Of a stretch of DNA of 64,000 nt, positions 1 through 64,000 are shown in pieces (the stretch's first letter is position 1; every line of letters starts with the position of its first letter). The notes under the pieces are model-generated. The model was not told where the DNA came from. It made no database searches and was given only the letters and a program-made list of their open reading frames with translations. The stretch is from Petrachloros mirabilis ULC683 (GTDB lineage: Bacteria; Cyanobacteriota; Cyanobacteriia; Thermosynechococcales; Thermosynechococcaceae): positions 1 to 64,000 of the forward strand of contig NZ_WVIC01000011.1 of NCBI RefSeq assembly GCF_009939295.1, in the 5' to 3' direction. The position numbers were made by a program, and so were the translations under genes.

Positions 1-52
1 AAGTAAAAAACAAAGGAAATGCTATTAATGTAGTTTAGATGCACAACAGCTT

Positions 53-3000
53 ATGACTATCAATCTTTCCTCTCCTTATCGACACTTGGGCGGTAGCCTC
101 CCCTTGGACGATCCGACCTACGTGACTCGCAATGCCGATCAGGAACTCTACCAGTTCCTCCAAAACGGAGAGTTTTGCTACGTCCTCAATTCTCGGCAAA
201 TGGGGAAGTCGAGCCTAAGGGTTCGCGTCATGCAGCGCTTACAGGCAGAGGGCGTGGCCTGTGGGGTGGTCGATCTATCGGCAATGGGTACGGAGAGCAC
301 GAAAAGTGTCTGGTATAAGGGGGTGGCCTATCGGATATTGCGGAACTTTCGTGCAGCTCAATCCTTTGACTGGCGACAGTGGTGGAAAGATCATGAGTTC
401 CTCTCTCCGGTTCAGCAGCTCAGCGAATTGATTCAAGAAGTTTTGCTGAGCGCCGTGCAGGGCAATATCGTGATCTTTATTGATGAGATTGATAGTGTTC
501 TGAGCTTTCAGTTCTCTACGGATGATTTCTTTAGCTGGATTCGGTCTTGCTACAACCATCGTGCTGATAATGCAGACTACCGCAGACTGACGTTTTGTCT
601 GTTGGGTGTTGCTACGCCATCGGACTTGATTTCGGATAAAAAACGGACTCCGTTTAATCTAGGGCGCGCGATCGCACTGAATGGCTTTGAGTTTGAGCAG
701 GCTCAAGCCGCTCTCCAGCCCGGGCTTGTTCAAGCCGCTGTTCAAGAGCCAGAGCGAGTCCTGCGAGAAATTTTAGATTGGACAGGCGGACAACCATTCC
801 TGACCCAAAAGCTATGCCAGCTTGTGGCGTCTTACTGGAACTCATCCAGTCCATCAGTAGAAGAAATTGTGAAGGCCCATATTCTGACCAATTGGGAGAC
901 CCAAGATGAACCAGAGCACCTGAGAACCATTCGAGATCGCTTTTATAGCCATCCTGATCGCACCAATCGCTTACTGGCGCTGTATCAACAAATCCTCTCC
1001 CAAAACGGCATCAAAAGCGATGAGAGCCAAGAACAGCGGGAGCTGCGCTTAACAGGCGTTACGGTTAAACGGCACGATCAACTCCAGGTCTTTAATCCGA
1101 TCTACAGCAGAGTCTTTGATGAAACCTGGGTAGCTCAAGCCCTCTCAGCGCTGAGACCCTATGCTCAGTCTTTGCAGGGATGGGTTGCATCTGACAGAGA
1201 AGATCGAACCCAACTGTTGAGCGGGACGACGCTTCAGGCGGCAAAGGCTTGGTCGGCAGGCAAAAGTCTGAGTGATCTAGACTACACCTACCTCGCAGCC
1301 AGTCAAGAAGCAGAAAAAGATCAGTTTGCTGCGGCCTTGGAAATGGAGGCGAGAGCGAAGCAAGTGTTAGAAGATGCAAACCGAAAGGCGAACCGCAGAA
1401 TTAAAGTTGGGCTAGGAATGCTGGGTTTAGCAGGCGCAATGCTCACAGGTTCTCTTGTGTTCTCGGCACAGACAGTACAGTCGGCAAAGCGCGATGCCCT
1501 CGATGCCCAGGATGCGGCTCATGAAGCCCGAACCGCTGCTCAAGAGAGTCAATCAATGGCGATCACCGAACGGCAGAATGCAACGCTGGCAAGGCAGGAT
1601 GTTGAAAAGGCGACCCACCAAACCAAACTGGCTCACGCAGCAACCCAGCAGGCTAAGGCAAACACGCAACAAGCAAAGCTGATGGCGCAGCAAGCCCAAG
1701 CAGAAACCGAGCAGTCTCGAATAAATACTCAAAGTGCTAAGGCTGAAAAGTGGTTGGCGATTGCCGATCTTCAGCAAGTTCAGCGACAGATGACACAAGT
1801 CCAATCTACCTTAGGCGATGCAAAGCAACAGCTCACCGAAGCTCAAGCAGAGCGCCTTGCCCTCAAGACGGGAGTACGGCTTGAACGATCTGCGTTAACC
1901 CTACTGCGGCAAACGCCCCGACCCGATCTCAACGATTTAGCGACGGCGATCGCCTTAGGCAAAGAACTTCAGCCCTTTACTCAGGGGAAAACGGTAGCGG
2001 CCTATCCCACCACCACTCCATTGTTAGCGCTGCAAACCTTCCTCCATCAGATGCCCTTACGCAGCGTCTTGTCCGAGTCCCTGGCGATTGATATTACTTT
2101 GCAAGATCTAGCGCGGGTTTGGTTTAGTGCCGATACCAGCCGATACGCCACACTGAAAAGTTACGACGGCTGGCGCAGAAGCTACTACCAGCTTTGGACG
2201 AATCAGGGGCTGGCCATCGGGAATCCTGTCGAAACTGGGTCTTGGCTCGGTTCGATGTCCCCTACGCCGTTATCTATCTACCTCAAGGCGAAAAATCCTC
2301 AGCCTATGGCGCAAGAACAGGATCTTATCGCTATTGATTGCGGTGAATCTACGGTGTGCATCAAAGATTTCAGCAATCGTCAGGTAGATCAAGTTCCTGG
2401 TGTCCAGGCTGCTTTCAACCCTGTAGAGAAAGAATTGCTCACAATCGATCAAACCCGAACGCTCAGACGCTGGAAGCTCTTTGAGCAGGGTAAATGGGTG
2501 GGGCAAAAGCTGTCTGAAACTCAATTTCCACCCGGCAAAGAAGATCTATATTTCACATCATCGGGTCGGCATGTTTGGACTTATCAAAAGAGCAAGATTC
2601 TTGTTTTTGACTTGACAGGGCATGTTGTCAAGGAATTTGAGGGCAAAACCTATAAAGGTTCCCCCGTGGTTGAGTCGGATTTGGCCTTTAGTCCATCCGG
2701 CGATCTGATTGGCAAACTCCAACTGCGAAATTTGCCAGGACAGGGTAGCCAACGCCTGACACACCCAGCACTCAAAGACAGTGAGTTTGGTTTTTTGCAA
2801 TCGGGCAATCACCTTGCAACGATTCAGCAGAACCCGACTGCGAAAATAGCAACCTTTCAACTCCTGAGTCCAGAGGGACATTTAATTCATGAGTATCAGG
2901 TTCAGAATCAATCTTTGCAGCTGTTGATTCAGCCCTCCGGCAACCATGTCGCTACGGTCGAATGCCCACTCAACAATGATGGAGGCTGCACCAGCCGGAT

Positions 3001-3886
3001 CTGGAACGCCCAGGGACAGCAAGTGAAGGTATTGTCGCTCACAGTCCAAGAGCAAATTCAATGGACACCCAGGGGTCGCTACCTTGCCACCTGGGAGAAT
3101 AACAAGCGCCTCCGGTTAACGTCTCTGCAATCCGCCAGTCCTCGAACCTACAAACTCAACGGACGACTGTTATCCTTTCAAACGACTCAAACGACCTCAG
3201 ATCTTTATTTTTCCGTCGGGCAAGGGGGACAGGTTGAACTATGGCGTGCTGATCAGCCACGACCCATTGCCAAAACATCACTTCCTGGCATGAACACCCT
3301 AGCCCAGGAAGCCTGGTTCGACGAACTGCAGCAGAAAATTTTTGCTGTGGGGATGCACCCCGAATACGGAACGTCGCTTTTTTCCTCGAACCTGGATCGA
3401 ATCGACACATTTCCCGAAACGGCTTCAACGCTGGAGGGCGGGGGTGGATCGTGGTTCTTCAGCCCTCAAGGAAATCGGGTGGCCGTGAGTCGTGCCAATG
3501 GCGACCTAATACTTTTGAATCTTCAGGGAATGCACCTTGCCAATTTCTTAGGGCATCAAGGCGAGATTGACACAGTAAAATTTAGCCCGGACGGTTCTAA
3601 ACTATTGACCTACAGTTCCACAGACCAAACGGCGCGAATCTGGGATCTTCAGGGGCGTCAACTTGCAGAATATCCCAGCCTGACAGTACCCTCCATCAAT
3701 GCAGGCTGGACTCAAATTATTACCCTGGAGCAACCGCCCAAACTCAATGCCAGAATTCCCGACCGACAGCTTAAGGTTTGGTCGATGGACAGCCTAGAGA
3801 TGTTGATCACGAAAGCCTGTCAGCGTTTAGAGCCTACCTTAAAACGTCAGGCTTTAGAGGATCGCCATCACACGGTTTGCAACTAG
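53..3886 (+). CDS. AAA-like ATPase with coiled coil and WD40-like C-terminus
   Basis: A 1277-residue protein. The N-terminus is an AAA-like ATPase domain of the AAA_35 type common in cyanobacteria: a P-loop variant NSRQMGKSS at residues 46-54 and a Walker B strand ending FIDEID near 142-147. The family motif PFNLGRAI and the TGGQPFLTQKLC motif follow. A hydrophobic segment at about 449-474 is probably a membrane span. Next comes a Gln/Ala-rich coiled coil (about 480-600), then WD40-like beta repeats to the end, the clearest being GHQGEIDTVKFSPDG near residue 1165. The layout suggests a membrane-attached sensor or scaffold NTPase; no substrate can be named. The gene two downstream has the same ATPase family, so the two may act together. 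The ATG at 53 is the first start in frame. Confidence 0.85.
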   Translation: MTINLSSPYRHLGGSLPLDDPTYVTRNADQELYQFLQNGEFCYVLNSRQMGKSSLRVRVMQRLQAEGVACGVVDLSAMGTESTKSVWYKGVAYRILRNFRAAQSFDWRQWWKDHEFLSPVQQLSELIQEVLLSAVQGNIVIFIDEIDSVLSFQFSTDDFFSWIRSCYNHRADNADYRRLTFCLLGVATPSDLISDKKRTPFNLGRAIALNGFEFEQAQAALQPGLVQAAVQEPERVLREILDWTGGQPFLTQKLCQLVASYWNSSSPSVEEIVKAHILTNWETQDEPEHLRTIRDRFYSHPDRTNRLLALYQQILSQNGIKSDESQEQRELRLTGVTVKRHDQLQVFNPIYSRVFDETWVAQALSALRPYAQSLQGWVASDREDRTQLLSGTTLQAAKAWSAGKSLSDLDYTYLAASQEAEKDQFAAALEMEARAKQVLEDANRKANRRIKVGLGMLGLAGAMLTGSLVFSAQTVQSAKRDALDAQDAAHEARTAAQESQSMAITERQNATLARQDVEKATHQTKLAHAATQQAKANTQQAKLMAQQAQAETEQSRINTQSAKAEKWLAIADLQQVQRQMTQVQSTLGDAKQQLTEAQAERLALKTGVRLERSALTLLRQTPRPDLNDLATAIALGKELQPFTQGKTVAAYPTTTPLLALQTFLHQMPLRSVLSESLAIDITLQDLARVWFSADTSRYATLKSYDGWRRSYYQLWTNQGLAIGNPVETGSWLGSMSPTPLSIYLKAKNPQPMAQEQDLIAIDCGESTVCIKDFSNRQVDQVPGVQAAFNPVEKELLTIDQTRTLRRWKLFEQGKWVGQKLSETQFPPGKEDLYFTSSGRHVWTYQKSKILVFDLTGHVVKEFEGKTYKGSPVVESDLAFSPSGDLIGKLQLRNLPGQGSQRLTHPALKDSEFGFLQSGNHLATIQQNPTAKIATFQLLSPEGHLIHEYQVQNQSLQLLIQPSGNHVATVECPLNNDGGCTSRIWNAQGQQVKVLSLTVQEQIQWTPRGRYLATWENNKRLRLTSLQSASPRTYKLNGRLLSFQTTQTTSDLYFSVGQGGQVELWRADQPRPIAKTSLPGMNTLAQEAWFDELQQKIFAVGMHPEYGTSLFSSNLDRIDTFPETASTLEGGGGSWFFSPQGNRVAVSRANGDLILLNLQGMHLANFLGHQGEIDTVKFSPDGSKLLTYSSTDQTARIWDLQGRQLAEYPSLTVPSINAGWTQIITLEQPPKLNARIPDRQLKVWSMDSLEMLITKACQRLEPTLKRQALEDRHHTVCN

Positions 3887-4015
3887 GATTTTGCTAACTG
3901 CCGAGCAAGTCTTAATCCTGTGACTGAGCATTGATCCTATTTTTTCCGATGGCAATCGCATTGAATTTTGGACAGAATCAACTCAGCTTGATACAAGTTT
4001 GAGGAACAATCAACC

Positions 4016-4798
4016 ATGATTCAGCATTACATTGGCACCAGCATCTTAGCCTTGGGAAGCGCGATCGCTTTAAGCCTGGGATTAGCGCAGCCACAATCCG
4101 TCGCCCAAAATGCTTGTCCCGGCGCTCACAATACCGATCTTCCTTTCCAAACGAACCGCACCCGCAAGGTCGCACTCTATCCGTTTGGAGTACAGGTCAC
4201 AATTCCGTTATTAACGCGTGCTGTCCTCCGCAATGATGGGTCGGTGAATATCATGGCTCAATCGGATTATCTTTTGCTGCAATGTATTGCCAAAGGCATT
4301 CCCGTTGAAGGCACCGATGCGGTCTACACCAAAGACTTTCGTCTCCACCCTAACCCCAAAAAACAAACCGCTCTGGCCTTTGCCCAAGCCGTCAAAAGTC
4401 CCTATTTCTTGGAACCCGTTTCCTCCCAGAGCATTAATGGGATTGAATTCTTCCTCCGCGAAGCCAAGGAACAGCGAGGATTGTCGTCGGAAATCGCCTA
4501 CGCTTGGTTTCAGGTACCGGGCCAGAATGGCATCCTCGAAGCAACCGCTGGGACAAAAGCTGACCTTGTGGATTTCTTGCGTCGAATTCAGATCTTAGGC
4601 TCCGCTGCTAACCAGAATACGTCTGAGCAGAATGAGCAAGAGGCCACAAACCCAGATAGTCTGATCCTTCCGGCATTAAAGTTGAGAAGACGTTTAAGTG
4701 CGCCCCCGGTCGTGGAGTACAAACCTATACCGCTGATCTTTGTCTTTGATGAACTAGCGCGAATCGCATCAGGAGCTATGATGGGTGCGATGATGTAG
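4016..4798 (+). CDS. Secreted protein of unknown function between two AAA-like ATPase genes
   Basis: A 260-residue protein with a signal peptide: a hydrophobic core (residues 8-25) followed by a likely cleavage after Ala in SVAQNA near residue 30. The mature part has no repeats and two conserved-looking Cys. I do not recognise a family; the general look (small exported cyanobacterial protein, GxxA/Y patches) is weakly like COP23-type proteins, but no diagnostic motif is visible. It sits 129 bp after the WD40 ATPase gene and 18 bp before the next ATPase gene, so it is probably co-transcribed with the latter. The C-terminal tail repeats GAMMGAMM. Confidence 0.7.
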   Translation: MIQHYIGTSILALGSAIALSLGLAQPQSVAQNACPGAHNTDLPFQTNRTRKVALYPFGVQVTIPLLTRAVLRNDGSVNIMAQSDYLLLQCIAKGIPVEGTDAVYTKDFRLHPNPKKQTALAFAQAVKSPYFLEPVSSQSINGIEFFLREAKEQRGLSSEIAYAWFQVPGQNGILEATAGTKADLVDFLRRIQILGSAANQNTSEQNEQEATNPDSLILPALKLRRRLSAPPVVEYKPIPLIFVFDELARIASGAMMGAMM

Positions 4799-4816
4799 GG
4801 ACGCTACAGGGTTCTG

Positions 4817-6139
4817 ATGGATTCGGACTGGGAACTGACGTGGGCGATTGCCAAACAAGGTGTAGATCAGCTCCTCTTTGAAAAGACGGGCAAACATTTA
4901 AGCGATATTGAAATTCAAGTGCTCCAAGGCGCTTGGGAAGGCAAAAGTTACGGCCTCATTGCAGAGGAGCTGGGCTATACCCTGGAATATATCAATAGCG
5001 ATGTGGGCTATGGTATCTGGACTAAACTCTCCCAGGCGCTGGGCGAAAAGGTCACTAAGCGAAACTTTCGGGGAGCTTTAGAGCGCTACTCGCTAGATAA
5101 CGGCCCTCGCCAATCTGCTCAACCCAAGGACACAGCGCCTGCTCCCACAAGTTCAGCCCACCAGCCCCAATATGTTGATCGTCCACCCACAGAACAGCAA
5201 TGCTTTGATGCCATTGTTATGCCTGGGTCGTTGATCCGGATTAAAGCGCCCAAAAAAATGGGCAAAACCTGGCTGCTGGATCGAATTATCACCTATGCCG
5301 AACAGCAGAACTACTGCACTGTCCCCATTAACCTGATGCGGATAGAGGAGGCGGTTCTACAGGATTTGGATCGCTTCTTAAAATTCTTTTGCAGTCGGGT
5401 TAACCGGCGGCTACTGCTCGATAGTCAAATTGACCAATATTGGGATGATGAGCTAGGCAGCAATACAAGCTGTACGGAGTATTTTGAAGAATATATTTTG
5501 GCGAATTGCGATCGCCCCATTCTTCTCGTCCTTGATAATGCAGATCGATTGTTTCCTTACGGTGAAGTTGCCGCTAACTTCTTTAGCCTCCTCAGAGCTT
5601 GGTATGAAGATGCCCGTATTCTCGAAAACTGGCAAAAGCTCCGGCTAGTCATTGCCCACTCCACCGATATCTACCCCAACTTAAATATCAACCGCTCTCC
5701 CTTCAATGTAGGGCTTGCCATCGAGTTAGCCGAGTTCACAGACGAGCAGGTTGAAACATTAATCAAAGCTCAGATCTCAACGGCTAACTTCAGCATATTG
5801 ACCAACGTGGTGGGGGGGCATCCCTATCTGGTTCAACAGGCCATTAATTGCCTAAAGATACGGCCCGATATCACGTTAGAGACCCTAATGGAAACGGCTC
5901 CCACTGAAGCTGGCCCCTATGCACAGCACCTCCGAGATTTATTGGCACATTTACAGCAGCACCCAGAACTGGCACAGGCTATGAAGACTGTCTCGGAGGC
6001 ATCAAAGCCAGTAAGAATTAAGCCGGAACAGAGCTTTATCCTACATAGCCTGGGACTAGTGCGTCTGACGGGGAATGAGGTCGAGGTGCGCTGCAATCTC
6101 TATCGCAGCTATTTTGGCGATCGCCTTGGAGATTTGTGA
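4817..6139 (+). CDS. vMAP-type N-terminal domain fused to AAA-like ATPase
   Basis: A 440-residue protein. Residues 1-90 form a helical domain like the N-terminal HTH of vWA-MoxR-associated (vMAP) proteins: it begins with DWELTWAIAKQGVDQLLF and continues with a segment that reads as helix-turn-helix. A Pro/Ala-rich linker (95-120) leads to an AAA-like ATPase domain with P-loop APKKMGKT at 144-151 and a Walker B strand ILLVLDNADRLF near 230-241. It shares with the first gene the motif PFN(L/V)G(L/R)AI and a VGGHPYLVQQ motif. Proteins of this build occur in bacterial conflict or signalling clusters, but no vWA or MoxR gene is seen here. It starts 18 bp after the secreted protein gene, suggesting an operon. 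Confidence 0.82.
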   Translation: MDSDWELTWAIAKQGVDQLLFEKTGKHLSDIEIQVLQGAWEGKSYGLIAEELGYTLEYINSDVGYGIWTKLSQALGEKVTKRNFRGALERYSLDNGPRQSAQPKDTAPAPTSSAHQPQYVDRPPTEQQCFDAIVMPGSLIRIKAPKKMGKTWLLDRIITYAEQQNYCTVPINLMRIEEAVLQDLDRFLKFFCSRVNRRLLLDSQIDQYWDDELGSNTSCTEYFEEYILANCDRPILLVLDNADRLFPYGEVAANFFSLLRAWYEDARILENWQKLRLVIAHSTDIYPNLNINRSPFNVGLAIELAEFTDEQVETLIKAQISTANFSILTNVVGGHPYLVQQAINCLKIRPDITLETLMETAPTEAGPYAQHLRDLLAHLQQHPELAQAMKTVSEASKPVRIKPEQSFILHSLGLVRLTGNEVEVRCNLYRSYFGDRLGDL

Positions 6140-6283
6140 TAAAGGTTACTATAGAGGTCTGGGCCTCCGATTTGACCATCAACATTCCACGGCTTGAGAA
6201 GTGGACGTTACTGAACCGGAATCATTTTGCAGGGGTGTTGTTGCATCATGATTCTGCTTTTCTCCTGAAATCCCTGCCGCACA

Positions 6284-6320
6284 AGGGTTTATCAATAAGT
6301 CATCATTATTGATAAACCCT
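6284..6320. repeat. Perfect 15-bp inverted repeat
   Basis: Arms AGGGTTTATCAATAA (6284-6298) and its exact complement (6306-6320) enclose a 7-base loop. There is no T-run after it, so it is not a classical terminator. It may be an end-of-transcript structure for the upstream ATPase gene or a remnant of a mobile element. Confidence 0.75.
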
Positions 6321-6346
6321 ATCTCATAGCGTTTGAGGTATTTGTG

Positions 6347-6380
6347 CAACTTAGCCTATACAGTTTTATGGGCTAAGTTG
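6347..6380. repeat. 10-bp inverted repeat with 14-base loop
   Basis: Arms CAACTTAGCC (6347-6356) and GGCTAAGTTG (6371-6380). It lies just after the stronger hairpin at 6284-6320 and before a small secreted protein gene. Confidence 0.6.
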
Positions 6381-6515
6381 TATTTCCATAAATTGGATGA
6401 ATGAGATCCTATTTAGCCCCATTTTTTCCTATGGTAAATTTCGCTTGCTTCGATGAAGATTAAAAGTGTCAAGTAAATCACTTCATTACAACCTTAGAGA
6501 AAAGATTTTACAGCC

Positions 6516-6926
6516 ATGAAATTCTCACCTAAATCAATCGTTTCAACTGCTTCTTTGGCTCTAGTTCAAATCGTATCAATTATGATTCCATTTTCAGCAG
6601 CTCTTGCCGGAAATCTCACCTATACCTACACTGCCTGCTATTTCCAGAAAGGGAATGACCTAAGCAGTATAACCTGGCGTTGGGGATTACAGCAAAATAA
6701 TAGTTGGTATCAAATGAATGGTAGATGGATTATGACTCCTCGAACAGGAGTGATGACTTTTGAATCACAGATGAGTCAACAAAATATTATGGACAGTTGT
6801 GCTAATTCGCAACGCTATTACCAATTGACAGGGTATCGTATTGTGGGTGCCTATGCCGCAGACGACAAAGCATCAAAAAACTATCAAATCTATACTAGCA
6901 ATGGTACACAGCTCGTATCGAAATAG
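6516..6926 (+). CDS. Small secreted protein, function unknown
   Basis: A 136-residue protein with a clear signal peptide (positive start MKFSPK, hydrophobic core, likely cleavage at SAALA near residue 31). The mature part is rich in Tyr, Ser, Asn and Gln with two Cys, looking like a small beta-rich exported protein. I do not recognise a family. The gene is more AT-rich than the neighbouring housekeeping genes. It stands alone between two non-coding stretches. Confidence 0.65.
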   Translation: MKFSPKSIVSTASLALVQIVSIMIPFSAALAGNLTYTYTACYFQKGNDLSSITWRWGLQQNNSWYQMNGRWIMTPRTGVMTFESQMSQQNIMDSCANSQRYYQLTGYRIVGAYAADDKASKNYQIYTSNGTQLVSK

Positions 6927-7679
6927 TACTGATTTTATCTCTCTTTTGTCACTCTAGGCAGAGAGAATCTGAAGCCTCTATTCGCTCGTTCCCTATAGCC
7001 CATGCTATCGTCATGCCAGCAACGTAATTTGGGTATTCCAGATTTTCTCTCACGAAATTGACAAAAGAGGGATAGGGCACCTCGATTAATTGCCTTATTG
7101 CAAAAATAAGTCACGGTATATCAAGCTTTTATCAATAAAGATCCCCATTTTTCGAGGTGCTCTAATCATATTGAACGACTAAATAATACTTTCAGACAAC
7201 GAATTTCTAACGTGAGTTCGACAGCTCTCGTCTGCCCTCACCCCAACCCCTCTCCCAATCCTGGGAGAGGGGCTAAAACGTTGAATTTCTGCTCTGTTCC
7301 CCCTCTCCCAATGTTGGGAGAGGGGGCTAGGGGGTGAGGGCGGATAAGTCGTCGAACTCACGTAATTTCTAGGCTTGTTCGTAAAAGTTTGTCTTTTTCT
7401 AAAAAAATGGACAATTATATTGGTGCTATTTGGTATTTTATACACGACTACAATGAACGACTGGCAAGAGCTTGAGCCGCGCCATTACTTACAGATCACT
7501 ACCCAGATATAGCAATCCTAGTTGATTTACGAACAAGAAGAACTGCTGGATAAGGGTTTCAGAGCCATGTCGTTCAAATCTCAAATAGGATCGCTATATA
7601 GGAAGGGAGTGACCAGAGTGGATACTTCTAGCTATATGATTTTCATCTTACTTTCGCGAGAAAATAAAATTATTTGGAC
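6927..7679. other. Long intergenic region with nested inverted repeats and a MITE-like element
   Basis: About 750 bp without a convincing gene. An 11-bp inverted repeat CTCTTTTGTCA (6941-6951 with complement at 7059-7069) spans 129 bp, and a 9-bp pair GCACCTCGA/TCGAGGTGC (7077-7085, 7152-7160) follows. A 154-bp mobile element sits at 7210-7363. The only open frame of length on the minus strand here runs through that element and is not a gene. The last 300 bp hold the upstream region of the kinase gene. Confidence 0.55.
7210..7363. mobile_element. MITE-like element, family A copy 1 (154 bp)
   Basis: Ends are ACGTGAGTTCGA and its exact complement TCGAACTCACGT. It is flanked by an 8-bp direct repeat AATTTCTA (7202-7209 and 7364-7371), the mark of transposition. 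The interior holds CCCTCACCCC and CTCTCCCAA motifs that pair into GC-rich stems. A second copy of identical length lies at 62258-62411. There is no transposase inside, so it must have been moved in trans. Confidence 0.88.
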
Positions 7680-9110
7680 ATGAAAAAAATTTATTTTTTG
7701 AGCAATGCACAATCTAGGATTTTACTCTGGATTATTGTGCTAGTATTTTTGGCAATTATAGGGTCTAGTTTGGCTACACGTCAAATTTTACTTCTGCAAC
7801 TGCGTGACAATATTGATAGTTCCCTTGAGCAAGAAGTTGAAGAGGTCAAGCGATTAATAGACGGTCGAAATCCAGAAACAGGTGAACCATTTGGTGATGA
7901 TGTCTCAGCCATTTTTGATGTGTTTTTATCTCGCAGCATTCCAGAAGATGATGAATTTTTTATCACCATTGTGAATCAAAAAATTCATGCATCTAGCCCT
8001 ATTGCACTGCCATATTCTCTACAGATAAATGGGAATGTAATTGACAACTGGGCACAGTTAGACTTTACCAAAAAAGGAAAGATTTCAACTATAGAAGAAA
8101 CTCTGATTTATATGGCTCATCCCATTCAAACTGAAGGAAATGGCCAGGGAGTTTTCATCGTAGCTCATTCTCTTACCAATCGCCAAAAAGAGATTGATCA
8201 GGTCATATTTGTTGTTTTTATGGTTATGGTATGCTTTTTTGTATCGGCATTGACTTTAGCATGGATCACAACTGGACAAGTATTATCTCCACTACAACTA
8301 CTCACTCAAACCGCTCGCTCAATAAAATCGGCTGATCAGCAGCTAGGGCGCAGAATTCCAGTAAGAGGCACAGACGAGATTGCTGAGTTGACTGAGACGT
8401 TTAATGCCATGCTTGATCGACTACAAGCTTCATTTACCAGTCAGCAAAATTTTATTAATGATGCTAGCCACGAGTTACAAACGCCGATCACTGTAATTCA
8501 GGGTCATTTAGATCTACTCAGCCAACGCCCTAATGATTCTGAAGAAATCATGTGGCTGATGAAAGATGAGCTTCAGCGAATGAGTCGGCTGGTAAAGGAT
8601 CTCTTATTGTTAGCCCGAGCAGAGCGCCCTGACTTTCTTTGTCTGGAAATGCTTCAGGTTAATGAATTAACACAAAGTATTTTTGCAAAATCAGTTGTTA
8701 TCGCTTTTCGCCAATGGTTTCTGGTTCAGATGGCTTCAGTGAAAATTGTTGCAGATCGAGATCGTATCACCCAGGCAATGATGAATCTGGTTAAAAATGC
8801 CATTGAAAATACCCAGGAAACAGATCGTATCGAAATTGGCTCTCGGCTCATTGATAAACAAGTTTATTTCTGGGTACGCAATACTGGCTCAGTTATCAGT
8901 CTCGAAAATCAACAGCGTATTTTTCAGAGATTCGCCAGAATTCCTGGCAGTCGGCCTCATTCAGAGGGAGCGGGTTTAGGTCTGGCAATTGTGCAGGCTA
9001 TTGCTGAAGCGCACGGAGGCTATGTAGATCTCAAAAGCAGTCCTGAGGAAGGATCAATATTTACTTTAATACTTCCCCTAGAGCCTCCTCAAGATAGGGC
9101 AACGGTATGA
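7680..9110 (+). CDS. Sensor histidine kinase
   Basis: A 476-residue membrane kinase. There is a TM segment near residues 12-32, a periplasmic region of about 145 residues, a second TM near 175-198, a HAMP linker, then a HisKA dimerisation domain with phospho-acceptor His264 in DASHELQTP. The ATPase domain carries an N box (NLVKNAIENTQ) and G2 box (GAGLGLAIVQ). I prefer the ATG at 7680 over the TTG six bases earlier. Its stop overlaps the start of the regulator by 4 bp (ATGA), so the two form one operon and a cognate pair. The stimulus is unknown. A paralogous pair lies at 49746-52018. Confidence 0.92.
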   Translation: MKKIYFLSNAQSRILLWIIVLVFLAIIGSSLATRQILLLQLRDNIDSSLEQEVEEVKRLIDGRNPETGEPFGDDVSAIFDVFLSRSIPEDDEFFITIVNQKIHASSPIALPYSLQINGNVIDNWAQLDFTKKGKISTIEETLIYMAHPIQTEGNGQGVFIVAHSLTNRQKEIDQVIFVVFMVMVCFFVSALTLAWITTGQVLSPLQLLTQTARSIKSADQQLGRRIPVRGTDEIAELTETFNAMLDRLQASFTSQQNFINDASHELQTPITVIQGHLDLLSQRPNDSEEIMWLMKDELQRMSRLVKDLLLLARAERPDFLCLEMLQVNELTQSIFAKSVVIAFRQWFLVQMASVKIVADRDRITQAMMNLVKNAIENTQETDRIEIGSRLIDKQVYFWVRNTGSVISLENQQRIFQRFARIPGSRPHSEGAGLGLAIVQAIAEAHGGYVDLKSSPEEGSIFTLILPLEPPQDRATV

Positions 9111-9775
9111 CTAAAGTTCTCATTGTTGAAGATGAGCCTCGGATTGCCGCTTTTCTGTGTAAAGGGCTAGAAGCCAGAGGTTTTTCCACTTTGGCAGTAG
9201 ACAATGGCCAAAGCGCCGTGTACTTAGCGAATAGTCATGATTTTGATTTGGTTATTCTTGATCTAGGATTACCCGATCTGGATGGATTAACGGTGTTAAA
9301 TACGATTCGCGGTCAGGGAGAAACTATTCCTATCATTGTTCTAACCGTATACGACGATCTTCATCATAAAGTCAGTGGACTCAACAGTGGAGCTGATGAC
9401 TATATCACTAAACCTTTCCAGCTTGAAGAATTGATAGCTCGTATCCAGGTGCAGTTGAGAAAAAAGCCTCAGGCCGCTGGTCAACTCGATCCTATTCTTA
9501 AAGTTGGTGACATTTCATTGGACTTTCGCCAACGTCAGGTGAAGAAGTTGGGACAGATTGTAGAACTTTCAACACGAGAGTTCACACTCTTGGAGTTGTT
9601 TATGCGGCGGAATGGAGAAACGATTAGTCGATTAGAGTTGCTCAATGAAGTTTGGGGCTACGACTACGACATCTCTTCTAACGTAGTGGATGTTTATGTT
9701 GGGTACCTCAGGAAAAAGCTGGGAGCCCGACTGATTGAGACGGTGAGGGGTGTTGGTTTTCGGTTCAAAGCCTAA
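9107..9775 (+). CDS. OmpR/PhoB-type response regulator
   Basis: A 222-residue regulator. The receiver domain (1-115) has acidic residues EDE at 8-10, phospho-acceptor Asp52 in VILDLGLPD, and Lys in ITKPF. The C-terminal winged helix (about 125-220) ends with the typical VVDVYVGYLRKKLG and ETVRGVGFRF. Translationally coupled to the kinase gene before it. It is closely similar to the regulator at 49746-50435, and in both loci the kinase comes first. Confidence 0.94.
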   Translation: MTKVLIVEDEPRIAAFLCKGLEARGFSTLAVDNGQSAVYLANSHDFDLVILDLGLPDLDGLTVLNTIRGQGETIPIIVLTVYDDLHHKVSGLNSGADDYITKPFQLEELIARIQVQLRKKPQAAGQLDPILKVGDISLDFRQRQVKKLGQIVELSTREFTLLELFMRRNGETISRLELLNEVWGYDYDISSNVVDVYVGYLRKKLGARLIETVRGVGFRFKA

Positions 9776-10163
9776 GAGTTTTCTTAGAGTTCGGAACAGG
9801 CTGGCCACGCTCAAGTCTGCAATCTCAAAGGATGCAACAGCCAAAAAATCAGCGCCCCTATATTTGTCTATGGGGAAAAATTCGGCTGCTTTTGTTGATG
9901 GATACTTGCATTCAAATGAAAACAATGCTGTTCTAATTTTGTCAATGTTGAAAACTGAAAAGCTGAATATACGTAAACTTCAAAAATTAAGAAACTTCTT
10001 ATAAAGCCTTAGAAAAGAATCATGAAATTGGTTTTTATTTGCTTTAACATTTGGTTAAGTGTCGATTCATCTGATTGATAAATAGCTCTTGCTGGGTATC
10101 AATCTATACTTTAAGACTCCTTATCTGTCTTTTGAAATATATCCCTGGTTAGAGGGTATTCCC
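9776..10163. other. Intergenic region before the glycosyltransferase operon
   Basis: About 390 bp. A short open frame runs from inside the regulator gene to about 10004, but it has no ribosome-binding site and reads as chance. The region probably holds the operon promoter; I could not fix -10/-35 boxes with confidence. Confidence 0.4.
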
Positions 10164-11480
10164 ATGGTCACTCATCGCCCCCCGGATGATTTTGCGTCAG
10201 CAAAAAGTCTATTTTCAGAGTTTGATACTTCAGTAGCAGGCTTGCGGGTTGCGATCTATTCTCATGACACGATGGGTCTAGGGCATAAACGACGCAATTT
10301 GCTCATTGCTCAAAGTCTAGTGCAAGCAGTGCCTGGGTGTTCTGTCCTTTTAGTGACCGGAATGGTCGAGGCTAATGCAGAAGATTTGCCAGAGGGAATT
10401 GACTATCTAGCTCTACCTGCTTGGACTAAAACAGTTGATGGTCAATATCAGGCACGGCGACTGGATCTGTCATTGACGGAACTGGCCTTGCTGCGGGGCA
10501 AAATTATTCGTGCTGCCATGGAGACCTTTAATCCTGATGTTTTCATTGTTGATAATGTGCCTCGGGGAGCACTGCGAGAGCTAGATCCAGTCTTGAAATT
10601 CCTGCATAGATACCGTCACACTCGCTGTGTATTAGGGTTACGTGATGTGCTAGATGAGCCATCGGTGGTGCGTCGCCAGTGGCAACAGGCAGATAATGAA
10701 ACAGCTATCCGACAGTATTTCGATGCTATTTGGGTTTATGGTGACCCAACGGTCTATGATCTGGTTTCTGCCTATCGGCTACCTGCGGATATTGCAGCTA
10801 AGGTTCACTATGCTGGGTATTTAGATGCGCGGCAGCGGCTAGTGACCTCTGAGCTAGCAGGCGTATTAACCCATACCGATCAACCGTTAGCCCTTTGTTT
10901 AGTCGGTGGTGGTCAAGATGGTGAGGCTCTGGCAACAGCCTTTACCCATACAGCACTCCCTCAGGGTTGGCGTGGAATTTTGATCGCAGGCCCATTGATG
11001 CCAAAGGTGGTTCGACAGCGGTTACATCAGCAGGTAGCACTGTGCCCTAATTTATCCGTACTGAATTATTGTCCTGAACCCGTCCGTTTAATTTGGCAGG
11101 CTCAGGCAGTGATTGCCATGGGCGGGTACAACACAACCTGTGAGGTGCTCTCTTTGGGAGTGAGGTCGTTAATTGCGCCTCGGGTAAAGCCCCGTCGAGA
11201 GCAGTGGATTCGCGCTCAGCAGTTACAACGACTAGGACTGGTAGATTTATTACCGCCTCATCGGGTTTGTCCTGAAGCCCTTACTGATTGGCTCAGGGCT
11301 GTAGCCAGCCAAGATAAATCGGAATTAAACCCTAAGGCCCAGGAGCTAGTCAATATGCGGGGACTAGATCGACTTCCCTTGTTGCTGACAAATCTGATTG
11401 CGGAGAAAGAGACCCAAAGATTACTGGAACCCTATCAGAGACTAATTCGAGTTTATGAACAGGCCAGGAAGGCCGGATAA
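10164..11480 (+). CDS. MurG-like glycosyltransferase
   Basis: A 438-residue protein with the two-lobed GT-B layout of the GT28/MurG group. The N-terminal lobe opens with a beta strand and the motif GLGHKRRN (about residues 42-49). The C-terminal lobe has the glycine loop AMGGYNTTCE near 318-327 and a PRVKPRREQWIRAQ motif, both typical of nucleotide-sugar binding. The ATG at 10164 has an AGAGGG ribosome site 6-12 bases upstream and is preferred over an earlier start at 10089. First gene of a six-gene run on the same strand that includes two more glycosyltransferases, an exporter and two kinases. The sugar and acceptor are unknown. Confidence 0.82.
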   Translation: MVTHRPPDDFASAKSLFSEFDTSVAGLRVAIYSHDTMGLGHKRRNLLIAQSLVQAVPGCSVLLVTGMVEANAEDLPEGIDYLALPAWTKTVDGQYQARRLDLSLTELALLRGKIIRAAMETFNPDVFIVDNVPRGALRELDPVLKFLHRYRHTRCVLGLRDVLDEPSVVRRQWQQADNETAIRQYFDAIWVYGDPTVYDLVSAYRLPADIAAKVHYAGYLDARQRLVTSELAGVLTHTDQPLALCLVGGGQDGEALATAFTHTALPQGWRGILIAGPLMPKVVRQRLHQQVALCPNLSVLNYCPEPVRLIWQAQAVIAMGGYNTTCEVLSLGVRSLIAPRVKPRREQWIRAQQLQRLGLVDLLPPHRVCPEALTDWLRAVASQDKSELNPKAQELVNMRGLDRLPLLLTNLIAEKETQRLLEPYQRLIRVYEQARKAG

Positions 11481-11573
11481 ATCAATCTAAATCAACGCTA
11501 ATTGTTCCTCTCACAGTGAACCAATCTTGAACCCAATCGACTCCCGCTCATTGCTGATCGCCACCCTAAAGTC

Positions 11574-12818
11574 ATGCGAATTGCTTATATCCTCAAACGC
11601 TATCCTCGATTTTCTGAAACCTTCGTAGTTTCAGAAATTTTAGCCCATGAAACAGCGGGTCTAGACATTATAATTTTTGCCCTGCATCCACCCGTAGATG
11701 CTCATTTTCAGGATATTATCGCTCGGGTAAGGGCTCCGGTGAGTTATTTGCCGTCAAGACATTTGCGTGGCAGTCAATTGTGGCAAACGTTCCAGGACGC
11801 AGCCAATCTATTGCCTGACTTTTGGTCAAAACTGCCAATTTCTCAAAGTGAAGATGTTCAGGATGTCTACCAGGCAATTATTCTGGCTCATGAGGCAGTA
11901 AGAAGGGGAATTACGCATTTTCATGCCCACTTTGGCACCTCAGCGACTACCGTTGCGCGGCTGGCCAGCCACTTCAGCGGTATTCCCTACACCTTTACTG
12001 CCCATGCAAAAGATATTTTCCATGAATCTGTGCAGCCAGACGATCTGCGCCGCAAGTTGAACGATGCGGCGGCGGTGATAACGGTCAGTAATTACAATCT
12101 TGCTTACTTGCAGCACCAGTATGGCGCGGCAGCCGCGCACGGTCGGCGAATTTACAATGGCCTGGATTTGAGTCAGTTCCACTATTCATCCCCCCAGGAT
12201 CGTCCGAATCGGATTGTCGGGGTAGGACGATTGGTCGAGAAAAAGGGATTTGCCGATTTAATTAGCGCCTGCGAAATTCTAGCCCAGACCCATCAAAACT
12301 TTCACTGTCAGATTGTCGGTCATGGTGAGCTTGCACCTGTACTTCAGCATCAGATTGATCGGGTTGGGCTGCAACGATGGGTTGAGCTAGTGGGACCTAA
12401 GCCTCAGGAAGAGATCAAGTCCATTGTTCAGGAAGCCGCAGTGCTAGTGGCTCCCTGCGTTGTGGGCACCGATCGCAATCAGGACGGCTTACCCACGGTC
12501 TTGCTGGAAGCCATGGCTCTGGGGACTCCCTGCATCTCTACGGATGTTGCTGGTATTCCTGAAGTCGTCCGTCACGGTATGACTGGCATACAAGTGCCTC
12601 AACACAATCCGGTGGCGCTGGCCGCTGCCCTGAGCCAGATGTTAGAGGATGTGGCTCTGAGGGTAGAGTTGGCCACTGCTGCTCGCTGTCTGATCGAATC
12701 GTCTTTCAATGTTCACGACAATACTGCCGAGATGCGGCAATTGTTTCAGCGTCAGCCAGTGCTAGCAACGACTTCTGGTGTAACCCAAAGTGTATCTGTT
12801 TTAGAGGAGGTTAACTAA
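11574..12818 (+). CDS. GT4-family glycosyltransferase
   Basis: A 414-residue GT-B glycosyltransferase. The N-terminal lobe (MRIAYILKRYPRFSETFV) resembles the colanic-acid WcaL/AmsK type. The C-terminal lobe has the GT4 signature: VGRLVEKKGF near residue 217, and the donor-binding stretch DGLPTVLLEAMALGTP near 304-319 with the catalytic-region Glu. It acts in the cytoplasm or at the inner membrane face. The stop codon overlaps the next gene's ATG (TAATG), so the two are translationally coupled. Preceded by a 93-bp gap from the MurG-like gene. Confidence 0.88.
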   Translation: MRIAYILKRYPRFSETFVVSEILAHETAGLDIIIFALHPPVDAHFQDIIARVRAPVSYLPSRHLRGSQLWQTFQDAANLLPDFWSKLPISQSEDVQDVYQAIILAHEAVRRGITHFHAHFGTSATTVARLASHFSGIPYTFTAHAKDIFHESVQPDDLRRKLNDAAAVITVSNYNLAYLQHQYGAAAAHGRRIYNGLDLSQFHYSSPQDRPNRIVGVGRLVEKKGFADLISACEILAQTHQNFHCQIVGHGELAPVLQHQIDRVGLQRWVELVGPKPQEEIKSIVQEAAVLVAPCVVGTDRNQDGLPTVLLEAMALGTPCISTDVAGIPEVVRHGMTGIQVPQHNPVALAAALSQMLEDVALRVELATAARCLIESSFNVHDNTAEMRQLFQRQPVLATTSGVTQSVSVLEEVN

Positions 12819-13999
12819 TGCGGATTGCCTACGTTTGTGCGGATCGCGGCGTTCCTATTTTTGGCTGCAAAGGTTGCTCCATCCATGTTCAGGAGGTTGT
12901 GCGCGCTCTGCGTCAGCACGGTCATCAGGTCACCATCTTCGCAGCTCGACTGGGGGGCACTGCCCCTGAGGATTTAGCAGATGTGCCCGTCCAGCGACTC
13001 CCTAAAGCTCCCAAGTATGACCTTGCCCAACGAGAACAAGTAGAAATTGCGGCCAATCTCGATCTGCGGTTGGCCTTAGAGCTAGGTGGGCCGTTTGACC
13101 TGGTGTACGAACGCTACTCGCTCTGGAGCTTCAGTGCTATGGTCTATGCCCAGGATTACCAAATTCCTGGTGTGTTAGAGGTCAATGCACCTTTACTTCT
13201 GGAACAAGCTCAGTATCGCCAACTGATTCACACCCAACAGGCTCAGGTTATTGCCCGGCGAGTGTTTGCTGCTGCTTCTACCTTGGTAGCGGTGTCGCAG
13301 GATGTAGCAGACTATCTCGCTAGCTTCTCCCAAACTCAGGGTCGGGTGGCGGTGGTGCCAAATGGGGTTAATCCGATGCGGTTTCACCCGTCCCAATCTG
13401 GTCTTCAACATTCACTCCATCAACCTTTTACGGTGGGGTTTGTGGGCACAATGAAAGATTGGCATGGGCTGCCGGTGCTCACACAAGCGTTTATGCAGTT
13501 CTATCGACAGTACTCCCAAGCGCGACTGCTGATGGTGGGGGATGGCCCAGCTCGTCCGGCCATGCAAGCGACTTTGGAGCAATGTGGGTTAGGGGAGGCA
13601 GTCACTTGGTCGGGACGGGTGCCACCGGAGCAGATTCCGGCTTGGCTGGCGATGATGGATGTTGCTGTAGCGCCTTATCCGCTGTTGGAGAGCTTTTATT
13701 TTTCTCCGCTTAAAGTTTATGAGTATATGGCGGCGGGTCTGCCGGTGGTGGCCAGTGACGTGGGACAACTCCGGCACATCATCCAGTCTGAGGCGAATGG
13801 CTTACTGTGTGCAGCGGGTGATGCGGATGCGTTAACTGCTCAATTACAACGATTGCATGCACAACCGCATTTACGTCTGCGTCTAGGGCAGGCAGCCAGA
13901 AAAACAGTGTTGGCGTGTCATAGCTGGATGCAGCGAGTTGCTCACATCTTGGAGCTGGCGCGGATGGGGGCTCTGACAGCACGGCGAGAGGTAAGTTGA
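12818..13999 (+). CDS. GT4-family glycosyltransferase
   Basis: A 393-residue GT-B enzyme. The N-terminal lobe contains GCSIHVQEVVRAL, the acceptor-side glycine-rich loop usual in GT4. The C-terminal lobe has VGTMKDWHGLPVL and the signature EYMAAGLPVVASDVGQ. It overlaps the previous gene by one base and its stop (TGA, 13997-13999) lies 3 bp before the ATG of the ABC exporter, so these genes form one tight transcription unit. Substrate unknown. Confidence 0.88.
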   Translation: MRIAYVCADRGVPIFGCKGCSIHVQEVVRALRQHGHQVTIFAARLGGTAPEDLADVPVQRLPKAPKYDLAQREQVEIAANLDLRLALELGGPFDLVYERYSLWSFSAMVYAQDYQIPGVLEVNAPLLLEQAQYRQLIHTQQAQVIARRVFAAASTLVAVSQDVADYLASFSQTQGRVAVVPNGVNPMRFHPSQSGLQHSLHQPFTVGFVGTMKDWHGLPVLTQAFMQFYRQYSQARLLMVGDGPARPAMQATLEQCGLGEAVTWSGRVPPEQIPAWLAMMDVAVAPYPLLESFYFSPLKVYEYMAAGLPVVASDVGQLRHIIQSEANGLLCAAGDADALTAQLQRLHAQPHLRLRLGQAARKTVLACHSWMQRVAHILELARMGALTARREVS

Positions 14000-14002
14000 T
14001 TG

Positions 14003-15871
14003 ATGGGAAGACCGCAGACCATTCAGGAAATTGCGCCGGGACTCTGGCAGATAATGCGGCGATTTTCGCCCTACATTCGCCAGGAGTGGGGCTTGGTGGT
14101 GGGGGCTTTGGTGGCTCTGCTGGCTCAGGTGGGGCTGCGGCTGCTAGAACCCTGGCCTCTAAAGTTTGTGTTTGATCGGGTGATTCCGACTGCCCCTAGT
14201 GGAGGAGCGTCGGGATTGCCCTGGTTGGATGGTTTGTCGCCTACGGTTTTGCTCTGGGGCTGTGCGATCGCACTGGTCAGTTTCACTGGCCTGCGAGCCC
14301 TGGCGGATTACAGCAGCACCGTTGGTTTTGCCCTGGTGGGCAATCGGGTCCTCACCCAGGTGCGCAATGATCTTTATCGCCATTTGCAAAGTCTGTCTCT
14401 GAGCTTTCATAACCAGGCACGCAGCGGGGATCTCACCATTCGGGTGATTAGCGATGTGGGGCTGCTCAAGGATGTGGTGGTCACCGCCTTTTTGCCCTTG
14501 TTAGGCAATGTTCTGATCTTGATTGGGATGGTGGGCTTGATGCTGTGGTTGCATCTGGAGCTAACCCTGCTAGCCCTGGCCACGATGCCGCTATTTTCAC
14601 TGACCACCCTCCGCCTCAGCCGTCGGATCAAAGAAGTATCGCGGAAGCAGCGCCGCCAGGAGGGTGCGATGGCCTCTACTGCGGCTGAAGCGATGGGCGC
14701 GATTCAGGTGGTCAAAACCCTGTCTCTGGAGACCCGATTTGCCAAAACTTTTTCGGGCCAGAGTAAAAAGAGCTTAAAAGATGGGGTCAAAGCGAAGCGG
14801 TTGGCGGCTCAGCTAGAGCGGTCTGTTGACTTGCTGATTGCCCTGGCCACTGCTCTTGTCCTGGGACGTGGCGCGCATCTGGTGCTCCATGGCAACCTGA
14901 CGCCAGGGGATCTGCTGGTGTTCTTGTCTTACTTGAAAAACGCCTTCAAGCCTGTGCGCGACTTTGCCAAGTACACAGGCCGACTGGCCAAAGCCAGTGC
15001 CGCAGGCGAGCGCATCCTCAACTTACTCGACCAGACGCCTGAGATAGTTGATCTGTCCACAGCTTGCCCTGCCCCACGCTTTCAGGGGCATGTGCAGTTT
15101 CAGGGGGTGCAGTTTGCCTACAAACCTGACTATCCCATCCTCCAAAACATAAGTTTTGAGGCCAAGGCCAATCAATCCCTAGCCATTGTGGGGCCATCGG
15201 GCAGTGGCAAGTCTACCCTGGCTAGCTTGCTGCTGCGGCTTTATGACCCCAGTGGGGGCAGAATTCTCATGGATGGGATGGATATCCGTAGTTATACGCT
15301 CGACTCGGTGCGATCGCAAATCAGTGTGGTGCTCCAAGACAGCTTGTTGTTTGCCGCCAGCATTTGGGACAACATCGCCTATGGCAATCCCCAAGCCAGC
15401 AATGACGAGATCTTACAAGCCGCTCAGTTAGCCAATGCCCACGCCTTCATTCAGCAACTGCCACAGGGCTACGACACCCTTGTGGGGGAACGCGGGGTAA
15501 CCCTATCTGGGGGACAACGCCAGCGGATTGCCATTGCCCGAGCTGCGGTACGTCAATCCCCCATTTTGATTTTGGACGAGCCTACAACGGGGCTCGACAA
15601 AGATAGTGAGCAAGCTGTGATTGATGCCTTGCAGCAGGTAGCCCAGCAGTGCACCACCCTGATCATCACTCACGATCTGACCCTGGCCGCCACGGCAGAT
15701 CAGTTGCTCTACCTTGAAAACGGTGAAATTTGGGAGCGCGGTACCCATCACCAACTGCTGGTAAACCAGGGACGCTATGCCGCCCTGTATCAACTCCAGG
15801 TGGCCCGTCGCCAGTCGCAAGCGGAGGACACTCACCGTCCCAAGGGGGAAGACTATGCCTTGTTCCGCTGA
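14003..15871 (+). CDS. MsbA-like ABC exporter, fused membrane and ATPase domains
   Basis: A 622-residue half-transporter that works as a homodimer. The N-terminal 320 residues hold six membrane helices of the type I exporter fold. The nucleotide-binding domain follows: Walker A GPSGSGKST near residue 397, ABC signature LSGGQRQR near 503, Walker B ILILDEPTTGLD, and switch His in LIITHDL. The family exports lipids, lipid-linked glycans or peptides. Between glycosyltransferases and two kinases, export of a glycolipid or glycopeptide is the likely role. ATG at 14003 is chosen over the TTG three bases earlier. Confidence 0.92.
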   Translation: MGRPQTIQEIAPGLWQIMRRFSPYIRQEWGLVVGALVALLAQVGLRLLEPWPLKFVFDRVIPTAPSGGASGLPWLDGLSPTVLLWGCAIALVSFTGLRALADYSSTVGFALVGNRVLTQVRNDLYRHLQSLSLSFHNQARSGDLTIRVISDVGLLKDVVVTAFLPLLGNVLILIGMVGLMLWLHLELTLLALATMPLFSLTTLRLSRRIKEVSRKQRRQEGAMASTAAEAMGAIQVVKTLSLETRFAKTFSGQSKKSLKDGVKAKRLAAQLERSVDLLIALATALVLGRGAHLVLHGNLTPGDLLVFLSYLKNAFKPVRDFAKYTGRLAKASAAGERILNLLDQTPEIVDLSTACPAPRFQGHVQFQGVQFAYKPDYPILQNISFEAKANQSLAIVGPSGSGKSTLASLLLRLYDPSGGRILMDGMDIRSYTLDSVRSQISVVLQDSLLFAASIWDNIAYGNPQASNDEILQAAQLANAHAFIQQLPQGYDTLVGERGVTLSGGQRQRIAIARAAVRQSPILILDEPTTGLDKDSEQAVIDALQQVAQQCTTLIITHDLTLAATADQLLYLENGEIWERGTHHQLLVNQGRYAALYQLQVARRQSQAEDTHRPKGEDYALFR

Positions 15872-17171
15872 TCAATCGCTAGTTGAATGCGACAGCCAGC
15901 TTCCTGGCCTAGCCACGCTCCTGGATGATGCAGCCATGCTGAAGCTGTTGCAGACCCATGGCTGGGATGTCCAGCAGTTGACCAGTGCATACGTGCGCTA
16001 CAAGCCCTACACCAACTGCCTGGTGGCTTACGAAGTAAAGATGGATCGGCGAACCACTTGGCTCTATGGCAAGGTTTATCCTTTGGCCCAATTGGACAAG
16101 CTGGCTAAATATCAGCGTTTAGGTCGGCGGACGCTGACCTCAGGTGGGCAGCCCTTGATCGTAGAAGCGCTAGGTCTAGCGATTTTACCGTTTCCCTTGG
16201 ATCGCGCCCTGCCCACTGTTGTGCATTTACTCGACCCCACCACCCAGAAAAAACTGAGCCAAAAGCTCTTGCCTTTGGGAACCCCGACCGCTGCAATCAG
16301 CCTAAAAACGCTCACCTACAAGCCTGAGCGTCGCTATGTCGCTCAGGCTTGTCTGAGTCAGGGCGAGGAACAGAGCTGGGTGGTGAAAGCCTACACTCAG
16401 GAAAACTTCACCACTGCTCGTCGCAACAGTCGTGATGTTCAAGGCCGAGAGGTTTTGCAGATTGCCCCCCTAGCAGGTCGGAGCCGCCACTATCAGATGC
16501 TGGCCTTTCCCTGGATCGATGGCCAGCCTTTACCAGAGCGGATGCAGCAAACCACTCCCACCGCGCTGCGGCGCATGCTAGAACCCGTCGGAATTGCGCT
16601 GGCTGAGCTACATCAGCAGCGCCTCAAGCGACTGCAACGGGTGAGCTGTGCGGCTGAAGCCCTGGATTTAATGGAATTGGTCAGCGATCTTTGCTATCTG
16701 AATCCGCGCCTTTCGCCCACGATTAAAACCCTCAGTCGCAGGATGGCGAATGCGCTACTTTATCTTCCCCAACAGTGGCAATCGACCCACGGCGACTTTA
16801 AGCCTGACCAGGTTCTGGTTCACCCTCCTCGCGTCACTCTAATTGATTTAGACCGGGCTGCACAGGGGCATCCGGCTCGGGACTTAGGCTCATTTATCGC
16901 CCAGCTAGAGTACCAAAACCTCCGGGGAGAATTACCAGACTCAGATCGTCAGGCTGCTGTGGTGGGCCTGCTCAAAGGGTACGACGCAGCCCAGGGGGCG
17001 ATCTTATCTGCCGACTCGATTCGGCTTTATACCGCTCTCCACCTATTCAAGCTATTGCCGGAGCCGTTTCGCTACCGAGAGCCCAACTGGCCAACCCGCA
17101 TGGAACAATTGTTGGCTCGCATCCAAACCCACTTGCAGCCCTCTTGCTCCGATCTTGACTGGTCGGCATAA
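15855..17171 (+). CDS. APH-fold phosphotransferase with duplicated N-lobe motif
   Basis: A 438-residue protein kinase-like/aminoglycoside phosphotransferase (APH) fold protein. The catalytic loop is HGDFKPD (312-318) and the metal site is DLD (331-333). The N-terminal part is longer than usual and carries two similar beta-hairpin motifs: YVRYKPYTNCLVAYEV (46-61) with a Lys in YGKVYP, and LTYKPERRYVAQACL (153-167) with a Lys in WVVKAY. This looks like a duplicated N-lobe. The ATG at 15855 has a strong AGGGGGA site and overlaps the exporter gene by 17 bp, indicating coupling. The substrate is unknown; a sugar or an alcohol is plausible. Confidence 0.8.
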   Translation: MPCSADQSLVECDSQLPGLATLLDDAAMLKLLQTHGWDVQQLTSAYVRYKPYTNCLVAYEVKMDRRTTWLYGKVYPLAQLDKLAKYQRLGRRTLTSGGQPLIVEALGLAILPFPLDRALPTVVHLLDPTTQKKLSQKLLPLGTPTAAISLKTLTYKPERRYVAQACLSQGEEQSWVVKAYTQENFTTARRNSRDVQGREVLQIAPLAGRSRHYQMLAFPWIDGQPLPERMQQTTPTALRRMLEPVGIALAELHQQRLKRLQRVSCAAEALDLMELVSDLCYLNPRLSPTIKTLSRRMANALLYLPQQWQSTHGDFKPDQVLVHPPRVTLIDLDRAAQGHPARDLGSFIAQLEYQNLRGELPDSDRQAAVVGLLKGYDAAQGAILSADSIRLYTALHLFKLLPEPFRYREPNWPTRMEQLLARIQTHLQPSCSDLDWSA

Positions 17172-17190
17172 CCCTTTGTCATTACTGCCT

Positions 17191-18174
17191 ATGCTGATCA
17201 CCGCTGAGACACTTCTGTCCGATTCGGCGCTGGCTTTTGTAGCCCCAGCCCTCAACCCCCAATGGATTGCGCCTCGACTGGAGCAGGTTTTGGGTCAATC
17301 CCTCGTTCTTGAAAATGTCCGCGTTCTGCGCCACAAAGTTGGACGTCGCTGTCTGATTGCCTATGACCTCAGGTTAACGGATGGGGCAACCCCAGTCACT
17401 CTCCTGGGTAAAGTGCGATCGCGCCGCCTCGACTACCAGAGCTACCACATTCAACAACAGCTCTGGCATCAGGGTTTTGACCCTCAAAGCCCTGACGGTG
17501 TTTCTGTCCCCGAACCCGTGGGGATGATTCCTGAAATGCACCTCTGGCTTCAGCGTTGGGTTCCCGGAACATCAGCCACGTCACTGCTGCCTCAATGTCC
17601 GGCGTTAGCACCGCGCATTGCTGCGGCCATCTGCAAACTGCACCACTGCGGAATTCCAACCCCAAAACACCATACTGCTGCCACTGAGGTGCAAATTCTC
17701 CAAGAGCGGGTTCCTCGGATTCTGCAACACTTTCCTGAGTGGCAAGCCCGATTGGCAGTGATTCTCAATGCTTGTGTCCACCTAGCCAACAGCCTTCCCC
17801 AGGCTCCCACAGCCAGCATTCACCGCGACTTTTATCCCGATCAGGTCCTCATCAGCGGCGATCGCATCTACTTACTAGATCTAGATCTGTACTGCCAGGG
17901 AGATGCAGCCTTAGATATTGGCAACTTTGTAGCTCACCTGAGTGAACAAAGTTTGCGGACTCGAAGCCATCCTGATGCTTTTGCCGCTCAAGAAAGTGCT
18001 TTAATCACCGCTTTTTGTGAACACTCTGGCGATATCAACCCAGCAGCCATTCCCATCTACAAAACCCTCACCCTCGTGCGTCATATCTACATCAGCACCC
18101 AAATTCCTAGCCGCCGCCACACCACAGCTCAACTGCTCAACCTCTGCGAAGCCCGACTCTGCCAAAGTGCTTAG
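17191..18174 (+). CDS. APH-fold phosphotransferase
   Basis: A 327-residue second APH-fold kinase, 19 bp after the first. The N-lobe strand VLRHKVGRRCLIAYDL (45-60) matches the motif duplicated in the preceding protein. Catalytic loop HRDFYPD (211-217), metal site DLD (230-232). Two kinases of one family side by side at the end of a glycosyltransferase/exporter operon suggests two sequential or alternative phosphorylations of the exported product. I prefer ATG 17191 to a TTG at 17155 that overlaps the previous gene. Confidence 0.8.
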   Translation: MLITAETLLSDSALAFVAPALNPQWIAPRLEQVLGQSLVLENVRVLRHKVGRRCLIAYDLRLTDGATPVTLLGKVRSRRLDYQSYHIQQQLWHQGFDPQSPDGVSVPEPVGMIPEMHLWLQRWVPGTSATSLLPQCPALAPRIAAAICKLHHCGIPTPKHHTAATEVQILQERVPRILQHFPEWQARLAVILNACVHLANSLPQAPTASIHRDFYPDQVLISGDRIYLLDLDLYCQGDAALDIGNFVAHLSEQSLRTRSHPDAFAAQESALITAFCEHSGDINPAAIPIYKTLTLVRHIYISTQIPSRRHTTAQLLNLCEARLCQSA

Positions 18175-18271
18175 ACCTAGCTCACACCCACCCTATTTTC
18201 TGAAACCCATCACCCGGCCCATCACAGTGCCATGGGCATTCCCAAACTTACGGATCAGGACAGGACTTGCC

Positions 18272-19981
18272 GTGAAAGCTTTTTGGCCCATTACAGCATC
18301 AATCACACTCACCCATGGTTTCATCCTGACCTGTGCGCCCGCCGCTCCCTCGCCACGGGTTGCCGACCTAGCACCCATTGAATTAAGCACCCGTCAAGTG
18401 CAACGGTTACGAGAGCTTCAGAGGGTCTACAACTGCTCCGCGACCTTGCCAGCCCCGGACAATCGGGTTTTAGAGCCAGCAACATTGGCGGCTCATCTTC
18501 AGCAGTGCCTAACCCAGGGAAACGGACGCTTACTCCCTGAGGATTTACACCTGATAGAACGCCTGCAAGGTGAATTTGCCACTGATCAAAGTGAACTCCA
18601 AACCGAAGTTGACACGCTCGATCCTCAGCTCACCACCCTGACTGACCAGCAGTTCTCTGCCACTACCCGCCTAGAAGGAGAAGTGGTAATGGCATTGTTG
18701 GCCGCTGGTGGAGACGGCAGAGCGGATGATCCAGATACACCCATCGAGAGTGACCTGAGCATTGGCTATCGCATGCGACTCAACTTCATTACCAGCTTTA
18801 CAGGCAGAGATCGCCTGCGGTTTCGGATTCAAGCGCGTAATATTGCTGAACTTGAAGACACCACAGGCACTCAAATGGCCAACTTGGGGTTTGACGGTGT
18901 TTCTGGAACAGCCCTAGAACTAAGCCGGTTAGAGTATGACTTGCCATTGACTCGAAGATTACAAGCTCGATTTCAAATTGTAGGAGGCGGTCTAGGTGAT
19001 TTTGCCCCAGCCATCACCCCCTTATTTGGCAGCAGCGGGAACGGTGCGATCTCCACATTTGGTCGAGAAAATCCCATTCGACGCTTAGGGGGAGGATCTG
19101 GCTTCGGCCTCGCTTACGATATAGCCGATTGGGCGAATTTATCCGTAGCTTACGTGGCTCCTGCCGCAGACTTAGTGGGAGAACGCTACGGTATCATTTC
19201 GCAACTGACCCTCCGCCCCGTCGATACCACCACCCTGGGACTTACCTATGTACGTTCTTTGAACAACATCGGCACGGGCACAGGCAGCGAGCGAGGCGAG
19301 GATCCCTTTGACGGCCAATCCGATGCCATTGCCACCAATGCCTTCGGAGCTGAAGTCGCCTGGGAAGCACTTCCCCAAGTTACGCTCTCGGCACGCCTCG
19401 GATACCTGTGGGCCACCGCCCAAGACTTAGAGCATCAGCCCACCGCCAATCTGTTCACCTGGGCCGCGAGTGTGGGATTGACTGACCTCGGCACCGAGGG
19501 GAGTCTAACCGGTTTGATTGTCGGCACTCCCCCTCAGATCCTCCGCAATACTTTTGATGATGACGAAATTGATCCCAATGCGGCTATTCATCTAGAGATT
19601 TTTTATCGCTGGCCTTTGAATCAGCATCTTGCCTTGACCCCTGGCCTGATCATGGTGATTAACCCCGCCTCGGAGGGGTACCCACAGGGCGGGGTGGGTT
19701 TCCCATGCACCGCCCATCAAACCCTCACAGATTCCCTCTACCCCGCCTCCGCCAACCACTCCACCAACTCATCCACACCCACAAAATCCAACAACGCCTC
19801 CCCCAACGCCTCCAACTGCTCCAACGACAGGGCTTCAATCTGCACCCTAACCCCCTTAGGCAACTCCCCAAACCGCCTCGTCAACAGCCGCATCACAAAG
19901 CTAACCGCCTCCTGTTGCCGTCCTTCCTCTCGCCCTTCCTCTCGCCCTTCCTTTCGCCCTTCCTCCTTGATTTCCCGATAA
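18272..19981 (+). CDS. Iron-uptake-type (OprB-like) outer-membrane porin with altered C-terminus
   Basis: Cyanobacterial porin. From the GTG at 18272 there is a plausible signal peptide (MKAFWPITAS, hydrophobic), then a divergent helical/SLH-like region with a Cys pair, then the OprB-type barrel: SIGYRMRLNFITSFTGRDRL, many GLxY and alternating strands, and DLSVAY-like repeats. The barrel reads normally to about 19670 (HLALTPGLIMVINP). After that, typical porins end with one more strand and a terminal Phe; here the frame continues through low-complexity Ser/Asn/Pro sequence that is antisense to the next gene. The last strand therefore seems lost and about 100 residues are probably not genuine. 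Start choice is uncertain. Confidence 0.7.
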   Translation: MKAFWPITASITLTHGFILTCAPAAPSPRVADLAPIELSTRQVQRLRELQRVYNCSATLPAPDNRVLEPATLAAHLQQCLTQGNGRLLPEDLHLIERLQGEFATDQSELQTEVDTLDPQLTTLTDQQFSATTRLEGEVVMALLAAGGDGRADDPDTPIESDLSIGYRMRLNFITSFTGRDRLRFRIQARNIAELEDTTGTQMANLGFDGVSGTALELSRLEYDLPLTRRLQARFQIVGGGLGDFAPAITPLFGSSGNGAISTFGRENPIRRLGGGSGFGLAYDIADWANLSVAYVAPAADLVGERYGIISQLTLRPVDTTTLGLTYVRSLNNIGTGTGSERGEDPFDGQSDAIATNAFGAEVAWEALPQVTLSARLGYLWATAQDLEHQPTANLFTWAASVGLTDLGTEGSLTGLIVGTPPQILRNTFDDDEIDPNAAIHLEIFYRWPLNQHLALTPGLIMVINPASEGYPQGGVGFPCTAHQTLTDSLYPASANHSTNSSTPTKSNNASPNASNCSNDRASICTLTPLGNSPNRLVNSRITKLTASCCRPSSRPSSRPSFRPSSLISR

Positions 19982-20610
19982 ACTCTCGTTTCCTGCAATG
20001 TAATGTCTAACATGGCTTCAATCTCCCTACGACTCAACTGGTCAAAGCGATACGCCAAAATCGTTGTAATTAGCTCTATTATGCCGCGACCTGATGACTC
20101 GGCTCCCTCCTGACGGCTTCTATTTAACAAATACCGTGCTTCCTCGGCAGCCCGGCCTTCCTCCACCGTCGTCAACACCATCACTGCCAACCACAGCGGC
20201 AGGGTACGAATCTCCCCCAACTCATCCAGATACACCCGATGAATCCGATGACTCTCCAACAACTCCTGATAGGGATGCGTTTGACTCTGCTCGACACTAC
20301 GCGAGGGATAAATGATCACCACTTGCCAATCATGGAAGCGGGTACGATTGCGATAAAAGTACAGCAGTGATTCTGCCGCCACCCGTTCATAAAGCTGCTG
20401 ATCTTTTTGAAACTGCACCTCGCAAAAATAGACTGTGCCAATCTCATTCTCTGGCGGCACAAACACCCCATCAATTTCAAATCTAGGTTCTTTGACAGCG
20501 ACAGAGTCAAAGCTATAAGCAGTAGCATTCACGGGTGGATTAGGCAGCAATTCAAACAATAGCAGGGGCAGTTGTGCAAACAGTTTGTAGAAAATCGAAT
20601 CTCGTCGCAT
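19738..20610 (-). CDS. Rpn family PD-(D/E)XK nuclease (DUF2887/DUF4351)
   Basis: A 290-residue member of the recombination-promoting nuclease/transposase-like group. The N-terminal catalytic domain has RFEIDGVF (about 42-49) and EVQFQKD (about 64-70), the D...ExQ core of the fold. A charged repeat EEGRKEGREEGREEGR sits near 210-230, encoded by an imperfect tandem repeat, and the C-terminal DUF4351-like part reads RFGELP...LEQLEALGEALLDF. Such genes are abundant and mobile in cyanobacteria; function in the cell is poorly known. It overlaps the 3' end of the porin frame on the other strand by 244 bp. Confidence 0.85.
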   Translation of the reverse strand: MRRDSIFYKLFAQLPLLLFELLPNPPVNATAYSFDSVAVKEPRFEIDGVFVPPENEIGTVYFCEVQFQKDQQLYERVAAESLLYFYRNRTRFHDWQVVIIYPSRSVEQSQTHPYQELLESHRIHRVYLDELGEIRTLPLWLAVMVLTTVEEGRAAEEARYLLNRSRQEGAESSGRGIIELITTILAYRFDQLSRREIEAMLDITLQETRVYREIKEEGRKEGREEGREEGRQQEAVSFVMRLLTRRFGELPKGVRVQIEALSLEQLEALGEALLDFVGVDELVEWLAEAG

Positions 20611-20635
20611 AAGCTCCCTGATGCGCCACTGACCA

Positions 20636-20764
20636 ACCTCTATTATTCCCCAACTCCATGCCCAAACCCACTCTCTTTGCCTGCCAATCCTGCGATCGCA
20701 CCTCCTGAGGCAATTCCCCCACCCGTCGAGTCAGTTGGCGCAGAATGAGCGATCGCTTGGCTAA
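20636..20764 (-). pseudogene. Remnant of a second Rpn-type C-terminal domain
   Basis: Read on the minus strand, about 20690-20764 encodes RSLILRQLTRRVGELPQEV, a match to the R(F/V)GELP segment of the neighbouring Rpn protein. No start codon or catalytic domain is attached. It looks like the tail of a decayed paralogue directly upstream of the intact gene. Confidence 0.5.
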
Positions 20765-20801
20765 ATGATGCGATCAAATGGGTGAAAGGGTGAGTGGGGC
20801 G

Positions 20802-21671
20802 TCAAGCAACCTTCTCATTTTGAGTGCCAGGCAAAATATCTTGCAGATCAGGATGGTGCTGAAACTGCTCAATCCAATCTGAACCCCTATCAGCGCGAAC
20901 TGCATCACGAATGGCCTGCCATTGACGATGACGCACAAACACCCGTGCCGACAGGTAGGGAATGCCAATTAACCTAGACATTAGAATACGGTGTTTCCCG
21001 TCGTTGTTGCGAATAATGTCGCCATTGCGGCCAATATTGACCAAAAAATGGGTGTACGGCAAGCTGAAATTTGCAGCCTGACTAGAGTCAAAGCAATATC
21101 CTTGAGACTGAATACGTCTATAAAGTTTGTCCAAGTACTGACATCGTGCCCAGACATCCGCTGGAGTATGGCATCGATTTCCCCAGGCGGGTTGCCCTCT
21201 ATTCACTTTGCGTAGGGCACTTTGGACATAAGCAATTTCTTGCCAGTCTTTTCCCTCCTGAAAGCGTTCCTGAAACACAGCGGAAAGATGATAGTCGGCA
21301 AAGTTTTGGGTGGCCAGATCCCAGTCCCCCGCCAGAACAAGACCTGCGTGCCACCGCCTGAGTAAGCTGGAATGCTTTTTCCAGAGTCCAGCATCTAGCC
21401 AGGGTAACTCAATCGGGCCACTCCAACGAAGCTGCATCGCCCGAATATGATCAGGAGGCACATGAATCACTTTGAACGGGTCGGCATCTGTATACTGGCT
21501 GGGTCGAATTCGCCTTAGCCACGGCAATGCGTAATTTCGACAGCCTTGAACTGCGTCCTTGATGGCAACCCTAGTTCTTCCTTTTAAACCCATTTTGACC
21601 TGAAGTTTCTGGACTACACAGACTCTAGGATCAAGATAAAGTTTCCGATTAGGTCGAGTCTTTGGTGACAA
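20802..21671 (-). CDS. ParB/sulfiredoxin-like domain protein, unknown role
   Basis: A 289-residue protein. The N-terminus is basic (KLYLDPRVCVVQKL). The C-terminal third has VNIGRNGDIIRNNDGKHRIL followed by IPYLSARVFVRH; the pattern strand-xGxI-(D/N)GxHR-helix is that of the ParB/Srx fold. Similar domains occur in proteins near surface-glycan genes, but the assignment rests on this motif alone. It stands alone, 191 bp from the Rpn gene, and its function is not known. Confidence 0.55.
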   Translation of the reverse strand: MSPKTRPNRKLYLDPRVCVVQKLQVKMGLKGRTRVAIKDAVQGCRNYALPWLRRIRPSQYTDADPFKVIHVPPDHIRAMQLRWSGPIELPWLDAGLWKKHSSLLRRWHAGLVLAGDWDLATQNFADYHLSAVFQERFQEGKDWQEIAYVQSALRKVNRGQPAWGNRCHTPADVWARCQYLDKLYRRIQSQGYCFDSSQAANFSLPYTHFLVNIGRNGDIIRNNDGKHRILMSRLIGIPYLSARVFVRHRQWQAIRDAVRADRGSDWIEQFQHHPDLQDILPGTQNEKVA

Positions 21672-21711
21672 ACAAGACTCAATTTTTGGTTTCTTGAGAT
21701 CAGCATTGAGG

Positions 21712-21979
21712 TTAAAAAGTCATTGGCGCGATGGGTTCAATATCGGGGTCGTGGCCGCCCACTTGGCTGGTGCGTAGCACCCAGGCTGATCGCAAACCGG
21801 GCAGGTCGCACCTGGTTGACAAATAGAATAATTCTCTGGCCAGCACCCTGGGATAGCCCCGCCAGCAGCACCAGCAGCAGAGCCAATTCCTGCCTGGCTG
21901 GAATCGTGGTGGCAATGCGAAAGGCTTCCTTGTCCAGGGCAAAGACATACCCCAGCACGTCCCAAAAGCGATCGAGCAT
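21712..21979 (-). pseudogene. Truncated membrane protein (Yip1-like N-terminus)
   Basis: On the minus strand the frame from 21979 begins MLDRFWDVLGYVFALDKEAF and runs through a hydrophobic segment (LALLLVLLAGLSQG) and FVNQVRPARFAISL, which looks like the start of a Yip1-type integral membrane protein. It then ends in unrelated residues at 21737. A plausible C-terminal tail ending IEPIAPMTF lies in another frame to 21712. The gene seems to have lost its middle and shifted frame. Confidence 0.5.
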
Positions 21980-22109
21980 TGACCTTGCCTCAACGGTGTG
22001 TCAAGATTTTACTCCTAAGCTGATCCCCATTAAATTCCTGAGCCGATCCCCTTGCTGTAAGGATTCAGAGAGGTCGTTGTCCAGTAGGGAAATATTCGGA
22101 GAAATCTTG

Positions 22110-22460
22110 ATGGCTGAAACCAATGGCAGCGGCAGGCTCGACATCCTAATCGATCAAGTGGGGCGCTTGACCGAAGGGCTAACTGACGTTAAACAGTTGG
22201 TTGAACGAGTAGCACATACAACTGAGCAGCAAAAAGAGAATATCAGCCGCCTGACAGCCTCGGTTGAGCAGCAAGCACAGTCGGTTGAGCAGCAAGCACA
22301 GTCGGTTGAGCAGCAAGCACAGAATATCAGCCGCCTGACGACCTTGTTTGAGCAGCAGTCACAACGGCAGGCAGAAGTCACAGACCGTCTGGAGCGGCAG
22401 GCAGAAACCACAGATCGCCTGGTGCGGATTGTGGAAAATCTTTTAGAGCAGCGGTCATGA
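22110..22460 (+). CDS. Small coiled-coil protein with 7-residue repeats
   Basis: A 116-residue protein, almost wholly predicted coiled coil: LDILIDQVGRLTEGLTDVKQL then glutamine-rich heptads. A 21-bp unit repeated three times (22261-22322) encodes the heptad SVEQQAQ, and a longer unit with NISRLT is present twice. No catalytic motif, no membrane span. Similar small coiled-coil proteins are common in cyanobacteria without assigned role. ATG at 22110; the frame is open upstream but overlaps the decayed membrane gene there. Confidence 0.65.
   Translation: MAETNGSGRLDILIDQVGRLTEGLTDVKQLVERVAHTTEQQKENISRLTASVEQQAQSVEQQAQSVEQQAQNISRLTTLFEQQSQRQAEVTDRLERQAETTDRLVRIVENLLEQRS
22261..22322 (+). repeat. 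Three tandem 21-bp units
   Basis: Unit CGGTTGAGCAGCAAGCACAG plus T, three near-identical copies in frame. Each adds one coiled-coil heptad. Identity between units suggests recent slippage expansion. Confidence 0.85.
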
Positions 22461-22466
22461 CCAAAT

Positions 22467-22872
22467 TCAGCCAAACTCTTGCTCAATGATGCGCCAACTG
22501 GCGGCGGTAACGCCCGGTTCCAGGCTGAGGCGGCTGACGATTTGCTCCAGGGCTTGATCATCGCGGGTCTGGGTGACCATTTCGGCTTCCACTTCTACTT
22601 TGTCAGGCAGATCTTCTAGATCTTCACTGTGGAGCGATCGCAGCTTCATTTCACAGGTGCTGAGGGCTTGCAGCAACAGCGCCCGCACATGGGCCTCATC
22701 TTTGCTGTGACACAGGAGTGAGCATTGGTAGCACAGCTCTAGTTCTGTCCCCTGGAGGGGCTGCTGATTAATCCGGTAGCCCAGGGGACGCAAGACTGTG
22801 TTTGAGATTAGGACTGCGATCGCACCCAAAAACGCCTTGGGAAAGTAGCCTGCCCCCGCCAGGGAGCCAATG
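22467..22872 (-). pseudogene. C-terminal fragment of an MgtC/SapB-family protein
   Basis: The minus-strand frame reads AAIGSLAGAGYFPKAFLGAI and then AVLISNTVLRPLGYRINQQP, the last membrane helix of MgtC proteins, followed by their ACT-like cytoplasmic domain (about 95 residues, ending EPGVTAASWRIIEQ). The N-terminal membrane helices are missing. Immediately upstream on the same strand, and out of frame, is the N-terminal part of MgtE. The junction lies near 22870. A shorter start at 22829 would give a 120-residue soluble product, but a functional role seems unlikely. Confidence 0.65.
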
Positions 22873-23446
22873 GCCGCATGAGTTGGGCCTGATTAATCAA
22901 TTGCAAAATGCGAACAAAGCCGCGATAATAGCGTTCCTCATCAATGACAAAAACCAGGGCAAGTTCGTTGGCATCCAGATTAGATTCCCGGACGGTGGCC
23001 AAGGCAGCACCCACGGTGGCCGTACTGCGAACGGTTAAAAACCGCAGGTTCATGAGTCGTCCAGCACTGCCCTCGGGATAGCCCAGGAGCAGATTGACCG
23101 CCGAACGAGCCTCAGGGCTGAGGTTGGGCAGCAGCCGCTTGGTGACCTTGGCCAGGAGTTCGTCGAAGAGTTTGACTCGATCGTTGGCTTCGAGTTCTTC
23201 TAAGAGCGTGATCACCTCTGGGCTTTCCATCGCCTGGATCAGGTCGGCCTGTTCTTCAGGGCGCAAGTATTCAAACACTGCGATCGCTTTGTTTTTTTCC
23301 AGCAAGCGAAAGGCCAGGACGCGCTTCTCCAGTGGAATTTCTAGGAGGGATTGCACCAGTTCAGCGGCGGGAATACGATTGGCTTCTTTTTTGGCAGCTT
23401 CCAGAGCGAAGGGTTGCAAGAGATCGTTTAAGACATTGTGATGCAT
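22808..23446 (-). pseudogene. MgtE N-terminal and partial CBS domain, truncated
   Basis: A 212-residue frame. Residues 20-120 match the superhelical MgtE N domain (LEKRVLAFRLLEKNKAIAVF, LRPEEQADLIQAM). A CBS segment begins at about 130 (YPEGSAGRLMNLRFLTVRST). MgtE proteins normally have about 450 residues with a second CBS domain and five membrane helices; here the sequence breaks at about LINQAQLM and the final 20 residues come from a shifted frame of an mgtC fragment. It can no longer be a channel. It might still be expressed as a soluble stub. Confidence 0.65.
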
Positions 23447-24118
23447 GGTTCACCTCTGAATATTGGTTTTTTTACAGTCGGAAGTTCAACATAAGCAAGG
23501 GTCAAGCAATTGTTGCTCAACCAAAAAATGCTCACTAAAACTTGTTCTCAACACCGAGCTATTCGGGCTGAAAATGCCGAAGAGTTTAAATTCAGGCAGC
23601 AAGATCAGTTGGCATCAGAGGACTTGGGGGCTGTCATTGAAAACTGCCTCCATGCTCAAGCAAACGTAGATGCCAAAGTCTATGCTCGGATCAAAAAAAG
23701 CAGGTACTACTGACCCACGAGTTCAAGACCGAGTAGAGATTGCTAGCAATGGTTAAAAGTTTTTCGGGAGCCTCCTTTCCCTGCCGTCGCTGTGCCCCAC
23801 AGCGACCAGAGGCGAACCCAGTTATCCCACAAAGGGCAAGTTCGTCAGATTGATCAACTGCTGGCCACGGTGCGTTGTCGAGCCAGGGTCTTCTTCTACT
23901 GAATCAAAGGACTCTTGACGTGTAGCAAGACGGCTACAACCACCAGGAATCTCCATGAACGTATGATCCTTAAAGAAAAAACAGCGGCAAGAACAGATTT
24001 AGCTCAGATAAGCTTCTGTCGTCTTCCACTGAGAAGTCTAACGATGTTTTCAGTTAAGTGTCAACGATACTGATAGGACACCTCGAAAAAAAATTTCCTA
24101 AAGGAATAGAATTGACAC
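23447..24118. other. Intergenic region with one doubtful small ORF
   Basis: About 670 bp between the mgtE fragment and a Uma2 gene. Only a 61-codon frame at 23528-23713 is open. The rest shows no RNA gene or recognisable protein remnant. Confidence 0.4.
23528..23713 (+). CDS. Doubtful small hypothetical protein
   Basis: A 61-residue frame (MLTKTCSQHRAIRAENAEEF...KKSRYY) rich in charged residues, helix-like. No clear ribosome-binding site and no family recognised. It could be the tail of a decayed gene. Confidence 0.25.
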   Translation: MLTKTCSQHRAIRAENAEEFKFRQQDQLASEDLGAVIENCLHAQANVDAKVYARIKKSRYY

Positions 24119-24688
24119 TTAAGGCAGGTTGAGCATCGCTTCAGCCGTCAACTGCCAGCCCGGAAAACTGAGTGATTTTACGACCATCTTGCCCTCGAAA
24201 ACCTTTTCCTCGTATCCCTGAGCGCTCAGAGCCAGAACGGTGACCTGGTTAACCACTGGATCGACAATCCAATATTCAGGAATATCGCGCCACTCATACT
24301 GATTGCGCTTTTCAACATAGTCCCGTCGGTGATTTTCTGGCCCCGGACTGACTATCTCAACCACCAACAATGGGGGGGCCATCTCCAGGGTAATCGCGGC
24401 CTGCCCCAGGTCACCCATCTGCTCAGGATGCTCGGGCCGCAGCACGCTCAGGTCAGGATACCGGTTTCGGGGCTGCCCCGGCACCGCCAGCGCCAAACCC
24501 TGAAGGCGAATCTGCCGCATAGACACGACCGTCTTGAGGGCTTCGTATAGCTGCAACGCTCGATAGAGATTGCCGTCAGACTCGGGCGGCATTTCGATCA
24601 GCTCTCCGTTGGTGAGTTCGTAGTACCTGTCTGCGGTTGCGGTGCAGGCAAGAAAGTCGGCAAAGGTTTTAAGTGGGGTTTGCACCAT
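24119..24688 (-). CDS. Uma2 family (DUF820) putative endonuclease
   Basis: A 189-residue member of the Uma2/DUF820 family, a PD-(D/E)XK fold group greatly expanded in cyanobacteria. Motifs: YYELTNGELIEMPP near the start, RYPDLSVLRPEH with the catalytic Asp, and LLVVEIVSPGPENHRRDYVEKRNQY with Glu/Lys. Cellular role is not established for most members. Start at MVQTPLKTF (24688) fits the family; a longer frame to 24760 lacks support. Confidence 0.88.
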   Translation of the reverse strand: MVQTPLKTFADFLACTATADRYYELTNGELIEMPPESDGNLYRALQLYEALKTVVSMRQIRLQGLALAVPGQPRNRYPDLSVLRPEHPEQMGDLGQAAITLEMAPPLLVVEIVSPGPENHRRDYVEKRNQYEWRDIPEYWIVDPVVNQVTVLALSAQGYEEKVFEGKMVVKSLSFPGWQLTAEAMLNLP

Positions 24689-24830
24689 CACAATGCTTTT
24701 GGGATAGCTCGATGCTCTTATTGTACTGAGCCGCTCCCTATCGTATCCAGAATCAATCACTCTGTTTAGCCTTGCAGATTATGTCACAATGCCGGTACAG
24801 ATTGGTATTGACTCAGAGAGGAAACTAAAC

Positions 24831-25274
24831 ATGGAGCGTCGTGCATTTTTGTCCTGGGTGGGCGTGGGCTTTTTGGCCAGCAGCTTGCCGGTTGCGATCG
24901 CAGCCTGCTCTGCCGAACCCACTGACACTGCTGACACCCCCGATACCCCTGGCACCGATATAACCAACGATGTCAATGTCGGCACCGTAGCCGATCTAGA
25001 CGCGCAGGGCTTTTTGCTCGATGAAAGTGAAACAGGCAGACCGCTGATCATTGTTCGAGATCCAGTCAACCCCGAGCAACTGATTGCCTTGAATGCTGCC
25101 TGCACGCATCGAAACTGTACAGTGAACTGGGAAGCTTCAGAAACCCAATTTTCTTGTCAGTGCCATGGCTCTCAGTTTAGCGCCGAAGGCGAAGTGACCC
25201 AGGGGCCAGCCGATCGCCCCCTACCCAGGCTGTCAGCCAGAATTGAAGGCGATGTTGTTCTCGTCGAGGCCTAG
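24831..25274 (+). CDS. Rieske [2Fe-2S] lipoprotein-like protein
   Basis: A 147-residue protein. It begins MERRAFLSWVGVGFL, a twin-arginine-like export signal with a Cys after AIAA (residue 26) that could be a lipobox. The Thr/Asp/Pro-rich linker (30-48) leads to a Rieske domain with both cluster boxes: CTHRNC (91-96) and CQCHGS (109-114), so Cys91, His93, Cys109 and His112 would bind the cluster. It is a stand-alone Rieske protein, shorter than PetC and without its single membrane helix. The role may be in periplasmic electron transfer; partner unknown. Confidence 0.85.
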   Translation: MERRAFLSWVGVGFLASSLPVAIAACSAEPTDTADTPDTPGTDITNDVNVGTVADLDAQGFLLDESETGRPLIIVRDPVNPEQLIALNAACTHRNCTVNWEASETQFSCQCHGSQFSAEGEVTQGPADRPLPRLSARIEGDVVLVEA

Positions 25275-25282
25275 CCTGACCC

Positions 25283-25849
25283 TCACCCCCCTGACTTGGC
25301 CAGTAGCCGTGCGGCCAAGCCACCGCCAATAAATCCAAATAGATGACCTTGCCAAGAAATGCCAGGCACCGTAGGGAGCACCCCCCAAAGCAACCCACCA
25401 TAGAGAACTCCCACCCCCACAGCCAGAACAATTGCCCCCAAGCTGCGCTCAAAGTAGCCCCGCAGCAGCAAATATCCCAAATAGCCAAATACAACGCCGC
25501 TAGCGCCCACATGCAACGTACCGGCACCACCCAGCAACCAAGTTCCCAAACCGGCAACCCCCATGGTCACCAAACTGACGATCACGAAATCCTCAATGCT
25601 GCGAGCCATGATCAACCAGCCCAGCACCGCAAACGGAATCGTATTAGACATCAGATGTCCTAACCCCGCATGGAGAAACGGGGCAAACAAAATGCCTCGC
25701 AACCCCGTAATGCTGAGGGGTCGAATTCCATAGAGAAGCAGTCTGTTTTGAAAAAGCAGAAAATTGACCAATGCAGTGCCCCACATGATCGCCAGCAACC
25801 CACCCAGTAGGTAGGCATGACGCCTTAGCTCCGCAGAAATCTCTTGCAT
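25283..25849 (-). CDS. Rhomboid family intramembrane serine protease
   Basis: A 188-residue membrane protein with six predicted helices. The nucleophile motif GASGVVFG and the catalytic His in WQGHLFGF are both present, together with the HAGLGHLMSN motif of the second helix. It would cleave membrane-anchored proteins within the bilayer. It converges with the Rieske gene (8 bp between stop codons). Confidence 0.9.
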   Translation of the reverse strand: MQEISAELRRHAYLLGGLLAIMWGTALVNFLLFQNRLLLYGIRPLSITGLRGILFAPFLHAGLGHLMSNTIPFAVLGWLIMARSIEDFVIVSLVTMGVAGLGTWLLGGAGTLHVGASGVVFGYLGYLLLRGYFERSLGAIVLAVGVGVLYGGLLWGVLPTVPGISWQGHLFGFIGGGLAARLLAKSGG

Positions 25850-25883
25850 AACAGCACCGCTTCTCGACTAGAGCTGACTTCTC

Positions 25884-26189
25884 TTACCATTTGAGCAAAT
25901 TAAACTGCTCCATATCCACTGTGTCACGATTGCGATAAATAGCCAAAATAATGGCTAAGCCAACCGCAGCTTCTGCGGCTGCCACAGTAATCACAAATAC
26001 CGTAAAAACTTGGCCGTTAATATTTTGCCGATCTAGGAAATTGGAAAACGCCACTAAATTAATATTGACCGAGTTGAGCAGTAGCTCCACTGACATCAAA
26101 ACTCGCACCGCATTGCGGCTAGTGATCAGGCCATAGATGCCAATGCAAAAAAGCGCAGCGGCCAGAAGCAGAAAAAACTCTAAAGGCAT
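25884..26189 (-). CDS. ndhE: NAD(P)H-quinone oxidoreductase subunit NdhE (NuoK)
   Basis: A 101-residue three-helix subunit of the cyanobacterial NDH-1 membrane arm. Diagnostic stretch [20 protein letters not shown] with the conserved Glu in helix 2, and a second Glu in [11 protein letters not shown]. Works in cyclic electron flow, respiration and, with variant subunits, CO2 uptake. Last gene of the ndhA-I-G-E run. Confidence 0.96.
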
Positions 26190-26222
26190 GGGTTTCTCTC
26201 AACAGCGGCAAGGACATCCCAC

Positions 26223-26819
26223 CTAGGCAACCGGTTCACGAGGGCGCTCAGGCAGTTCTAAAACGGGGGCGGGTTGTTCTCCCACAATGGCGGTATCTTC
26301 CCCCACAATGGACTCTCGGCGGGCAATGACAACAGCCCCAACCAAGGCCATTAGCAGCAGAATCGAGGCTAATTCAAAGGGCAGCAGGTAATCGCTAAAG
26401 AAATGCTCCCCAATTAAAATAACCGTTGAGTCCGGTGCAGTTTGAGCCGCATTAGGGAGCCATTCGGTTTGCAGCAACATCACCGTGAGTAAGCCAAACA
26501 AGCCCGCAGAGACTAGTGCCGCTGATAGCTTGCGAATCCAGCGACGTGGCACCGGGCTATAGACCTCTTGCTTGTTCACTAGCATGATGGCGAACAAAAT
26601 TAAAACATTCACTGCACCCACATAAATCAGAACTTGCGCGGCGGAGACAAAATCTGCATTCATGAGAATGTATAGCCCCGCGATGCTGATAAAGACTCCG
26701 CCCAGGGTAAAGGCCGAGTACACAATATTGTCAAACAGCACCACCCCCAAAGCGGCACCAATCACCATGGCCGCCAGGATGAGCGTACTTACCAACTGAA
26801 CACCGTCTGCTAGGGTCAC
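26223..26819 (-). CDS. ndhG: NAD(P)H-quinone oxidoreductase subunit NdhG (NuoJ)
   Basis: A 198-residue membrane subunit of NDH-1 with five helices. Typical NuoJ motifs: NIVYSAFTLGGVFISIAGLY and AAQVLIYVGAVNVLILFAIML. The C-terminal Pro/Glu-rich tail is hydrophilic. It lies between ndhI (100 bp upstream) and ndhE (33 bp downstream) on the same strand. Confidence 0.95.
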   Translation of the reverse strand: MTLADGVQLVSTLILAAMVIGAALGVVLFDNIVYSAFTLGGVFISIAGLYILMNADFVSAAQVLIYVGAVNVLILFAIMLVNKQEVYSPVPRRWIRKLSAALVSAGLFGLLTVMLLQTEWLPNAAQTAPDSTVILIGEHFFSDYLLPFELASILLLMALVGAVVIARRESIVGEDTAIVGEQPAPVLELPERPREPVA

Positions 26820-26919
26820 GGCTTCTCAATCTCCATAAAACGTTGCAAGCAATCCGCCAAGTTTAACCATCGTCAACCAGACTTCATTTTAATCGTCGAT
26901 TGTACCGACAGGGTAAGGT

Positions 26920-27513
26920 TTAGTCCTCGGATGCTGCTGAGGCAGCCGCAATCTCTTGAGGATGTTGTCCAGCGCGTGGGGTGGTGTGGGGCACGGCGTG
27001 GCTGCTGATTTCACCCTTGGGTAGATAGGCAAACTCGCGCAACGGCGTCACCATCGGATCTTCCGTCACCTTGTAGGGCAGACGACCCATGGCCACGCTG
27101 TCAAAATTGAGTTCATGCCGGTCAAAAGTCGATAACTCGTATTCTTCTGTCACGGACAGGCAGTTGGTAGGGCAATATTCCACACAGTTGGCGCAGAAAA
27201 TACAAACTCCAAAGTCAATGCTGTAGTGCTTGAGCTGCTTCTTTTTAATCTCCTTATTAAATTCCCAGTCCACCACCGGCAAGTTAATGGGACACACCCG
27301 CACACAAACTTCGCAGGAAATGCACTTGTCAAACTCAAAGTGAATCCGTCCCCGAAATCGCTCCGAGGGGATTAACTTTTCGTAGGGATACTGGACAGTG
27401 ATGGGTCGCCTGCGCATATGGTCAAAGGTGACCGATAGTCCCTGACCAATATACTGGGCTGATTGCACTGTTTCTTTGGCGTACTCGCCAACTTTGTTCA
27501 GAAATTTCAGCAT
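26920..27513 (-). CDS. ndhI: NAD(P)H-quinone oxidoreductase subunit NdhI
   Basis: A 197-residue peripheral subunit of NDH-1 carrying two [4Fe-4S] clusters. Both motifs are visible: [12 protein letters not shown] (near 61-72) and [12 protein letters not shown] (near 100-111). It passes electrons toward the quinone site. ATG at 27513 ([11 protein letters not shown]) is chosen over an upstream in-frame start because the family begins there and a GAGGAGA ribosome site precedes it. Follows ndhA by 147 bp. Confidence 0.95.
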
Positions 27514-27660
27514 GGTTCTCCTCTGAATCCCTTGCAGCAGGTGGCAGTTTGAACGAATGGTGGTTCTCAGTGAACCCTGTGGCGCTGCTTTCTCTACCTT
27601 AGTCAAAATTGCCTTGGGGTGAGCCAGCAGCCAGATCGCCCTAGGGCGCTGGTAGAGCGT

Positions 27661-28779
27661 CTACCCGCCAAAGGCAACCGGAAAGGCTAGCTTTAAGCCT
27701 GCGGTGAGAAGGAGGTTTACAAGCCCGATCGGCAGCAGAAATTTCCACCCCAGATCTAAGAGTTGGTCAATTCGCACCCGTGGTACAGTCCAGCGCAGCA
27801 AAATGGCAAGAAACAAGAAGAAGTAGGCTTTGAGCAGGGTCATGACAATACCCAAGCCAGCAATCACCACTTCCAGGACTGGATTGTTGGGACTAACTCC
27901 GATCCAACTCGCCAACAACTCAATGGGAATTGGGAAATCCCAGCCCCCAAAATAAAGCACAGCCACGAGCAGGGCAGACAGCACTAAGTTGACGTAAGAG
28001 CCCAGGTAAAACAGGGCGAACTTCATCCCTGCATATTCTGTTTGATACCCAGCTACCAGCTCTTCCTCTGCTTCAGGCAGATCAAAGGGCATCCGTTCAC
28101 ACTCAGCCAGTGCCGCAATCCAGAACAGCAGTAGTCCGGCAGGTTGCCGCCAAACATTCCAGCCCAGAATGCCGTAGCCAGATTGCTGATCCACTATGTC
28201 TACGGTGCTGAGACTATTGGACATCATCACCACCGCCAGCACCGCCAGCGCCAGGGGAATTTCATAGCTAATGGACTGAGCCGCCGCCCTCAACCCCCCC
28301 AACAGGGAATATTTATTGTTGGAGGCGTAGCCCGCCATCAGCAGGCCAATGGGGGCAATACTGGAGAGGGCAATCCACAGAAAAATACCAATGCCCAGAT
28401 CGGTAATGACCAGGTTCTGGCCAAAGGGCACAATTAAGTAGGACAGGAACACTGGAATCACTACAATCACAGGGCCCAGGGTAAAGAGCCAGGGATCGGC
28501 ATTGGCGGGAACCACATCTTCTTTGAAGACCAGTTTAATGCCGTCGGCGACTGGAGCCAGAATACCCAGTGGCCCAATATATTCTGGGCCGATGCGTTGT
28601 TGAGCCGCTGCGGAAATCTTTCGCTCCAGCCATACGGACACCAAAACGCCAACCGTGGCTCCAAAGATCATCAAGACCATCGGCAGGGGAATCCAGATGG
28701 CCTTAGCAACTCCGGCTGAGAGTCCCAGGTCGCTCAGAGTGTCAATAAATTTCTGTTGCAGATCGATGCCTGAATTCAT
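27661..28779 (-). CDS. ndhA: NAD(P)H-quinone oxidoreductase subunit NdhA (NuoH)
   Basis: A 372-residue membrane subunit at the quinone chamber of NDH-1. Eight helices and signature stretches [20 protein letters not shown] and [20 protein letters not shown]. First gene of the ndhA-ndhI-ndhG-ndhE block, the usual cyanobacterial order. ATG at 28779 follows a TTG two codons earlier. Confidence 0.96.
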
Positions 28780-28962
28780 GCCCAAGGTTCTGGTTTACAG
28801 AATGTGACGTTTGCACTGTTGTTCAGTATATAGTCTGTGAGAGCTTTGCTATCAGCGCGCGGACTACCAAGACCCAACAATTTGCTTATCGTGAGCCAGC
28901 AAATTTTCTATAGACGCAAATTCTGACGTAAATCCTGTCGGTGCAAGGAGTACAAAACAGCC

Positions 28963-30099
28963 CTAGCGTTCTTCAATCGGGATGTAAGGGCGGTTATGAT
29001 CGCCAATGTAGATTTGGCTGGGGCGGTAGATGCGATTGGCTTCGAGTTGTTCTTTCCAGTGCGCTAGCCAGCCCGCAACCCGTGCGATCGCAAAAATGGG
29101 AGTGAACAGATCAGTGGGGATTCCCATGCGCCGGTAGACCAGCCCAGAATAAAAGTCCACATTGGGATAAATGCCTCGATGCCCTAGGCGATCTGCGACC
29201 ACCCGCTCCATTTCTACGGCAATGTCATAGTATTTGTCGCCGCCCAGCTTATCAAATAATTGCTCGGCCAGCTTTTGCAGAATTGTGGCTCGGGGATCTT
29301 TCACCTTGTAGACCCGGTGCCCAAAGCCCATAATTTTGGCCTTGCGAGCCAAAAGACTGTCAACATAGGGTTGGACGTTTTCCACTGAGCCGATTTCTTC
29401 GAGCATGGAGATCACTTCTTCATTGGCCCCACCATGAAGGGGGCCAGCCAAGGTGCCCACTGCTGAGGCCACAATGGCGTAGGGATCGGTGAGGGTGGAG
29501 GAGGTCACTCGCGCCGAGAAGGTGGAGGCATTCATGGTGTGCTCGGCATGCAAAATCAGACAAATATCAAAAATATGAGCCAAAAGCGGATCTGGAGTTT
29601 GCTCATTGAGCATGTACAGGAAATTGGCAGCATAGTCAAGATCATCACAGGGCTGAATCGGATCATTTCCCTTGCGGATATGTTGAAAAGCCGCCACCAT
29701 CGTCGGAATCTTGGCTAACAGCCGCACCACCGCTGCCCGAATATAGGCTGGATCATCTAGGGCTCGTCGGGAGTAAAACAACCCCAGGGCGGCGGCTGAA
29801 GCCTGGAGAGCATCCATGGGATGCCCGCTCTCGGGAAAACATTTCATCATGTCCCGAATGCGGTACTTGACCCGGCGATGGTAGGTAATATCGTGCTTAA
29901 AATCTTCGAGTTCAGCTTCTTGAGGAAAATCGCCCCAAATCAATAGGTAGGCAGTTTCTAAAAAGCTGCTGCTCTGTGCTAACGCCTGGATCGAAACGCC
30001 TCGGTATTCAAGGATTCCCTCTTGACCGTCCACATGACTAATTTTAGATTGAGCGGCTGGTATCCCCTCTAGTCCAATTTGATAATCGCAAACTGCCAT
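28963..30099 (-). CDS. gltA: Citrate synthase
   Basis: A 378-residue enzyme condensing acetyl-CoA and oxaloacetate at the entry of the (branched) TCA cycle. The length and motifs fit the short bacterial type II/methylcitrate-like branch: LAEHTMNASTFSARV with active-site His, GPLHGGANE with the second His, MGFGHRVYK, and catalytic Asp in NVDFYSGL. It stands alone, 184 bp upstream of ndhA on the same strand. Confidence 0.96.
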   Translation of the reverse strand: MAVCDYQIGLEGIPAAQSKISHVDGQEGILEYRGVSIQALAQSSSFLETAYLLIWGDFPQEAELEDFKHDITYHRRVKYRIRDMMKCFPESGHPMDALQASAAALGLFYSRRALDDPAYIRAAVVRLLAKIPTMVAAFQHIRKGNDPIQPCDDLDYAANFLYMLNEQTPDPLLAHIFDICLILHAEHTMNASTFSARVTSSTLTDPYAIVASAVGTLAGPLHGGANEEVISMLEEIGSVENVQPYVDSLLARKAKIMGFGHRVYKVKDPRATILQKLAEQLFDKLGGDKYYDIAVEMERVVADRLGHRGIYPNVDFYSGLVYRRMGIPTDLFTPIFAIARVAGWLAHWKEQLEANRIYRPSQIYIGDHNRPYIPIEER

Positions 30100-30236
30100 A
30101 GCACCACTCTAGAATTTGCAAAAGTCACTCATCTAACCCAATGCTTCTCCATTACAGCAGAGAAGAAGCTGGGGAGACGTTGCTTAGAACACGAATTGGG
30201 TCAGTAAGCTATAGCCACTCAGCAGCCTCATCAGCC

Positions 30237-30734
30237 CTAGATAAAATACCTAGGCGGTGTGAGCCAAAACAACGTGCTACTCCCTATGGGGTCACCCCCC
30301 TCGCTCAGGGTTACCCCAATGATACCAGCCTTTTTTAAAACCAGGGCTTGACCAAATTCACCCCAAATAAACCGCTCTGCCCACTCTCCTAAATTGGGCT
30401 GATGCCCCACGAGTGCTAGGAACTCTTGTCCAGTCAATTGCCAATTGTGGAACCAGTCTAGCCATGCTTGAAAGTTTCCCTCAGGGGCTAGCAGGTCTGA
30501 GAGGGTAACGCGACTGCACAGACCCTCGCCCTGCAATAAGTCGGCAGTTTGCTGGGCACGCACCAAAGGGCTGCTGAGAAGTAGATCAAACCGGATCCCT
30601 AATGCCTGCAAGCGCTGCGCCACTTTTTGGGTTTTCTCAATCCCCGCTGGGGTCAAGGGGCGGGTCTCATCGGGAACTTGGGGATGCTGCTCTGTGGCAA
30701 TGCCATGGCGAATGAAATAAATCTGACGGGTCAC
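30237..30734 (-). CDS. sixA: Phosphohistidine phosphatase SixA
   Basis: A 165-residue member of the histidine phosphatase superfamily. Catalytic RHG at residues 9-11 in YFIRHGIA, a second His in VGHQPNL, and the short SixA length without the central insert of phosphoglycerate mutases. In bacteria it removes phosphate from histidine residues of phosphotransfer domains. No regulator neighbour is seen here. Confidence 0.88.
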   Translation of the reverse strand: MTRQIYFIRHGIATEQHPQVPDETRPLTPAGIEKTQKVAQRLQALGIRFDLLLSSPLVRAQQTADLLQGEGLCSRVTLSDLLAPEGNFQAWLDWFHNWQLTGQEFLALVGHQPNLGEWAERFIWGEFGQALVLKKAGIIGVTLSEGGDPIGSSTLFWLTPPRYFI

Positions 30735-31016
30735 TTAATTGGCCTCCAGTGCAAAAGACCTGGTTGGCTGACAAAACCAAGAAGCTGGAAAACACCTGAG
30801 GACAGTGAATTCATGGTTCAGTGTATCATCGAGTTGTCGTTTGCATATAAAAGCAGGCTGAGGACTAAATCGGGCAGGCAAGGTTGGTTTTGAGCTCATA
30901 ATGCTGATAATCAAGATCAACTGGGACAAGGATGACCGCAGGAACTGGCTCAGTTCTCGGAATTGAAGGACTTGCCCCTTTCAACTTCTTGTTGTTTCAA
31001 TATAGATCGAGGCTAG

Positions 31017-31457
31017 ATGGTTAAATCAATCCTGCTAATCGTTCTCAGCTCAGTGTTTCTGAGCCTTGCCGCTTGTACTGAGACGGCAACGGATATGCCT
31101 CCCTCAGAAGTAGGGACAACGACGGCCGAGGTGAGTGAGGCAGGTATGTTCGTCCCAGTCGAGAAAACCACCACCGGGCAAGTGGTGGTGAGGTCAGAGA
31201 ATGGTCGCACTTACCTGGAATTCTCTGAAGATTTTCAAACCAGTTCAGGGCCAGATTTGCACGTTCTCCTGGATATTGCCTCCACGCCACCAGATGCCTA
31301 TGCCAATATTGCGTCTTACGTCAAGCTGGGGTCGCTAGAGTCTGCACGAGGAGCTCAGCGCTATGAAGTTCCAGAGGATGTTCAGGTTGCTGACTATCAA
31401 TCAGTCGTGATTTGGTGTGAGCAGTTCGATATGGTGTATGGCTATGCACCCCTATAG
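31017..31457 (+). CDS. DM13 domain lipoprotein
   Basis: A 146-residue protein. It begins with a lipoprotein signal (MVKSILLIVLSSVFL, lipobox LAAC with Cys20), a Thr-rich spacer, and then a DM13 domain (about 45-146): TTGQVVVRSENGRTYLEFSE and GPDLHVLLDIAS..., ending VIWCEQFDMVYGYAPL. The conserved Cys near the end is thought to be redox-relevant in DM13 proteins. Monocistronic; a short AT-rich region precedes it. Confidence 0.85.
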   Translation: MVKSILLIVLSSVFLSLAACTETATDMPPSEVGTTTAEVSEAGMFVPVEKTTTGQVVVRSENGRTYLEFSEDFQTSSGPDLHVLLDIASTPPDAYANIASYVKLGSLESARGAQRYEVPEDVQVADYQSVVIWCEQFDMVYGYAPL

Positions 31458-31581
31458 TAGATTCTGACCCAATTCCTAGAAAGATAGTCTTCCCCAGGAG
31501 GGATCTTTAGACCAGCCCAAGGCTTACAAAATCTCTCTTTTGTTTGATTCGACCCCCTCCAGCATCGAGCTATAAGTTCAG

Positions 31582-32031
31582 ATGACGCTATGGGTAAACA
31601 TTATGCTATCTATACTCCATCAGGGGTTCAAAACTGGTTTGAAAGTCACTCGCCACCTAGTTTGTTTTGGCTGTGCGCTGCTATTGCTGGGTGTCAGTCA
31701 GGGCGTCATGGTCTTGGATGCCATGGCTGCCCCCAGCCTGAACACCGCTCCTCTGTTCGCTAAGGTTACATCTCCCTCTGAAGGTCTAGATGCGATCGCA
31801 GGTAACGGCACCAGTGACAAACTTGAAGGCATGACCGATCAAGCCACTGGCTCAGTTCAACGCGCCGTGGGCAAATTCACTGGTCAAGCAGAAGGAGCTG
31901 TGAAGCAAGCTCAAGGCAAAGCAAAGGAAGACATTGGCACCACCAAATCTGCCCTGGAAAAAGCTGGAAATGAAGCCCAGTCAACCTCCGACAGTGTGAT
32001 TGATAATGTCAAAGAATTCTTTGGTCAATAA
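31582..32031 (+). CDS. CsbD-like stress protein with signal peptide
   Basis: A 149-residue protein. The first 55 residues form a membrane or signal segment (LVCFGCALLLLGVSQGVMV, then AMAAPS cleavage-like). The rest is a CsbD-like helical domain: SDKLEGMTDQATGSVQRAVG and QAEGAVKQAQGKAKEDIG. CsbD family proteins are small, soluble and stress-induced; export is unusual for the family but common in cyanobacterial versions. Start could be ATG 31582 or ATG 31603. A terminator-like hairpin follows. Confidence 0.8.
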   Translation: MTLWVNIMLSILHQGFKTGLKVTRHLVCFGCALLLLGVSQGVMVLDAMAAPSLNTAPLFAKVTSPSEGLDAIAGNGTSDKLEGMTDQATGSVQRAVGKFTGQAEGAVKQAQGKAKEDIGTTKSALEKAGNEAQSTSDSVIDNVKEFFGQ

Positions 32032-32043
32032 TTGATTCCCTGG

Positions 32044-32068
32044 GTCACGCCCAGCCTGTGGGCGTGAC
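32044..32068 (+). terminator. Hairpin after the CsbD gene
   Basis: Perfect arms GTCACGCCCA (32044-32053) and TGGGCGTGAC (32059-32068) with a 5-base loop, 13 bp past the stop codon. The following T-run is weak (TCAATTTAG). Confidence 0.65.
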
Positions 32069-32199
32069 TCAATTTAGATCGGCATCATGCATAACAAACC
32101 TGCGGATTTGTTCATGCTCGTGAGTCTCTCGGCGGGTCAAAACAAACCCGAAGTCGAGGGTGGGGTAAATTCTAGGTCTGCGATCGCATCTTTCCCATC

Positions 32200-32369
32200 T
32201 TCCAGCAGCTCCATACCCGTGCAGAGTATCCTGGAACTGGGATCGGTCTAGCGTGCTGCAAAAAATTGTTGATCACCATGGCGGAGTCATTGGCGTAACG
32301 GCTCAACTTGGCCAAGGTTCAACCTTCTGGTTCACACTGCCTGGCCTATCCGCCCATGTAGCCCCCTAA
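32200..32369 (+). pseudogene. C-terminal remnant of a phytochrome-type histidine kinase
   Basis: The stretch reads [18 protein letters not shown], loses one base (near 32253), then [20 protein letters not shown] and [14 protein letters not shown] to a stop at 32367-32369. This is the F and G2 region of an ATPase domain of the kind found in cyanobacterial phytochrome-like kinases ([17 protein letters not shown]). Nothing N-terminal to it survives. It stands right before an Rcp-type regulator gene, the normal downstream partner of such kinases. Confidence 0.7.
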
Positions 32370-32394
32370 TGTCCTCAAGTGACGGAGCGTTTTG

Positions 32395-32847
32395 ATGCAG
32401 ACTCCAGCAGACCCCGCTCCCAGATTGTTCCAAGTTTTACTGGTAGAAGACAATCCAGGCGATGTGCAACTGACTCGCATCGCCCTGGAAGAAAGTAAAC
32501 TGGCAGTGCACTTAAATATTGTCCACAATGGGGTTGAAGCCCTAGCTTACCTGCGCAAGCAAGCCCCCTATCTCAACACCCCACCCACCGATCTGGTGCT
32601 ATTGGATCTCAACTTGCCCAAAATGGACGGACGGGAAGTGTTAACAGAAATGAAAGCCGACCCACATTTGAAACGGATTCCAGTTGTGATCCTCACCACC
32701 TCTGAAGCCGAAGAAGATATCCTCAAAACCTACAACCAGCACGCCAACTGCTACATCGTCAAACCCGTTGACTTTCACCAGTTTGTCAAAATCGTCCAAT
32801 CCATTGGTAATTTCTGGTTTACCCTCGTCAAATTGCCGCCGGAGTAG
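32395..32847 (+). CDS. Rcp-type single-domain response regulator
   Basis: A 150-residue stand-alone receiver. Acidic pair EDN (18-20), phospho-acceptor Asp71 in LVLLDLNLPKMDG, Thr in ILTTSE and Lys in IVKPVDFHQF. The C-terminal FWFTLVKLPP is the typical tail of Rcp1-like phytochrome response regulators. Its kinase appears to have decayed to the fragment just upstream; the hybrid kinase 9 bp downstream on the same strand may now be the partner. ATG at 32395 follows a TTG. Confidence 0.9.
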   Translation: MQTPADPAPRLFQVLLVEDNPGDVQLTRIALEESKLAVHLNIVHNGVEALAYLRKQAPYLNTPPTDLVLLDLNLPKMDGREVLTEMKADPHLKRIPVVILTTSEAEEDILKTYNQHANCYIVKPVDFHQFVKIVQSIGNFWFTLVKLPPE

Positions 32848-32856
32848 CGATTCGCA

Positions 32857-35127
32857 ATGACAGAGCCGCCCTTACACCTTCTTCTCATTGAAGATAATCC
32901 TGCGGACGTCCGACTGTTTCAAGCCTTTCTGCAAGAGTCTGCAACCCCCTTTATCCTCACCCATGTTGAGCGGTTGCAGCCCGCCTTAGCCTGCTTGCAT
33001 CAACAGAACTTTGACGTGGTTCTACTCGATCTGACCCTTCCTGACAGCCAGGGGCTAGAAACTTTTTTAACCCTGTACCACCACGCCCCCAACCTGCCCC
33101 TGATAGTCCTCACCGGGCTAGACGATGAAACCCTGGCCTTGCGTGCCCTACAAGAAGGTGCTCAAGACTATTTGATGAAAGGCCAAATTACCAGTGGCCT
33201 ATGGCTGAGCCGCACCCTCCGCTATGCCATCGAACGCCAGCGCATTCAAACCCAACTCCAAGACCAAGAGTGTCAATTTCGAGCCATCTTCAACAGTACC
33301 CTTAATGCCATTGTGATTGTGGATGACTCCGGGCAGTTTGTTGATGTAAACCCCCCTGCCTGCGACCTCTTTCAGCTACCCAAAGCAACTTTGCTGCACA
33401 CGACCATCTTAGACTTTGTGGTACTTGACCCCGAATCCCAGATGCTCAGACCCAGCATCTTTAGCCCCACCAAACTCACCGGCGAAATTCAGATCCGGCG
33501 ACCAGATCAGACCCTCCATGCAGTTGAGTATGCGGCCACCCTAAATTTCTTGCCCCACCGCCATCTCGCAGTTTTACAAGACGTGAGCGATCGCAAACTC
33601 GCCGAACAAAAAATTCGACAACAAGCCTCCCTGCTAGACATTGCCACCGACGCCATTTTGGTGCGTGGGCTTCAGCACCACATTTTATTTTGGAGCAAAG
33701 GCGCTGAGCGCATCTACGGCTGGCGTGCGAACGAAGCCTGTGGACAAACAGCCAACACCCTGTTGTTTGATGCCCCCTCTGCCGAGATAGAAACCGCCAT
33801 CCAGACCGTATTAGCCCAAGGAGAATGGCAAGGAGAGCTAACCAAAATCACCAAATATGGCCATACCGTCATCGTGGAAAGCCGCTGGGCTTTAGTCTTA
33901 GACGAGCAGCAACAACCCCATGCCATTCTCAGTGTAGATACCGACATTACCGAGCGTAAACAACTTCAGTCTCAAGCTTTACGCACCCAGCGCCTCGAAA
34001 GTATTGGCACCCTGGCCAGCGGCATTGCCCACGACTTGAACAACATCCTGACCCCAATTCTGGCTTCGGCTCAACTCATTCAGCACAAACTCCCCACCCT
34101 AGATGAGCAAACCCAGCGCCTCCTGCATATTATTGAAGACAGCACCCGGCGCGGTGCAGACTTGATCAAACAAGTGCTTGCCTTTACCCGAGGGGTTGAA
34201 GGCAAGCATATGGTGTTACAAATACGACACTTAGTTGCTGATTTTCAAAAAGTCATCCGAGAAACCTTTCCCAAATCCATTGAAGTTCATATTCAAATTG
34301 CACCAGACCTCTGGGTGATCTCTGGCGATAGTACCCAGTTGCATCAGGTGTTAATGAATTTATGTGTGAATGCCCGGGATGCCATGCCTCAGGGCGGGCA
34401 TTTGTCTCTCAGCGTCCAAAATCAGCAGGTAGATGCCGCCTATACCCGAATTAACTTAGAAGCTCAAGCTGGCAACTATGTGGTGATCACCGTTGCCGAT
34501 ACGGGTGTTGGCATTGATGCCAGCGTCATGGATCGGATCTTTGAGCCCTTTTTCACCACCAAAGCCCATGGCTTGGGAACCGGGTTAGGACTTTCTACCG
34601 TGATGGGAATTACCAAAAGTCATGGTGGATTCGTAGAAGTCTCCAGTCAGATCGCAGAAGGTACACAGTTCCGCATCTTTTTACCTGCGGCGGCTGCCAC
34701 TAATCTAGAAGCACCTCCCCCATCTGCCTATCCCCGAGGTCAAGGAGAATTAGTCCTGGTAGTGGACGATGAAGCCACCATCTGTGAAACCGCACAAGCC
34801 TCTTTAGAACTTTGGGGCTACCAAGTCCTCCAAGCCAGCAATGGCTTGGAGGCAATTGATTGTTATCGACAACATCACGAACAAATTTGCTTGGTGCTGA
34901 TTGACCTGTTTATGCCCATTATGAGCGGTGGCTCCGCCATTCAAAGACTGCAACAGCTAAACCCCAGGCTGAACATTGTGGCCATGAGTGGGTTAGGGCC
35001 GTCTCCCCCTCCTACAGCCTGTCCCTTACCTCCAGACTTACCCTTTTTACCCAAGCCCTTCTCCGCCGATGATTTGCTCCAATGCATCAACCAAGTCCTC
35101 CGAGGTAACCCATCAACGCAATCATGA
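32857..35127 (+). CDS. Hybrid histidine kinase REC-PAS-PAS-HisKA-ATPase-REC
   Basis: A 756-residue cytoplasmic protein without membrane spans. N-terminal receiver with Asp near 56 ([13 protein letters not shown]), PAS (about 135-250), second PAS (about 255-370) ending TDITERK, then HisKA with the acceptor His in [14 protein letters not shown] (about residue 390), HATPase with [18 protein letters not shown], and a C-terminal receiver with Asp near 682 ([11 protein letters not shown]). The C-terminal receiver has a Pro-rich insertion ([16 protein letters not shown]) near residue 715. Probably in one operon with the Rcp-type regulator. Confidence 0.92.
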
Positions 35128-35129
35128 GG

Positions 35130-35431
35130 GTGAGGCAAGCGGTCGTCAAGATGCCCTGCCAGTCCTCATTGACCAGGCCGGAGGGCGAGTGCGTCTTAAC
35201 CTGATTGAATGCGATCGCTATGGTCGCCACATTGCCGAAGTCTACGCCGGGGGAGAGCTAACCCAGCAAGTGCTGCTACGGATGGGCATGGCCTATGTGT
35301 ATCCTCAGTACGTGGATCAAGGCGCGGATCCAGCAGCCTTGAAAGAGGCAGAATCTCTAGCTCAACAGCAAGGGCTAGGAGTCTGGTCAGCTCTACATCA
35401 AAAGCCGTGGGAGTTTCGCACAGCCAACTGA
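35130..35431 (+). pseudogene. C-terminal part of a thermonuclease (SNase-like)
   Basis: The frame reads VRLNLIECDRYGRHIAEVY and GGELTQQVLLRMGMAYVYPQ, then EAESLAQQQGLGVWS and KPWEFR, which matches the second half of bacterial SNase-like nucleases (DRYGR motif with active-site Arg, GLW(S/G) tail). The N-terminal half with the DGDT and first catalytic residues is absent. Its open frame begins inside the end of the hybrid kinase gene. A functional nuclease is unlikely. Confidence 0.7.
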
Positions 35432-35522
35432 ATGTTGAAGGGCTATAGCCATAGCCACTTTGGTCAGAACAGACTAGAACGTCATCCCCGAGAAGGCGGG
35501 AAGCCATGGGTCGCTGGAAAAT

Positions 35523-35657
35523 ATGGGGTTTGGGCTTTATGATTCTTTTCATATCGCCTGTGCCGAGGCCATTCAAGCAAGCATTCTCCTCACCACCGAC
35601 GACCGACTGCTGAAACGGGCGGCACGCTATAAGAAGGATATAGCGGTTCTCACCTGA
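35523..35657 (+). pseudogene. C-terminal fragment of a PIN-domain toxin
   Basis: Encodes FGLYDSFHIACAEAIQASIL and LTTDDRLLKRAARYKKD, the third and fourth acidic motifs of the PIN family seen intact at 38540-38992 (FTFYDAAHIASAERSHADIF). The frame then runs into repeat family B, which supplies IAVLT and the stop codon. The N-terminal half is missing. Confidence 0.75.
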
Positions 35658-35745
35658 GTGAGGTACGGGGAGTGGGGTGGAACCCCCACGCAGGGGGCAC
35701 TGCCCCCTGCACCCCATGTACTCCATTGATCTGTAAATCGCTGTA
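35639..35745 (+). repeat. Repeat family B copy 1
   Basis: A 107-bp element. It begins TATAGCGGTTCTCACCTGAG, contains a GC-rich palindromic core (CAGGGGGCACTGCCCCCTG) and ends with GATCTGTAAATCGCTGTA. Ends are imperfect inverted repeats (TATAGCGGTT / AATCGCTGTA). Inserted into the 3' end of a PIN gene remnant. Confidence 0.85.
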
Positions 35746-35804
35746 ACAAGGGCAAGACCTTATCGAAGCGCTAAAATCCGACTAGTTCTAGTTAGGTTGC
35801 AAAC

Positions 35805-36113
35805 ATGTCTCTCCCATCCTTCCCATCAAGTCACTCAGACAGTCCGAAGCTAGAGCAGTTTCATAGCTGGAAACTAGAAGATGCCTAAGCTCGGCTGAGC
35901 GAAGTCGTGCGCCTGGCTCGCGACAGTGAACCCCAGCGCATCACCGTTAGGGGCAAAGATGCCGTCGTCATGCTCTCTGCCCAAACCTTTGCCAAACTGC
36001 TGCCCTTGCTCGCAGAACCCAACCTGCATCATCTGCTCAGTCAATCACCCCTGAGTCGTTTGGACTTTGAACCGAGCAGGATGGAATCACCCGTTCGAGA
36101 AATTGAGCTATGA
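35805..36113 (+). pseudogene. Phd/YefM-type antitoxin with an in-frame stop
   Basis: From ATG 35805 the frame reads MSLPSFPSSHSDSPKLEQFH then SWKLEDA and TAA (35886-35888). After the stop it continues ARLSEVVRLARDSEPQRITV and GKDAVVMLSAQTF, the classic Phd dimer interface. Family members have Lys or Gln at the stop position (WxLEDAKARLSEVV). One base change explains the nonsense codon. A GTG at 35907 could restart translation, giving a 68-residue form lacking the DNA-binding strand. Its end overlaps the toxin start (ATGA) as in an intact operon. Confidence 0.75.
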
Positions 36114-36538
36114 GAGGTTGGTTATTAGACACCAACATCATCTCCGAACTTCGTAAAGTCAATTGCCATTCCAGGGTTAAAGCGTGGGCGGATCGTCAGC
36201 CCCCGCAGAGCTTCTACCTCAGCAGCGTGACCATTGCCGAAATTCGCTTTGGCATTGAGCGAGTGGAAGACCCCGCTTTTCGAGAAGAATTAACGCTGTG
36301 GCTAGAAGGTACGCTTCGGCCTTGGTTTAAGGATCGTATTTTAGCCATTGATGAGGACGTGATTCTGCTCTGGCGGCAGATGGTAGAGCGAGGACGCAAG
36401 GCCAGTTACACCTATAGCCAACCTAACCTATTCATCGCGGCAACGGCTGTGCGGCATGAGTTGTGTGTGGTCACCCGCAATATGGCTGACTTCAAGCGTT
36501 ATCAGGTTGCAGTTCTCAACCCTTTCGACAAAGACTGA
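36110..36538 (+). CDS. VapC/FitB-type PIN toxin with a substituted catalytic Asp
   Basis: A 142-residue PIN ribonuclease fold. First acid in WLLDTNIISE (Asp8), second in IAEIRFGIE. The third motif, normally (P/x)DxxIAATA, reads QPNLFIAATA, so the conserved Asp is Asn. The last motif VTRNMADF is normal. Loss of that Asp is expected to weaken or abolish metal binding and RNA cleavage. The gene is otherwise full length and overlaps its damaged antitoxin gene by 4 bp. Fits a toxin tolerated after loss of its antitoxin. Confidence 0.8.
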   Translation: MRGWLLDTNIISELRKVNCHSRVKAWADRQPPQSFYLSSVTIAEIRFGIERVEDPAFREELTLWLEGTLRPWFKDRILAIDEDVILLWRQMVERGRKASYTYSQPNLFIAATAVRHELCVVTRNMADFKRYQVAVLNPFDKD

Positions 36539-36607
36539 GGGCTTTAGCTAATAGCTAAAGTCTTTGGAATTTCGACAATATTGAGTTGTTTTTTAAAGGA
36601 ATAGAAT

Positions 36608-38005
36608 ATGAATTTACATGAAAATTATTCTAGAAAAGCTAATGAGCTACCAATCTCCTTGTCACCAGTCTATTTCTCCAATAAAGTCAATGAATCTATT
36701 TTACTATTTGAAGGGGACGCAAAGCTTATAGAAGAATCCGAAAGTTCATCTTACGAAATTGAAGGAAAACTAAAGATAGAGTATTTATGGTTGCCTTTTC
36801 CAAGGTTAGGATTCAGATTCGAATCTGATATTAATAACGAGGGAAAAATTCCTTTTTCATCTGAAAACAAGAAAATTATACACTTTCAATTAAATTCAAA
36901 ACATATCATAAAATCAGAAGTAGATCTTTGTAGTCAATCAACACAAAACAGAAAATTGACGATCTCAGGTAATATTCTAGATTCAATATCATATGGAGAA
37001 AATGAACCTGTTAAAGAAATACTATTTCATGTTGTGAATTTTAATGATTATATTGGATTGCCAATTAAATATTTAGATAAAAATACAATCAGCAAGAATA
37101 GAATCGTACTTGAGTATGAAAATTGGAAAATAACAATTGATAAAGTAAGTAATAGAAGTGAACTAAAAAAAGAATTCAAAGAAAACCTTGGATTCGCAAT
37201 TACTAATGTTGGAAAGCTAGAGAGAACTGATAACAAAAATTTTACTGTTAATGAATCCTATGATATCCTAAAAACAACTAAATACTTTCTCTCTTTTGCT
37301 AGAGGTCTTCATGTTGGCATAATTTTAATATCTGGATATATGAATAGCGGAAAAAAAGTATGTGAAATCTGGAACAATGAACGTTGTGACCCTTGGTTTT
37401 ATGTGCGTTCTTGGTTTCCAGAACACAAACCTTATAAGGCAGTTAAGTGTTTTTCTGGTTTTTGTGAATGGTGGACGAATAATATTCGCGACAGGCAGAT
37501 TTTATTCTGGTTTTTAGAAGCTAATAATAATCTTACTCTTGAAAGTCGTATAGTTTTAGGACAAATTGCATTAGAAAGATTTTACTATTTATATTTTAAC
37601 AAACGCGAGTACGCTCATCAACAAATAAGACTTCTATTGGAAAAATTTAAAATTCCCAACTCTATTCCTGAATTAAAAACCAAGATAATATCAAAGTCAG
37701 TCTTGACTGATATAACTAAAATAGCTTTATTGGCTGATAAAAATAATAAGAAGAATTCATCTATTCCAATTGATATGTCATTTTTGATAGCAGAGATTAG
37801 GAATGATTTGGCTCATCCAAAACAAAAGTATGAAGACATTGATGGTAATGGCTTAAATACACTATCACAATTTTTATTTTGGTATCTCGAACTTATTTTT
37901 TTGGCAACTTTTAATTATGATGACGTTTACTTCAACCGACTTCAAATTAATAGTTGGGCTGGAACTTATGAAAGTGTTCCCTGGAATATTCCAATAACTG
38001 AATAG
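36608..38005 (+). CDS. AT-rich HEPN-domain protein (ApeA-like), putative defence gene
   Basis: A 465-residue protein far richer in A and T than its neighbours, with Asn, Lys and Ile overuse, pointing to recent transfer. The N-terminal 200 residues are beta-rich (LKIEYLWLPFPRLGFRF) and resemble the N-terminal domain that precedes HEPN domains in ApeA-type proteins. The C-terminal half is helical (RIVLGQIALERFYYLYF) with the HEPN ribonuclease motif Rx4H in IRNDLAHP (Arg398-His403). HEPN proteins of this build are linked to anti-phage abortive infection. It lies between toxin-antitoxin genes, an expected setting. No partner gene is evident. Family call is by motif only. Confidence 0.6.
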   Translation: MNLHENYSRKANELPISLSPVYFSNKVNESILLFEGDAKLIEESESSSYEIEGKLKIEYLWLPFPRLGFRFESDINNEGKIPFSSENKKIIHFQLNSKHIIKSEVDLCSQSTQNRKLTISGNILDSISYGENEPVKEILFHVVNFNDYIGLPIKYLDKNTISKNRIVLEYENWKITIDKVSNRSELKKEFKENLGFAITNVGKLERTDNKNFTVNESYDILKTTKYFLSFARGLHVGIILISGYMNSGKKVCEIWNNERCDPWFYVRSWFPEHKPYKAVKCFSGFCEWWTNNIRDRQILFWFLEANNNLTLESRIVLGQIALERFYYLYFNKREYAHQQIRLLLEKFKIPNSIPELKTKIISKSVLTDITKIALLADKNNKKNSSIPIDMSFLIAEIRNDLAHPKQKYEDIDGNGLNTLSQFLFWYLELIFLATFNYDDVYFNRLQINSWAGTYESVPWNIPITE

Positions 38006-38117
38006 CAATTATAAATAGATTGATTGCGAAATATATGAAATTCAAGAAACTTCAATCGAGATCAGAAAGCGCATCTTCATTTGCTGTATCTTGGTATTGT
38101 CGCTGTTGTATATCCGC

Positions 38118-38282
38118 TCAAATATCCTCCAAGGTCAGTTGCTCAAGCCATTGATGCCGCTCCTGAGTGTAGTCATCACTGCCGTTTTCAAACTGGCGCA
38201 TGAATCGAATGGCATCGCCATATCCCAAAGAATTAATCAATGCCTGGAAACCTTTGCGGTTTATTTCAAGTGGTGTCAACAT
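38118..38282 (-). CDS. Truncated paralogue of the PIN-partner protein
   Basis: A 54-residue frame: MLTPLEINRKGFQALINSLG then GDAIRFMRQFENG and DYTQERHQWLEQLTLEDI. It aligns along its length with the 75-residue protein directly upstream (NEILDQGYKALVNSLGVVDA, DYTQERHEWLDQLSM), so it arose by tandem duplication. It lacks the last 20 residues. 13 bp separate it from the other copy's stop. Confidence 0.6.
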   Translation of the reverse strand: MLTPLEINRKGFQALINSLGYGDAIRFMRQFENGSDDYTQERHQWLEQLTLEDI

Positions 38283-38295
38283 TTATATATATTTT

Positions 38296-38523
38296 TTATT
38301 CAATAATTTCCTCAAAATTACTTTTATTATCTATTTCTTTATGCTTTCGCATTTCAACTAGAAAATCATTCATAGATAGTTGATCTAACCATTCATGGCG
38401 TTCTTGGGTATAATCTCCGTAGCCGGGGCTAAAATGTTGAATAAATCGAATGGCATCAACAACACCTAGAGAATTTACTAGAGCCTTGTATCCCTGATCA
38501 AGAATTTCGTTTTGAGTTTTCAT
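38296..38523 (-). CDS. Small partner (likely antitoxin) of the PIN protein
   Basis: A 75-residue helical protein with a conserved core DAIRFIQHFSPGYGDYTQER. Short genes of this type pair with PIN genes in many cyanobacteria, so it is probably the antitoxin, though here it lies downstream of the toxin (16-bp gap). No HTH or ribbon-helix-helix motif was seen. A shorter duplicate follows at once. Confidence 0.65.
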   Translation of the reverse strand: MKTQNEILDQGYKALVNSLGVVDAIRFIQHFSPGYGDYTQERHEWLDQLSMNDFLVEMRKHKEIDNKSNFEEIIE

Positions 38524-38539
38524 CTGTTGTATCCTCCCA

Positions 38540-38992
38540 CTATATCACTTGCGCTAGCCACTGTACAGGGTTATCAACCTTGACATTAAGGTGATTCAGT
38601 AATAATCTTGCTTTTCGAAGTAAACGATCATCTGTCGTTAGAAAAATATCGGCATGACTTCTCTCGGCACTGGCAATATGAGCTGCATCGTAAAAGGTAA
38701 AGCCTAATTGAGTAAGATCTGCTATTCGTTGCTCTAATACATTGCTGGTTTGAACCTTAATGATAGCGATTGAAAGTAAGTCCTGCACTTGTCTTAAGCG
38801 GCTTGGATTGGGGGTTAGTCTAATTTCAGCATCAAGGGCGCTACTGATCACGAGTTTCCAGCTCTTCGTTTGACACTTACGTAAGATCAACAAGACTGCT
38901 TCTGCTTCTAGCCGAATCCGTTCTTGGGTTTGATCATCGAAAGGGCGGTTGAGGCAGCACACATCTAGATAAATTTTGTACTGTTTTGCCAT
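38540..38992 (-). CDS. PIN-domain ribonuclease toxin
   Basis: A 150-residue PIN protein of the type starting YKIYLDVCCLNRPFDDQTQ (first Asp with the LNRPFDD motif). Second acid region is ALDAEIRLTPNP, third YDAAHIASAE, fourth FLTTDDRLLRKA. All catalytic acids look intact, so it should be active and need a neutralising partner, most likely the 75-residue protein encoded next. A fragment of a second gene of this family lies at 35523-35657. Confidence 0.85.
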   Translation of the reverse strand: MAKQYKIYLDVCCLNRPFDDQTQERIRLEAEAVLLILRKCQTKSWKLVISSALDAEIRLTPNPSRLRQVQDLLSIAIIKVQTSNVLEQRIADLTQLGFTFYDAAHIASAERSHADIFLTTDDRLLRKARLLLNHLNVKVDNPVQWLAQVI

Positions 38993-39174
38993 GCATCTAC
39001 TTTCTCACTATAGAAGCCAATCAGGAGTCGATTTTTTTGAAGCAGTTCATTAAGTAGGATATACAAGATTCTCAGGTAAACAGTTGCCCTGACAGTTCGC
39101 CAGACACTTACTTCTGCTTGGGCTGAATCTTTCCGAGCGCCCAGGCAATCTCTGGCTCATTCAACCCCGCACGG

Positions 39175-39492
39175 GTGAAGTTTTTGGTAGATACCCAACT
39201 GCCCCGTGGGCTAGCTCGGTTTCTTCAGAAGGCTGGATAGGACACCGTGCATACCCGAGATTTACCCGAAGGCAAGGTCACCCTCGACACGGCTATCAAT
39301 ACCCTGTCCATCGCCGAACAGCGTATGGTGATCACCAAAGATGCCCACTTCGTGCAGTCATTTTTGCTCTAAGGGCAGCCCCACAAGTTGATTTTGGTAG
39401 CGACCGGCAATATCAAAAACGCTGGCCTCGCAGCCCCGTTTCAATGCCTTCATCCTACTGTCTCTGCGGGGGTGACCCCACTGCTCTCATGA
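39175..39492 (+). pseudogene. DUF5615 PIN-like protein with two nonsense codons
   Basis: From a GTG at 39175: MKFLVDTQLPRGLARFLQKA G, TAG, DTVHTRDLPEGKVTLDTAIN, MVITKDAHFVQSFLL, TAA, GQPHKLILVATGNI. This follows DUF5615 toxins throughout (KFLxDxQLPxxLAxxL, GxDxxHTxDLP, VITKDxDF, LVxTGN). The two stops fall where the family has an aromatic residue (G-Y-D) and Gln. Beyond TGNI the sequence no longer matches. Dead gene; its usual DUF433 partner is not seen. Confidence 0.75.
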
Positions 39493-39675
39493 TCCATTTT
39501 GCTTTTGCCGCATAAAGATTGAGCGAAATAACATCTGGGCACAGAAAATTTCCGTGGAAGCACCGAGGAAGTGAAGGTATTGGAAGAGCTAACCTCTAAA
39601 GGTAACGATGTGGGCATTTGGTTGCCAGAAATGACGCGAAACAAGCTCACCGGGGGCAAACAGTAGGTCAACGCC
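39493..39675 (+). other. Possible gene tail before the FHA gene
   Basis: A frame from about 39530 to a TAG at 39664-39666 reads GTENFRGSTEEVKVLEELTS and GNDVGIWLPEMTRNKLTGGK. It has no start codon in frame after the preceding stop except a late ATG. It could be the end of a lost gene; I do not recognise the family. Confidence 0.3.
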
Positions 39676-40404
39676 ATGCAAAGTAGCAACCCAATGCACC
39701 AAGAGCGGCATGTCTTAGTGGTCGATGCTCTGCAAAACCGAGCTTTCGTGCTAGAAGCAGCAACCTACTCCATTGGTCGAGATGTGACCAACGCAATTGT
39801 GATTAATAACGCGTCGGTTTCGCGGCAGCATGCGTTGCTCTTGCGATTACCTGTACCCGGAACTCATCTGTATCGCTACCGCTTAGTAGATGGCAATGCC
39901 CAGGGTAAGCCCAGCGTCAATGGTATTTTTATCAATGGCCAGCGCTGCTCCTCCTGCGAATTGAAAAATGGAGATTTAATCACCTTCGGTCTAGATATCC
40001 AAGCCACCTATCTTAAGGTTGAAATGCCTGCGGACGCTTTTGTCGAATACCTGGAAGCAATTCAATTTCACAGCATCAAATCAGGCCCCGTTAGTCCTAA
40101 AGAAACCATGATTGCTGCCCTAAACGGTGCAGAACTAGAAGCTGAATTAGAAGCTATTCTCATGGCCGAACGGACTATTCTAAGTGTTGACTCAGCCCAT
40201 GGGGCACCCACCCTGCGTAGCCCTCGACCCTCCAGCTTTGTTACTCAAAAGCCACCTCAAACCACAAAGCTTAATCGGCTGGGAATGATTTTGGCCGGAA
40301 TGGTGTTGATTTCTGTTTTGGGAGGGCTAGGAATTTGGCAGTTTTCGGTTAATAGCAATCCCAATCCAGTGAAGCCATTGGCACAACCTCAAGATAGCAG
40401 CTAG
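39676..40404 (+). CDS. FHA domain protein with C-terminal membrane anchor
   Basis: A 242-residue protein. FHA domain at about 10-110: YSIGRDVTNAIVINNASVSRQH carries the Arg and Ser-x-x-His phosphothreonine pocket, then NGIFINGQRCSSCELKNGDLI. A Glu-rich linker (150-170) and a Pro/Ser stretch lead to a single membrane helix LGMILAGMVLISVLGGLGIW near 212-231. It would dock phosphorylated proteins at the membrane from the cytoplasm. No kinase gene is adjacent. Confidence 0.88.
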   Translation: MQSSNPMHQERHVLVVDALQNRAFVLEAATYSIGRDVTNAIVINNASVSRQHALLLRLPVPGTHLYRYRLVDGNAQGKPSVNGIFINGQRCSSCELKNGDLITFGLDIQATYLKVEMPADAFVEYLEAIQFHSIKSGPVSPKETMIAALNGAELEAELEAILMAERTILSVDSAHGAPTLRSPRPSSFVTQKPPQTTKLNRLGMILAGMVLISVLGGLGIWQFSVNSNPNPVKPLAQPQDSS

Positions 40405-40568
40405 CATTCTAATTGCTAAAGCAGACTCCTAATACCGTACCCATCAAGCCAGATCGCACTTTTGAAATCGCTGGAATCGGTAATAATAATTCGATTTTCG
40501 GTCGAGTCATCATCGTACTTCTAGCATTGGCATTCCCAAAGTATTTTAATACATAAAAATTTTGTGAG

Positions 40569-42230
40569 CTATGTCGTCTTGACCGAGAGTAGTGCAGACG
40601 CTGCCTGGAGTGCTTCCAAGCGATTGTCTAAAATTTGCACTTTGGCAAATCGCTGGAGCTTTAGATCCCTGAGCCGCTGTCGGGGTTGGTCAAAGGAAGC
40701 CACCACAAACACATGACGCTGACGTTTGGCGGCATCTTCCACCATGGTTTCGATCGCTAAAGCCGTGGTCACCCCTAGAACGGGCACATCACTGAGATCG
40801 AGAAGCAAAACTTGATAATCTTGAACGATGCTCAGACGTTGAGAGAGGGTTTTCGCTGCCCCAAAGCTCAACGGCCCCCCTAGTTGAAAGAGTAAGATAT
40901 TGCCTTGCGCTTGGGTGAGTAACTCCTGTTCTTCGGCTTCCAAGCCAGCGGCTTGGGTGGGGTCACTGGTGGCTCGCACCCGGGTAGTCTGGATGTCTGT
41001 CAAGCGCTTCAGGGTCAAGATATTGGCGATAAATACACCCACTACCACCGCCGTAATCAGATCCACAAAAACGGTTAGGCTCAGAACTAGATACATGAGC
41101 CCAGTAGCTTTGAAAGATAGACGGGGGGCTCGTTGAATGAAGCTCCAGTCGATGATGTCTAGTCCCACCTTTATTAATAGTCCTGCCAAAACAGCATGGG
41201 GAATGACCGTGGTCAAAGAGCCAGCACCCAAGGTGATTAATAGCAGGGTCAGGGCATGAAAAATTCCCGAGAGTGGGGTACGCCCGCCTGCTTGGACATT
41301 GGTCACTGTTCGCATGGTGGCACCTGCGCCAGGAAGACCCCCAAATAGACCTGCTAAGCAGTTGCCAATGCCTTGGCCAATTAGTTCCTTGTCGGGGTTG
41401 TGCTGCGTGCGGGTGATGTTATCAGCAACCAGAGAGGTCAGCAGTGAGTCAATGGAGCCTAAAGTTCCTAGCATGAGACCATAGCTCACCATTATCCGCA
41501 GATCACTGAAGGTCAAAGTCGGCAGCTTGAGTTCAGGGAGACCCGTGGGAATTGAGCCAATACGGGGCACAGCACCTTGGCCAAGAAAGATCACGGAAAT
41601 CAAGGTTCCGGCTATCAGTGCCAGTAGCGGTGCGGGCAAAATTCGATTCAGGCGTGGAGGAGCCAGTTTCACCAAGGTCAGGGTAAAAAGTCCCAGTCCT
41701 GCGGCCAACAGGTTAGGCTGGCTGAGAAATTGAGGTAGTTGCTGTAGGGTTCTCCAGATGCCGCTAGGAGTGGTATACCCTAGCAGGGGCGGGATTTGGA
41801 GCACAATAATAATCACTCCAACTCCAGACATGAAGCCAGAAATCACCGTGTAAGGCATCAGGGTAATATACTGACCCAGCCGCAAAACACCCAGCAAAAT
41901 CTGGAAGACTCCCCCCAACATCACAACGGTAAAAGCCATGGCCAGACCAGTTTCAGGGTGACGAGCTACCAGCGTTGCAATCACGGTAGTGATAACCACG
42001 GTCATGGGTCCGGTGGGGCCAGATACCTGGGCTGGAGTGCCCCCCAACAGGGATGCAAAGAGGCCGAGAAAAATAGCGCCGTAAAGTCCTGAAATGGCTC
42101 CGGCACCGGAGGCAACTCCAAAAGCGAGCGCTAGTGGCAGAGCCACAATGGCGGCTGTTAGCCCTCCAAAAAGATCTCCGCGAAGATGGTGAAAGCTAAT
42201 TGGATTCACCAACGGTAAGAGCTTACTCAC
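40569..42230 (-). CDS. bicA: SulP-family bicarbonate transporter BicA
   Basis: A 553-residue SulP/SLC26 transporter: about 12-14 membrane helices then a cytoplasmic STAS domain. It matches the known BicA of Synechococcus PCC 7002 along its length as I remember it: HLRGDLFGGLTAAIVALPLA, PTGPMTVVITTVIA, MPYTVISGFMSGVG, TRTQHNPDKELIGQGIGN, and a STAS domain with LLDLSDVPVLGVTTALAIE. BicA is a Na+-dependent low-affinity, high-flux HCO3- importer in the inner membrane, part of the CO2-concentrating mechanism. Distinguishing it from a sulfate transporter rests on overall similarity. Confidence 0.88.
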   Translation of the reverse strand: MSKLLPLVNPISFHHLRGDLFGGLTAAIVALPLALAFGVASGAGAISGLYGAIFLGLFASLLGGTPAQVSGPTGPMTVVITTVIATLVARHPETGLAMAFTVVMLGGVFQILLGVLRLGQYITLMPYTVISGFMSGVGVIIIVLQIPPLLGYTTPSGIWRTLQQLPQFLSQPNLLAAGLGLFTLTLVKLAPPRLNRILPAPLLALIAGTLISVIFLGQGAVPRIGSIPTGLPELKLPTLTFSDLRIMVSYGLMLGTLGSIDSLLTSLVADNITRTQHNPDKELIGQGIGNCLAGLFGGLPGAGATMRTVTNVQAGGRTPLSGIFHALTLLLITLGAGSLTTVIPHAVLAGLLIKVGLDIIDWSFIQRAPRLSFKATGLMYLVLSLTVFVDLITAVVVGVFIANILTLKRLTDIQTTRVRATSDPTQAAGLEAEEQELLTQAQGNILLFQLGGPLSFGAAKTLSQRLSIVQDYQVLLLDLSDVPVLGVTTALAIETMVEDAAKRQRHVFVVASFDQPRQRLRDLKLQRFAKVQILDNRLEALQAASALLSVKTT

Positions 42231-42398
42231 GTCTGTCTCTCCGCTGGCGGCAACTTTTGTTTCCTTTGGGGGAGGGCGTAGAAGGTGGTTTTGATTGAGG
42301 TGCTACCGACAGAATGCCTTGTGAATCTAGGGATTCAGGGCTGACAAGCCATATACTAACAATAGTTTGCATCCCACAGGTTTAGTCGTCCACGTTGC

Positions 42399-42505
42399 TT
42401 ACAGCAGTTTACAGATCAATGGAGTATATGGGGTGCAGGGGGCACTGCCCCCTGCGTGGGGGTTCCCCCCCCACCCCGTACCTCACTCAGGTGAGAACCG
42501 CTATA
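42399..42505 (-). repeat. Repeat family B copy 2
   Basis: A 107-bp copy in reverse orientation relative to copy 1, running TTACAGCAGTTTACAGATCA to GGTGAGAACCGCTATA. The core stem is CAGGGGGCACTGCCCCCTG. Located 50 bp upstream of miaE. Confidence 0.85.
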
Positions 42506-42554
42506 TATAAAGTAAATTGTTACGTTAAGCTTACATTTAAGCCTACCGAATCCT

Positions 42555-43157
42555 GTGACGGGAATAGTAACCTCTCCTTCGATTAGATTTCTCCAGCGTC
42601 CCACGGCGAGTGCTTGGATAGAGCAAGCCTTGGCTAATTTAGATCTGATTTTGCTGGATCACTCCCACTGTGAGCGCAAGGCAGCAGGGGTAGCGCTCAA
42701 TCTCATGTTTCGCTATCCGTCCTATGCCAAGTTGGTGCGGGCCTTGACTGGGATTGCCCAGGAGGAGCTAGACCATTTTGAGCAAGTGAATCAATGGCTA
42801 GATCGGCGGGGAATACCTTTGGGTCCCTTACCTGCCCCACCCTATGGTGCACGACTCAATGCTGAGATTCGCCGCCAGGAGCCAGAGCGTTTGTTGGATA
42901 CGTTGTTGGTCTCGGCGCTGATTGAGGCTCGCAGTCATGAACGGTTGGGGTTGCTGGCACAGCATTGCCCTGAGCCAGAGTTGGCAGCTTTCTATCGAGG
43001 GTTGATGGCCTCTGAGGCACGTCATTACGGGGTTTATTGGGTGTTAGCCACCACCTATTTTGAGAGGACGGTAGTGCAAGAGCGTCTAGCCCCGCTGGCT
43101 CAAGTGGAGAGCGAGATTTTGGCGACGCTTCATCCTAAACCACGGATTCACAGTTAA
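42555..43157 (+). CDS. miaE: tRNA-(ms2io6A)-hydroxylase MiaE
   Basis: A 200-residue diiron hydroxylase that adds a hydroxyl to the isopentenyl group of the modified adenosine at tRNA position 37. Ferritin-like helices with two metal-binding sets: HSHCERKAA, then EELDHFEQV (ExxH), and EARSHERL / SEARHYGV (ExxH). Start is GTG at 42555, with no better ATG nearby. It begins 50 bp after a family B repeat, which may replace or carry its promoter. Confidence 0.9.
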   Translation: MTGIVTSPSIRFLQRPTASAWIEQALANLDLILLDHSHCERKAAGVALNLMFRYPSYAKLVRALTGIAQEELDHFEQVNQWLDRRGIPLGPLPAPPYGARLNAEIRRQEPERLLDTLLVSALIEARSHERLGLLAQHCPEPELAAFYRGLMASEARHYGVYWVLATTYFERTVVQERLAPLAQVESEILATLHPKPRIHS

Positions 43158-43252
43158 GCTGTTTAGCCTCTAAACTGGGTAAAAATCTCCCTGAATCTCC
43201 CGCTGTAAGGGGATTAGCTCAAAAATTTGAACTTAGCCACTTTGCAGATGCG

Positions 43253-43702
43253 TTAGTAATAGGCTCGCAACAACTGCATTGTGTTGGGTTGGACTTGATA
43301 GGTGCCTGGCACATAGTAGTGAGTTGGCTGGGCGCAAAAAACCTGTCCGGGGCCAAAGACAATGTTCACGGCATAGGGAGAGCACGGAGTGGCTACTAAG
43401 CCATTGTGAAACAGCACTTGTTGGAAGTAGGGGTTAGAGCCAAGATAACCAGGATAGTAAGGGTCGATAGGAGGATAGATAGCAGGTGTGGGAACCGGAA
43501 CTGGGGTGGGCTGGACAATTACGGTTTGAGTGGGGCGACTGTTATGGATTGCTTCATTGATCAAGCTGCCAGCAATTCCCCCGACCACTCCGCCGAAAAA
43601 GGAGGATGTGGAGTTAGCGGCGGCGGGTTTGGCGGTTAAGAGGCTGGTGACGCCGAGGCCGAGAGCAAGGGTAACGCAGGTAACTTTGGTGATGACTTTC
43701 AT
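43253..43702 (-). CDS. Secreted Pro/Tyr-rich protein
   Basis: A 149-residue protein from MKVITKVTCV at 43702. Signal peptide with cleavage at KPAAAN near residue 29. A small glycine-zipper-like stretch SSFFGGVVGGIAGSLINEAI follows, then a Pro/Thr-rich part (TVIVQPTPVPVPTPAIYPP) and a C-terminal domain with two Cys. The function is unknown. A longer start at 43816 is rejected because it would bury the signal. Confidence 0.65.
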   Translation of the reverse strand: MKVITKVTCVTLALGLGVTSLLTAKPAAANSTSSFFGGVVGGIAGSLINEAIHNSRPTQTVIVQPTPVPVPTPAIYPPIDPYYPGYLGSNPYFQQVLFHNGLVATPCSPYAVNIVFGPGQVFCAQPTHYYVPGTYQVQPNTMQLLRAYY

Positions 43703-43976
43703 GATGGGGTTCCTCTGAGCTGATAACTGTATTGTGCAGCCAGTCCCGGTTTGGGGAAGTGACTGCACAGCAGCAGTCCAGTGATTTTGTGTGAGGATTG
43801 CTGTGACTATCGTCACGCTAGATATTTCCCAGTCTCTCTGTGTCAGCTTTTCGTAAAAAGTGCTGAGTTAAGCAAACTGAATGGGAACGTTGTTCTAAGA
43901 AATAGGCTGGGTAGCTTAGGCTTGACCTGAACATTAAATCGTTTATGATTAATCTTCTTAATGAATAGCGAAGCTT

Positions 43977-45407
43977 ATGAATGTGCCCTCTGCTGTCACT
44001 GCTAAGCCTCAGGATTCCTTGAATCTATCTACGAAGCTGGCCTACGGGGTAGGTGAGCTCTCCAGTGAGGTGCCCAACAGCATTATGGTGTTTTTCCTGC
44101 TGTTTTTCTTTACCAATGTGGCGGGGTTGAATCCGGGTTTAGCGGGAACGGTGCTGTTGATTGGTAAGGCTTGGGATGGTATTAATGATCCCTTGGTGGG
44201 ATGGTTGAGCGATCGCACCCGCTCTCGACTGGGGCGTCGCTATCCTTGGATGCTGTGGGGGGCGGTGCCTATGGGCGTCTGCTTTGCCCTGCTCTGGATA
44301 GTGCCCCCGACTCAGGATCAGGGGCTTTTAATGCTTTACTATGGTGCGATCGCAGTTATCTTTTATGCAGCATATACAGCAGTCAACTTACCCCACAAAA
44401 TCTTGTCAGCCGAGCTGACCCAAACCTACCATGAGCGCACCAGTCTGGCTGGTTTTAAGGCCACCTTTAGCATTAGCAGTAGCATTTTTGGTTTACTGCT
44501 GGCTCGCCTGATCTTTAGCCTTGTGCCAGTAGGATCCCAGCGGTATATGCTCCTGGGTACAATTGCGGGGGGGATTGCCTGTCTGGCCGCCTATGTCTGC
44601 ATTTGGGGCACCTATCGTCGGTTTCACGCTATCCAGTCAGTCCGCGATCAGGTGCAGCGACCCCCAACCCTACCCCTGGGGCAGCAATTTCGGGTGGCGC
44701 TTCAAAATCGCCCCTTTTGCCTGGTGGTGGGCATTTATCTGTGCTCATGGATGGGGGTGCAAGTGACTGCCGCGATTTTGCCCTACTTTGTGGTCAACTG
44801 GATGGGACTGCCCGATAGCCATTTCACCCAAATGGCGCTAGCGGTTCAGGGCACGGCCTTGGCGATGATGCTGGTCTGGAGTGCCCTGGGGCAGCGGCTA
44901 GGCAAGAAAGCCATTTACTGCATGGGGATTCCCTTAACCTTGCTGGCTCAAGCGGGTTTGTTCTTAGTGCAGCCTGGACAGGTGGGGTGGATGTATGGCT
45001 TGGCGGTTATGGCTGGGGTGGGGCTGGCCACGGCCTATTTGGTGCCCTGGTCAATGTTGCCAGATGTCGTCGATCTAGACGAGCTGCAAACCGGGCAGCG
45101 CCGCGAGGGAATTTTCTACAGTCTGGTGGTACAGGTGCAAAAAATTGGCATTGCGATCGCACTTTTTCTGGTGGGCAAGACCCTAGATTGGTCTGGGTTT
45201 ATCTCATCCACAGCCGGAGAACCCACCCCCATCCAGCCAGAGCAAACCCTGTGGGCGATTCGCTGGCTAATTGGACCCATTCCCAGCCTAGTCCTGATTG
45301 TTGGGCTAGTGCAAGCCGCGCTTTATCCTCTGAACCGCTGGGTACATGATGACATCGTTCTCAAGCTGCAAGAGCGACGGCTTGAATGGCCTCCAGAGAA
45401 ATGTTAG
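43977..45407 (+). CDS. GPH-type MFS sugar/cation symporter
   Basis: A 476-residue, 12-helix transporter of the glycoside-pentoside-hexuronide:cation symporter group (MelB-like). Signature LSTKLAYGVGELSSEVPNSI at the start, GKAWDGINDPLVGWLSDRTR with the conserved Asp residues, SRLGRRYPWMLWG, and later MLPDVVDLDELQTGQRREG. It probably imports a sugar or related compound with Na+ or H+. It stands alone; no catabolic gene is next to it. Confidence 0.9.
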   Translation: MNVPSAVTAKPQDSLNLSTKLAYGVGELSSEVPNSIMVFFLLFFFTNVAGLNPGLAGTVLLIGKAWDGINDPLVGWLSDRTRSRLGRRYPWMLWGAVPMGVCFALLWIVPPTQDQGLLMLYYGAIAVIFYAAYTAVNLPHKILSAELTQTYHERTSLAGFKATFSISSSIFGLLLARLIFSLVPVGSQRYMLLGTIAGGIACLAAYVCIWGTYRRFHAIQSVRDQVQRPPTLPLGQQFRVALQNRPFCLVVGIYLCSWMGVQVTAAILPYFVVNWMGLPDSHFTQMALAVQGTALAMMLVWSALGQRLGKKAIYCMGIPLTLLAQAGLFLVQPGQVGWMYGLAVMAGVGLATAYLVPWSMLPDVVDLDELQTGQRREGIFYSLVVQVQKIGIAIALFLVGKTLDWSGFISSTAGEPTPIQPEQTLWAIRWLIGPIPSLVLIVGLVQAALYPLNRWVHDDIVLKLQERRLEWPPEKC

Positions 45408-45494
45408 GCGGCATTACTGTAGGTACAAAAGTGCAAAAATAACTTTAGGCTAAAATAATATTAAGCTCCTACTAGTTCTACTTCCTTGATCTTT

Positions 45495-45698
45495 ATGCCT
45501 GAAGTCATTGAGATACCTATTGAGTTAACTCACTTTCAACTCCCTGAAGCAGTTCATGATCGTCTCCAACTCTTACTAGATCGCCAAGATTCTGGTGAAG
45601 CATTAACTCTAGAAGAAAGACATGAGGCAGAGGGTCTAGTTGAATTAGCCGAATTTTTGTCTCTACTGCATTTGCGTTCACAAAGAGTTGTGCAATAG
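45495..45698 (+). CDS. Small acidic protein paired with HNH gene
   Basis: A 67-residue helical protein from ATG 45495 (MPEVIEIPIELTHFQLPEAV). It contains LQLLLDRQDSGEALTLEERH and ends LLHLRSQRVVQ. Short genes of this type lie just before HNH genes in other cyanobacteria and may be accessory or antitoxin-like. It ends 6 bp before the HNH gene, so the two are probably one operon. Confidence 0.65.
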   Translation: MPEVIEIPIELTHFQLPEAVHDRLQLLLDRQDSGEALTLEERHEAEGLVELAEFLSLLHLRSQRVVQ

Positions 45699-45704
45699 AA
45701 ACCA

Positions 45705-46118
45705 ATGGTGGCGATTTCTGCCTCTTTACGCCGATTAGTCATTCAAAGGGCAGGCAACCGTTGCGAGTATTGCGGCTTATCACAGTTGGGGCAAGCAGCT
45801 ACGTTTCACATCGATCATGTGATTCCTGTGGTGGCGGGCGGTTCAACAACAATAGATAACTTAGCACTTGCATGTGTAGCTTGCTCGCTCCACAAAGGGG
45901 CAAGGCAAGATATAGAAGATCCTGAAACGAGAAAAACGGTAACAATTTTTAATCCCCGTCAACAGACTTGGAAAGAGCATTTTTTCTGGATGGGTGTTGA
46001 AATTGCTGGGTTAACGGCTGTGGGACGTGCAACTGTCAATGTTTTAAAGTTGAATCGTGCAATCATCCAAGCAATTCGGGTAGAAGAAGAATGTTTTGGC
46101 CGTCACCCACCACCATGA
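45705..46118 (+). CDS. HNH endonuclease
   Basis: A 137-residue protein. The HNH core has the Cys4 zinc motif CEYC and CVAC, and HIDHVIPVVAGGSTTIDNLA supplies the HNH catalytic residues (DH...N). The C-terminal part (VEIAGLTAVGRATVNVLKLN) is typical of this small cyanobacterial subgroup. Biological role unknown; may act in DNA exchange or defence. Followed by a bidirectional terminator. Confidence 0.88.
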   Translation: MVAISASLRRLVIQRAGNRCEYCGLSQLGQAATFHIDHVIPVVAGGSTTIDNLALACVACSLHKGARQDIEDPETRKTVTIFNPRQQTWKEHFFWMGVEIAGLTAVGRATVNVLKLNRAIIQAIRVEEECFGRHPPP

Positions 46119-46125
46119 CAATCAT

Positions 46126-46162
46126 AAAAAAGCCGCTGCCACACAATAGCAACGGCTTTTTT
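46126..46162. terminator. Bidirectional terminator
   Basis: AAAAAAGCCG (46126-46135) pairs with CGGCTTTTTT (46153-46162), with more pairs inside the loop. A-run and T-run on both sides suit it to both converging transcripts (HNH and rpmA). Confidence 0.85.
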
Positions 46163-46182
46163 AGCCCTTAGTCTATTTCAAA

Positions 46183-46452
46183 CTAGACAGCAGCCACTTC
46201 CAGTGGGTATACGCTCACTCGCTTTTTAGACTTCCCCTTGCGCTCAAAGGTAACCACCCCATCAACGGTGGCGAACAGCGTATCATCGCTACCCCGACCC
46301 ACATTGGTGCCAGGGTGAAACTTGGTGCCGCGTTGGCGCACAAGAATATTACCCGCTCGAACAACTTGTCCTCCAAAGCGCTTGACGCCTAGGCGCTGGG
46401 CATTAGAGTCACGACCGTTCCGGGTACTGCCGGTTCCTTTCTTATGAGCCAT
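46183..46452 (-). CDS. rpmA: Ribosomal protein bL27
   Basis: An 89-residue 50S subunit protein. [20 protein letters not shown] and the [10 protein letters not shown] motif are diagnostic. The N-terminal tail reaches toward the peptidyl-transferase centre. Downstream of rplU, as in most bacteria, but with a 254-bp gap. Confidence 0.98.
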
Positions 46453-46706
46453 TTCAATCTCTCCTGTATCTCTTTACACCTTAGTCGATTTTACGGGCGA
46501 CATAATCCTGAGAGGCCGTCTGAAAAGCCTCATTCATCCCTGCATTAGCCCCCCCGACCCCCCAATTTTGGGGGGAGAAAGCCAAAACTCTGATCATTTG
46601 CCCCCAGAATTACGCCCTGCGGGCACGCTGCGCAAGGGGGGCAAGTGCAAGGTCTAAGCGACTTCTCAAACAAGCTCTGAGCCAATACAGCCCTCCATGC
46701 TGGAGA
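46453..46706. other. Spacer between rplU and rpmA holding a GC-rich repeat
   Basis: This gap is wider than in most genomes. It contains CCCCCCGACCCCCCAATTTTGG and GGGGGAGAAAGCC-like stems (about 46540-46650), and GCCCTGCGGGCACGC, which look like a dispersed repeat of the kind common in cyanobacterial intergenic DNA. No second copy occurs in this window. Confidence 0.5.
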
Positions 46707-47069
46707 TTAGCTATCTTCAGCCGTGGCAGAGACTTTAGCCTGGGCAGCCGACTCGCCGATATGAATATCGTCAATCATCACCCGCGTTAACTCTTGGCGA
46801 TGCCCCTGCTTCTTACGGGTCTTTTTCTTCGGCTGCATTTTATAGACAATGATTTTAGATCCCCGGAGGTGCTGCATGATCGTGGCTGCAATCGTGACAT
46901 CCTCAACGTAGGGCTGCCCAATGGAAACCTTCTCTCCGTCGTGAACCAAAAGCACTCGATCTAGCGTAATGCTGCTTTCTGGCTCTTGGGGAAGCCGATC
47001 AATGTCATAAAAGCGACCGGGTTCGACCCGAAGTTGTTTGCCGCTAGCTTCAACAATTGCGTATGTCAT
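46707..47069 (-). CDS. rplU: Ribosomal protein bL21
   Basis: A 120-residue 50S protein starting [20 protein letters not shown]. The basic [15 protein letters not shown] region binds 23S rRNA. ATG at 47069 matches the family start; an upstream in-frame start at 47126 is rejected. First gene of the rplU-rpmA unit. Confidence 0.97.
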
Positions 47070-47382
47070 AATTCTCTCAACATGAAGGGTGCCGTACAGG
47101 TATCCCCGAGGGTTGGTTCCAGCCAACAGTCTGGGATTTTGCCGAGATGAGGGACTCGCGAACCTGATCCGAGCAATTTTGGTGCCAAATAACCAGTATT
47201 GAAAATTTTGTGGCTAAATGTCAAGCCTCAAGACACCCAAATCTCCTATAGGATTAAGAGCGTTCTGATGTCCTAGCCTATGAGCTGGGGTGCGATCGCA
47301 TCTTAACCGTTGCGTCTCTGGGCAATCTGGCCAAGACAGTGCCCAGTAAGCATGACTTTTTTGTGCAAAGGATTTGATTGAG

Positions 47383-48258
47383 ATGGAAGTTGGACTGGCA
47401 CTCTTGCAGTTGACGTTGAATGGAATTGCCGTGGGAAGTATTATTGCCCTGGCAGCGGTGGGGTTGACCTTGACCTATGGGATCCTACGTCTACCTAATT
47501 TTGCCCATGGCGATTTTCTCACCCTAGGAGCCTATTTGACCCTGCTCTTGAATGCCATGGGCCTAAACATTGCCTTAGCCATGGGGCTGGGAGCGATGTT
47601 GAGTATCGCTGGGTTTCTACTGTGTGAAGTGTTAATTTGGTCCCCCATGCGCGATCGCAGAGCCACTTCAACCACCTTGATTATCATTTCCATTGGCTTA
47701 GCTTTATTTTTACGCAATGGCATCATTTTCATTTGGGGGAGCAGCAACCAAAGCTACGCCCTCCCCGTGGCCACTGCGGTAAGCTTTTGGGGTGGCTTAC
47801 GGATGCCCTACTATCGCCTGATTGTGATGGGGTTAGCGGTACTGGCGGTGCTGGGGCTGCACTACATTTTGCAAAACACCAAAATTGGTAAGGCCATGCG
47901 GGCGGTCGCCGATGATATTGACCTGGCAAGTGTTTCCGGGATTGACGTGAAGCGAGTGGTGCTCTGGACCTGGGTGTTGGCTGGGGGTCTCACGGCTCTG
48001 AGCGGGGGGATGTACGGCTTGATTACGGCGGTACGCCCCAATATGGGCTGGTTTTTGATTTTGCCCATGTTTGCAGCCGTGATTCTAGGGGGCATTGGCA
48101 ATCCCTATGGTGCGATCGCAGGCGCGCTGATTATTGGGGTTGCTCAAGAGGTGAGTACCTACTGGCTTCCTTCTGAATACAAGTTGGGGGTCGCCCTAGT
48201 GGCCATGGTGCTGGTGCTCTTGTTTCGTCCCCATGGCTTATTTCGCAGCACAATTTAG
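47383..48258 (+). CDS. Branched-chain/neutral amino-acid ABC permease (LivH/NatD-like)
   Basis: A 291-residue inner-membrane permease of the LivH group. Motifs: NGIAVGSIIALAAVGLTLTY, the GxHGDxxxxGAY-like NFAHGDFLTLGAY, and ILGGIGNPYGAIAGALIIG. In cyanobacteria such permeases belong to the N-I neutral amino-acid transporter (NatD) or urea system. The ATPase, second permease and binding protein are not next to it, so it is an orphan gene. ATG at 47383 preferred. A family B repeat begins 4 bp after the stop. Confidence 0.87.
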   Translation: MEVGLALLQLTLNGIAVGSIIALAAVGLTLTYGILRLPNFAHGDFLTLGAYLTLLLNAMGLNIALAMGLGAMLSIAGFLLCEVLIWSPMRDRRATSTTLIIISIGLALFLRNGIIFIWGSSNQSYALPVATAVSFWGGLRMPYYRLIVMGLAVLAVLGLHYILQNTKIGKAMRAVADDIDLASVSGIDVKRVVLWTWVLAGGLTALSGGMYGLITAVRPNMGWFLILPMFAAVILGGIGNPYGAIAGALIIGVAQEVSTYWLPSEYKLGVALVAMVLVLLFRPHGLFRSTI

Positions 48259-48262
48259 GTCT

Positions 48263-48328
48263 ATATTGCGGTTCTCACCTGAGTGCCCCCTGTACTCCAT
48301 GTACTCCATTGATCTGTAAACCGCTATA
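48263..48328 (+). repeat. Repeat family B copy 3, internally deleted
   Basis: A 66-bp derivative. Left end GCGGTTCTCACCTGAGTG and right end TGATCTGTAAACCGCTATA are intact, but the GC-rich core is replaced by a short CCCCCTGTACTCCATGTACTC in which a 10-bp unit is duplicated. Confidence 0.8.
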
Positions 48329-48453
48329 ACAGTCGAAAAGAAATCCCCCAGCAATTGGCCAGGGGAGGCAATGGCTTATCAACGTACTCAGGATGCCCAA
48401 TCTCAGACAGGATAATACTTTTTCAAAAGGTAATTAGCGAACAATTTGCCAAG

Positions 48454-48966
48454 TTACAGGGCTTCTTCCGCCTCAAGCTGCTGAAGCACCCTTTGAATTT
48501 GATCAGTGGTCACCTTGCGCCGTTGCAACGCAGCCATGCAATGTCCATCACTGCCCTCAGCAGCACTGACCTGACGACGCATCTGGCGCAGCACCCCAAT
48601 ACAAAGCGGACAATCGCAGCCAAAGAGCGCCACCGCAGCGTCACTTTCCGCCGCACTGAAGTCAAAAGGAGCGTAGGCAAAATATTCGCTGTTAGCAGGG
48701 TCAGCCGCCGCCAGACGAATTCCCTGTTGAGTATGAATCAATTGCCGCAGGCTAGCAGAGGGCTGCGGCACCGTTTCAGTTTGGGGCACCGTCTCGGGTG
48801 GGGTCACAGAGTCTAAATCAGAGGGCACAGAGCAGGAGCCGTAGGCTTCAGTGGGTAGAGTTGCGGCTTGGGTTTGGAGGGCATCGCCCAAAATCAGCAG
48901 GGGGGCTAATGTCAAGCCCACCAGGGTCGTTAGCGCCACCCCATTCATCCAGGATTTATAGCTCAC
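48454..48966 (-). CDS. Secreted protein with CxCxxC motif, unknown
   Basis: A 170-residue protein with a long signal (MNGVALTTLVGLTLAPLLIL, cleavage-like QTQAATLP). A Glu/Pro/Thr-rich linker precedes a C-terminal domain with GCDCPLCIGVLRQMR and one further Cys in DGHCMAALQ. The Cys spacing could bind metal or a cluster or form disulfides. Function unknown. Confidence 0.65.
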   Translation of the reverse strand: MSYKSWMNGVALTTLVGLTLAPLLILGDALQTQAATLPTEAYGSCSVPSDLDSVTPPETVPQTETVPQPSASLRQLIHTQQGIRLAAADPANSEYFAYAPFDFSAAESDAAVALFGCDCPLCIGVLRQMRRQVSAAEGSDGHCMAALQRRKVTTDQIQRVLQQLEAEEAL

Positions 48967-49119
48967 AACTTAGTCCTCTCTGTCGATTCGGCACAGTCGT
49001 ACATTCCTTAATTAACATGTTCGCAAGCTACTGGCAATTCCTCTTTGGGCATGATTCAGAAAAGGTAAGGCAGAGCCCAGGTTCACAAATTGCTCACGAA
49101 CTGTTCACGCATTTGGCCT

Positions 49120-49704
49120 TTAGGTTTCTTCCGGCCAGTCTCGAAAAAAATCATCATCTAATTCAAAGTCTAAATCATCTTCTGGCCGCTCGTAAGGGGG
49201 GCTGAGTTCTCGATACTCTGCATCTACAACGGCCTGTCGCCGGGGGGGTGGGGTTGAGCGGGGGGGGGCGGCTTGGTCTGGTGATCTGTCTCGGCTGGAA
49301 CCGGAGGCATCGGAGACGGGTGGGGAACTCCATGGCTGATTATTCCCCCAATCTGAGGTGCCCACTGGCTCGGCAAACCAATCTGAAGCTGAGTCGGTTG
49401 AGACTTTCTTGGTAGGGCGTTCCCGCCGAAAAAAAGCAGGCGGCTTAAATCCCTGAAATGGCTGTGGATTGGGGGGGCGACGCCTCGGCCTATCTGACCC
49501 GCCGCTGCCAGTGGTTAGGGGGATAAGCACAAGACCCGTGACAACGCCTGCCCCCACCGCCCCTAAAAGTAAAATGCCCAAGGCCAGGGGCTGCGATCGC
49601 GCCCCCAAAAAAGTTAGCGACAGCACCGGAGACAGATTTTGGAGCGTTAGGATTGCCAAGACTAAACCGATGACAACGCCCCCCCCAACCCGAATTAGTG
49701 GCAT
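49120..49704 (-). CDS. LapA-like membrane protein with long acidic tail
   Basis: A 194-residue protein. Two membrane helices at the start (VGGGVVIGLVLAILTLQNLS and LALGILLLGAVGAGVVTGLV) match the LapA/YciS pattern. A Pro/Arg-rich stretch (SDRPRRRPPNPQPFQGF) leads to an acidic, disordered tail ending LDFELDDDFFRDWPEE. Role unknown. It follows the regulator gene on the same strand by 41 bp and may be co-transcribed with it. Confidence 0.7.
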   Translation of the reverse strand: MPLIRVGGGVVIGLVLAILTLQNLSPVLSLTFLGARSQPLALGILLLGAVGAGVVTGLVLIPLTTGSGGSDRPRRRPPNPQPFQGFKPPAFFRRERPTKKVSTDSASDWFAEPVGTSDWGNNQPWSSPPVSDASGSSRDRSPDQAAPPRSTPPPRRQAVVDAEYRELSPPYERPEDDLDFELDDDFFRDWPEET

Positions 49705-49745
49705 GAACCTTCCTCAACAGCCTCAAGGGTTTGGCATTCTGGGCT

Positions 49746-50435
49746 CTAGCCTATCGCACTCAGTTGTTGAAGTTTCAACCGATAGCCGACTCCCCGCACC
49801 GTTTCAATGGTATCTGCCCCCAATTTTTTGCGCAGATACCCCACATAGACATCCACCACATTAGAACCCGGATCATAGTCATAGCCCCACACCTGATCGA
49901 GTAATTGCGTCCGGCTCAGCACTTGACCGGGATGTCGCATCAACGCTTCCACAAGCGCAAATTCACGACCGGGAAGCTCAACCCACTCGCCCTCAACGGC
50001 AACAGACCGACGACCCAAATCAAGCTGGACATCTCCCACTGTCAAGACCGAGTCTCCGGTGCTGCGAGAACTGGGGGCTGGGCGCAGGCGAACTCTGACC
50101 CGGGCCAGCAGCTCTTCAAATCGAAACGGCTTGGTTACATAGTCATCGGCTCCACATTCCAGACCCGATACCTTGTCGTGCAAATCATCCCGAGCCGACA
50201 GGATAATCACTGGCCAGGAATGCCCCTGACCCCTCAAAGTGGCTAACACCTCTAGACCATCCCTATCGGGTAGACCCAAGTCTAAAATCAACAGATCAAA
50301 AGAACCCGATTCAGCCAAATTGAGGGTCTGCTGGGCATCAGCAGCCAAAGTGATCGTAAACCCGTGCGATCGCAGCCCTTTTTCCAAAAAAGATGCAATG
50401 CGATCTTCATCTTCCGCAATCAAAATATGGGACAT
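49746..50435 (-). CDS. OmpR/PhoB-type response regulator (paralogue)
   Basis: A 229-residue regulator from MSHILIAEDE. Asp52 in LLILDLGLPDRDG is the phospho-acceptor, and the winged helix ends VVDVYVGYLRKKLGADTIET then VRGVGYRLKL. Very like the regulator at 9107-9775. Kinase and regulator are on the same strand, kinase first, separated by 146 bp that include a family B repeat, unlike the overlapping pair at 7.7 kb. Confidence 0.93.
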   Translation of the reverse strand: MSHILIAEDEDRIASFLEKGLRSHGFTITLAADAQQTLNLAESGSFDLLILDLGLPDRDGLEVLATLRGQGHSWPVIILSARDDLHDKVSGLECGADDYVTKPFRFEELLARVRVRLRPAPSSRSTGDSVLTVGDVQLDLGRRSVAVEGEWVELPGREFALVEALMRHPGQVLSRTQLLDQVWGYDYDPGSNVVDVYVGYLRKKLGADTIETVRGVGYRLKLQQLSAIG

Positions 50436-50492
50436 CGGATTACTCCAAGACGCGGGGGCAACAGCCAATAGCTCAAAACCTGGTTGTCGAGT

Positions 50493-50600
50493 TATAGCGG
50501 TTTACAGATCAATGGAGTACATGGGGTGCAGGGGGCACTGCCCCCTGCGTGGGGGTTCCACCCCCACACCCCGTACCTCACTCAGGTCAGAACCGCTGTA
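50493..50600 (-). repeat. Repeat family B copy 4, overlapping a kinase stop codon
   Basis: A 108-bp copy running TATAGCGGTTTACAGATCAA to AACCGCTGTA. Read on the minus strand its first bases give ACAGCGGTTCTGACCTGA, which encodes the last residues TAVLT and the stop of the kinase gene (50582). Confidence 0.88.
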
Positions 50601-52018
50601 AGAGGAATGACGAGGGTAAAGGTCGATCCAGTTCCCGGTTGGCTTTTGAGGCGCACAGAACCCCCATGGGCGTGCACAATGGCTTGCACAATCGCGAGAC
50701 CCAACCCCAACCCATCAGGGTGGTGACGACCGTTATCTGCTCGGCCAAACCGTTCAAAAATCTGTGCTTGTGCTGCTGGTGCAATCCCCTCGCCAGTATC
50801 TCTCACCCAAATCTCAACCGATGTGGTCGTGATCGCCGATCCGATGGCAACCTCATCGATTTCCTGAGTATGCTGGGTGGCATTCTGCGCCAAATTCATA
50901 ACAGCCTCCGTGACTCGATGGCGATCGCACCAGATCTGCCCCACCCCAGCCCCATCTAAGCCCCATTGTCGGGGGGCAATGGCCTGTACCTTCTGGTAAA
51001 GCTCCTCCGTCAAAGCAGCCAGATCCACCGAAGTGATGCGCAGAAAATCAGGACGCTCTGAGCGAGCCAGCAACAGCAAATCATCCACCAAGTGACTCAT
51101 GCGCTCCAGCTCATCTAAAACCAGCGCCAGGGTTTCTCGACGCTCCTGGGGCTCATCACCCATCAGCTCCAAGTGCCCTCGCACAATCGTCAGCGGCGTT
51201 CGCAGCTCATGGCCAATATCACTCATAAACTGCCGTTGGTTGACAAAGGCCGACTCCAGGCGATTCATCATGCCATTAAAGCGCTGAGCTAGATCAGCAA
51301 CCTCCCCCTTGCCCTGCACCGCAATCCGCTCAGTCAGCTTGGTCGCACCAATCGCCCGAATGGCTTGAGACAAGGCACTCAACGGGGTTAACACTCGCCC
51401 TAGCATCACCCATCCCAAGACCGTGGTGATCAGCAGCACTAAGAGCGTCACCCCACTCATGACCCACATGACCTCTTCAATTTCTTGCTGCTCCCCTGCT
51501 GTGAGTTGGGCAATCACCAAAACACCCTGCGCTTGTGCCGGACCTTGGACAACCTCCACCCAATACATCAAGGGGCCAACGGAGGTCATAAACTCCCCAG
51601 TCTCAGATTGTGTTAAGCGTGCCCAGTACTGATAAAACGCAGAAGTTGGCTGCAAAGGAGATGGCAAAGCCCGGGCACTGGCCTTGTAGAACCTCCCCTG
51701 CCAAAACGTCAAGAAATACTCACCATCTCCCGGAACATTTTGGGAGAGAAAGCGATCAAATAACCCTTGAACATCCGCAACTCGGGGGAAGGGGGCTGTC
51801 TGAGCGTCACCGTATCCTAGGCGACGAAACTCTTGTACTTCTTGCAGTAAATTCTTTTCAACTTGATCCTCAAGGCGAGCATCTAAGATATGCTGGACGC
51901 TCAAAATGGTGGCAACCCCAGAGCAGACCATCAATACTCCATACCAAACGAGCACCTGGGTTCGAGCCTGGAACCACAAGGCTTGCAACTCAGCCCGACA
52001 AGATACCCAACGAACCAT
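50582..52018 (-). CDS. Sensor histidine kinase (paralogue)
   Basis: A 478-residue membrane kinase from MVRWVSCRAE. TM near 22-43, a periplasmic domain, TM near 183-207, a HAMP linker, and HisKA with acceptor His270 in SDIGHELRTP. The ATPase has NLAQNATQHTQ and GLGLGLAIVQAIVHAHGG. It matches the kinase at 7680-9110 in domain layout and spacing. Its C-terminal TAVLT is encoded by the inserted repeat. A longer start at 52033 is less likely. Confidence 0.92.
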   Translation of the reverse strand: MVRWVSCRAELQALWFQARTQVLVWYGVLMVCSGVATILSVQHILDARLEDQVEKNLLQEVQEFRRLGYGDAQTAPFPRVADVQGLFDRFLSQNVPGDGEYFLTFWQGRFYKASARALPSPLQPTSAFYQYWARLTQSETGEFMTSVGPLMYWVEVVQGPAQAQGVLVIAQLTAGEQQEIEEVMWVMSGVTLLVLLITTVLGWVMLGRVLTPLSALSQAIRAIGATKLTERIAVQGKGEVADLAQRFNGMMNRLESAFVNQRQFMSDIGHELRTPLTIVRGHLELMGDEPQERRETLALVLDELERMSHLVDDLLLLARSERPDFLRITSVDLAALTEELYQKVQAIAPRQWGLDGAGVGQIWCDRHRVTEAVMNLAQNATQHTQEIDEVAIGSAITTTSVEIWVRDTGEGIAPAAQAQIFERFGRADNGRHHPDGLGLGLAIVQAIVHAHGGSVRLKSQPGTGSTFTLVIPLTAVLT

Positions 52019-52046
52019 AGGGGCACAGCCCAAAAAACGACACGCT

Positions 52047-52101
52047 AAAGCGGCTGACTTAAGTCTACTGCTGGTGCAAGAACACTTAAGTCAGCCGCTT
52101 T
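52047..52101 (-). terminator. 18-bp perfect hairpin
   Basis: AAAGCGGCTGACTTAAGT (52047-52064) and its exact complement (52084-52101) with a 19-base loop, between the kinase start and the DUF3155 stop. Probably ends the DUF3155 transcript. Confidence 0.75.
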
Positions 52102-52154
52102 TCAATTGAACTGAGTCGAACTGAGTCATGACTCAGTGTTTAAGCAAAGCAAAC

Positions 52155-52460
52155 TTAACGACTGGCGACGGAGAGTTGCTCCTCCACCTCTAGACGCAAG
52201 CTTGGGAACAGAAAATGGTTTTCTTCAACGTACTGAGCGCCAAACAACCCCTTTTCTGCCCAGAAGTAACGATCCGTGGTATGCTCGTTCCGTTTCACTA
52301 AAAGAAGCGCAGGTGGGGCAATACTTTTAGACTTAATAAACTTACGAGCCGCAGTTACTGGCTTGTCCTCACCACTCTCAATGCTAAATTGAGGAACATT
52401 CTCAAGAATTCTGCGTCCTTCTTGACGACGTCGACTTTTGCGCTTCCGTCTTCTGGCCAA
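52155..52460 (-). CDS. DUF3155 protein, TTG start
   Basis: A 101-residue cyanobacteria-specific protein: basic ARRRKRKSRRRQEGRRILE then PQFSIESGEDKPVTAARKFI, and YFWAEKGLFGAQYVEENHFL. The start is read as TTG at 52460, because it follows AAGGAGGT at ideal spacing and the family starts MARRRKRKSRRR; an ATG upstream at 52583 would add 41 odd residues. The basic N-terminus suggests nucleic-acid binding. Function not known. Confidence 0.85.
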   Translation of the reverse strand: MARRRKRKSRRRQEGRRILENVPQFSIESGEDKPVTAARKFIKSKSIAPPALLLVKRNEHTTDRYFWAEKGLFGAQYVEENHFLFPSLRLEVEEQLSVASR

Positions 52461-52712
52461 GTTCGGTACCTCCTTTGGCGGGGAACAGGTGTAGTCTGAG
52501 TTACAAAACCAGCCGAAAGTATAGCTTTCGCCACCAAGAAAATCAACGTTAGTTAATCTTTTGCAACCAGCAGCTCGGCTCAACCCTGATTTTTAGGGGG
52601 TTTTCAGAATTCTTCTTGTATATTTTTGTGAAGTTTTCTCAGGATTCCCTGTGAATTGCCCTCGCTGGCTGTTTTCCCATCGATGGATGTACATCAGTAT
52701 GGGGGGTCTCTG

Positions 52713-52755
52713 AAGTTCCGTCCCCTAAGGTGCGTAAGCACCCTCAGGGGAACTT
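52713..52755 (-). terminator. Hairpin downstream of trpE
   Basis: AAGTTCC...CCCCT...GGTGC pairs with GCACC...AGGGGAACTT across a four-base loop (GTAA). It lies 25 bp past the trpE stop. Confidence 0.65.
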
Positions 52756-52779
52756 GCTGATTACAGCTTGCCGCGTTAA

Positions 52780-54309
52780 CTAAGACTTTTGCAAAAATGA
52801 AATAGCCTCTAGGAGTCCTCTAGCCTTATTCAGCGTTTCTTCATACTCTCGATTCGGATCAGAGTCTGCCACCACCCCTGCACCCGCCTGAACGCTAACA
52901 GCATGGCGGTTTTTCCCGATTTGTTGCACCACCATGGTGCGAATGGTAATGGCAGTGTTGAGCTGCCCTTCAAAGTCATAGTATCCATAGACCCCTGAAT
53001 AGGGGCCGCGCCGACAGCCTTCGAGTTCATGAATAATTTCCATGGCGCGAATTTTAGGCGCACCGCTGACCGTCCCTGCCGGAAAGCATGCCTTGAGCAG
53101 ATCCCAGGCAGACTTGCTGGGCTCAAGCTGCCCGATCACATTACTCACAATGTGCATCACATGGGAGTAGCGCTCAATCACCATTAAGTCCTGGGGCTTT
53201 ACCTCGACCGTGCCCTTGATACAGACTCGACCCAGATCGTTGCGGCCTAAATCTACCAACATCACATGCTCGGCAATTTCTTTAGGGTCTTGAAGCAGCT
53301 CTTGAGCATAGGCTTCATCGTCCTGAACCGTCTTGCCCCGAGGCCGAGTTCCGGCAATGGGGCGTACCGTGGCTTGGAGGGGAGCCTCAGGGTCGCCCAA
53401 ATGCTCTGCTTTTACCATCACTTCAGGGCTGGAGCCAATAATCTGCCAGTCCTTAAACTGAAGGTAGGCCATGTAGGGGGACGGGTTGATCAACCGCAGC
53501 GATCGGTACAGGGCAAAGGGATCACCTTCGTAGTTCATGGTTAGGCGCTGAGACAACACTACCTGAAAAATATCTCCTGCCTTGATGTAGTCTTTGGCTG
53601 TTTTGACATTGGCACAAAACTGCTCGCGGGTGACATTGCTGGTGTAGGGACTGGCTAAATGTTGCTTGGCGCTGTCAGTGAGGTCTACCTGCTGGCGATC
53701 TAGGGGTTTTTGGAGGCGATTGACCAGGGATTGGACGCGATCGCAAGCCACCCGATATGCCTGAGCCAAATCCGTCGTCTCCCGCAGATCGGCATAGGCC
53801 ACCGCCCAAATTTTACGCTTCACCTGATCAAAAATCAGCAGATTATCCACCTGCATCCAGAGTCCATCTGGCAAGTCGTCCTCAGTGAGAGCATACACAG
53901 GCACACGGGGCTCAATCCAATGGATCAGCTCGTAGCCCCAAAAGCCAAACAGTCCGCCAATGCCAGGGGGGAGCTGAGGCAATTTAACAGGCTGGTAGGG
54001 CTTTAGACAGTCCGCTAGCACTTGAAAGGGGTCGCCCTTAAAGTGATTTACCCTCCCATTCCGATAGGTTTGGGTAGTTTGATCGCCACGACTTTCTAGA
54101 ATCCACAGCGGATCGCAACCCAATAAACTGTAGCGGGCTAAAGACTCACCCCCTTCTACCGATTCCAGCAAGAAACTATAGCGCTCTTGGGCACAGACCT
54201 GATACCAGGCCGAGACCGGCGTATCGAGATCTGCGATCCACTCCCGATAGACTGGGATAAAGTTGCCCTGTTGGGCAAGCTGCGAAAACTGAGCAAAGTC
54301 CGGAAACAT
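52780..54309 (-). CDS. trpE: Anthranilate synthase component I
   Basis: A 509-residue chorismate-binding enzyme, first step of tryptophan synthesis with glutamine amidotransferase TrpG. N-terminal Trp-feedback region (LLESVEGGESLARYSLLG) and chorismate-binding signatures: FQVVLSQR, IAGTRPRG, DLGRNDLGRV, FPAGTVSGAPKIRAMEII and GPYSGVYGYYDFEG. No trpG next to it. ATG at 54309 preferred over 54321. A divergent promoter region to glgA follows. Confidence 0.96.
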   Translation of the reverse strand: MFPDFAQFSQLAQQGNFIPVYREWIADLDTPVSAWYQVCAQERYSFLLESVEGGESLARYSLLGCDPLWILESRGDQTTQTYRNGRVNHFKGDPFQVLADCLKPYQPVKLPQLPPGIGGLFGFWGYELIHWIEPRVPVYALTEDDLPDGLWMQVDNLLIFDQVKRKIWAVAYADLRETTDLAQAYRVACDRVQSLVNRLQKPLDRQQVDLTDSAKQHLASPYTSNVTREQFCANVKTAKDYIKAGDIFQVVLSQRLTMNYEGDPFALYRSLRLINPSPYMAYLQFKDWQIIGSSPEVMVKAEHLGDPEAPLQATVRPIAGTRPRGKTVQDDEAYAQELLQDPKEIAEHVMLVDLGRNDLGRVCIKGTVEVKPQDLMVIERYSHVMHIVSNVIGQLEPSKSAWDLLKACFPAGTVSGAPKIRAMEIIHELEGCRRGPYSGVYGYYDFEGQLNTAITIRTMVVQQIGKNRHAVSVQAGAGVVADSDPNREYEETLNKARGLLEAISFLQKS

Positions 54310-54479
54310 AGAAACTCGCAAGAAGCATCCTGATTCTACCTTGGGACTGGAGCCCTAATGCACCGCACTAAAGTAAACACAGACCTAGCCAGATGGGCAG
54401 AGCTTCATTTCTACTGACTTTTCGTATTAAAGCGTCAGGGTGCCGATATGATGAAGGCTGTGTCCTGAAAATTACGCCT

Positions 54480-55889
54480 ATGCGGATTCTCTTCGTTGCA
54501 GCAGAAGTTGCCCCCATTGCCAAAGTAGGTGGCATGGGTGATGTCGTGGGAGCCTTACCCAAAATTCTGCGCAAAATGGGGCACGACGTCCGCATTTTTA
54601 TGCCCTACTATGGCTTTCTTCCTGACAAAATGCTGGTGCCCAAAGACCCCATTTGGAAAGGGTTTGCCATGTTTGAAACCTTCTGCGTCTACGAAACGCA
54701 ACTGCCAGGGTCAGAGGTTCCCCTGTACCTTTTTGGCCACCCGGCCTTTCTGCCCCGCCACATTTACGCTGGCAAAGACGAAGATTGGCGATTTACCCTC
54801 TTTGCCAACGGAGCGGCTGAGTTTTGCTGGAACTACTGGAAGCCCGAAATCATTCACTGTCATGACTGGCATACGGGCATGCTGCCAGTGTGGATGCACC
54901 AGTCCCCCGACATTGCTTCAGTCTTTACGATTCATAATCTAGCTTACCAAGGCCCCTCCCGAGCCCGCCTAGAGCAAATCACCTGGTGTCCCTGGTATAT
55001 GCAGGGAGACAACGTGATGGCAGCGGCTGTCCAATACGCCGATCAGGTCAATACTGTCTCTCCCACCTATGCCGAGCAGATCAAAACCCCGGCCTATGGC
55101 GAGGAACTCCATGGCCTGATGTCGTTTATCAGTGGCAAGCTGTCCGGCATTCTCAACGGCATTGACACCCACGCCTATAACCCCGCCAATGATGTTACCC
55201 TTACCCAAACCTACACCGCCAACACTTTAGAGCAACGCCGTCCCAACAAAATCGCCCTCCAAGAAGAGCTGGGTCTAGAAGTCAACTCCCAAGCTTTTCT
55301 TCTAGGGATGATTACCCGCATCGTTGAGCAAAAAGGCTTTGACCTAGTGCTTCAGGTCTTGGATCGGTTTTTGGCCTATACCAACGCCCAATTCATTTTA
55401 TTAGGAACGGGGGATCGCTATTATGAAACCCAAATGTGGCAACTGGCCTCTCGCTATCCAGGGCGGATGTCAACGCAACTGCTCTTTAGTGATACCCTCT
55501 CAAGACGGGTCTATGCCGGAATTGATGCCTTCCTGATGCCAAGCCGCTTTGAACCCTGTGGCATTAGCCAAATGATGGCACTGCGCTATGGTGCCATTCC
55601 AATTGTGCGTCGCACGGGGGGCTTGGTAGATACGGTCAGTCATCACGTCCCCAGCCATCAGTCAGGCACGGGCTATTGCTTTGATCGCTATGAACCGCTA
55701 GATCTTTACACTTGCATGGTGAGAGCCTGGGAGGGGTTTCAGTACCCTGACTACTGGCAAGCCCTACAACAACGAGGGATGCAGGCCAACTTTAGCTGGG
55801 ATCGCTCAGCACTGGCCTACAATCAACTCTACAATACCGTGATGGGACTGCCCGCCGATGCTCAACCAGCACTCGCGCCCTCTACCTAA
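54480..55889 (+). CDS. glgA: Glycogen synthase
   Basis: A 469-residue GT5 enzyme that extends glycogen from ADP-glucose. [20 protein letters not shown] with the KxGG substrate loop, HDWHTGMLP, and [20 protein letters not shown] with catalytic Glu. ATG at 54480 chosen because MRILFVAAE is the usual start; a longer frame to 54393 has no support. The length and sequence suit the cyanobacterial GlgA family; I cannot say GlgA1 or GlgA2. Confidence 0.95.
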
Positions 55890-56137
55890 CTCACCCCCGA
55901 TCAGGCTCGATTTGCCCAAGGTGCACCAACGCCGGAGCTTCTTTTTGCCGACCCGTCTTTTTAGTTGAACAGCAGACCCAGTGTAGTCAAGCAAACAGCC
56001 CGTGAGCCTGTTATTGTAAGAAAATATTTAAGTTCAGTGCTGTTCACCCTCTGAGCAGACAGCCTCCAAGTCATGGTAAAGCTGGCTCCACAGGGCACTG
56101 TACCCACGATCCAATGTGAGATTAACTGAGTGCAATT

Positions 56138-56395
56138 ATGACCATTTACGTTGGTAATTTGTCTTACCAGGCTACCGAAGACGATATTCGAGAAGTCTTT
56201 GCTGAATATGGCTCCGTCAAGCGAGTTGTGCTGCCCATCGACCGGGAAACGGGGCGGATGCGCGGCTTTGCCTTTGTTGACATGATTGAATCTGCCCATG
56301 AAGATACGGCCATTGCTGACTTGGACGGTGCCGAATGGATGGGGCGTCAATTGAAAGTCAACAAGGCCAAGCCCCGCGAAAATAGTCGCCGCTAA
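56138..56395 (+). CDS. RRM-type RNA-binding protein
   Basis: An 85-residue single RRM protein. RNP2 is IYVGNL and RNP1 is RGFAFVDM. Unlike cold-induced Rbp proteins it has no glycine-rich tail; it ends KPRENSRR. Cyanobacterial Rbp proteins bind RNA, and tail-less ones guide photosynthetic mRNA to thylakoids in some species. A family B repeat starts 50 bp after the stop. Confidence 0.92.
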   Translation: MTIYVGNLSYQATEDDIREVFAEYGSVKRVVLPIDRETGRMRGFAFVDMIESAHEDTAIADLDGAEWMGRQLKVNKAKPRENSRR

Positions 56396-56445
56396 CCTTG
56401 GTTTTGGGTTTGCTGCCTCAGTTTCAAGAATCATGTCACTCAGCT

Positions 56446-56553
56446 TATAGCGGCTCTCATCTGAGTGAGGTACGGGGTGTGGGGGTTCCACCCCCACGCA
56501 GGGGGCAGCGCCCCCTGCACCCCATGTACTCCATTGATCTGTAAACCGCTATA
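56446..56553 (+). repeat. Repeat family B copy 5
   Basis: A 108-bp copy: TATAGCGGCTCTCATCTGAG at the left, a core of GGGGGCAGCGCCCCC, and TGATCTGTAAACCGCTATA at the right. Located between the RNA-binding protein gene and psbM. Confidence 0.88.
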
Positions 56554-56720
56554 GACTTTATTGATACGCCGGCTTCTAGGCTGAGTTGACCTGTCAGAAA
56601 AAAGAGCCTGTTTTCAGCGATAGAAACCCAAGCTCATTAATCCAAAAATTAATTCATTTCCAGCCTCAATCATCAAAACCAAGCCCATCGACTTATTCTG
56701 GGTGATTTCAGGCTCAGGGC

Positions 56721-56834
56721 TTAGCTGTTGCTTCCTTCTCGGCTAGCCGTTTGCACATAGAGAATAATCAAGAAGACTGTCGGGACAAAGACAAAGAGCG
56801 CTGTTGCAATGAGTCCTAAGTTGTTAACTTCCAT
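56721..56834 (-). CDS. psbM: Photosystem II protein PsbM
   Basis: A 37-residue single-helix subunit at the PSII dimer interface: [20 protein letters not shown] then [17 protein letters not shown]. It matches the PsbM pattern (MQVNxLGxIATxLFVLVPTVFLLILYxQT). Lies 94 bp downstream of the ferredoxin gene on the same strand. Confidence 0.93.
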
Positions 56835-56928
56835 GGCGGTAAACTTTAATCTCATCTCGGCATGAATACCCTTAGAATACCACTCCCTTGAGGCCACAAG
56901 CAGGGCAACTTGGGATGAATTTGCACAA

Positions 56929-57270
56929 CTAAGGTTTGGTTTTAATGCAGGCTGAACCGTTGACTAAGGTTTGGCAAGCCAGTCGATAGGTCTCTGGCTT
57001 GCGCTTGAGCTTGCGGTTTTCTACCTCTGTTCGAGGAGAGAGGTTTTCCATGCCCTCGGTCACTTCCACAACACAGGTACCGCATTGTCCGTAGCCGCCA
57101 CAGTTGAACAGCTTGCCCTTTAAGGTATACAGATCAATTTGATGATCGAGGGCTTTAGACCTCAAGTTGGCACCACTGGCTACCGTCACGTCCTTATCTT
57201 CGTTTAAAAACTTAATGGTTGCCATTCCAGTCATTGGGGGTTGTTTGTCCATGGTTGTTGAGTCGCTCAT
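56929..57270 (-). CDS. [2Fe-2S] ferredoxin-like protein
   Basis: A 113-residue protein. Cluster ligands appear in [16 protein letters not shown] (C-x5-C-x2-C) and LACQTLV. This spacing differs from plant-type PetF (C-x4-C-x2-C) and is nearer to adrenodoxin-type. The first 15 residues ([15 protein letters not shown]) are an extra tail; ATG at 57270 is preceded by GAGGAGGA. It faces psbB across a shared upstream region, suggesting a role around PSII, though its partner is unknown. Confidence 0.85.
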
Positions 57271-57710
57271 CCTTTGTCCTCCTCAATCTAGGGTGCTCGA
57301 TCTAAATTGTCGAAACGTTAAGCTTTCTTGCAATCAGTTTTAACACTAGTTACAGTTCTTTATATACTTTATACTTCAACGGTAATGCTTCTCAGGATTT
57401 GCATTAAAGACACTCCTTTGCTCGGATTCGCCTAGTGAAGGGGTTTTGTCTGGTGAGTCTCCGTGGCACAAATGGCTGGCGGGGTGCTTGTATATGTGCC
57501 CACCCGGTTCAATGCCCTGGGGTTCAAAGCAAGCCCCAAATTGTGATTCAATGAATCTCATTAGGTGCAATTTTTAGCTTAAGGCTGCTGACCCAGAGGC
57601 AACATCCCCCTGAACGGGGATCGAGTTCTGATGGTGTCGGCGCACAATGGTTAATAAATGAGCTGCTGCAAGTAAAACTGATTAGATGTTTTAGAGGAGG
57701 AGCGTAGTCA
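57271..57710. promoter_or_regulatory. Divergent upstream region of the ferredoxin gene and psbB
   Basis: A 440-bp region with no gene. It should hold promoters for both genes. A strong ribosome-binding site GAGGAGG lies about 15 bases before the psbB ATG (57711). The AT-rich stretch about 57315-57385 (TATACTTTATACTT) could hold promoter elements for the ferredoxin gene. I could not mark exact boxes. Confidence 0.5.
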
Positions 57711-59243
57711 ATGGGACTACCCTGGTACCGAGTCCATACGGTCTTAATTAATGACCCAGGACGATTGATCGCAACACATTTGATGCATACAGCATTGGTT
57801 GCGGGGTGGGCCGGCTCCATGGCTCTTTATGAGTTAGCGGTCTTCGACTCCAGTGACATGGTGCTAAATCCCATGTGGCGGCAAGGTATGTTTGTCTTGC
57901 CGTTCATGGCGCGTTTGGGGGTCACCCAGTCCTGGGGTGGCTGGAGTATTACGGGTGAAACGGCTGTTAATCCAGGTTTCTGGAGTTTTGAGGGCGTTGC
58001 CATCGCCCATGTTGTGCTTTCGGGCTTGTTGTTTTTGGCTGCCTGCTGGCATTGGGTCTACTGGGACTTGGAGCTCTTTAGAGATCCCCGTACGGGCGAA
58101 CCTGCCCTTGATCTGCCCAAAATGTTTGGGATTCACCTGTTCTTATCGGGGCTTCTTTGCTTTAGCTTTGGTGCATTTCACCTCACAGGTCTGTTTGGGC
58201 CTGGGATGTGGGTTTCTGATCCCTACGGGCTGACGGGCAGTGTCCAACCCGTAGCGCCTGACTGGGGTCCTAATGGCTTTAATCCCTTTAATCCAGGCGG
58301 TATTGTGGCTCACCATATTGCCGCAGGGGTGGTTGGTATTATTGCTGGCTTGTTTCATTTGATTGTACGTCCTCCTCAACGCTTGTATCGGGCGCTCCGG
58401 ATGGGGAACATTGAAACGGTGCTCTCCAGCAGTATTGCGGCGGTGTTCTTTTCGGCTTTCGTGGTCGCTGGCACCATGTGGTACGGCAGTGCAGCTACGC
58501 CAATTGAGCTGTTTGGCCCGACTCGCTACCAGTGGGATAGTGGCTATTTCCAACAAGAGATTCAGCGACGGGTTCAGGGCACTGTAGCTCAAGGTGGCAC
58601 GATTGAAGCAGCCTACGAAGCCATTCCAGAAAAGCTGGCGTTCTATGACTATGTGGGGAACAGCCCAGCTAAAGGGGGTCTGTTCCGTACGGGTGCGATG
58701 AACAACGGTGATGGAATTGCCCGGGCTTGGTTAGGACACCCGGTCTTTAAGGACAGCGAGGGTCGAGAACTGTATGTGCGCCGGATTCCCAATTTCTTTG
58801 AGACTTTCCCAGTGGTCTTGACGGATAAAGATGGGGTGGTGCGCGCAGACATTCCGTTCCGTCGGGCTGAGTCGAAGTATAGTTTTGAGCAAAAGGGTGT
58901 GAAGGCTACCTTCTATGGGGGGGCTTTGGATGGCAAAACTATCACTGAACCTGCTTTGGTGAAGAAGTATGCCCGTCAAGCTCAATTGGGTGAGCCATTT
59001 GATTTCGATCAAGAAACCCTTGGATCTGATGGGATTTTCCGCACCAGTCCTCGCGGTTGGTTTACCTTTGGACATGCCTGTTTTGCGCTGCTGTTCTTCT
59101 TTGGCCATATCTGGCACGGGGCACGGACTCTGTACCGCGATGTGTTTGCTGGGGTTGACCCCGAGCTGTCGGAAGAGCAAGTGGAGTGGGGTTTCTTCCA
59201 AAAGGTGGGAGACAAATCGACTCGCCGTGGAGAGCCTATCTAG
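57711..59243 (+). CDS. psbB: Photosystem II core antenna CP47
   Basis: A 510-residue six-helix chlorophyll protein of the PSII core. [20 protein letters not shown] at the start, [20 protein letters not shown], and many membrane His ligands ([30 protein letters not shown]). Normal length and no interruption. It feeds excitation energy to the reaction centre. psbT follows 114 bp later on the same strand. Confidence 0.99.
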
Positions 59244-59261
59244 GTCTCTAGGCTGAGGTGA

Positions 59262-59313
59262 CAAGGTTGGTGCAGATTTTTCGAGATGATTTTTCGAGAC
59301 TGAGCCAACCTTG
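59262..59313 (+). repeat. Hairpin with internal direct repeat between psbB and psbT
   Basis: CAAGGTTGG (59262-59270) pairs with CCAACCTTG (59305-59313). The loop contains GATTTTTCGAGA twice (59275-59286 and 59288-59299). It may stabilise or process the psbB-psbT message. Confidence 0.6.
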
Positions 59314-59357
59314 AAATCTCTTGTTAGACTGAAGTACGAGGTTGCGGAAGCTCAACT

Positions 59358-59456
59358 ATGGAAAGTATTGCTTACGTTTTGATTTTTGCCTGCACCATTG
59401 CCCTATTCTTTTTTGCCATATTTTTCCGGGAACCCCCGCGAATTACCAAAAAATAG
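59358..59456 (+). CDS. psbT: Photosystem II protein PsbT
   Basis: A 32-residue single-helix PSII subunit: MESIAYVLIFACTIALFFFA then IFFREPPRITKK. It matches the PsbT pattern (MExxAYVFIFACIIALFFFAIFFREPPRI). Downstream of psbB as in most cyanobacteria and plastids. Confidence 0.96.
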   Translation: MESIAYVLIFACTIALFFFAIFFREPPRITKK

Positions 59457-59485
59457 GCTCTCTCAGCAAAAAATAGTCCAAAAAA

Positions 59486-59527
59486 TAGCACAGGGGGGGT
59501 GGGTTTCTATCTACCCCCCCTGTGCTA
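59486..59527. terminator. GC-rich terminator between psbT and rimM
   Basis: TAGCACAGGGGGGGT (59486-59500) pairs exactly with ACCCCCCCTGTGCTA (59513-59527), 12-base loop. It lies between two converging genes. Confidence 0.8.
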
Positions 59528-59551
59528 TGGCTAGACCAGACTGAAGGCAGC

Positions 59552-60097
59552 TTAAAGAAATCCTGGCACCAGTCCTTTGGGAGGGGTTATTTCAATCCGA
59601 TGCTGGTTTAAGTCCACTACGGGCACGATGGCTTTGACAAAGGGGATCAATACTTGCATATCTGGGTTGTTGGCAAGCTGCACTTCTAGTAGATCGTTGC
59701 CGGCATTGACAAGACTGATGACGGTGCCGATGTGGGTCTGAGTGGTCTGCTCAAAGACGGAGAGTCCAACTAGATCTTGAATGTGATATTCGTTCGGGGC
59801 TAGGTGGGGTTTATCACTGGCGAGCACGAGTAAAATAGAGTCTTTGAGGGCTTCGGCTTGGGTGCGATCGCACACCCCCTCTAGCTCAATCACATAGAGT
59901 CCTTTGTGACTCAGAGCACGTCCTTTAACCAGCTGCACCGCTTCAGGTGAAGACTGGTCAGAGCGCAACAACCATCGTTTACCTGGCTCTGTAAATCGCT
60001 CCGGAAAGTCAGAATCTGGATAGACCTTCAGCTCTCCCTTGAGCCCCTGGGCAGCCACAATTTTCCCAATCGGAATCCATTCAGTCTCATTTGTCAT
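59552..60097 (-). CDS. rimM: Ribosome maturation factor RimM
   Basis: A 181-residue factor that helps 16S rRNA 3' domain assembly by binding S19. N-terminal IGKIVAAQGLKGELKVYPDS, PRC-barrel-like C-terminal domain ending NDLLEVQ and LIPFVKAIVPVVDL. ATG at 60097 (MTNETEWIPIG) matches the family start; an upstream in-frame ATG at 60151 is less likely. Confidence 0.93.
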   Translation of the reverse strand: MTNETEWIPIGKIVAAQGLKGELKVYPDSDFPERFTEPGKRWLLRSDQSSPEAVQLVKGRALSHKGLYVIELEGVCDRTQAEALKDSILLVLASDKPHLAPNEYHIQDLVGLSVFEQTTQTHIGTVISLVNAGNDLLEVQLANNPDMQVLIPFVKAIVPVVDLNQHRIEITPPKGLVPGFL

Positions 60098-60192
60098 GAC
60101 GGTCTTAAACACACTGTAATACCTAAATGGTAACTGCCTCAGTGCAGTCACTCTAGCAAAATTTCTGATCTCGCTAACACCTCATTCCCACT

Positions 60193-60483
60193 ATGGACTG
60201 GAACTTACTAAGCCTTTCATTTATCGTGGTCTTTCTAGCCGAGCTAGGAGATAAAAGTCAACTGGTTGCTATTTCTCTAAGCGGCAATTGTCAACATCCC
60301 CGGGCTATTTTTTTGGGCGCTGCAACCGCTTTGATTTTGGCTAGCTTTTTGGGCGTGTTATTAGGGGATGGAATTGGCCACCTCTTACCTGTCCCGATGC
60401 TTAAATGTCTCGCTGCTATTGGCTTTGCCGGAATGGGCTTGCGATTGCTGTGGCCTGCCCCAGAGGGAGACCTTGGGGGTTGA
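60193..60483 (+). CDS. Half-size Gdt1/UPF0016 protein (hemi manganese exchanger)
   Basis: A 96-residue protein with three membrane helices and the family motif AELGDKSQ (16-23). Full Gdt1 proteins have two such halves; in some cyanobacteria two separate half proteins (Hmx1/Hmx2) work together to move Mn2+ out of the cytoplasm. Only one half is present here. The partner would have to be elsewhere. Confidence 0.8.
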   Translation: MDWNLLSLSFIVVFLAELGDKSQLVAISLSGNCQHPRAIFLGAATALILASFLGVLLGDGIGHLLPVPMLKCLAAIGFAGMGLRLLWPAPEGDLGG

Positions 60484-60544
60484 CCTCTGGGGCAAATGCA
60501 GCATTGTGGGTTCGACTCAGAGATGCGTGTACCCCGTAGCCAGC

Positions 60545-60569
60545 TTGGGAGAGGGGTTGGGGTGAGGGC
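60545..60569. repeat. Fragment of repeat family A
   Basis: A 25-bp block (TTGGGAGAGGGG...GTGAGGGC) is identical to the complement of 7234-7258 inside the full element. It lies 49 bp before the ubiD start. It may be a solo remnant or a chance short match in a common repeat. Confidence 0.55.
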
Positions 60570-60617
60570 ATTCCGATGTCAAAATGGAAGGCAGTGTTGA
60601 CAGGGCTGGGCGAGAAC

Positions 60618-62123
60618 ATGGCGCGAGATTTGCGAGGATTTATTCAGCAACTAGAACAGCGAGGTCAATTAAAAAGAATTCAAGCTCTGGTTGATCCAGA
60701 CTTGGAGATTGCCGAAATTGCCAATCGCATGTTGCAGCAGGGGGGGCCAGCGCTTTTATTTGAGAACGTTAAAGGCTCCCCCTATCCAGTGGCGGTGAAT
60801 TTGATGGGGACCTTAGAGCGCATCTGTTGGTCTATGAAAATGGAGCGCCCCGAGGAACTCGAAGATCTCGGTCGCAAGCTTGGGCTGCTCCAGCAGCCCA
60901 AGCCGCCGAAGACCCTGTCCCAGTTTGTTGAGTTTGGCAAGGTGTTGTTTGATGTGGTTCGCGCTAAGCCAGGGCGTGATCTGCTGCCCGCCTGTCAACA
61001 GGTGGTCATCCAGGGCGATGACCTCGACCTGAATCAGATTCCGATGATTCGTCCCTATGCTGGGGATGCAGGCAAAATTATCACCCTGGGATTGGTGATT
61101 ACTAAAGACTGTGAGACGGGAACTCCCAATGTGGGGGTGTACCGGCTGCAATTGCAGTCTGCGAATACGATGACGGTACATTGGCTGTCGGTGCGCGGCG
61201 GGGCGCGACACTTGCGCAAGGCAGCAGAGCAGGGCAAAAAATTAGAGGTTGCGATCGCCCTCGGCGTTGATCCTTTAATCATCATGGCGGCGGCCACCCC
61301 CATTCCAGTGGAACTCTCAGAGTGGTTGTTTGCCGGACTCTATGGCGGTTCCGGCGTTAAACTAGCCAAATGTAAAACCGTGAATCTGGAAGTACCTGCC
61401 AATGCCGAATTTATTCTGGAAGGCACAATTACCCCTGGCGAAGTTTTGCCTGACGGCCCCTTCGGCGATCACATGGGCTACTACGGCGGCGTCGAAGATT
61501 CTCCTTTGATCCGGTTTCACTGTCTGACCCACCGTAAACATCCCATTTACCTCACCACCTTTAGCGGTCGCCCTCCCAAGGAAGAAGCGATGATGGCCAT
61601 TGCCCTCAACCGCATCTATACCCCCATCCTGCGACAACAGGTTTCCGAGATTGTGGACTTCTTTTTGCCCATGGAAGCCCTCAGCTACAAAGCCGCCATT
61701 ATTTCTATCGACAAAGCCTATCCCGGTCAGGCGCGACGGGCCGCCCTGGCCTTCTGGAGCGCCCTGCCCCAGTTCACGTACACTAAGTTTGTGATTGTGG
61801 TGGACAAAGACATTAACATTCGCGATCCCCGCCAAGTGGTGTGGGCGATTTCCTCCAAAGTCGATCCCGTCCGAGACGTGTTTATCTTGCCAGAGACGCC
61901 TTTTGACACCCTTGACTTTGCCAGCGAAAAAGTGGGTCTTGGGGGTCGCATGGGCATTGATGCCACCACCAAAATGCCACCGGAGACCAATCATCCGTGG
62001 GGAGAGCCCCTGACATCTGATCCCGATGTGGCGGCAACGGTTGAACGGCGCTGGGCTGAGTATGGCTTTTCAGACTTAAAAGTCACTGAGGTCAATCCCA
62101 ATTTGTTCGGGTACGACCTATAA
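60618..62123 (+). CDS. ubiD: UbiD-family decarboxylase
   Basis: A 501-residue prenylated-FMN-dependent decarboxylase. Motifs: NLMGTLERICWSM, VGVYRLQLQ, EFILEGTITPGEVLPDGPFG and GDHMGYYGG, with the E(D)-R-E type residues near 240-290. In cyanobacteria, UbiD removes the carboxyl from a hydroxybenzoate precursor in plastoquinone synthesis. ATG at 60618 (MARDLRGFIQQL) is preferred over 60576, whose first residues run into a repeat fragment. Confidence 0.93.
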   Translation: MARDLRGFIQQLEQRGQLKRIQALVDPDLEIAEIANRMLQQGGPALLFENVKGSPYPVAVNLMGTLERICWSMKMERPEELEDLGRKLGLLQQPKPPKTLSQFVEFGKVLFDVVRAKPGRDLLPACQQVVIQGDDLDLNQIPMIRPYAGDAGKIITLGLVITKDCETGTPNVGVYRLQLQSANTMTVHWLSVRGGARHLRKAAEQGKKLEVAIALGVDPLIIMAAATPIPVELSEWLFAGLYGGSGVKLAKCKTVNLEVPANAEFILEGTITPGEVLPDGPFGDHMGYYGGVEDSPLIRFHCLTHRKHPIYLTTFSGRPPKEEAMMAIALNRIYTPILRQQVSEIVDFFLPMEALSYKAAIISIDKAYPGQARRAALAFWSALPQFTYTKFVIVVDKDINIRDPRQVVWAISSKVDPVRDVFILPETPFDTLDFASEKVGLGGRMGIDATTKMPPETNHPWGEPLTSDPDVAATVERRWAEYGFSDLKVTEVNPNLFGYDL

Positions 62124-62520
62124 ACACTTGAACGAAATCCCCAATGGGATGAGTTTGACCAGATTTCAGTTCTTCAAAGCCTTGCTGAATCCCCTCAATT
62201 GTCTCCAACCGATCTATCAGTTGGCGTAGTTTAACCGGATCGATCTTGTCAGGATCAACGTGAGTTCGACAGCTCTCGTTTGCCCTCACCCCAACCCCTC
62301 TCCCAATGTTGGGAGAGGGGCTAAAACCTTGAATTTGTGCTCTGTTCCCCCTCTCCCAATGTTGGGAGAGGGGGCTAGGGGGTGAGGGCGGATAAGTCCT
62401 CGAACTCACGTCAGGATCAACAAAAGTGACGAGAACTTGGGAGCGATCGCTAACATCTTGTGGTAGCTCGGTGAGTTGAATTTTCCCATCTTGATAAATG
62501 CCTTGGATGGTTTTTAGCAT
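62092..62520 (-). CDS. Antitoxin-like protein interrupted in frame by a MITE
   Basis: A 142-residue frame. Residues 1-36 read MLKTIQGIYQDGKIQLTELP then SQVLVTFVDP, the N-terminus of a small family common in cyanobacteria and often paired with PIN toxins. Then comes a 154-bp element plus an 8-bp duplication (162 bp, 54 codons) with no stop, after which VDPD recurs and the normal sequence resumes (KIDPVKLRQLIDRLETIEGI). Without the insert the protein would be 88 residues. The stop overlaps the end of ubiD by 32 bp. No toxin gene is next to it in this window. Confidence 0.75.
   Translation of the reverse strand: MLKTIQGIYQDGKIQLTELPQDVSDRSQVLVTFVDPDVSSRTYPPSPPSPLSQHWERGNRAQIQGFSPSPNIGRGVGVRANESCRTHVDPDKIDPVKLRQLIDRLETIEGIQQGFEELKSGQTHPIGDFVQVFIGRTRTNWD
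62258..62411. mobile_element. MITE-like element, family A copy 2 (154 bp)
   Basis: Ends ACGTGAGTTCGA and TCGAACTCACGT, identical to copy 1. Flanked by an 8-bp direct repeat CAGGATCA (62250-62257 and 62412-62419). On the minus strand the element is open in the host gene's frame and encodes SRTYPPSPPSPLSQHWERGN and SPSPNIGRGVGVRANE. Confidence 0.9.
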
Positions 62521-62547
62521 AAAAAGAGGACTAAGATCCGCAAGCTT

Positions 62548-63117
62548 TTAAGGGATAATCTCAGAGTCACCCTGACGCCCTGGTTCACCTTGAGGCCCTG
62601 GTTCACCTTGAGGCCCTGGCTCCCCTTGAGGCCCTGGTTCACCCTGAGGCCCTAGTTCACCCTGACGCCCTGGTTCACCTTGAGACCCTGGTTCACCCTG
62701 AGGCCCTGGTTCACCTTGAGATCCTGGTTCACCTTGAGGCCCTGGAGAGCCTGAAATCACAATTGGATCCGGAAAGTCAAGGATGCCGACATTCAAATTG
62801 TCCTGACCGTTGAGGCGATTTACCTCCCGTGCAACTTGCAGATTCATTAATCCCAATTGAGGTGAGCAGAACGCTGACGGCTCTGGGTCAGACGGCAGCA
62901 TCCCCAGGCTCTGCAATGTTTGCTCAGCAACCCTAACTGTAGTTCGTGCAGCCGTAGCTGTGCCTAAAATAACCAGGGCGAAAATTATTCCATTAACAAA
63001 AATAACCCCCCAATTGCCAGCGCTAATGTTGACAGAAATATACTTCACATAGTCACGACCAACTTGAACTAAATTTTTACCAGCTTGACCTGTCTGGACG
63101 ATGTGTGGGTTAGTCAT
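62548..63117 (-). CDS. Collagen-like membrane protein
   Basis: A 189-residue protein from [20 protein letters not shown]. The N-terminal part has [20 protein letters not shown], then one membrane helix ([18 protein letters not shown]). A middle domain of about 65 residues holds one Cys. Residues 123-185 are 21 Gly-X-Y triplets ([18 protein letters not shown]), a collagen-type sequence with Pro at Y, and a short tail DSEIIP. Triple-helix formation would need three chains. The start overlaps the previous gene's end by 8 bp; the two are probably co-translated. Confidence 0.8.
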
Positions 63118-63352
63118 GACCAATATCCTCCTGGGGTGTAGCGGGTAGAGGCGGCACAACCGGATTGGGATTGGAGCCAACCGCGAGTGCCCAAGCGACA
63201 CTCGCAGCCGCAATGCTGATGAAAAACACGGACACCAGTAGACTAATGTTAATGCTATAGCTTTTCTCGCTGTTGCCAGCAATTTGGGTTGAGCTTTGAC
63301 CCACGTTTTTGGCAACTTGGCGAATCGATTGAGGAGGATTGGATTGAGACAT
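63110..63352 (-). CDS. Small membrane protein, partner of the collagen-like protein
   Basis: An 80-residue protein. N-terminal [20 protein letters not shown] then a membrane helix [20 protein letters not shown] and a Pro-rich C-terminal tail ([14 protein letters not shown]). The segment before the helix ([10 protein letters not shown]) is similar to the same region in the downstream collagen-like protein ([10 protein letters not shown]). First gene of the pair. Confidence 0.65.
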
Positions 63353-63700
63353 ATTTTTTCTCCTTTGAAAAGTAAAATTGCGTGTAATGCAAAAATAAAT
63401 TTTCGCTGATAATTCTGTATTTCAATGTAGTTTTGATTTCTTCATTTGCATGTGACTTGCCTACGATTTACAGATGACCTTAGTCACAAATTTTATGCAG
63501 AGAAAAACACCCGATTCGTAACTTGTTTTTTCTTGAGAAATAAATATTTATTGTCTTTGTTGAGCCAGACTTAGCTTTAGAGCTCTAGGCCAGACTGGCT
63601 GGGTACAGCATCAACATCAGTGAATTCTCGGATGCTGTCGCTGCACTGGGGTTCGTACTCTAGAGAGAGGTCAATTCCCCTCAAACCTCTCGTCACCAAC
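63353..63700. other. AT-rich intergenic region between the membrane pair and sigF
   Basis: About 350 bp separating divergent genes. It is AT-rich and probably holds both promoters. No gene or RNA was recognised. Confidence 0.5.
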
Positions 63701-64000
63701 ATGCCAGTCACGCTTGCAAAAGACGTAAAACACGACAGTCTCCAACTCTTGCAACAGTATCAGCAGTGCCCCCATACCGATCTCCGAAACAAATTAGTAC
63801 ACCTGAACCTAGGTCTGGTGCGCAAGGAAGCTCATCATTGGATTGGCCATACCACCGAGAGCTTTGAAGATCTGATGCAGGTGGGAACCCTAGGCTTGAT
63901 TCGCGCCATTGAGCGGTTTGATCCCTGCAAAGGCAACGCCTTTAGTACTTTTGCCATCCCCTATATTCGGGGTGAGATTCAACACTATTTACGAGACAAG
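63701..64000 (+). CDS. sigF: Group 3 sigma factor SigF (5' part)
   Basis: The first 100 residues only; the gene runs past the window. LRNKLVHLNLGLVRKEAHHW and EDLMQVGTLGLIRAIERFDP are the sigma region 2 signature, followed by AFSTFAIPYIRGEIQHYLRD. It fits cyanobacterial SigF, which controls pilus and motility genes in model strains. ATG at 63701. Confidence 0.93.
   Translation, partial: MPVTLAKDVKHDSLQLLQQYQQCPHTDLRNKLVHLNLGLVRKEAHHWIGHTTESFEDLMQVGTLGLIRAIERFDPCKGNAFSTFAIPYIRGEIQHYLRDK

What the first reader, a model, noticed from the sequence alone, without database searches (positions are those of the whole stretch)
36608..38005. AT-rich HEPN gene in a toxin-antitoxin island
Base composition is sharply lower in GC than neighbours, the protein has the Rx4H motif (Arg398, His403), and it sits between a decayed Phd/VapC pair and an active PIN pair. 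This is the typical setting of an acquired abortive-infection gene. No partner or known system name fits with certainty.
Basis: partly seen in the sequence, partly recalled or inferred. Interest (0 to 1): 0.65.

Follow-up and report, generated by a model that had tools for sequence, protein, structure and literature searches.

The report
Unannotated YopA-family HEPN defence gene
An AT-rich gene acquired by a cyanobacterium encodes a predicted RNA-cutting (HEPN) protein of the poorly studied YopA family, distantly related to the known anti-phage protein ApeA and missed by current defence-gene libraries, so it is probably a one-gene anti-phage suicide switch.

Summary
The gene at 36608-38005 has 29.6% GC in a 50% GC window and is the lowest-GC stretch of its length there. 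It sits between a Phd/VapC pair that is genuinely broken (in-frame TAA in Phd; catalytic Asp to Asn in VapC) and an intact-looking PIN gene with two small antitoxin-like genes. Pfam, NCBIfam, PADLOC and PHROGs give no significant match, but it is a full-length homologue of phage SPbeta YopA, a rare E. coli "YopA family protein" and scattered cyanobacterial genes (17-35% identity). Arg398 and His403 are invariant in all 29 homologues. A model of its C-terminal domain finds HEPN structures first (all top ten PDB entries). Profile comparison ties the family to ApeA across both domains (P 8e-8; controls 0.12 or worse), although the ApeA Pfam models are not met. The family is patchy and sits on prophages, plasmids, integrase elements and beside restriction genes; SPbeta-like phages carry YopA or ApeA in one hypervariable region. 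Best reading: a horizontally acquired, single-gene, ApeA-like abortive-infection RNase with a beta-rich N-terminal sensor. Defence, RNase activity and trigger are inferred, not shown. New variant of a known kind.

The parts
36608..38005 (+). YopA-family HEPN protein gene, 465 aa, GC 0.296
   Evidence: ORF; GC; homology to SPbeta YopA, E 3e-27 over 95%; 29-member alignment
36695..37387 (+). beta-rich N-terminal region (residues 30-260), putative sensor; invariant N144, near-invariant W173, G195, T199, G233, G243
   Evidence: AlphaFold2 model, pLDDT mostly 80-95, pTM 0.86 for the whole protein; conservation; role as sensor inferred
37433..37909 (+). C-terminal helical HEPN domain (residues 276-434)
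   Evidence: the top ten PDB entries in the VIA-align re-ranking are HEPN-superfamily proteins, Z 7.0-3.9
37799..37816 (+). catalytic-type Rx4H motif R398-NDLA-H403
   Evidence: invariant in 29 of 29 homologues; aligned with the invariant R/H of ApeA
35805..36113 (+). Phd-type antitoxin pseudogene, in-frame TAA at 35886-35888
36110..36538 (+). VapC-type PIN toxin, probably inactive (catalytic Asp to Asn); ends 69 nt before the HEPN gene, same strand
   Evidence: PIN E 4.8e-7; residue read by eye
38118..38282 (-). small antitoxin-like ORF, C-terminally short copy
   Evidence: 56% identical to its neighbour; function inferred from position
38296..38523 (-). small antitoxin-like ORF paired with the PIN gene
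   Evidence: relative fused to a YopA-family protein in L040
38540..38992 (-). PIN-domain toxin-like gene, intact-looking
   Evidence: PIN E 0.0011, below the curated cut-off
39184..39434 (+). remnant of a further toxin-antitoxin type gene (DUF5615-like by eye), two in-frame stops
   Evidence: translation; family assigned by eye, not tested

Best explanation
The gene encodes a stand-alone, horizontally acquired anti-phage effector of the YopA family, built and probably working like ApeA. [quoted passage not shown] The N-terminal beta-rich region (residues 30-260) holds it inactive and senses a product of phage infection. When triggered, the RNase cuts cellular RNA and stops growth, so the phage cannot spread. 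Shown: homology, fold (predicted), conserved motif, patchy and mobile distribution, defence-type neighbourhoods. Inferred: RNase activity, dimerisation, autoinhibition and the trigger. Borrowed and unverified: that the trigger could be deoxydinucleotides, as the title of a preprint reports for ApeA.
For: HEPN fold: all top ten PDB entries in the re-ranking are HEPN-superfamily (HepT, AF_0298, AbiV, sacsin, then Las1, MtlR), with unrelated chains below. R398, H403, E323 invariant in 29 homologues. ApeA link: profile-profile P 8.1e-8 over 291 columns spanning both domains, motif residues superposed; reversed control 0.44, best of 60 shuffles 0.12; N-N 1.8e-4 and C-C 9.4e-5 separately, cross pairs 0.38-0.55. 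9 of 29 members match HEPN_Apea weakly, best 3e-4. Mobile and patchy: 7 of 194 relatives and 14 of 386 cyanobacteria (each tally includes the genome itself); 19 of 5426 E. coli genomes, some with partial copies. Defence neighbours: E. coli three-integrase island with type I R-M and two DUF262 genes; methylase and helicase on Nostoc and Planktothrix plasmids; Eco57I methylase and GmrSD in G276. SPbeta-like phages: YopA or ApeA in the same hypervariable region, which also holds GajB- and SspH-type genes. No conserved partner gene.
Against: No member has a reported test of defence in the papers searched. The window protein and most relatives match no ApeA Pfam or PADLOC model, so the link is remote. 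SPbeta-like phages carry about 100 gene families in that region, and 53 of 59 loci have neither gene, so sharing the region is weak evidence. The window has no other known defence system next to the gene. Z-scores of 6-7 are moderate, and Foldseek alone gave no significant hit.
Confidence: 0.62

Rival explanations
1. It is the HEPN toxin of a toxin-antitoxin pair, neutralised by a neighbouring small protein or by a gene of the adjacent modules.
For: It lies between two toxin-antitoxin modules. PIN/VapC or DUF5615-type neighbours recur beside relatives (L063, L065, L066, L077, L078), and in L040 a small antitoxin-like N-terminus is fused in frame to a YopA-family protein.
Against: Neighbours differ from context to context and no small gene accompanies the family; SPbeta YopB and the E. 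coli HTH gene next to YopA are unrelated. The 69-nt upstream VapC is probably inactive and its Phd is broken. The small genes downstream are on the other strand and pair with the PIN gene.
Confidence: 0.15
2. It is an accessory RNase guarding restriction-modification systems (PrrC-like): it is released when the R-M system is inhibited by a phage.
For: R-M or methylase/helicase genes next to YopA in E. coli, Nostoc, Planktothrix and G276; ApeA genes are also noted in R-M operons (PMC3710099).
Against: No R-M gene beside the window gene, in the SPbeta stretch or in many cyanobacterial loci.
Confidence: 0.12
3. It is passive cargo of a toxin-antitoxin/mobile hotspot, or a HEPN protein with a non-defence role such as RNA binding or lysogeny control in prophages.
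For: The SPbeta slot is hypervariable with many unknown genes; MtlR shows that HEPN folds can lack RNase activity (PMC3710099).
Against: The Rx4H motif is invariant across phyla, which points to conserved catalysis; several carriers are ordinary chromosomes or plasmids rather than prophages.
Confidence: 0.11

Closest known systems
YopA of Bacillus phage SPbeta (yopA, NP_046623.1) and the RefSeq 'YopA family protein' of E. coli
   Same: Full-length homologues with the same two-domain layout and invariant R/H motif.
   Different: About 23-27% identity; different mobile contexts; no function reported in the papers searched.
ApeA (PF18862 ApeA_NTD1 + PF18739 HEPN_Apea; PADLOC Cas13-ApeA), single-gene anti-phage system of Gao et al. 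2020
   Same: Same size and architecture (about 270 aa beta-rich N-terminal domain, C-terminal HEPN), profile homology over both domains, E and Rx4H aligned.
   Different: The window protein reaches neither ApeA Pfam model nor PADLOC ApeA. The ApeA N-terminal WWLP..P signature is replaced by LYEG...W.P, and the GGYAITH block is characteristic of YopA.
HepT, AbiV and other HEPN effectors
   Same: HEPN fold and catalytic-type motif.
   Different: HepT is held by the MNT antitoxin (7ae2 title); neither has a beta-rich sensor of this kind as far as I know; no sequence similarity to solved HEPN chains was detected.

Membership tests
HEPN superfamily | Rx4-6H motif at the end of the penultimate helix | tested here: met
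   R398-x4-H403 at the end of helix 390-402, invariant in 29 of 29
HEPN superfamily | HEPN helical bundle fold | tested here: met
   Predicted fold; top ten VIA-align entries all HEPN-superfamily, Z 7.0-3.9. Moderate Z; Foldseek alone not significant
HEPN superfamily | RNase activity | not testable with these tools
   needs an assay
YopA family | Full-length homology to SPbeta YopA with GGYAITH and Rx4H blocks | tested here: met
   tblastn E 3e-27 over 95%; alignment A6; the window reads LGFAITN in the first block
ApeA | Match to ApeA_NTD1 (PF18862) | tested here: not met
   No match for the window protein or any of 29 members at E 0.5; all 11 ApeA controls match
ApeA | Match to HEPN_Apea (PF18739) above the curated cut-off | tested here: not met
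   Window protein none; 9 of 29 members weak, best 3e-4
ApeA | Two-domain layout and remote homology over both domains | tested here: met
   hhalign P 8.1e-8, controls 0.12-0.44, each domain separately significant; model
ApeA | Anti-phage protection; activation by deoxydinucleotides | not testable with these tools
   Activation known to me only from a preprint title cited in PMC13405049
Type II toxin-antitoxin system | Conserved cognate antitoxin gene in the operon | tested here: not met
   No recurrent partner among the loci

The most novel reading that the evidence does not exclude
The YopA family is an unrecognised, widespread single-gene anti-phage system, sister to ApeA, whose divergent N-terminal domain senses a trigger of its own; SPbeta yopA would then be a prophage-encoded defence gene of the standard strain B. 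subtilis 168 that the defence library scanned here does not report.
Probability: 0.4. Interest if true: 0.62.

Novelty: new variant of a known kind. Interest (0 to 1): 0.45.

Why it matters
PADLOC, Pfam and NCBIfam miss this family, so it is uncounted in defence surveys of cyanobacteria, E. coli and Bacillus. It gives a directly testable function for yopA of SPbeta, a long-known hypothetical gene of a model prophage, and a divergent comparison for how ApeA-type N-terminal domains sense infection.

Tried and rejected
Pfam, NCBIfam, PADLOC and PHROGs on the single protein: no significant hit. A PDB sequence search gave only weak chance hits. Full-length Foldseek against viral and PDB libraries gave no meaningful match. 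A PilZ/flavin-reductase-like small barrel at residues 29-126 (Z up to 6.9) is below the level of trust and was not used. YopB/HTH as a conserved partner: rejected, as the SPbeta and E. coli neighbours are unrelated. Strict alternation of YopA and ApeA in SPbeta-like phages: not claimed; 59 loci (some probably near-duplicates) show YopA in 2, ApeA in 4, neither in 53 and never both. Insertion borders or target repeats at the window locus: none convincing, no tRNA. An empty site in relatives could not be shown because the closest genomes are too diverged. Literature: no functional paper on SPbeta YopA found; the 'yopA' papers found concern the unrelated Yersinia gene, apart from one Bacillus strain genome analysis that I did not open.

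Full report
Observation. The ORF 36608-38005 (+, ATG, 465 aa) is as described. Its GC is 29.6% (22.7% at third positions) against 50.4% for the window; the lowest-GC 1398-bp stretches of the 64 kb all overlap it. A plausible ribosome-binding site, AAAGGA, precedes the ATG. Upstream lies a Phd/VapC pair. The Phd frame is broken by a TAA at 35886-35888, and VapC, though open and PIN-like (E 4.8e-7), reads Asn where the third acidic residue is expected (my reading). Downstream, on the minus strand, are a PIN gene (38540-38992; E 0.001) and two paralogous small ORFs, then a stop-ridden remnant at about 39184-39434 that looks like a DUF5615-type gene. The host genome holds about 31 PIN matches in 4.1 Mb, so two PIN genes within 2 kb of one gene is not typical, although toxin-antitoxin genes are known to cluster.

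What it is. The single sequence matches no curated family. tblastn found full-length relatives on cyanobacterial, Methylophaga and E. coli plasmids and one phage protein, YopA of SPbeta (E 3e-27 over 95% of the query). Searches of relatives, of the phylum and of genome and viral collections extended this to an alignment of 29 sequences, including a distant subgroup (L028, L029, L032). R398, H403, E323, N144 and L432 are invariant, with N399, G195, T199, G233, G243 and Y437 nearly so.

Fold. AlphaFold2 on the window protein with nine relatives gives a confident model (pLDDT 82.5, pTM 0.86): a beta-rich region from about 30 to 260 and a helical domain from 276 to 434, with R398/H403 at the end of helix 390-402. 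The C-terminal part folded alone (pLDDT 80.4, pTM 0.81) and re-ranked against Foldseek's PDB candidates finds first HepT toxins, archaeal AF_0298, AbiV and sacsin HEPN (Z 7.0-6.0), then Las1 and MtlR (Z 4.0, 3.9), all HEPN-superfamily, before unrelated chains. Foldseek on its own gave nothing significant. The agreement of the top ten, not the height of Z, carries the argument. Both were passed.

Relation to ApeA. A 2013 survey (PMC3710099) describes ApeA as a beta-rich N-terminal domain of about 300 aa fused to a HEPN domain. I collected 11 cyanobacterial ApeA proteins; all match ApeA_NTD1, HEPN_Apea and PADLOC's Cas13-ApeA models. Profile-profile comparison with the YopA family gives P 8.1e-8 over 291 columns, aligning the conserved Glu and the two Rx4H motifs. 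Controls: reversed ApeA 0.44; best of 60 column shuffles 0.12; N-terminal halves 1.8e-4, C-terminal halves 9.4e-5, mismatched halves 0.38-0.55. The window protein itself fails both Pfam models, and 9 of 29 relatives reach HEPN_Apea only weakly. I therefore call YopA a sister family of ApeA, not a member.

Distribution and context. The gene is rare and scattered: 7 of 194 relatives (own genome included, no other member of its own family), 14 of 386 cyanobacteria, 19 of 5426 E. coli genomes, some with partial copies only. It is lower in GC than its flanks in 19 of 25 loci, median 6 points. In E. coli it lies in an island between ssb1 and yjcB that starts with three integrase-type genes and carries an HTH gene, a type I R-M set, two DUF262 genes and an M48 protease. 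On Nostoc and Planktothrix plasmids it lies between a DNA methylase and a helicase; in G276 beside an Eco57I methylase and a GmrSD-type gene. Integrases are close in Methylophaga, Crinalium and Oscillatoria. PIN, HepT or DUF5615 genes are close in L063, L065, L066, L077 and L078, and in L040 the N-terminus of a small antitoxin-like protein is fused in frame to YopA. No neighbour is conserved, and the small HTH genes next to SPbeta YopA and E. coli YopA are unrelated.

SPbeta-like phages. A scan for ApeA in viral contigs returned SPbeta-like phages. In L094 ApeA sits between YopB and yopE, where L034 and SPbeta have YopA just before YopB, with flanking genes up to 99% identical; in L090-L092 ApeA lies between yopF and aimR. 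Over 59 SPbeta-like loci, 2 carry YopA, 4 ApeA, none both, 53 neither. The region is hypervariable, and its cargo includes genes matching PADLOC models for GajB, SspH, ApeA and several candidate systems. This fits a cargo role in phage-phage or phage-host conflict but does not prove it.

Mechanism. I propose a self-contained sensor-effector: the beta-rich N-terminal region restrains a HEPN RNase that dimerises and cuts RNA once infection produces a trigger. HEPN RNases are described as acting as homodimers (PMC13405049). ApeA is reported as an anti-phage HEPN protein (PMC7699616, PMC10952713), and a preprint title says that deoxydinucleotides activate it (cited in PMC13405049); I have not read that preprint. 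Whether YopA shares the trigger is unknown; the N-terminal halves are related but divergent. Shown here: homology, predicted fold, motif, distribution. Inferred: RNase activity, dimerisation, autoinhibition, trigger, protection.

Verdict. The gene is a member of the YopA family, a divergent ApeA-like HEPN family absent from the defence library scanned. Interest is moderate: the kind of system is known, but the family is unannotated, includes a gene of the model prophage SPbeta, and can be tested with standard strains.

Noticed in passing
L040:1676-3133 (Synechococcaceae SM2_3_2): The first 46 or so residues of a small antitoxin-like protein, paralogous to window 38118-38523, are fused in frame to a YopA-family protein, right after a PIN-like gene that resembles window 38540-38992.
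   Followed up: partly
L094:4173-5660, L090/L091/L092:4953-6347, L093:4644-6071: SPbeta-like phages encode bona fide ApeA close to the arbitrium receptor gene aimR, in the same hypervariable cargo region as YopA.
   Followed up: yes
L110:3663-4622, L125:7659-8978, L100:3952-5745, L106:3968-6214: The yopB-to-aimR region of SPbeta-like phages is a cargo hotspot with about 100 gene families in 59 loci, some with defence-model matches (GajB, SspH, candidate systems); others look AbiH-like by eye.
   Followed up: partly
L060:9724-27766, L061, L062: E. coli island of about 18 kb between ssb1 and yjcB with three integrase-type genes, YopA, HTH, type I R-M, two DUF262 and an M48 protease; some strains hold both chromosomal and plasmid copies.
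   Followed up: partly
window:7674-9775: A second low-GC pair of ORFs (GC 0.41 and 0.44) in the window, another candidate for acquired genes.
   Followed up: no
window:36692-36985 (residues 29-126): The predicted first beta barrel of the N-terminal region resembles PilZ and flavin-reductase barrels (Z up to 6.9), too weak to interpret.
   Followed up: partly
L028:1426-2808, L029:859-2322, L032:1453-2898: A distant subgroup (17-21% identity) with the same Rx4H motif but a divergent N-terminal region suggests a still wider YopA-like superfamily in cyanobacteria.
   Followed up: partly
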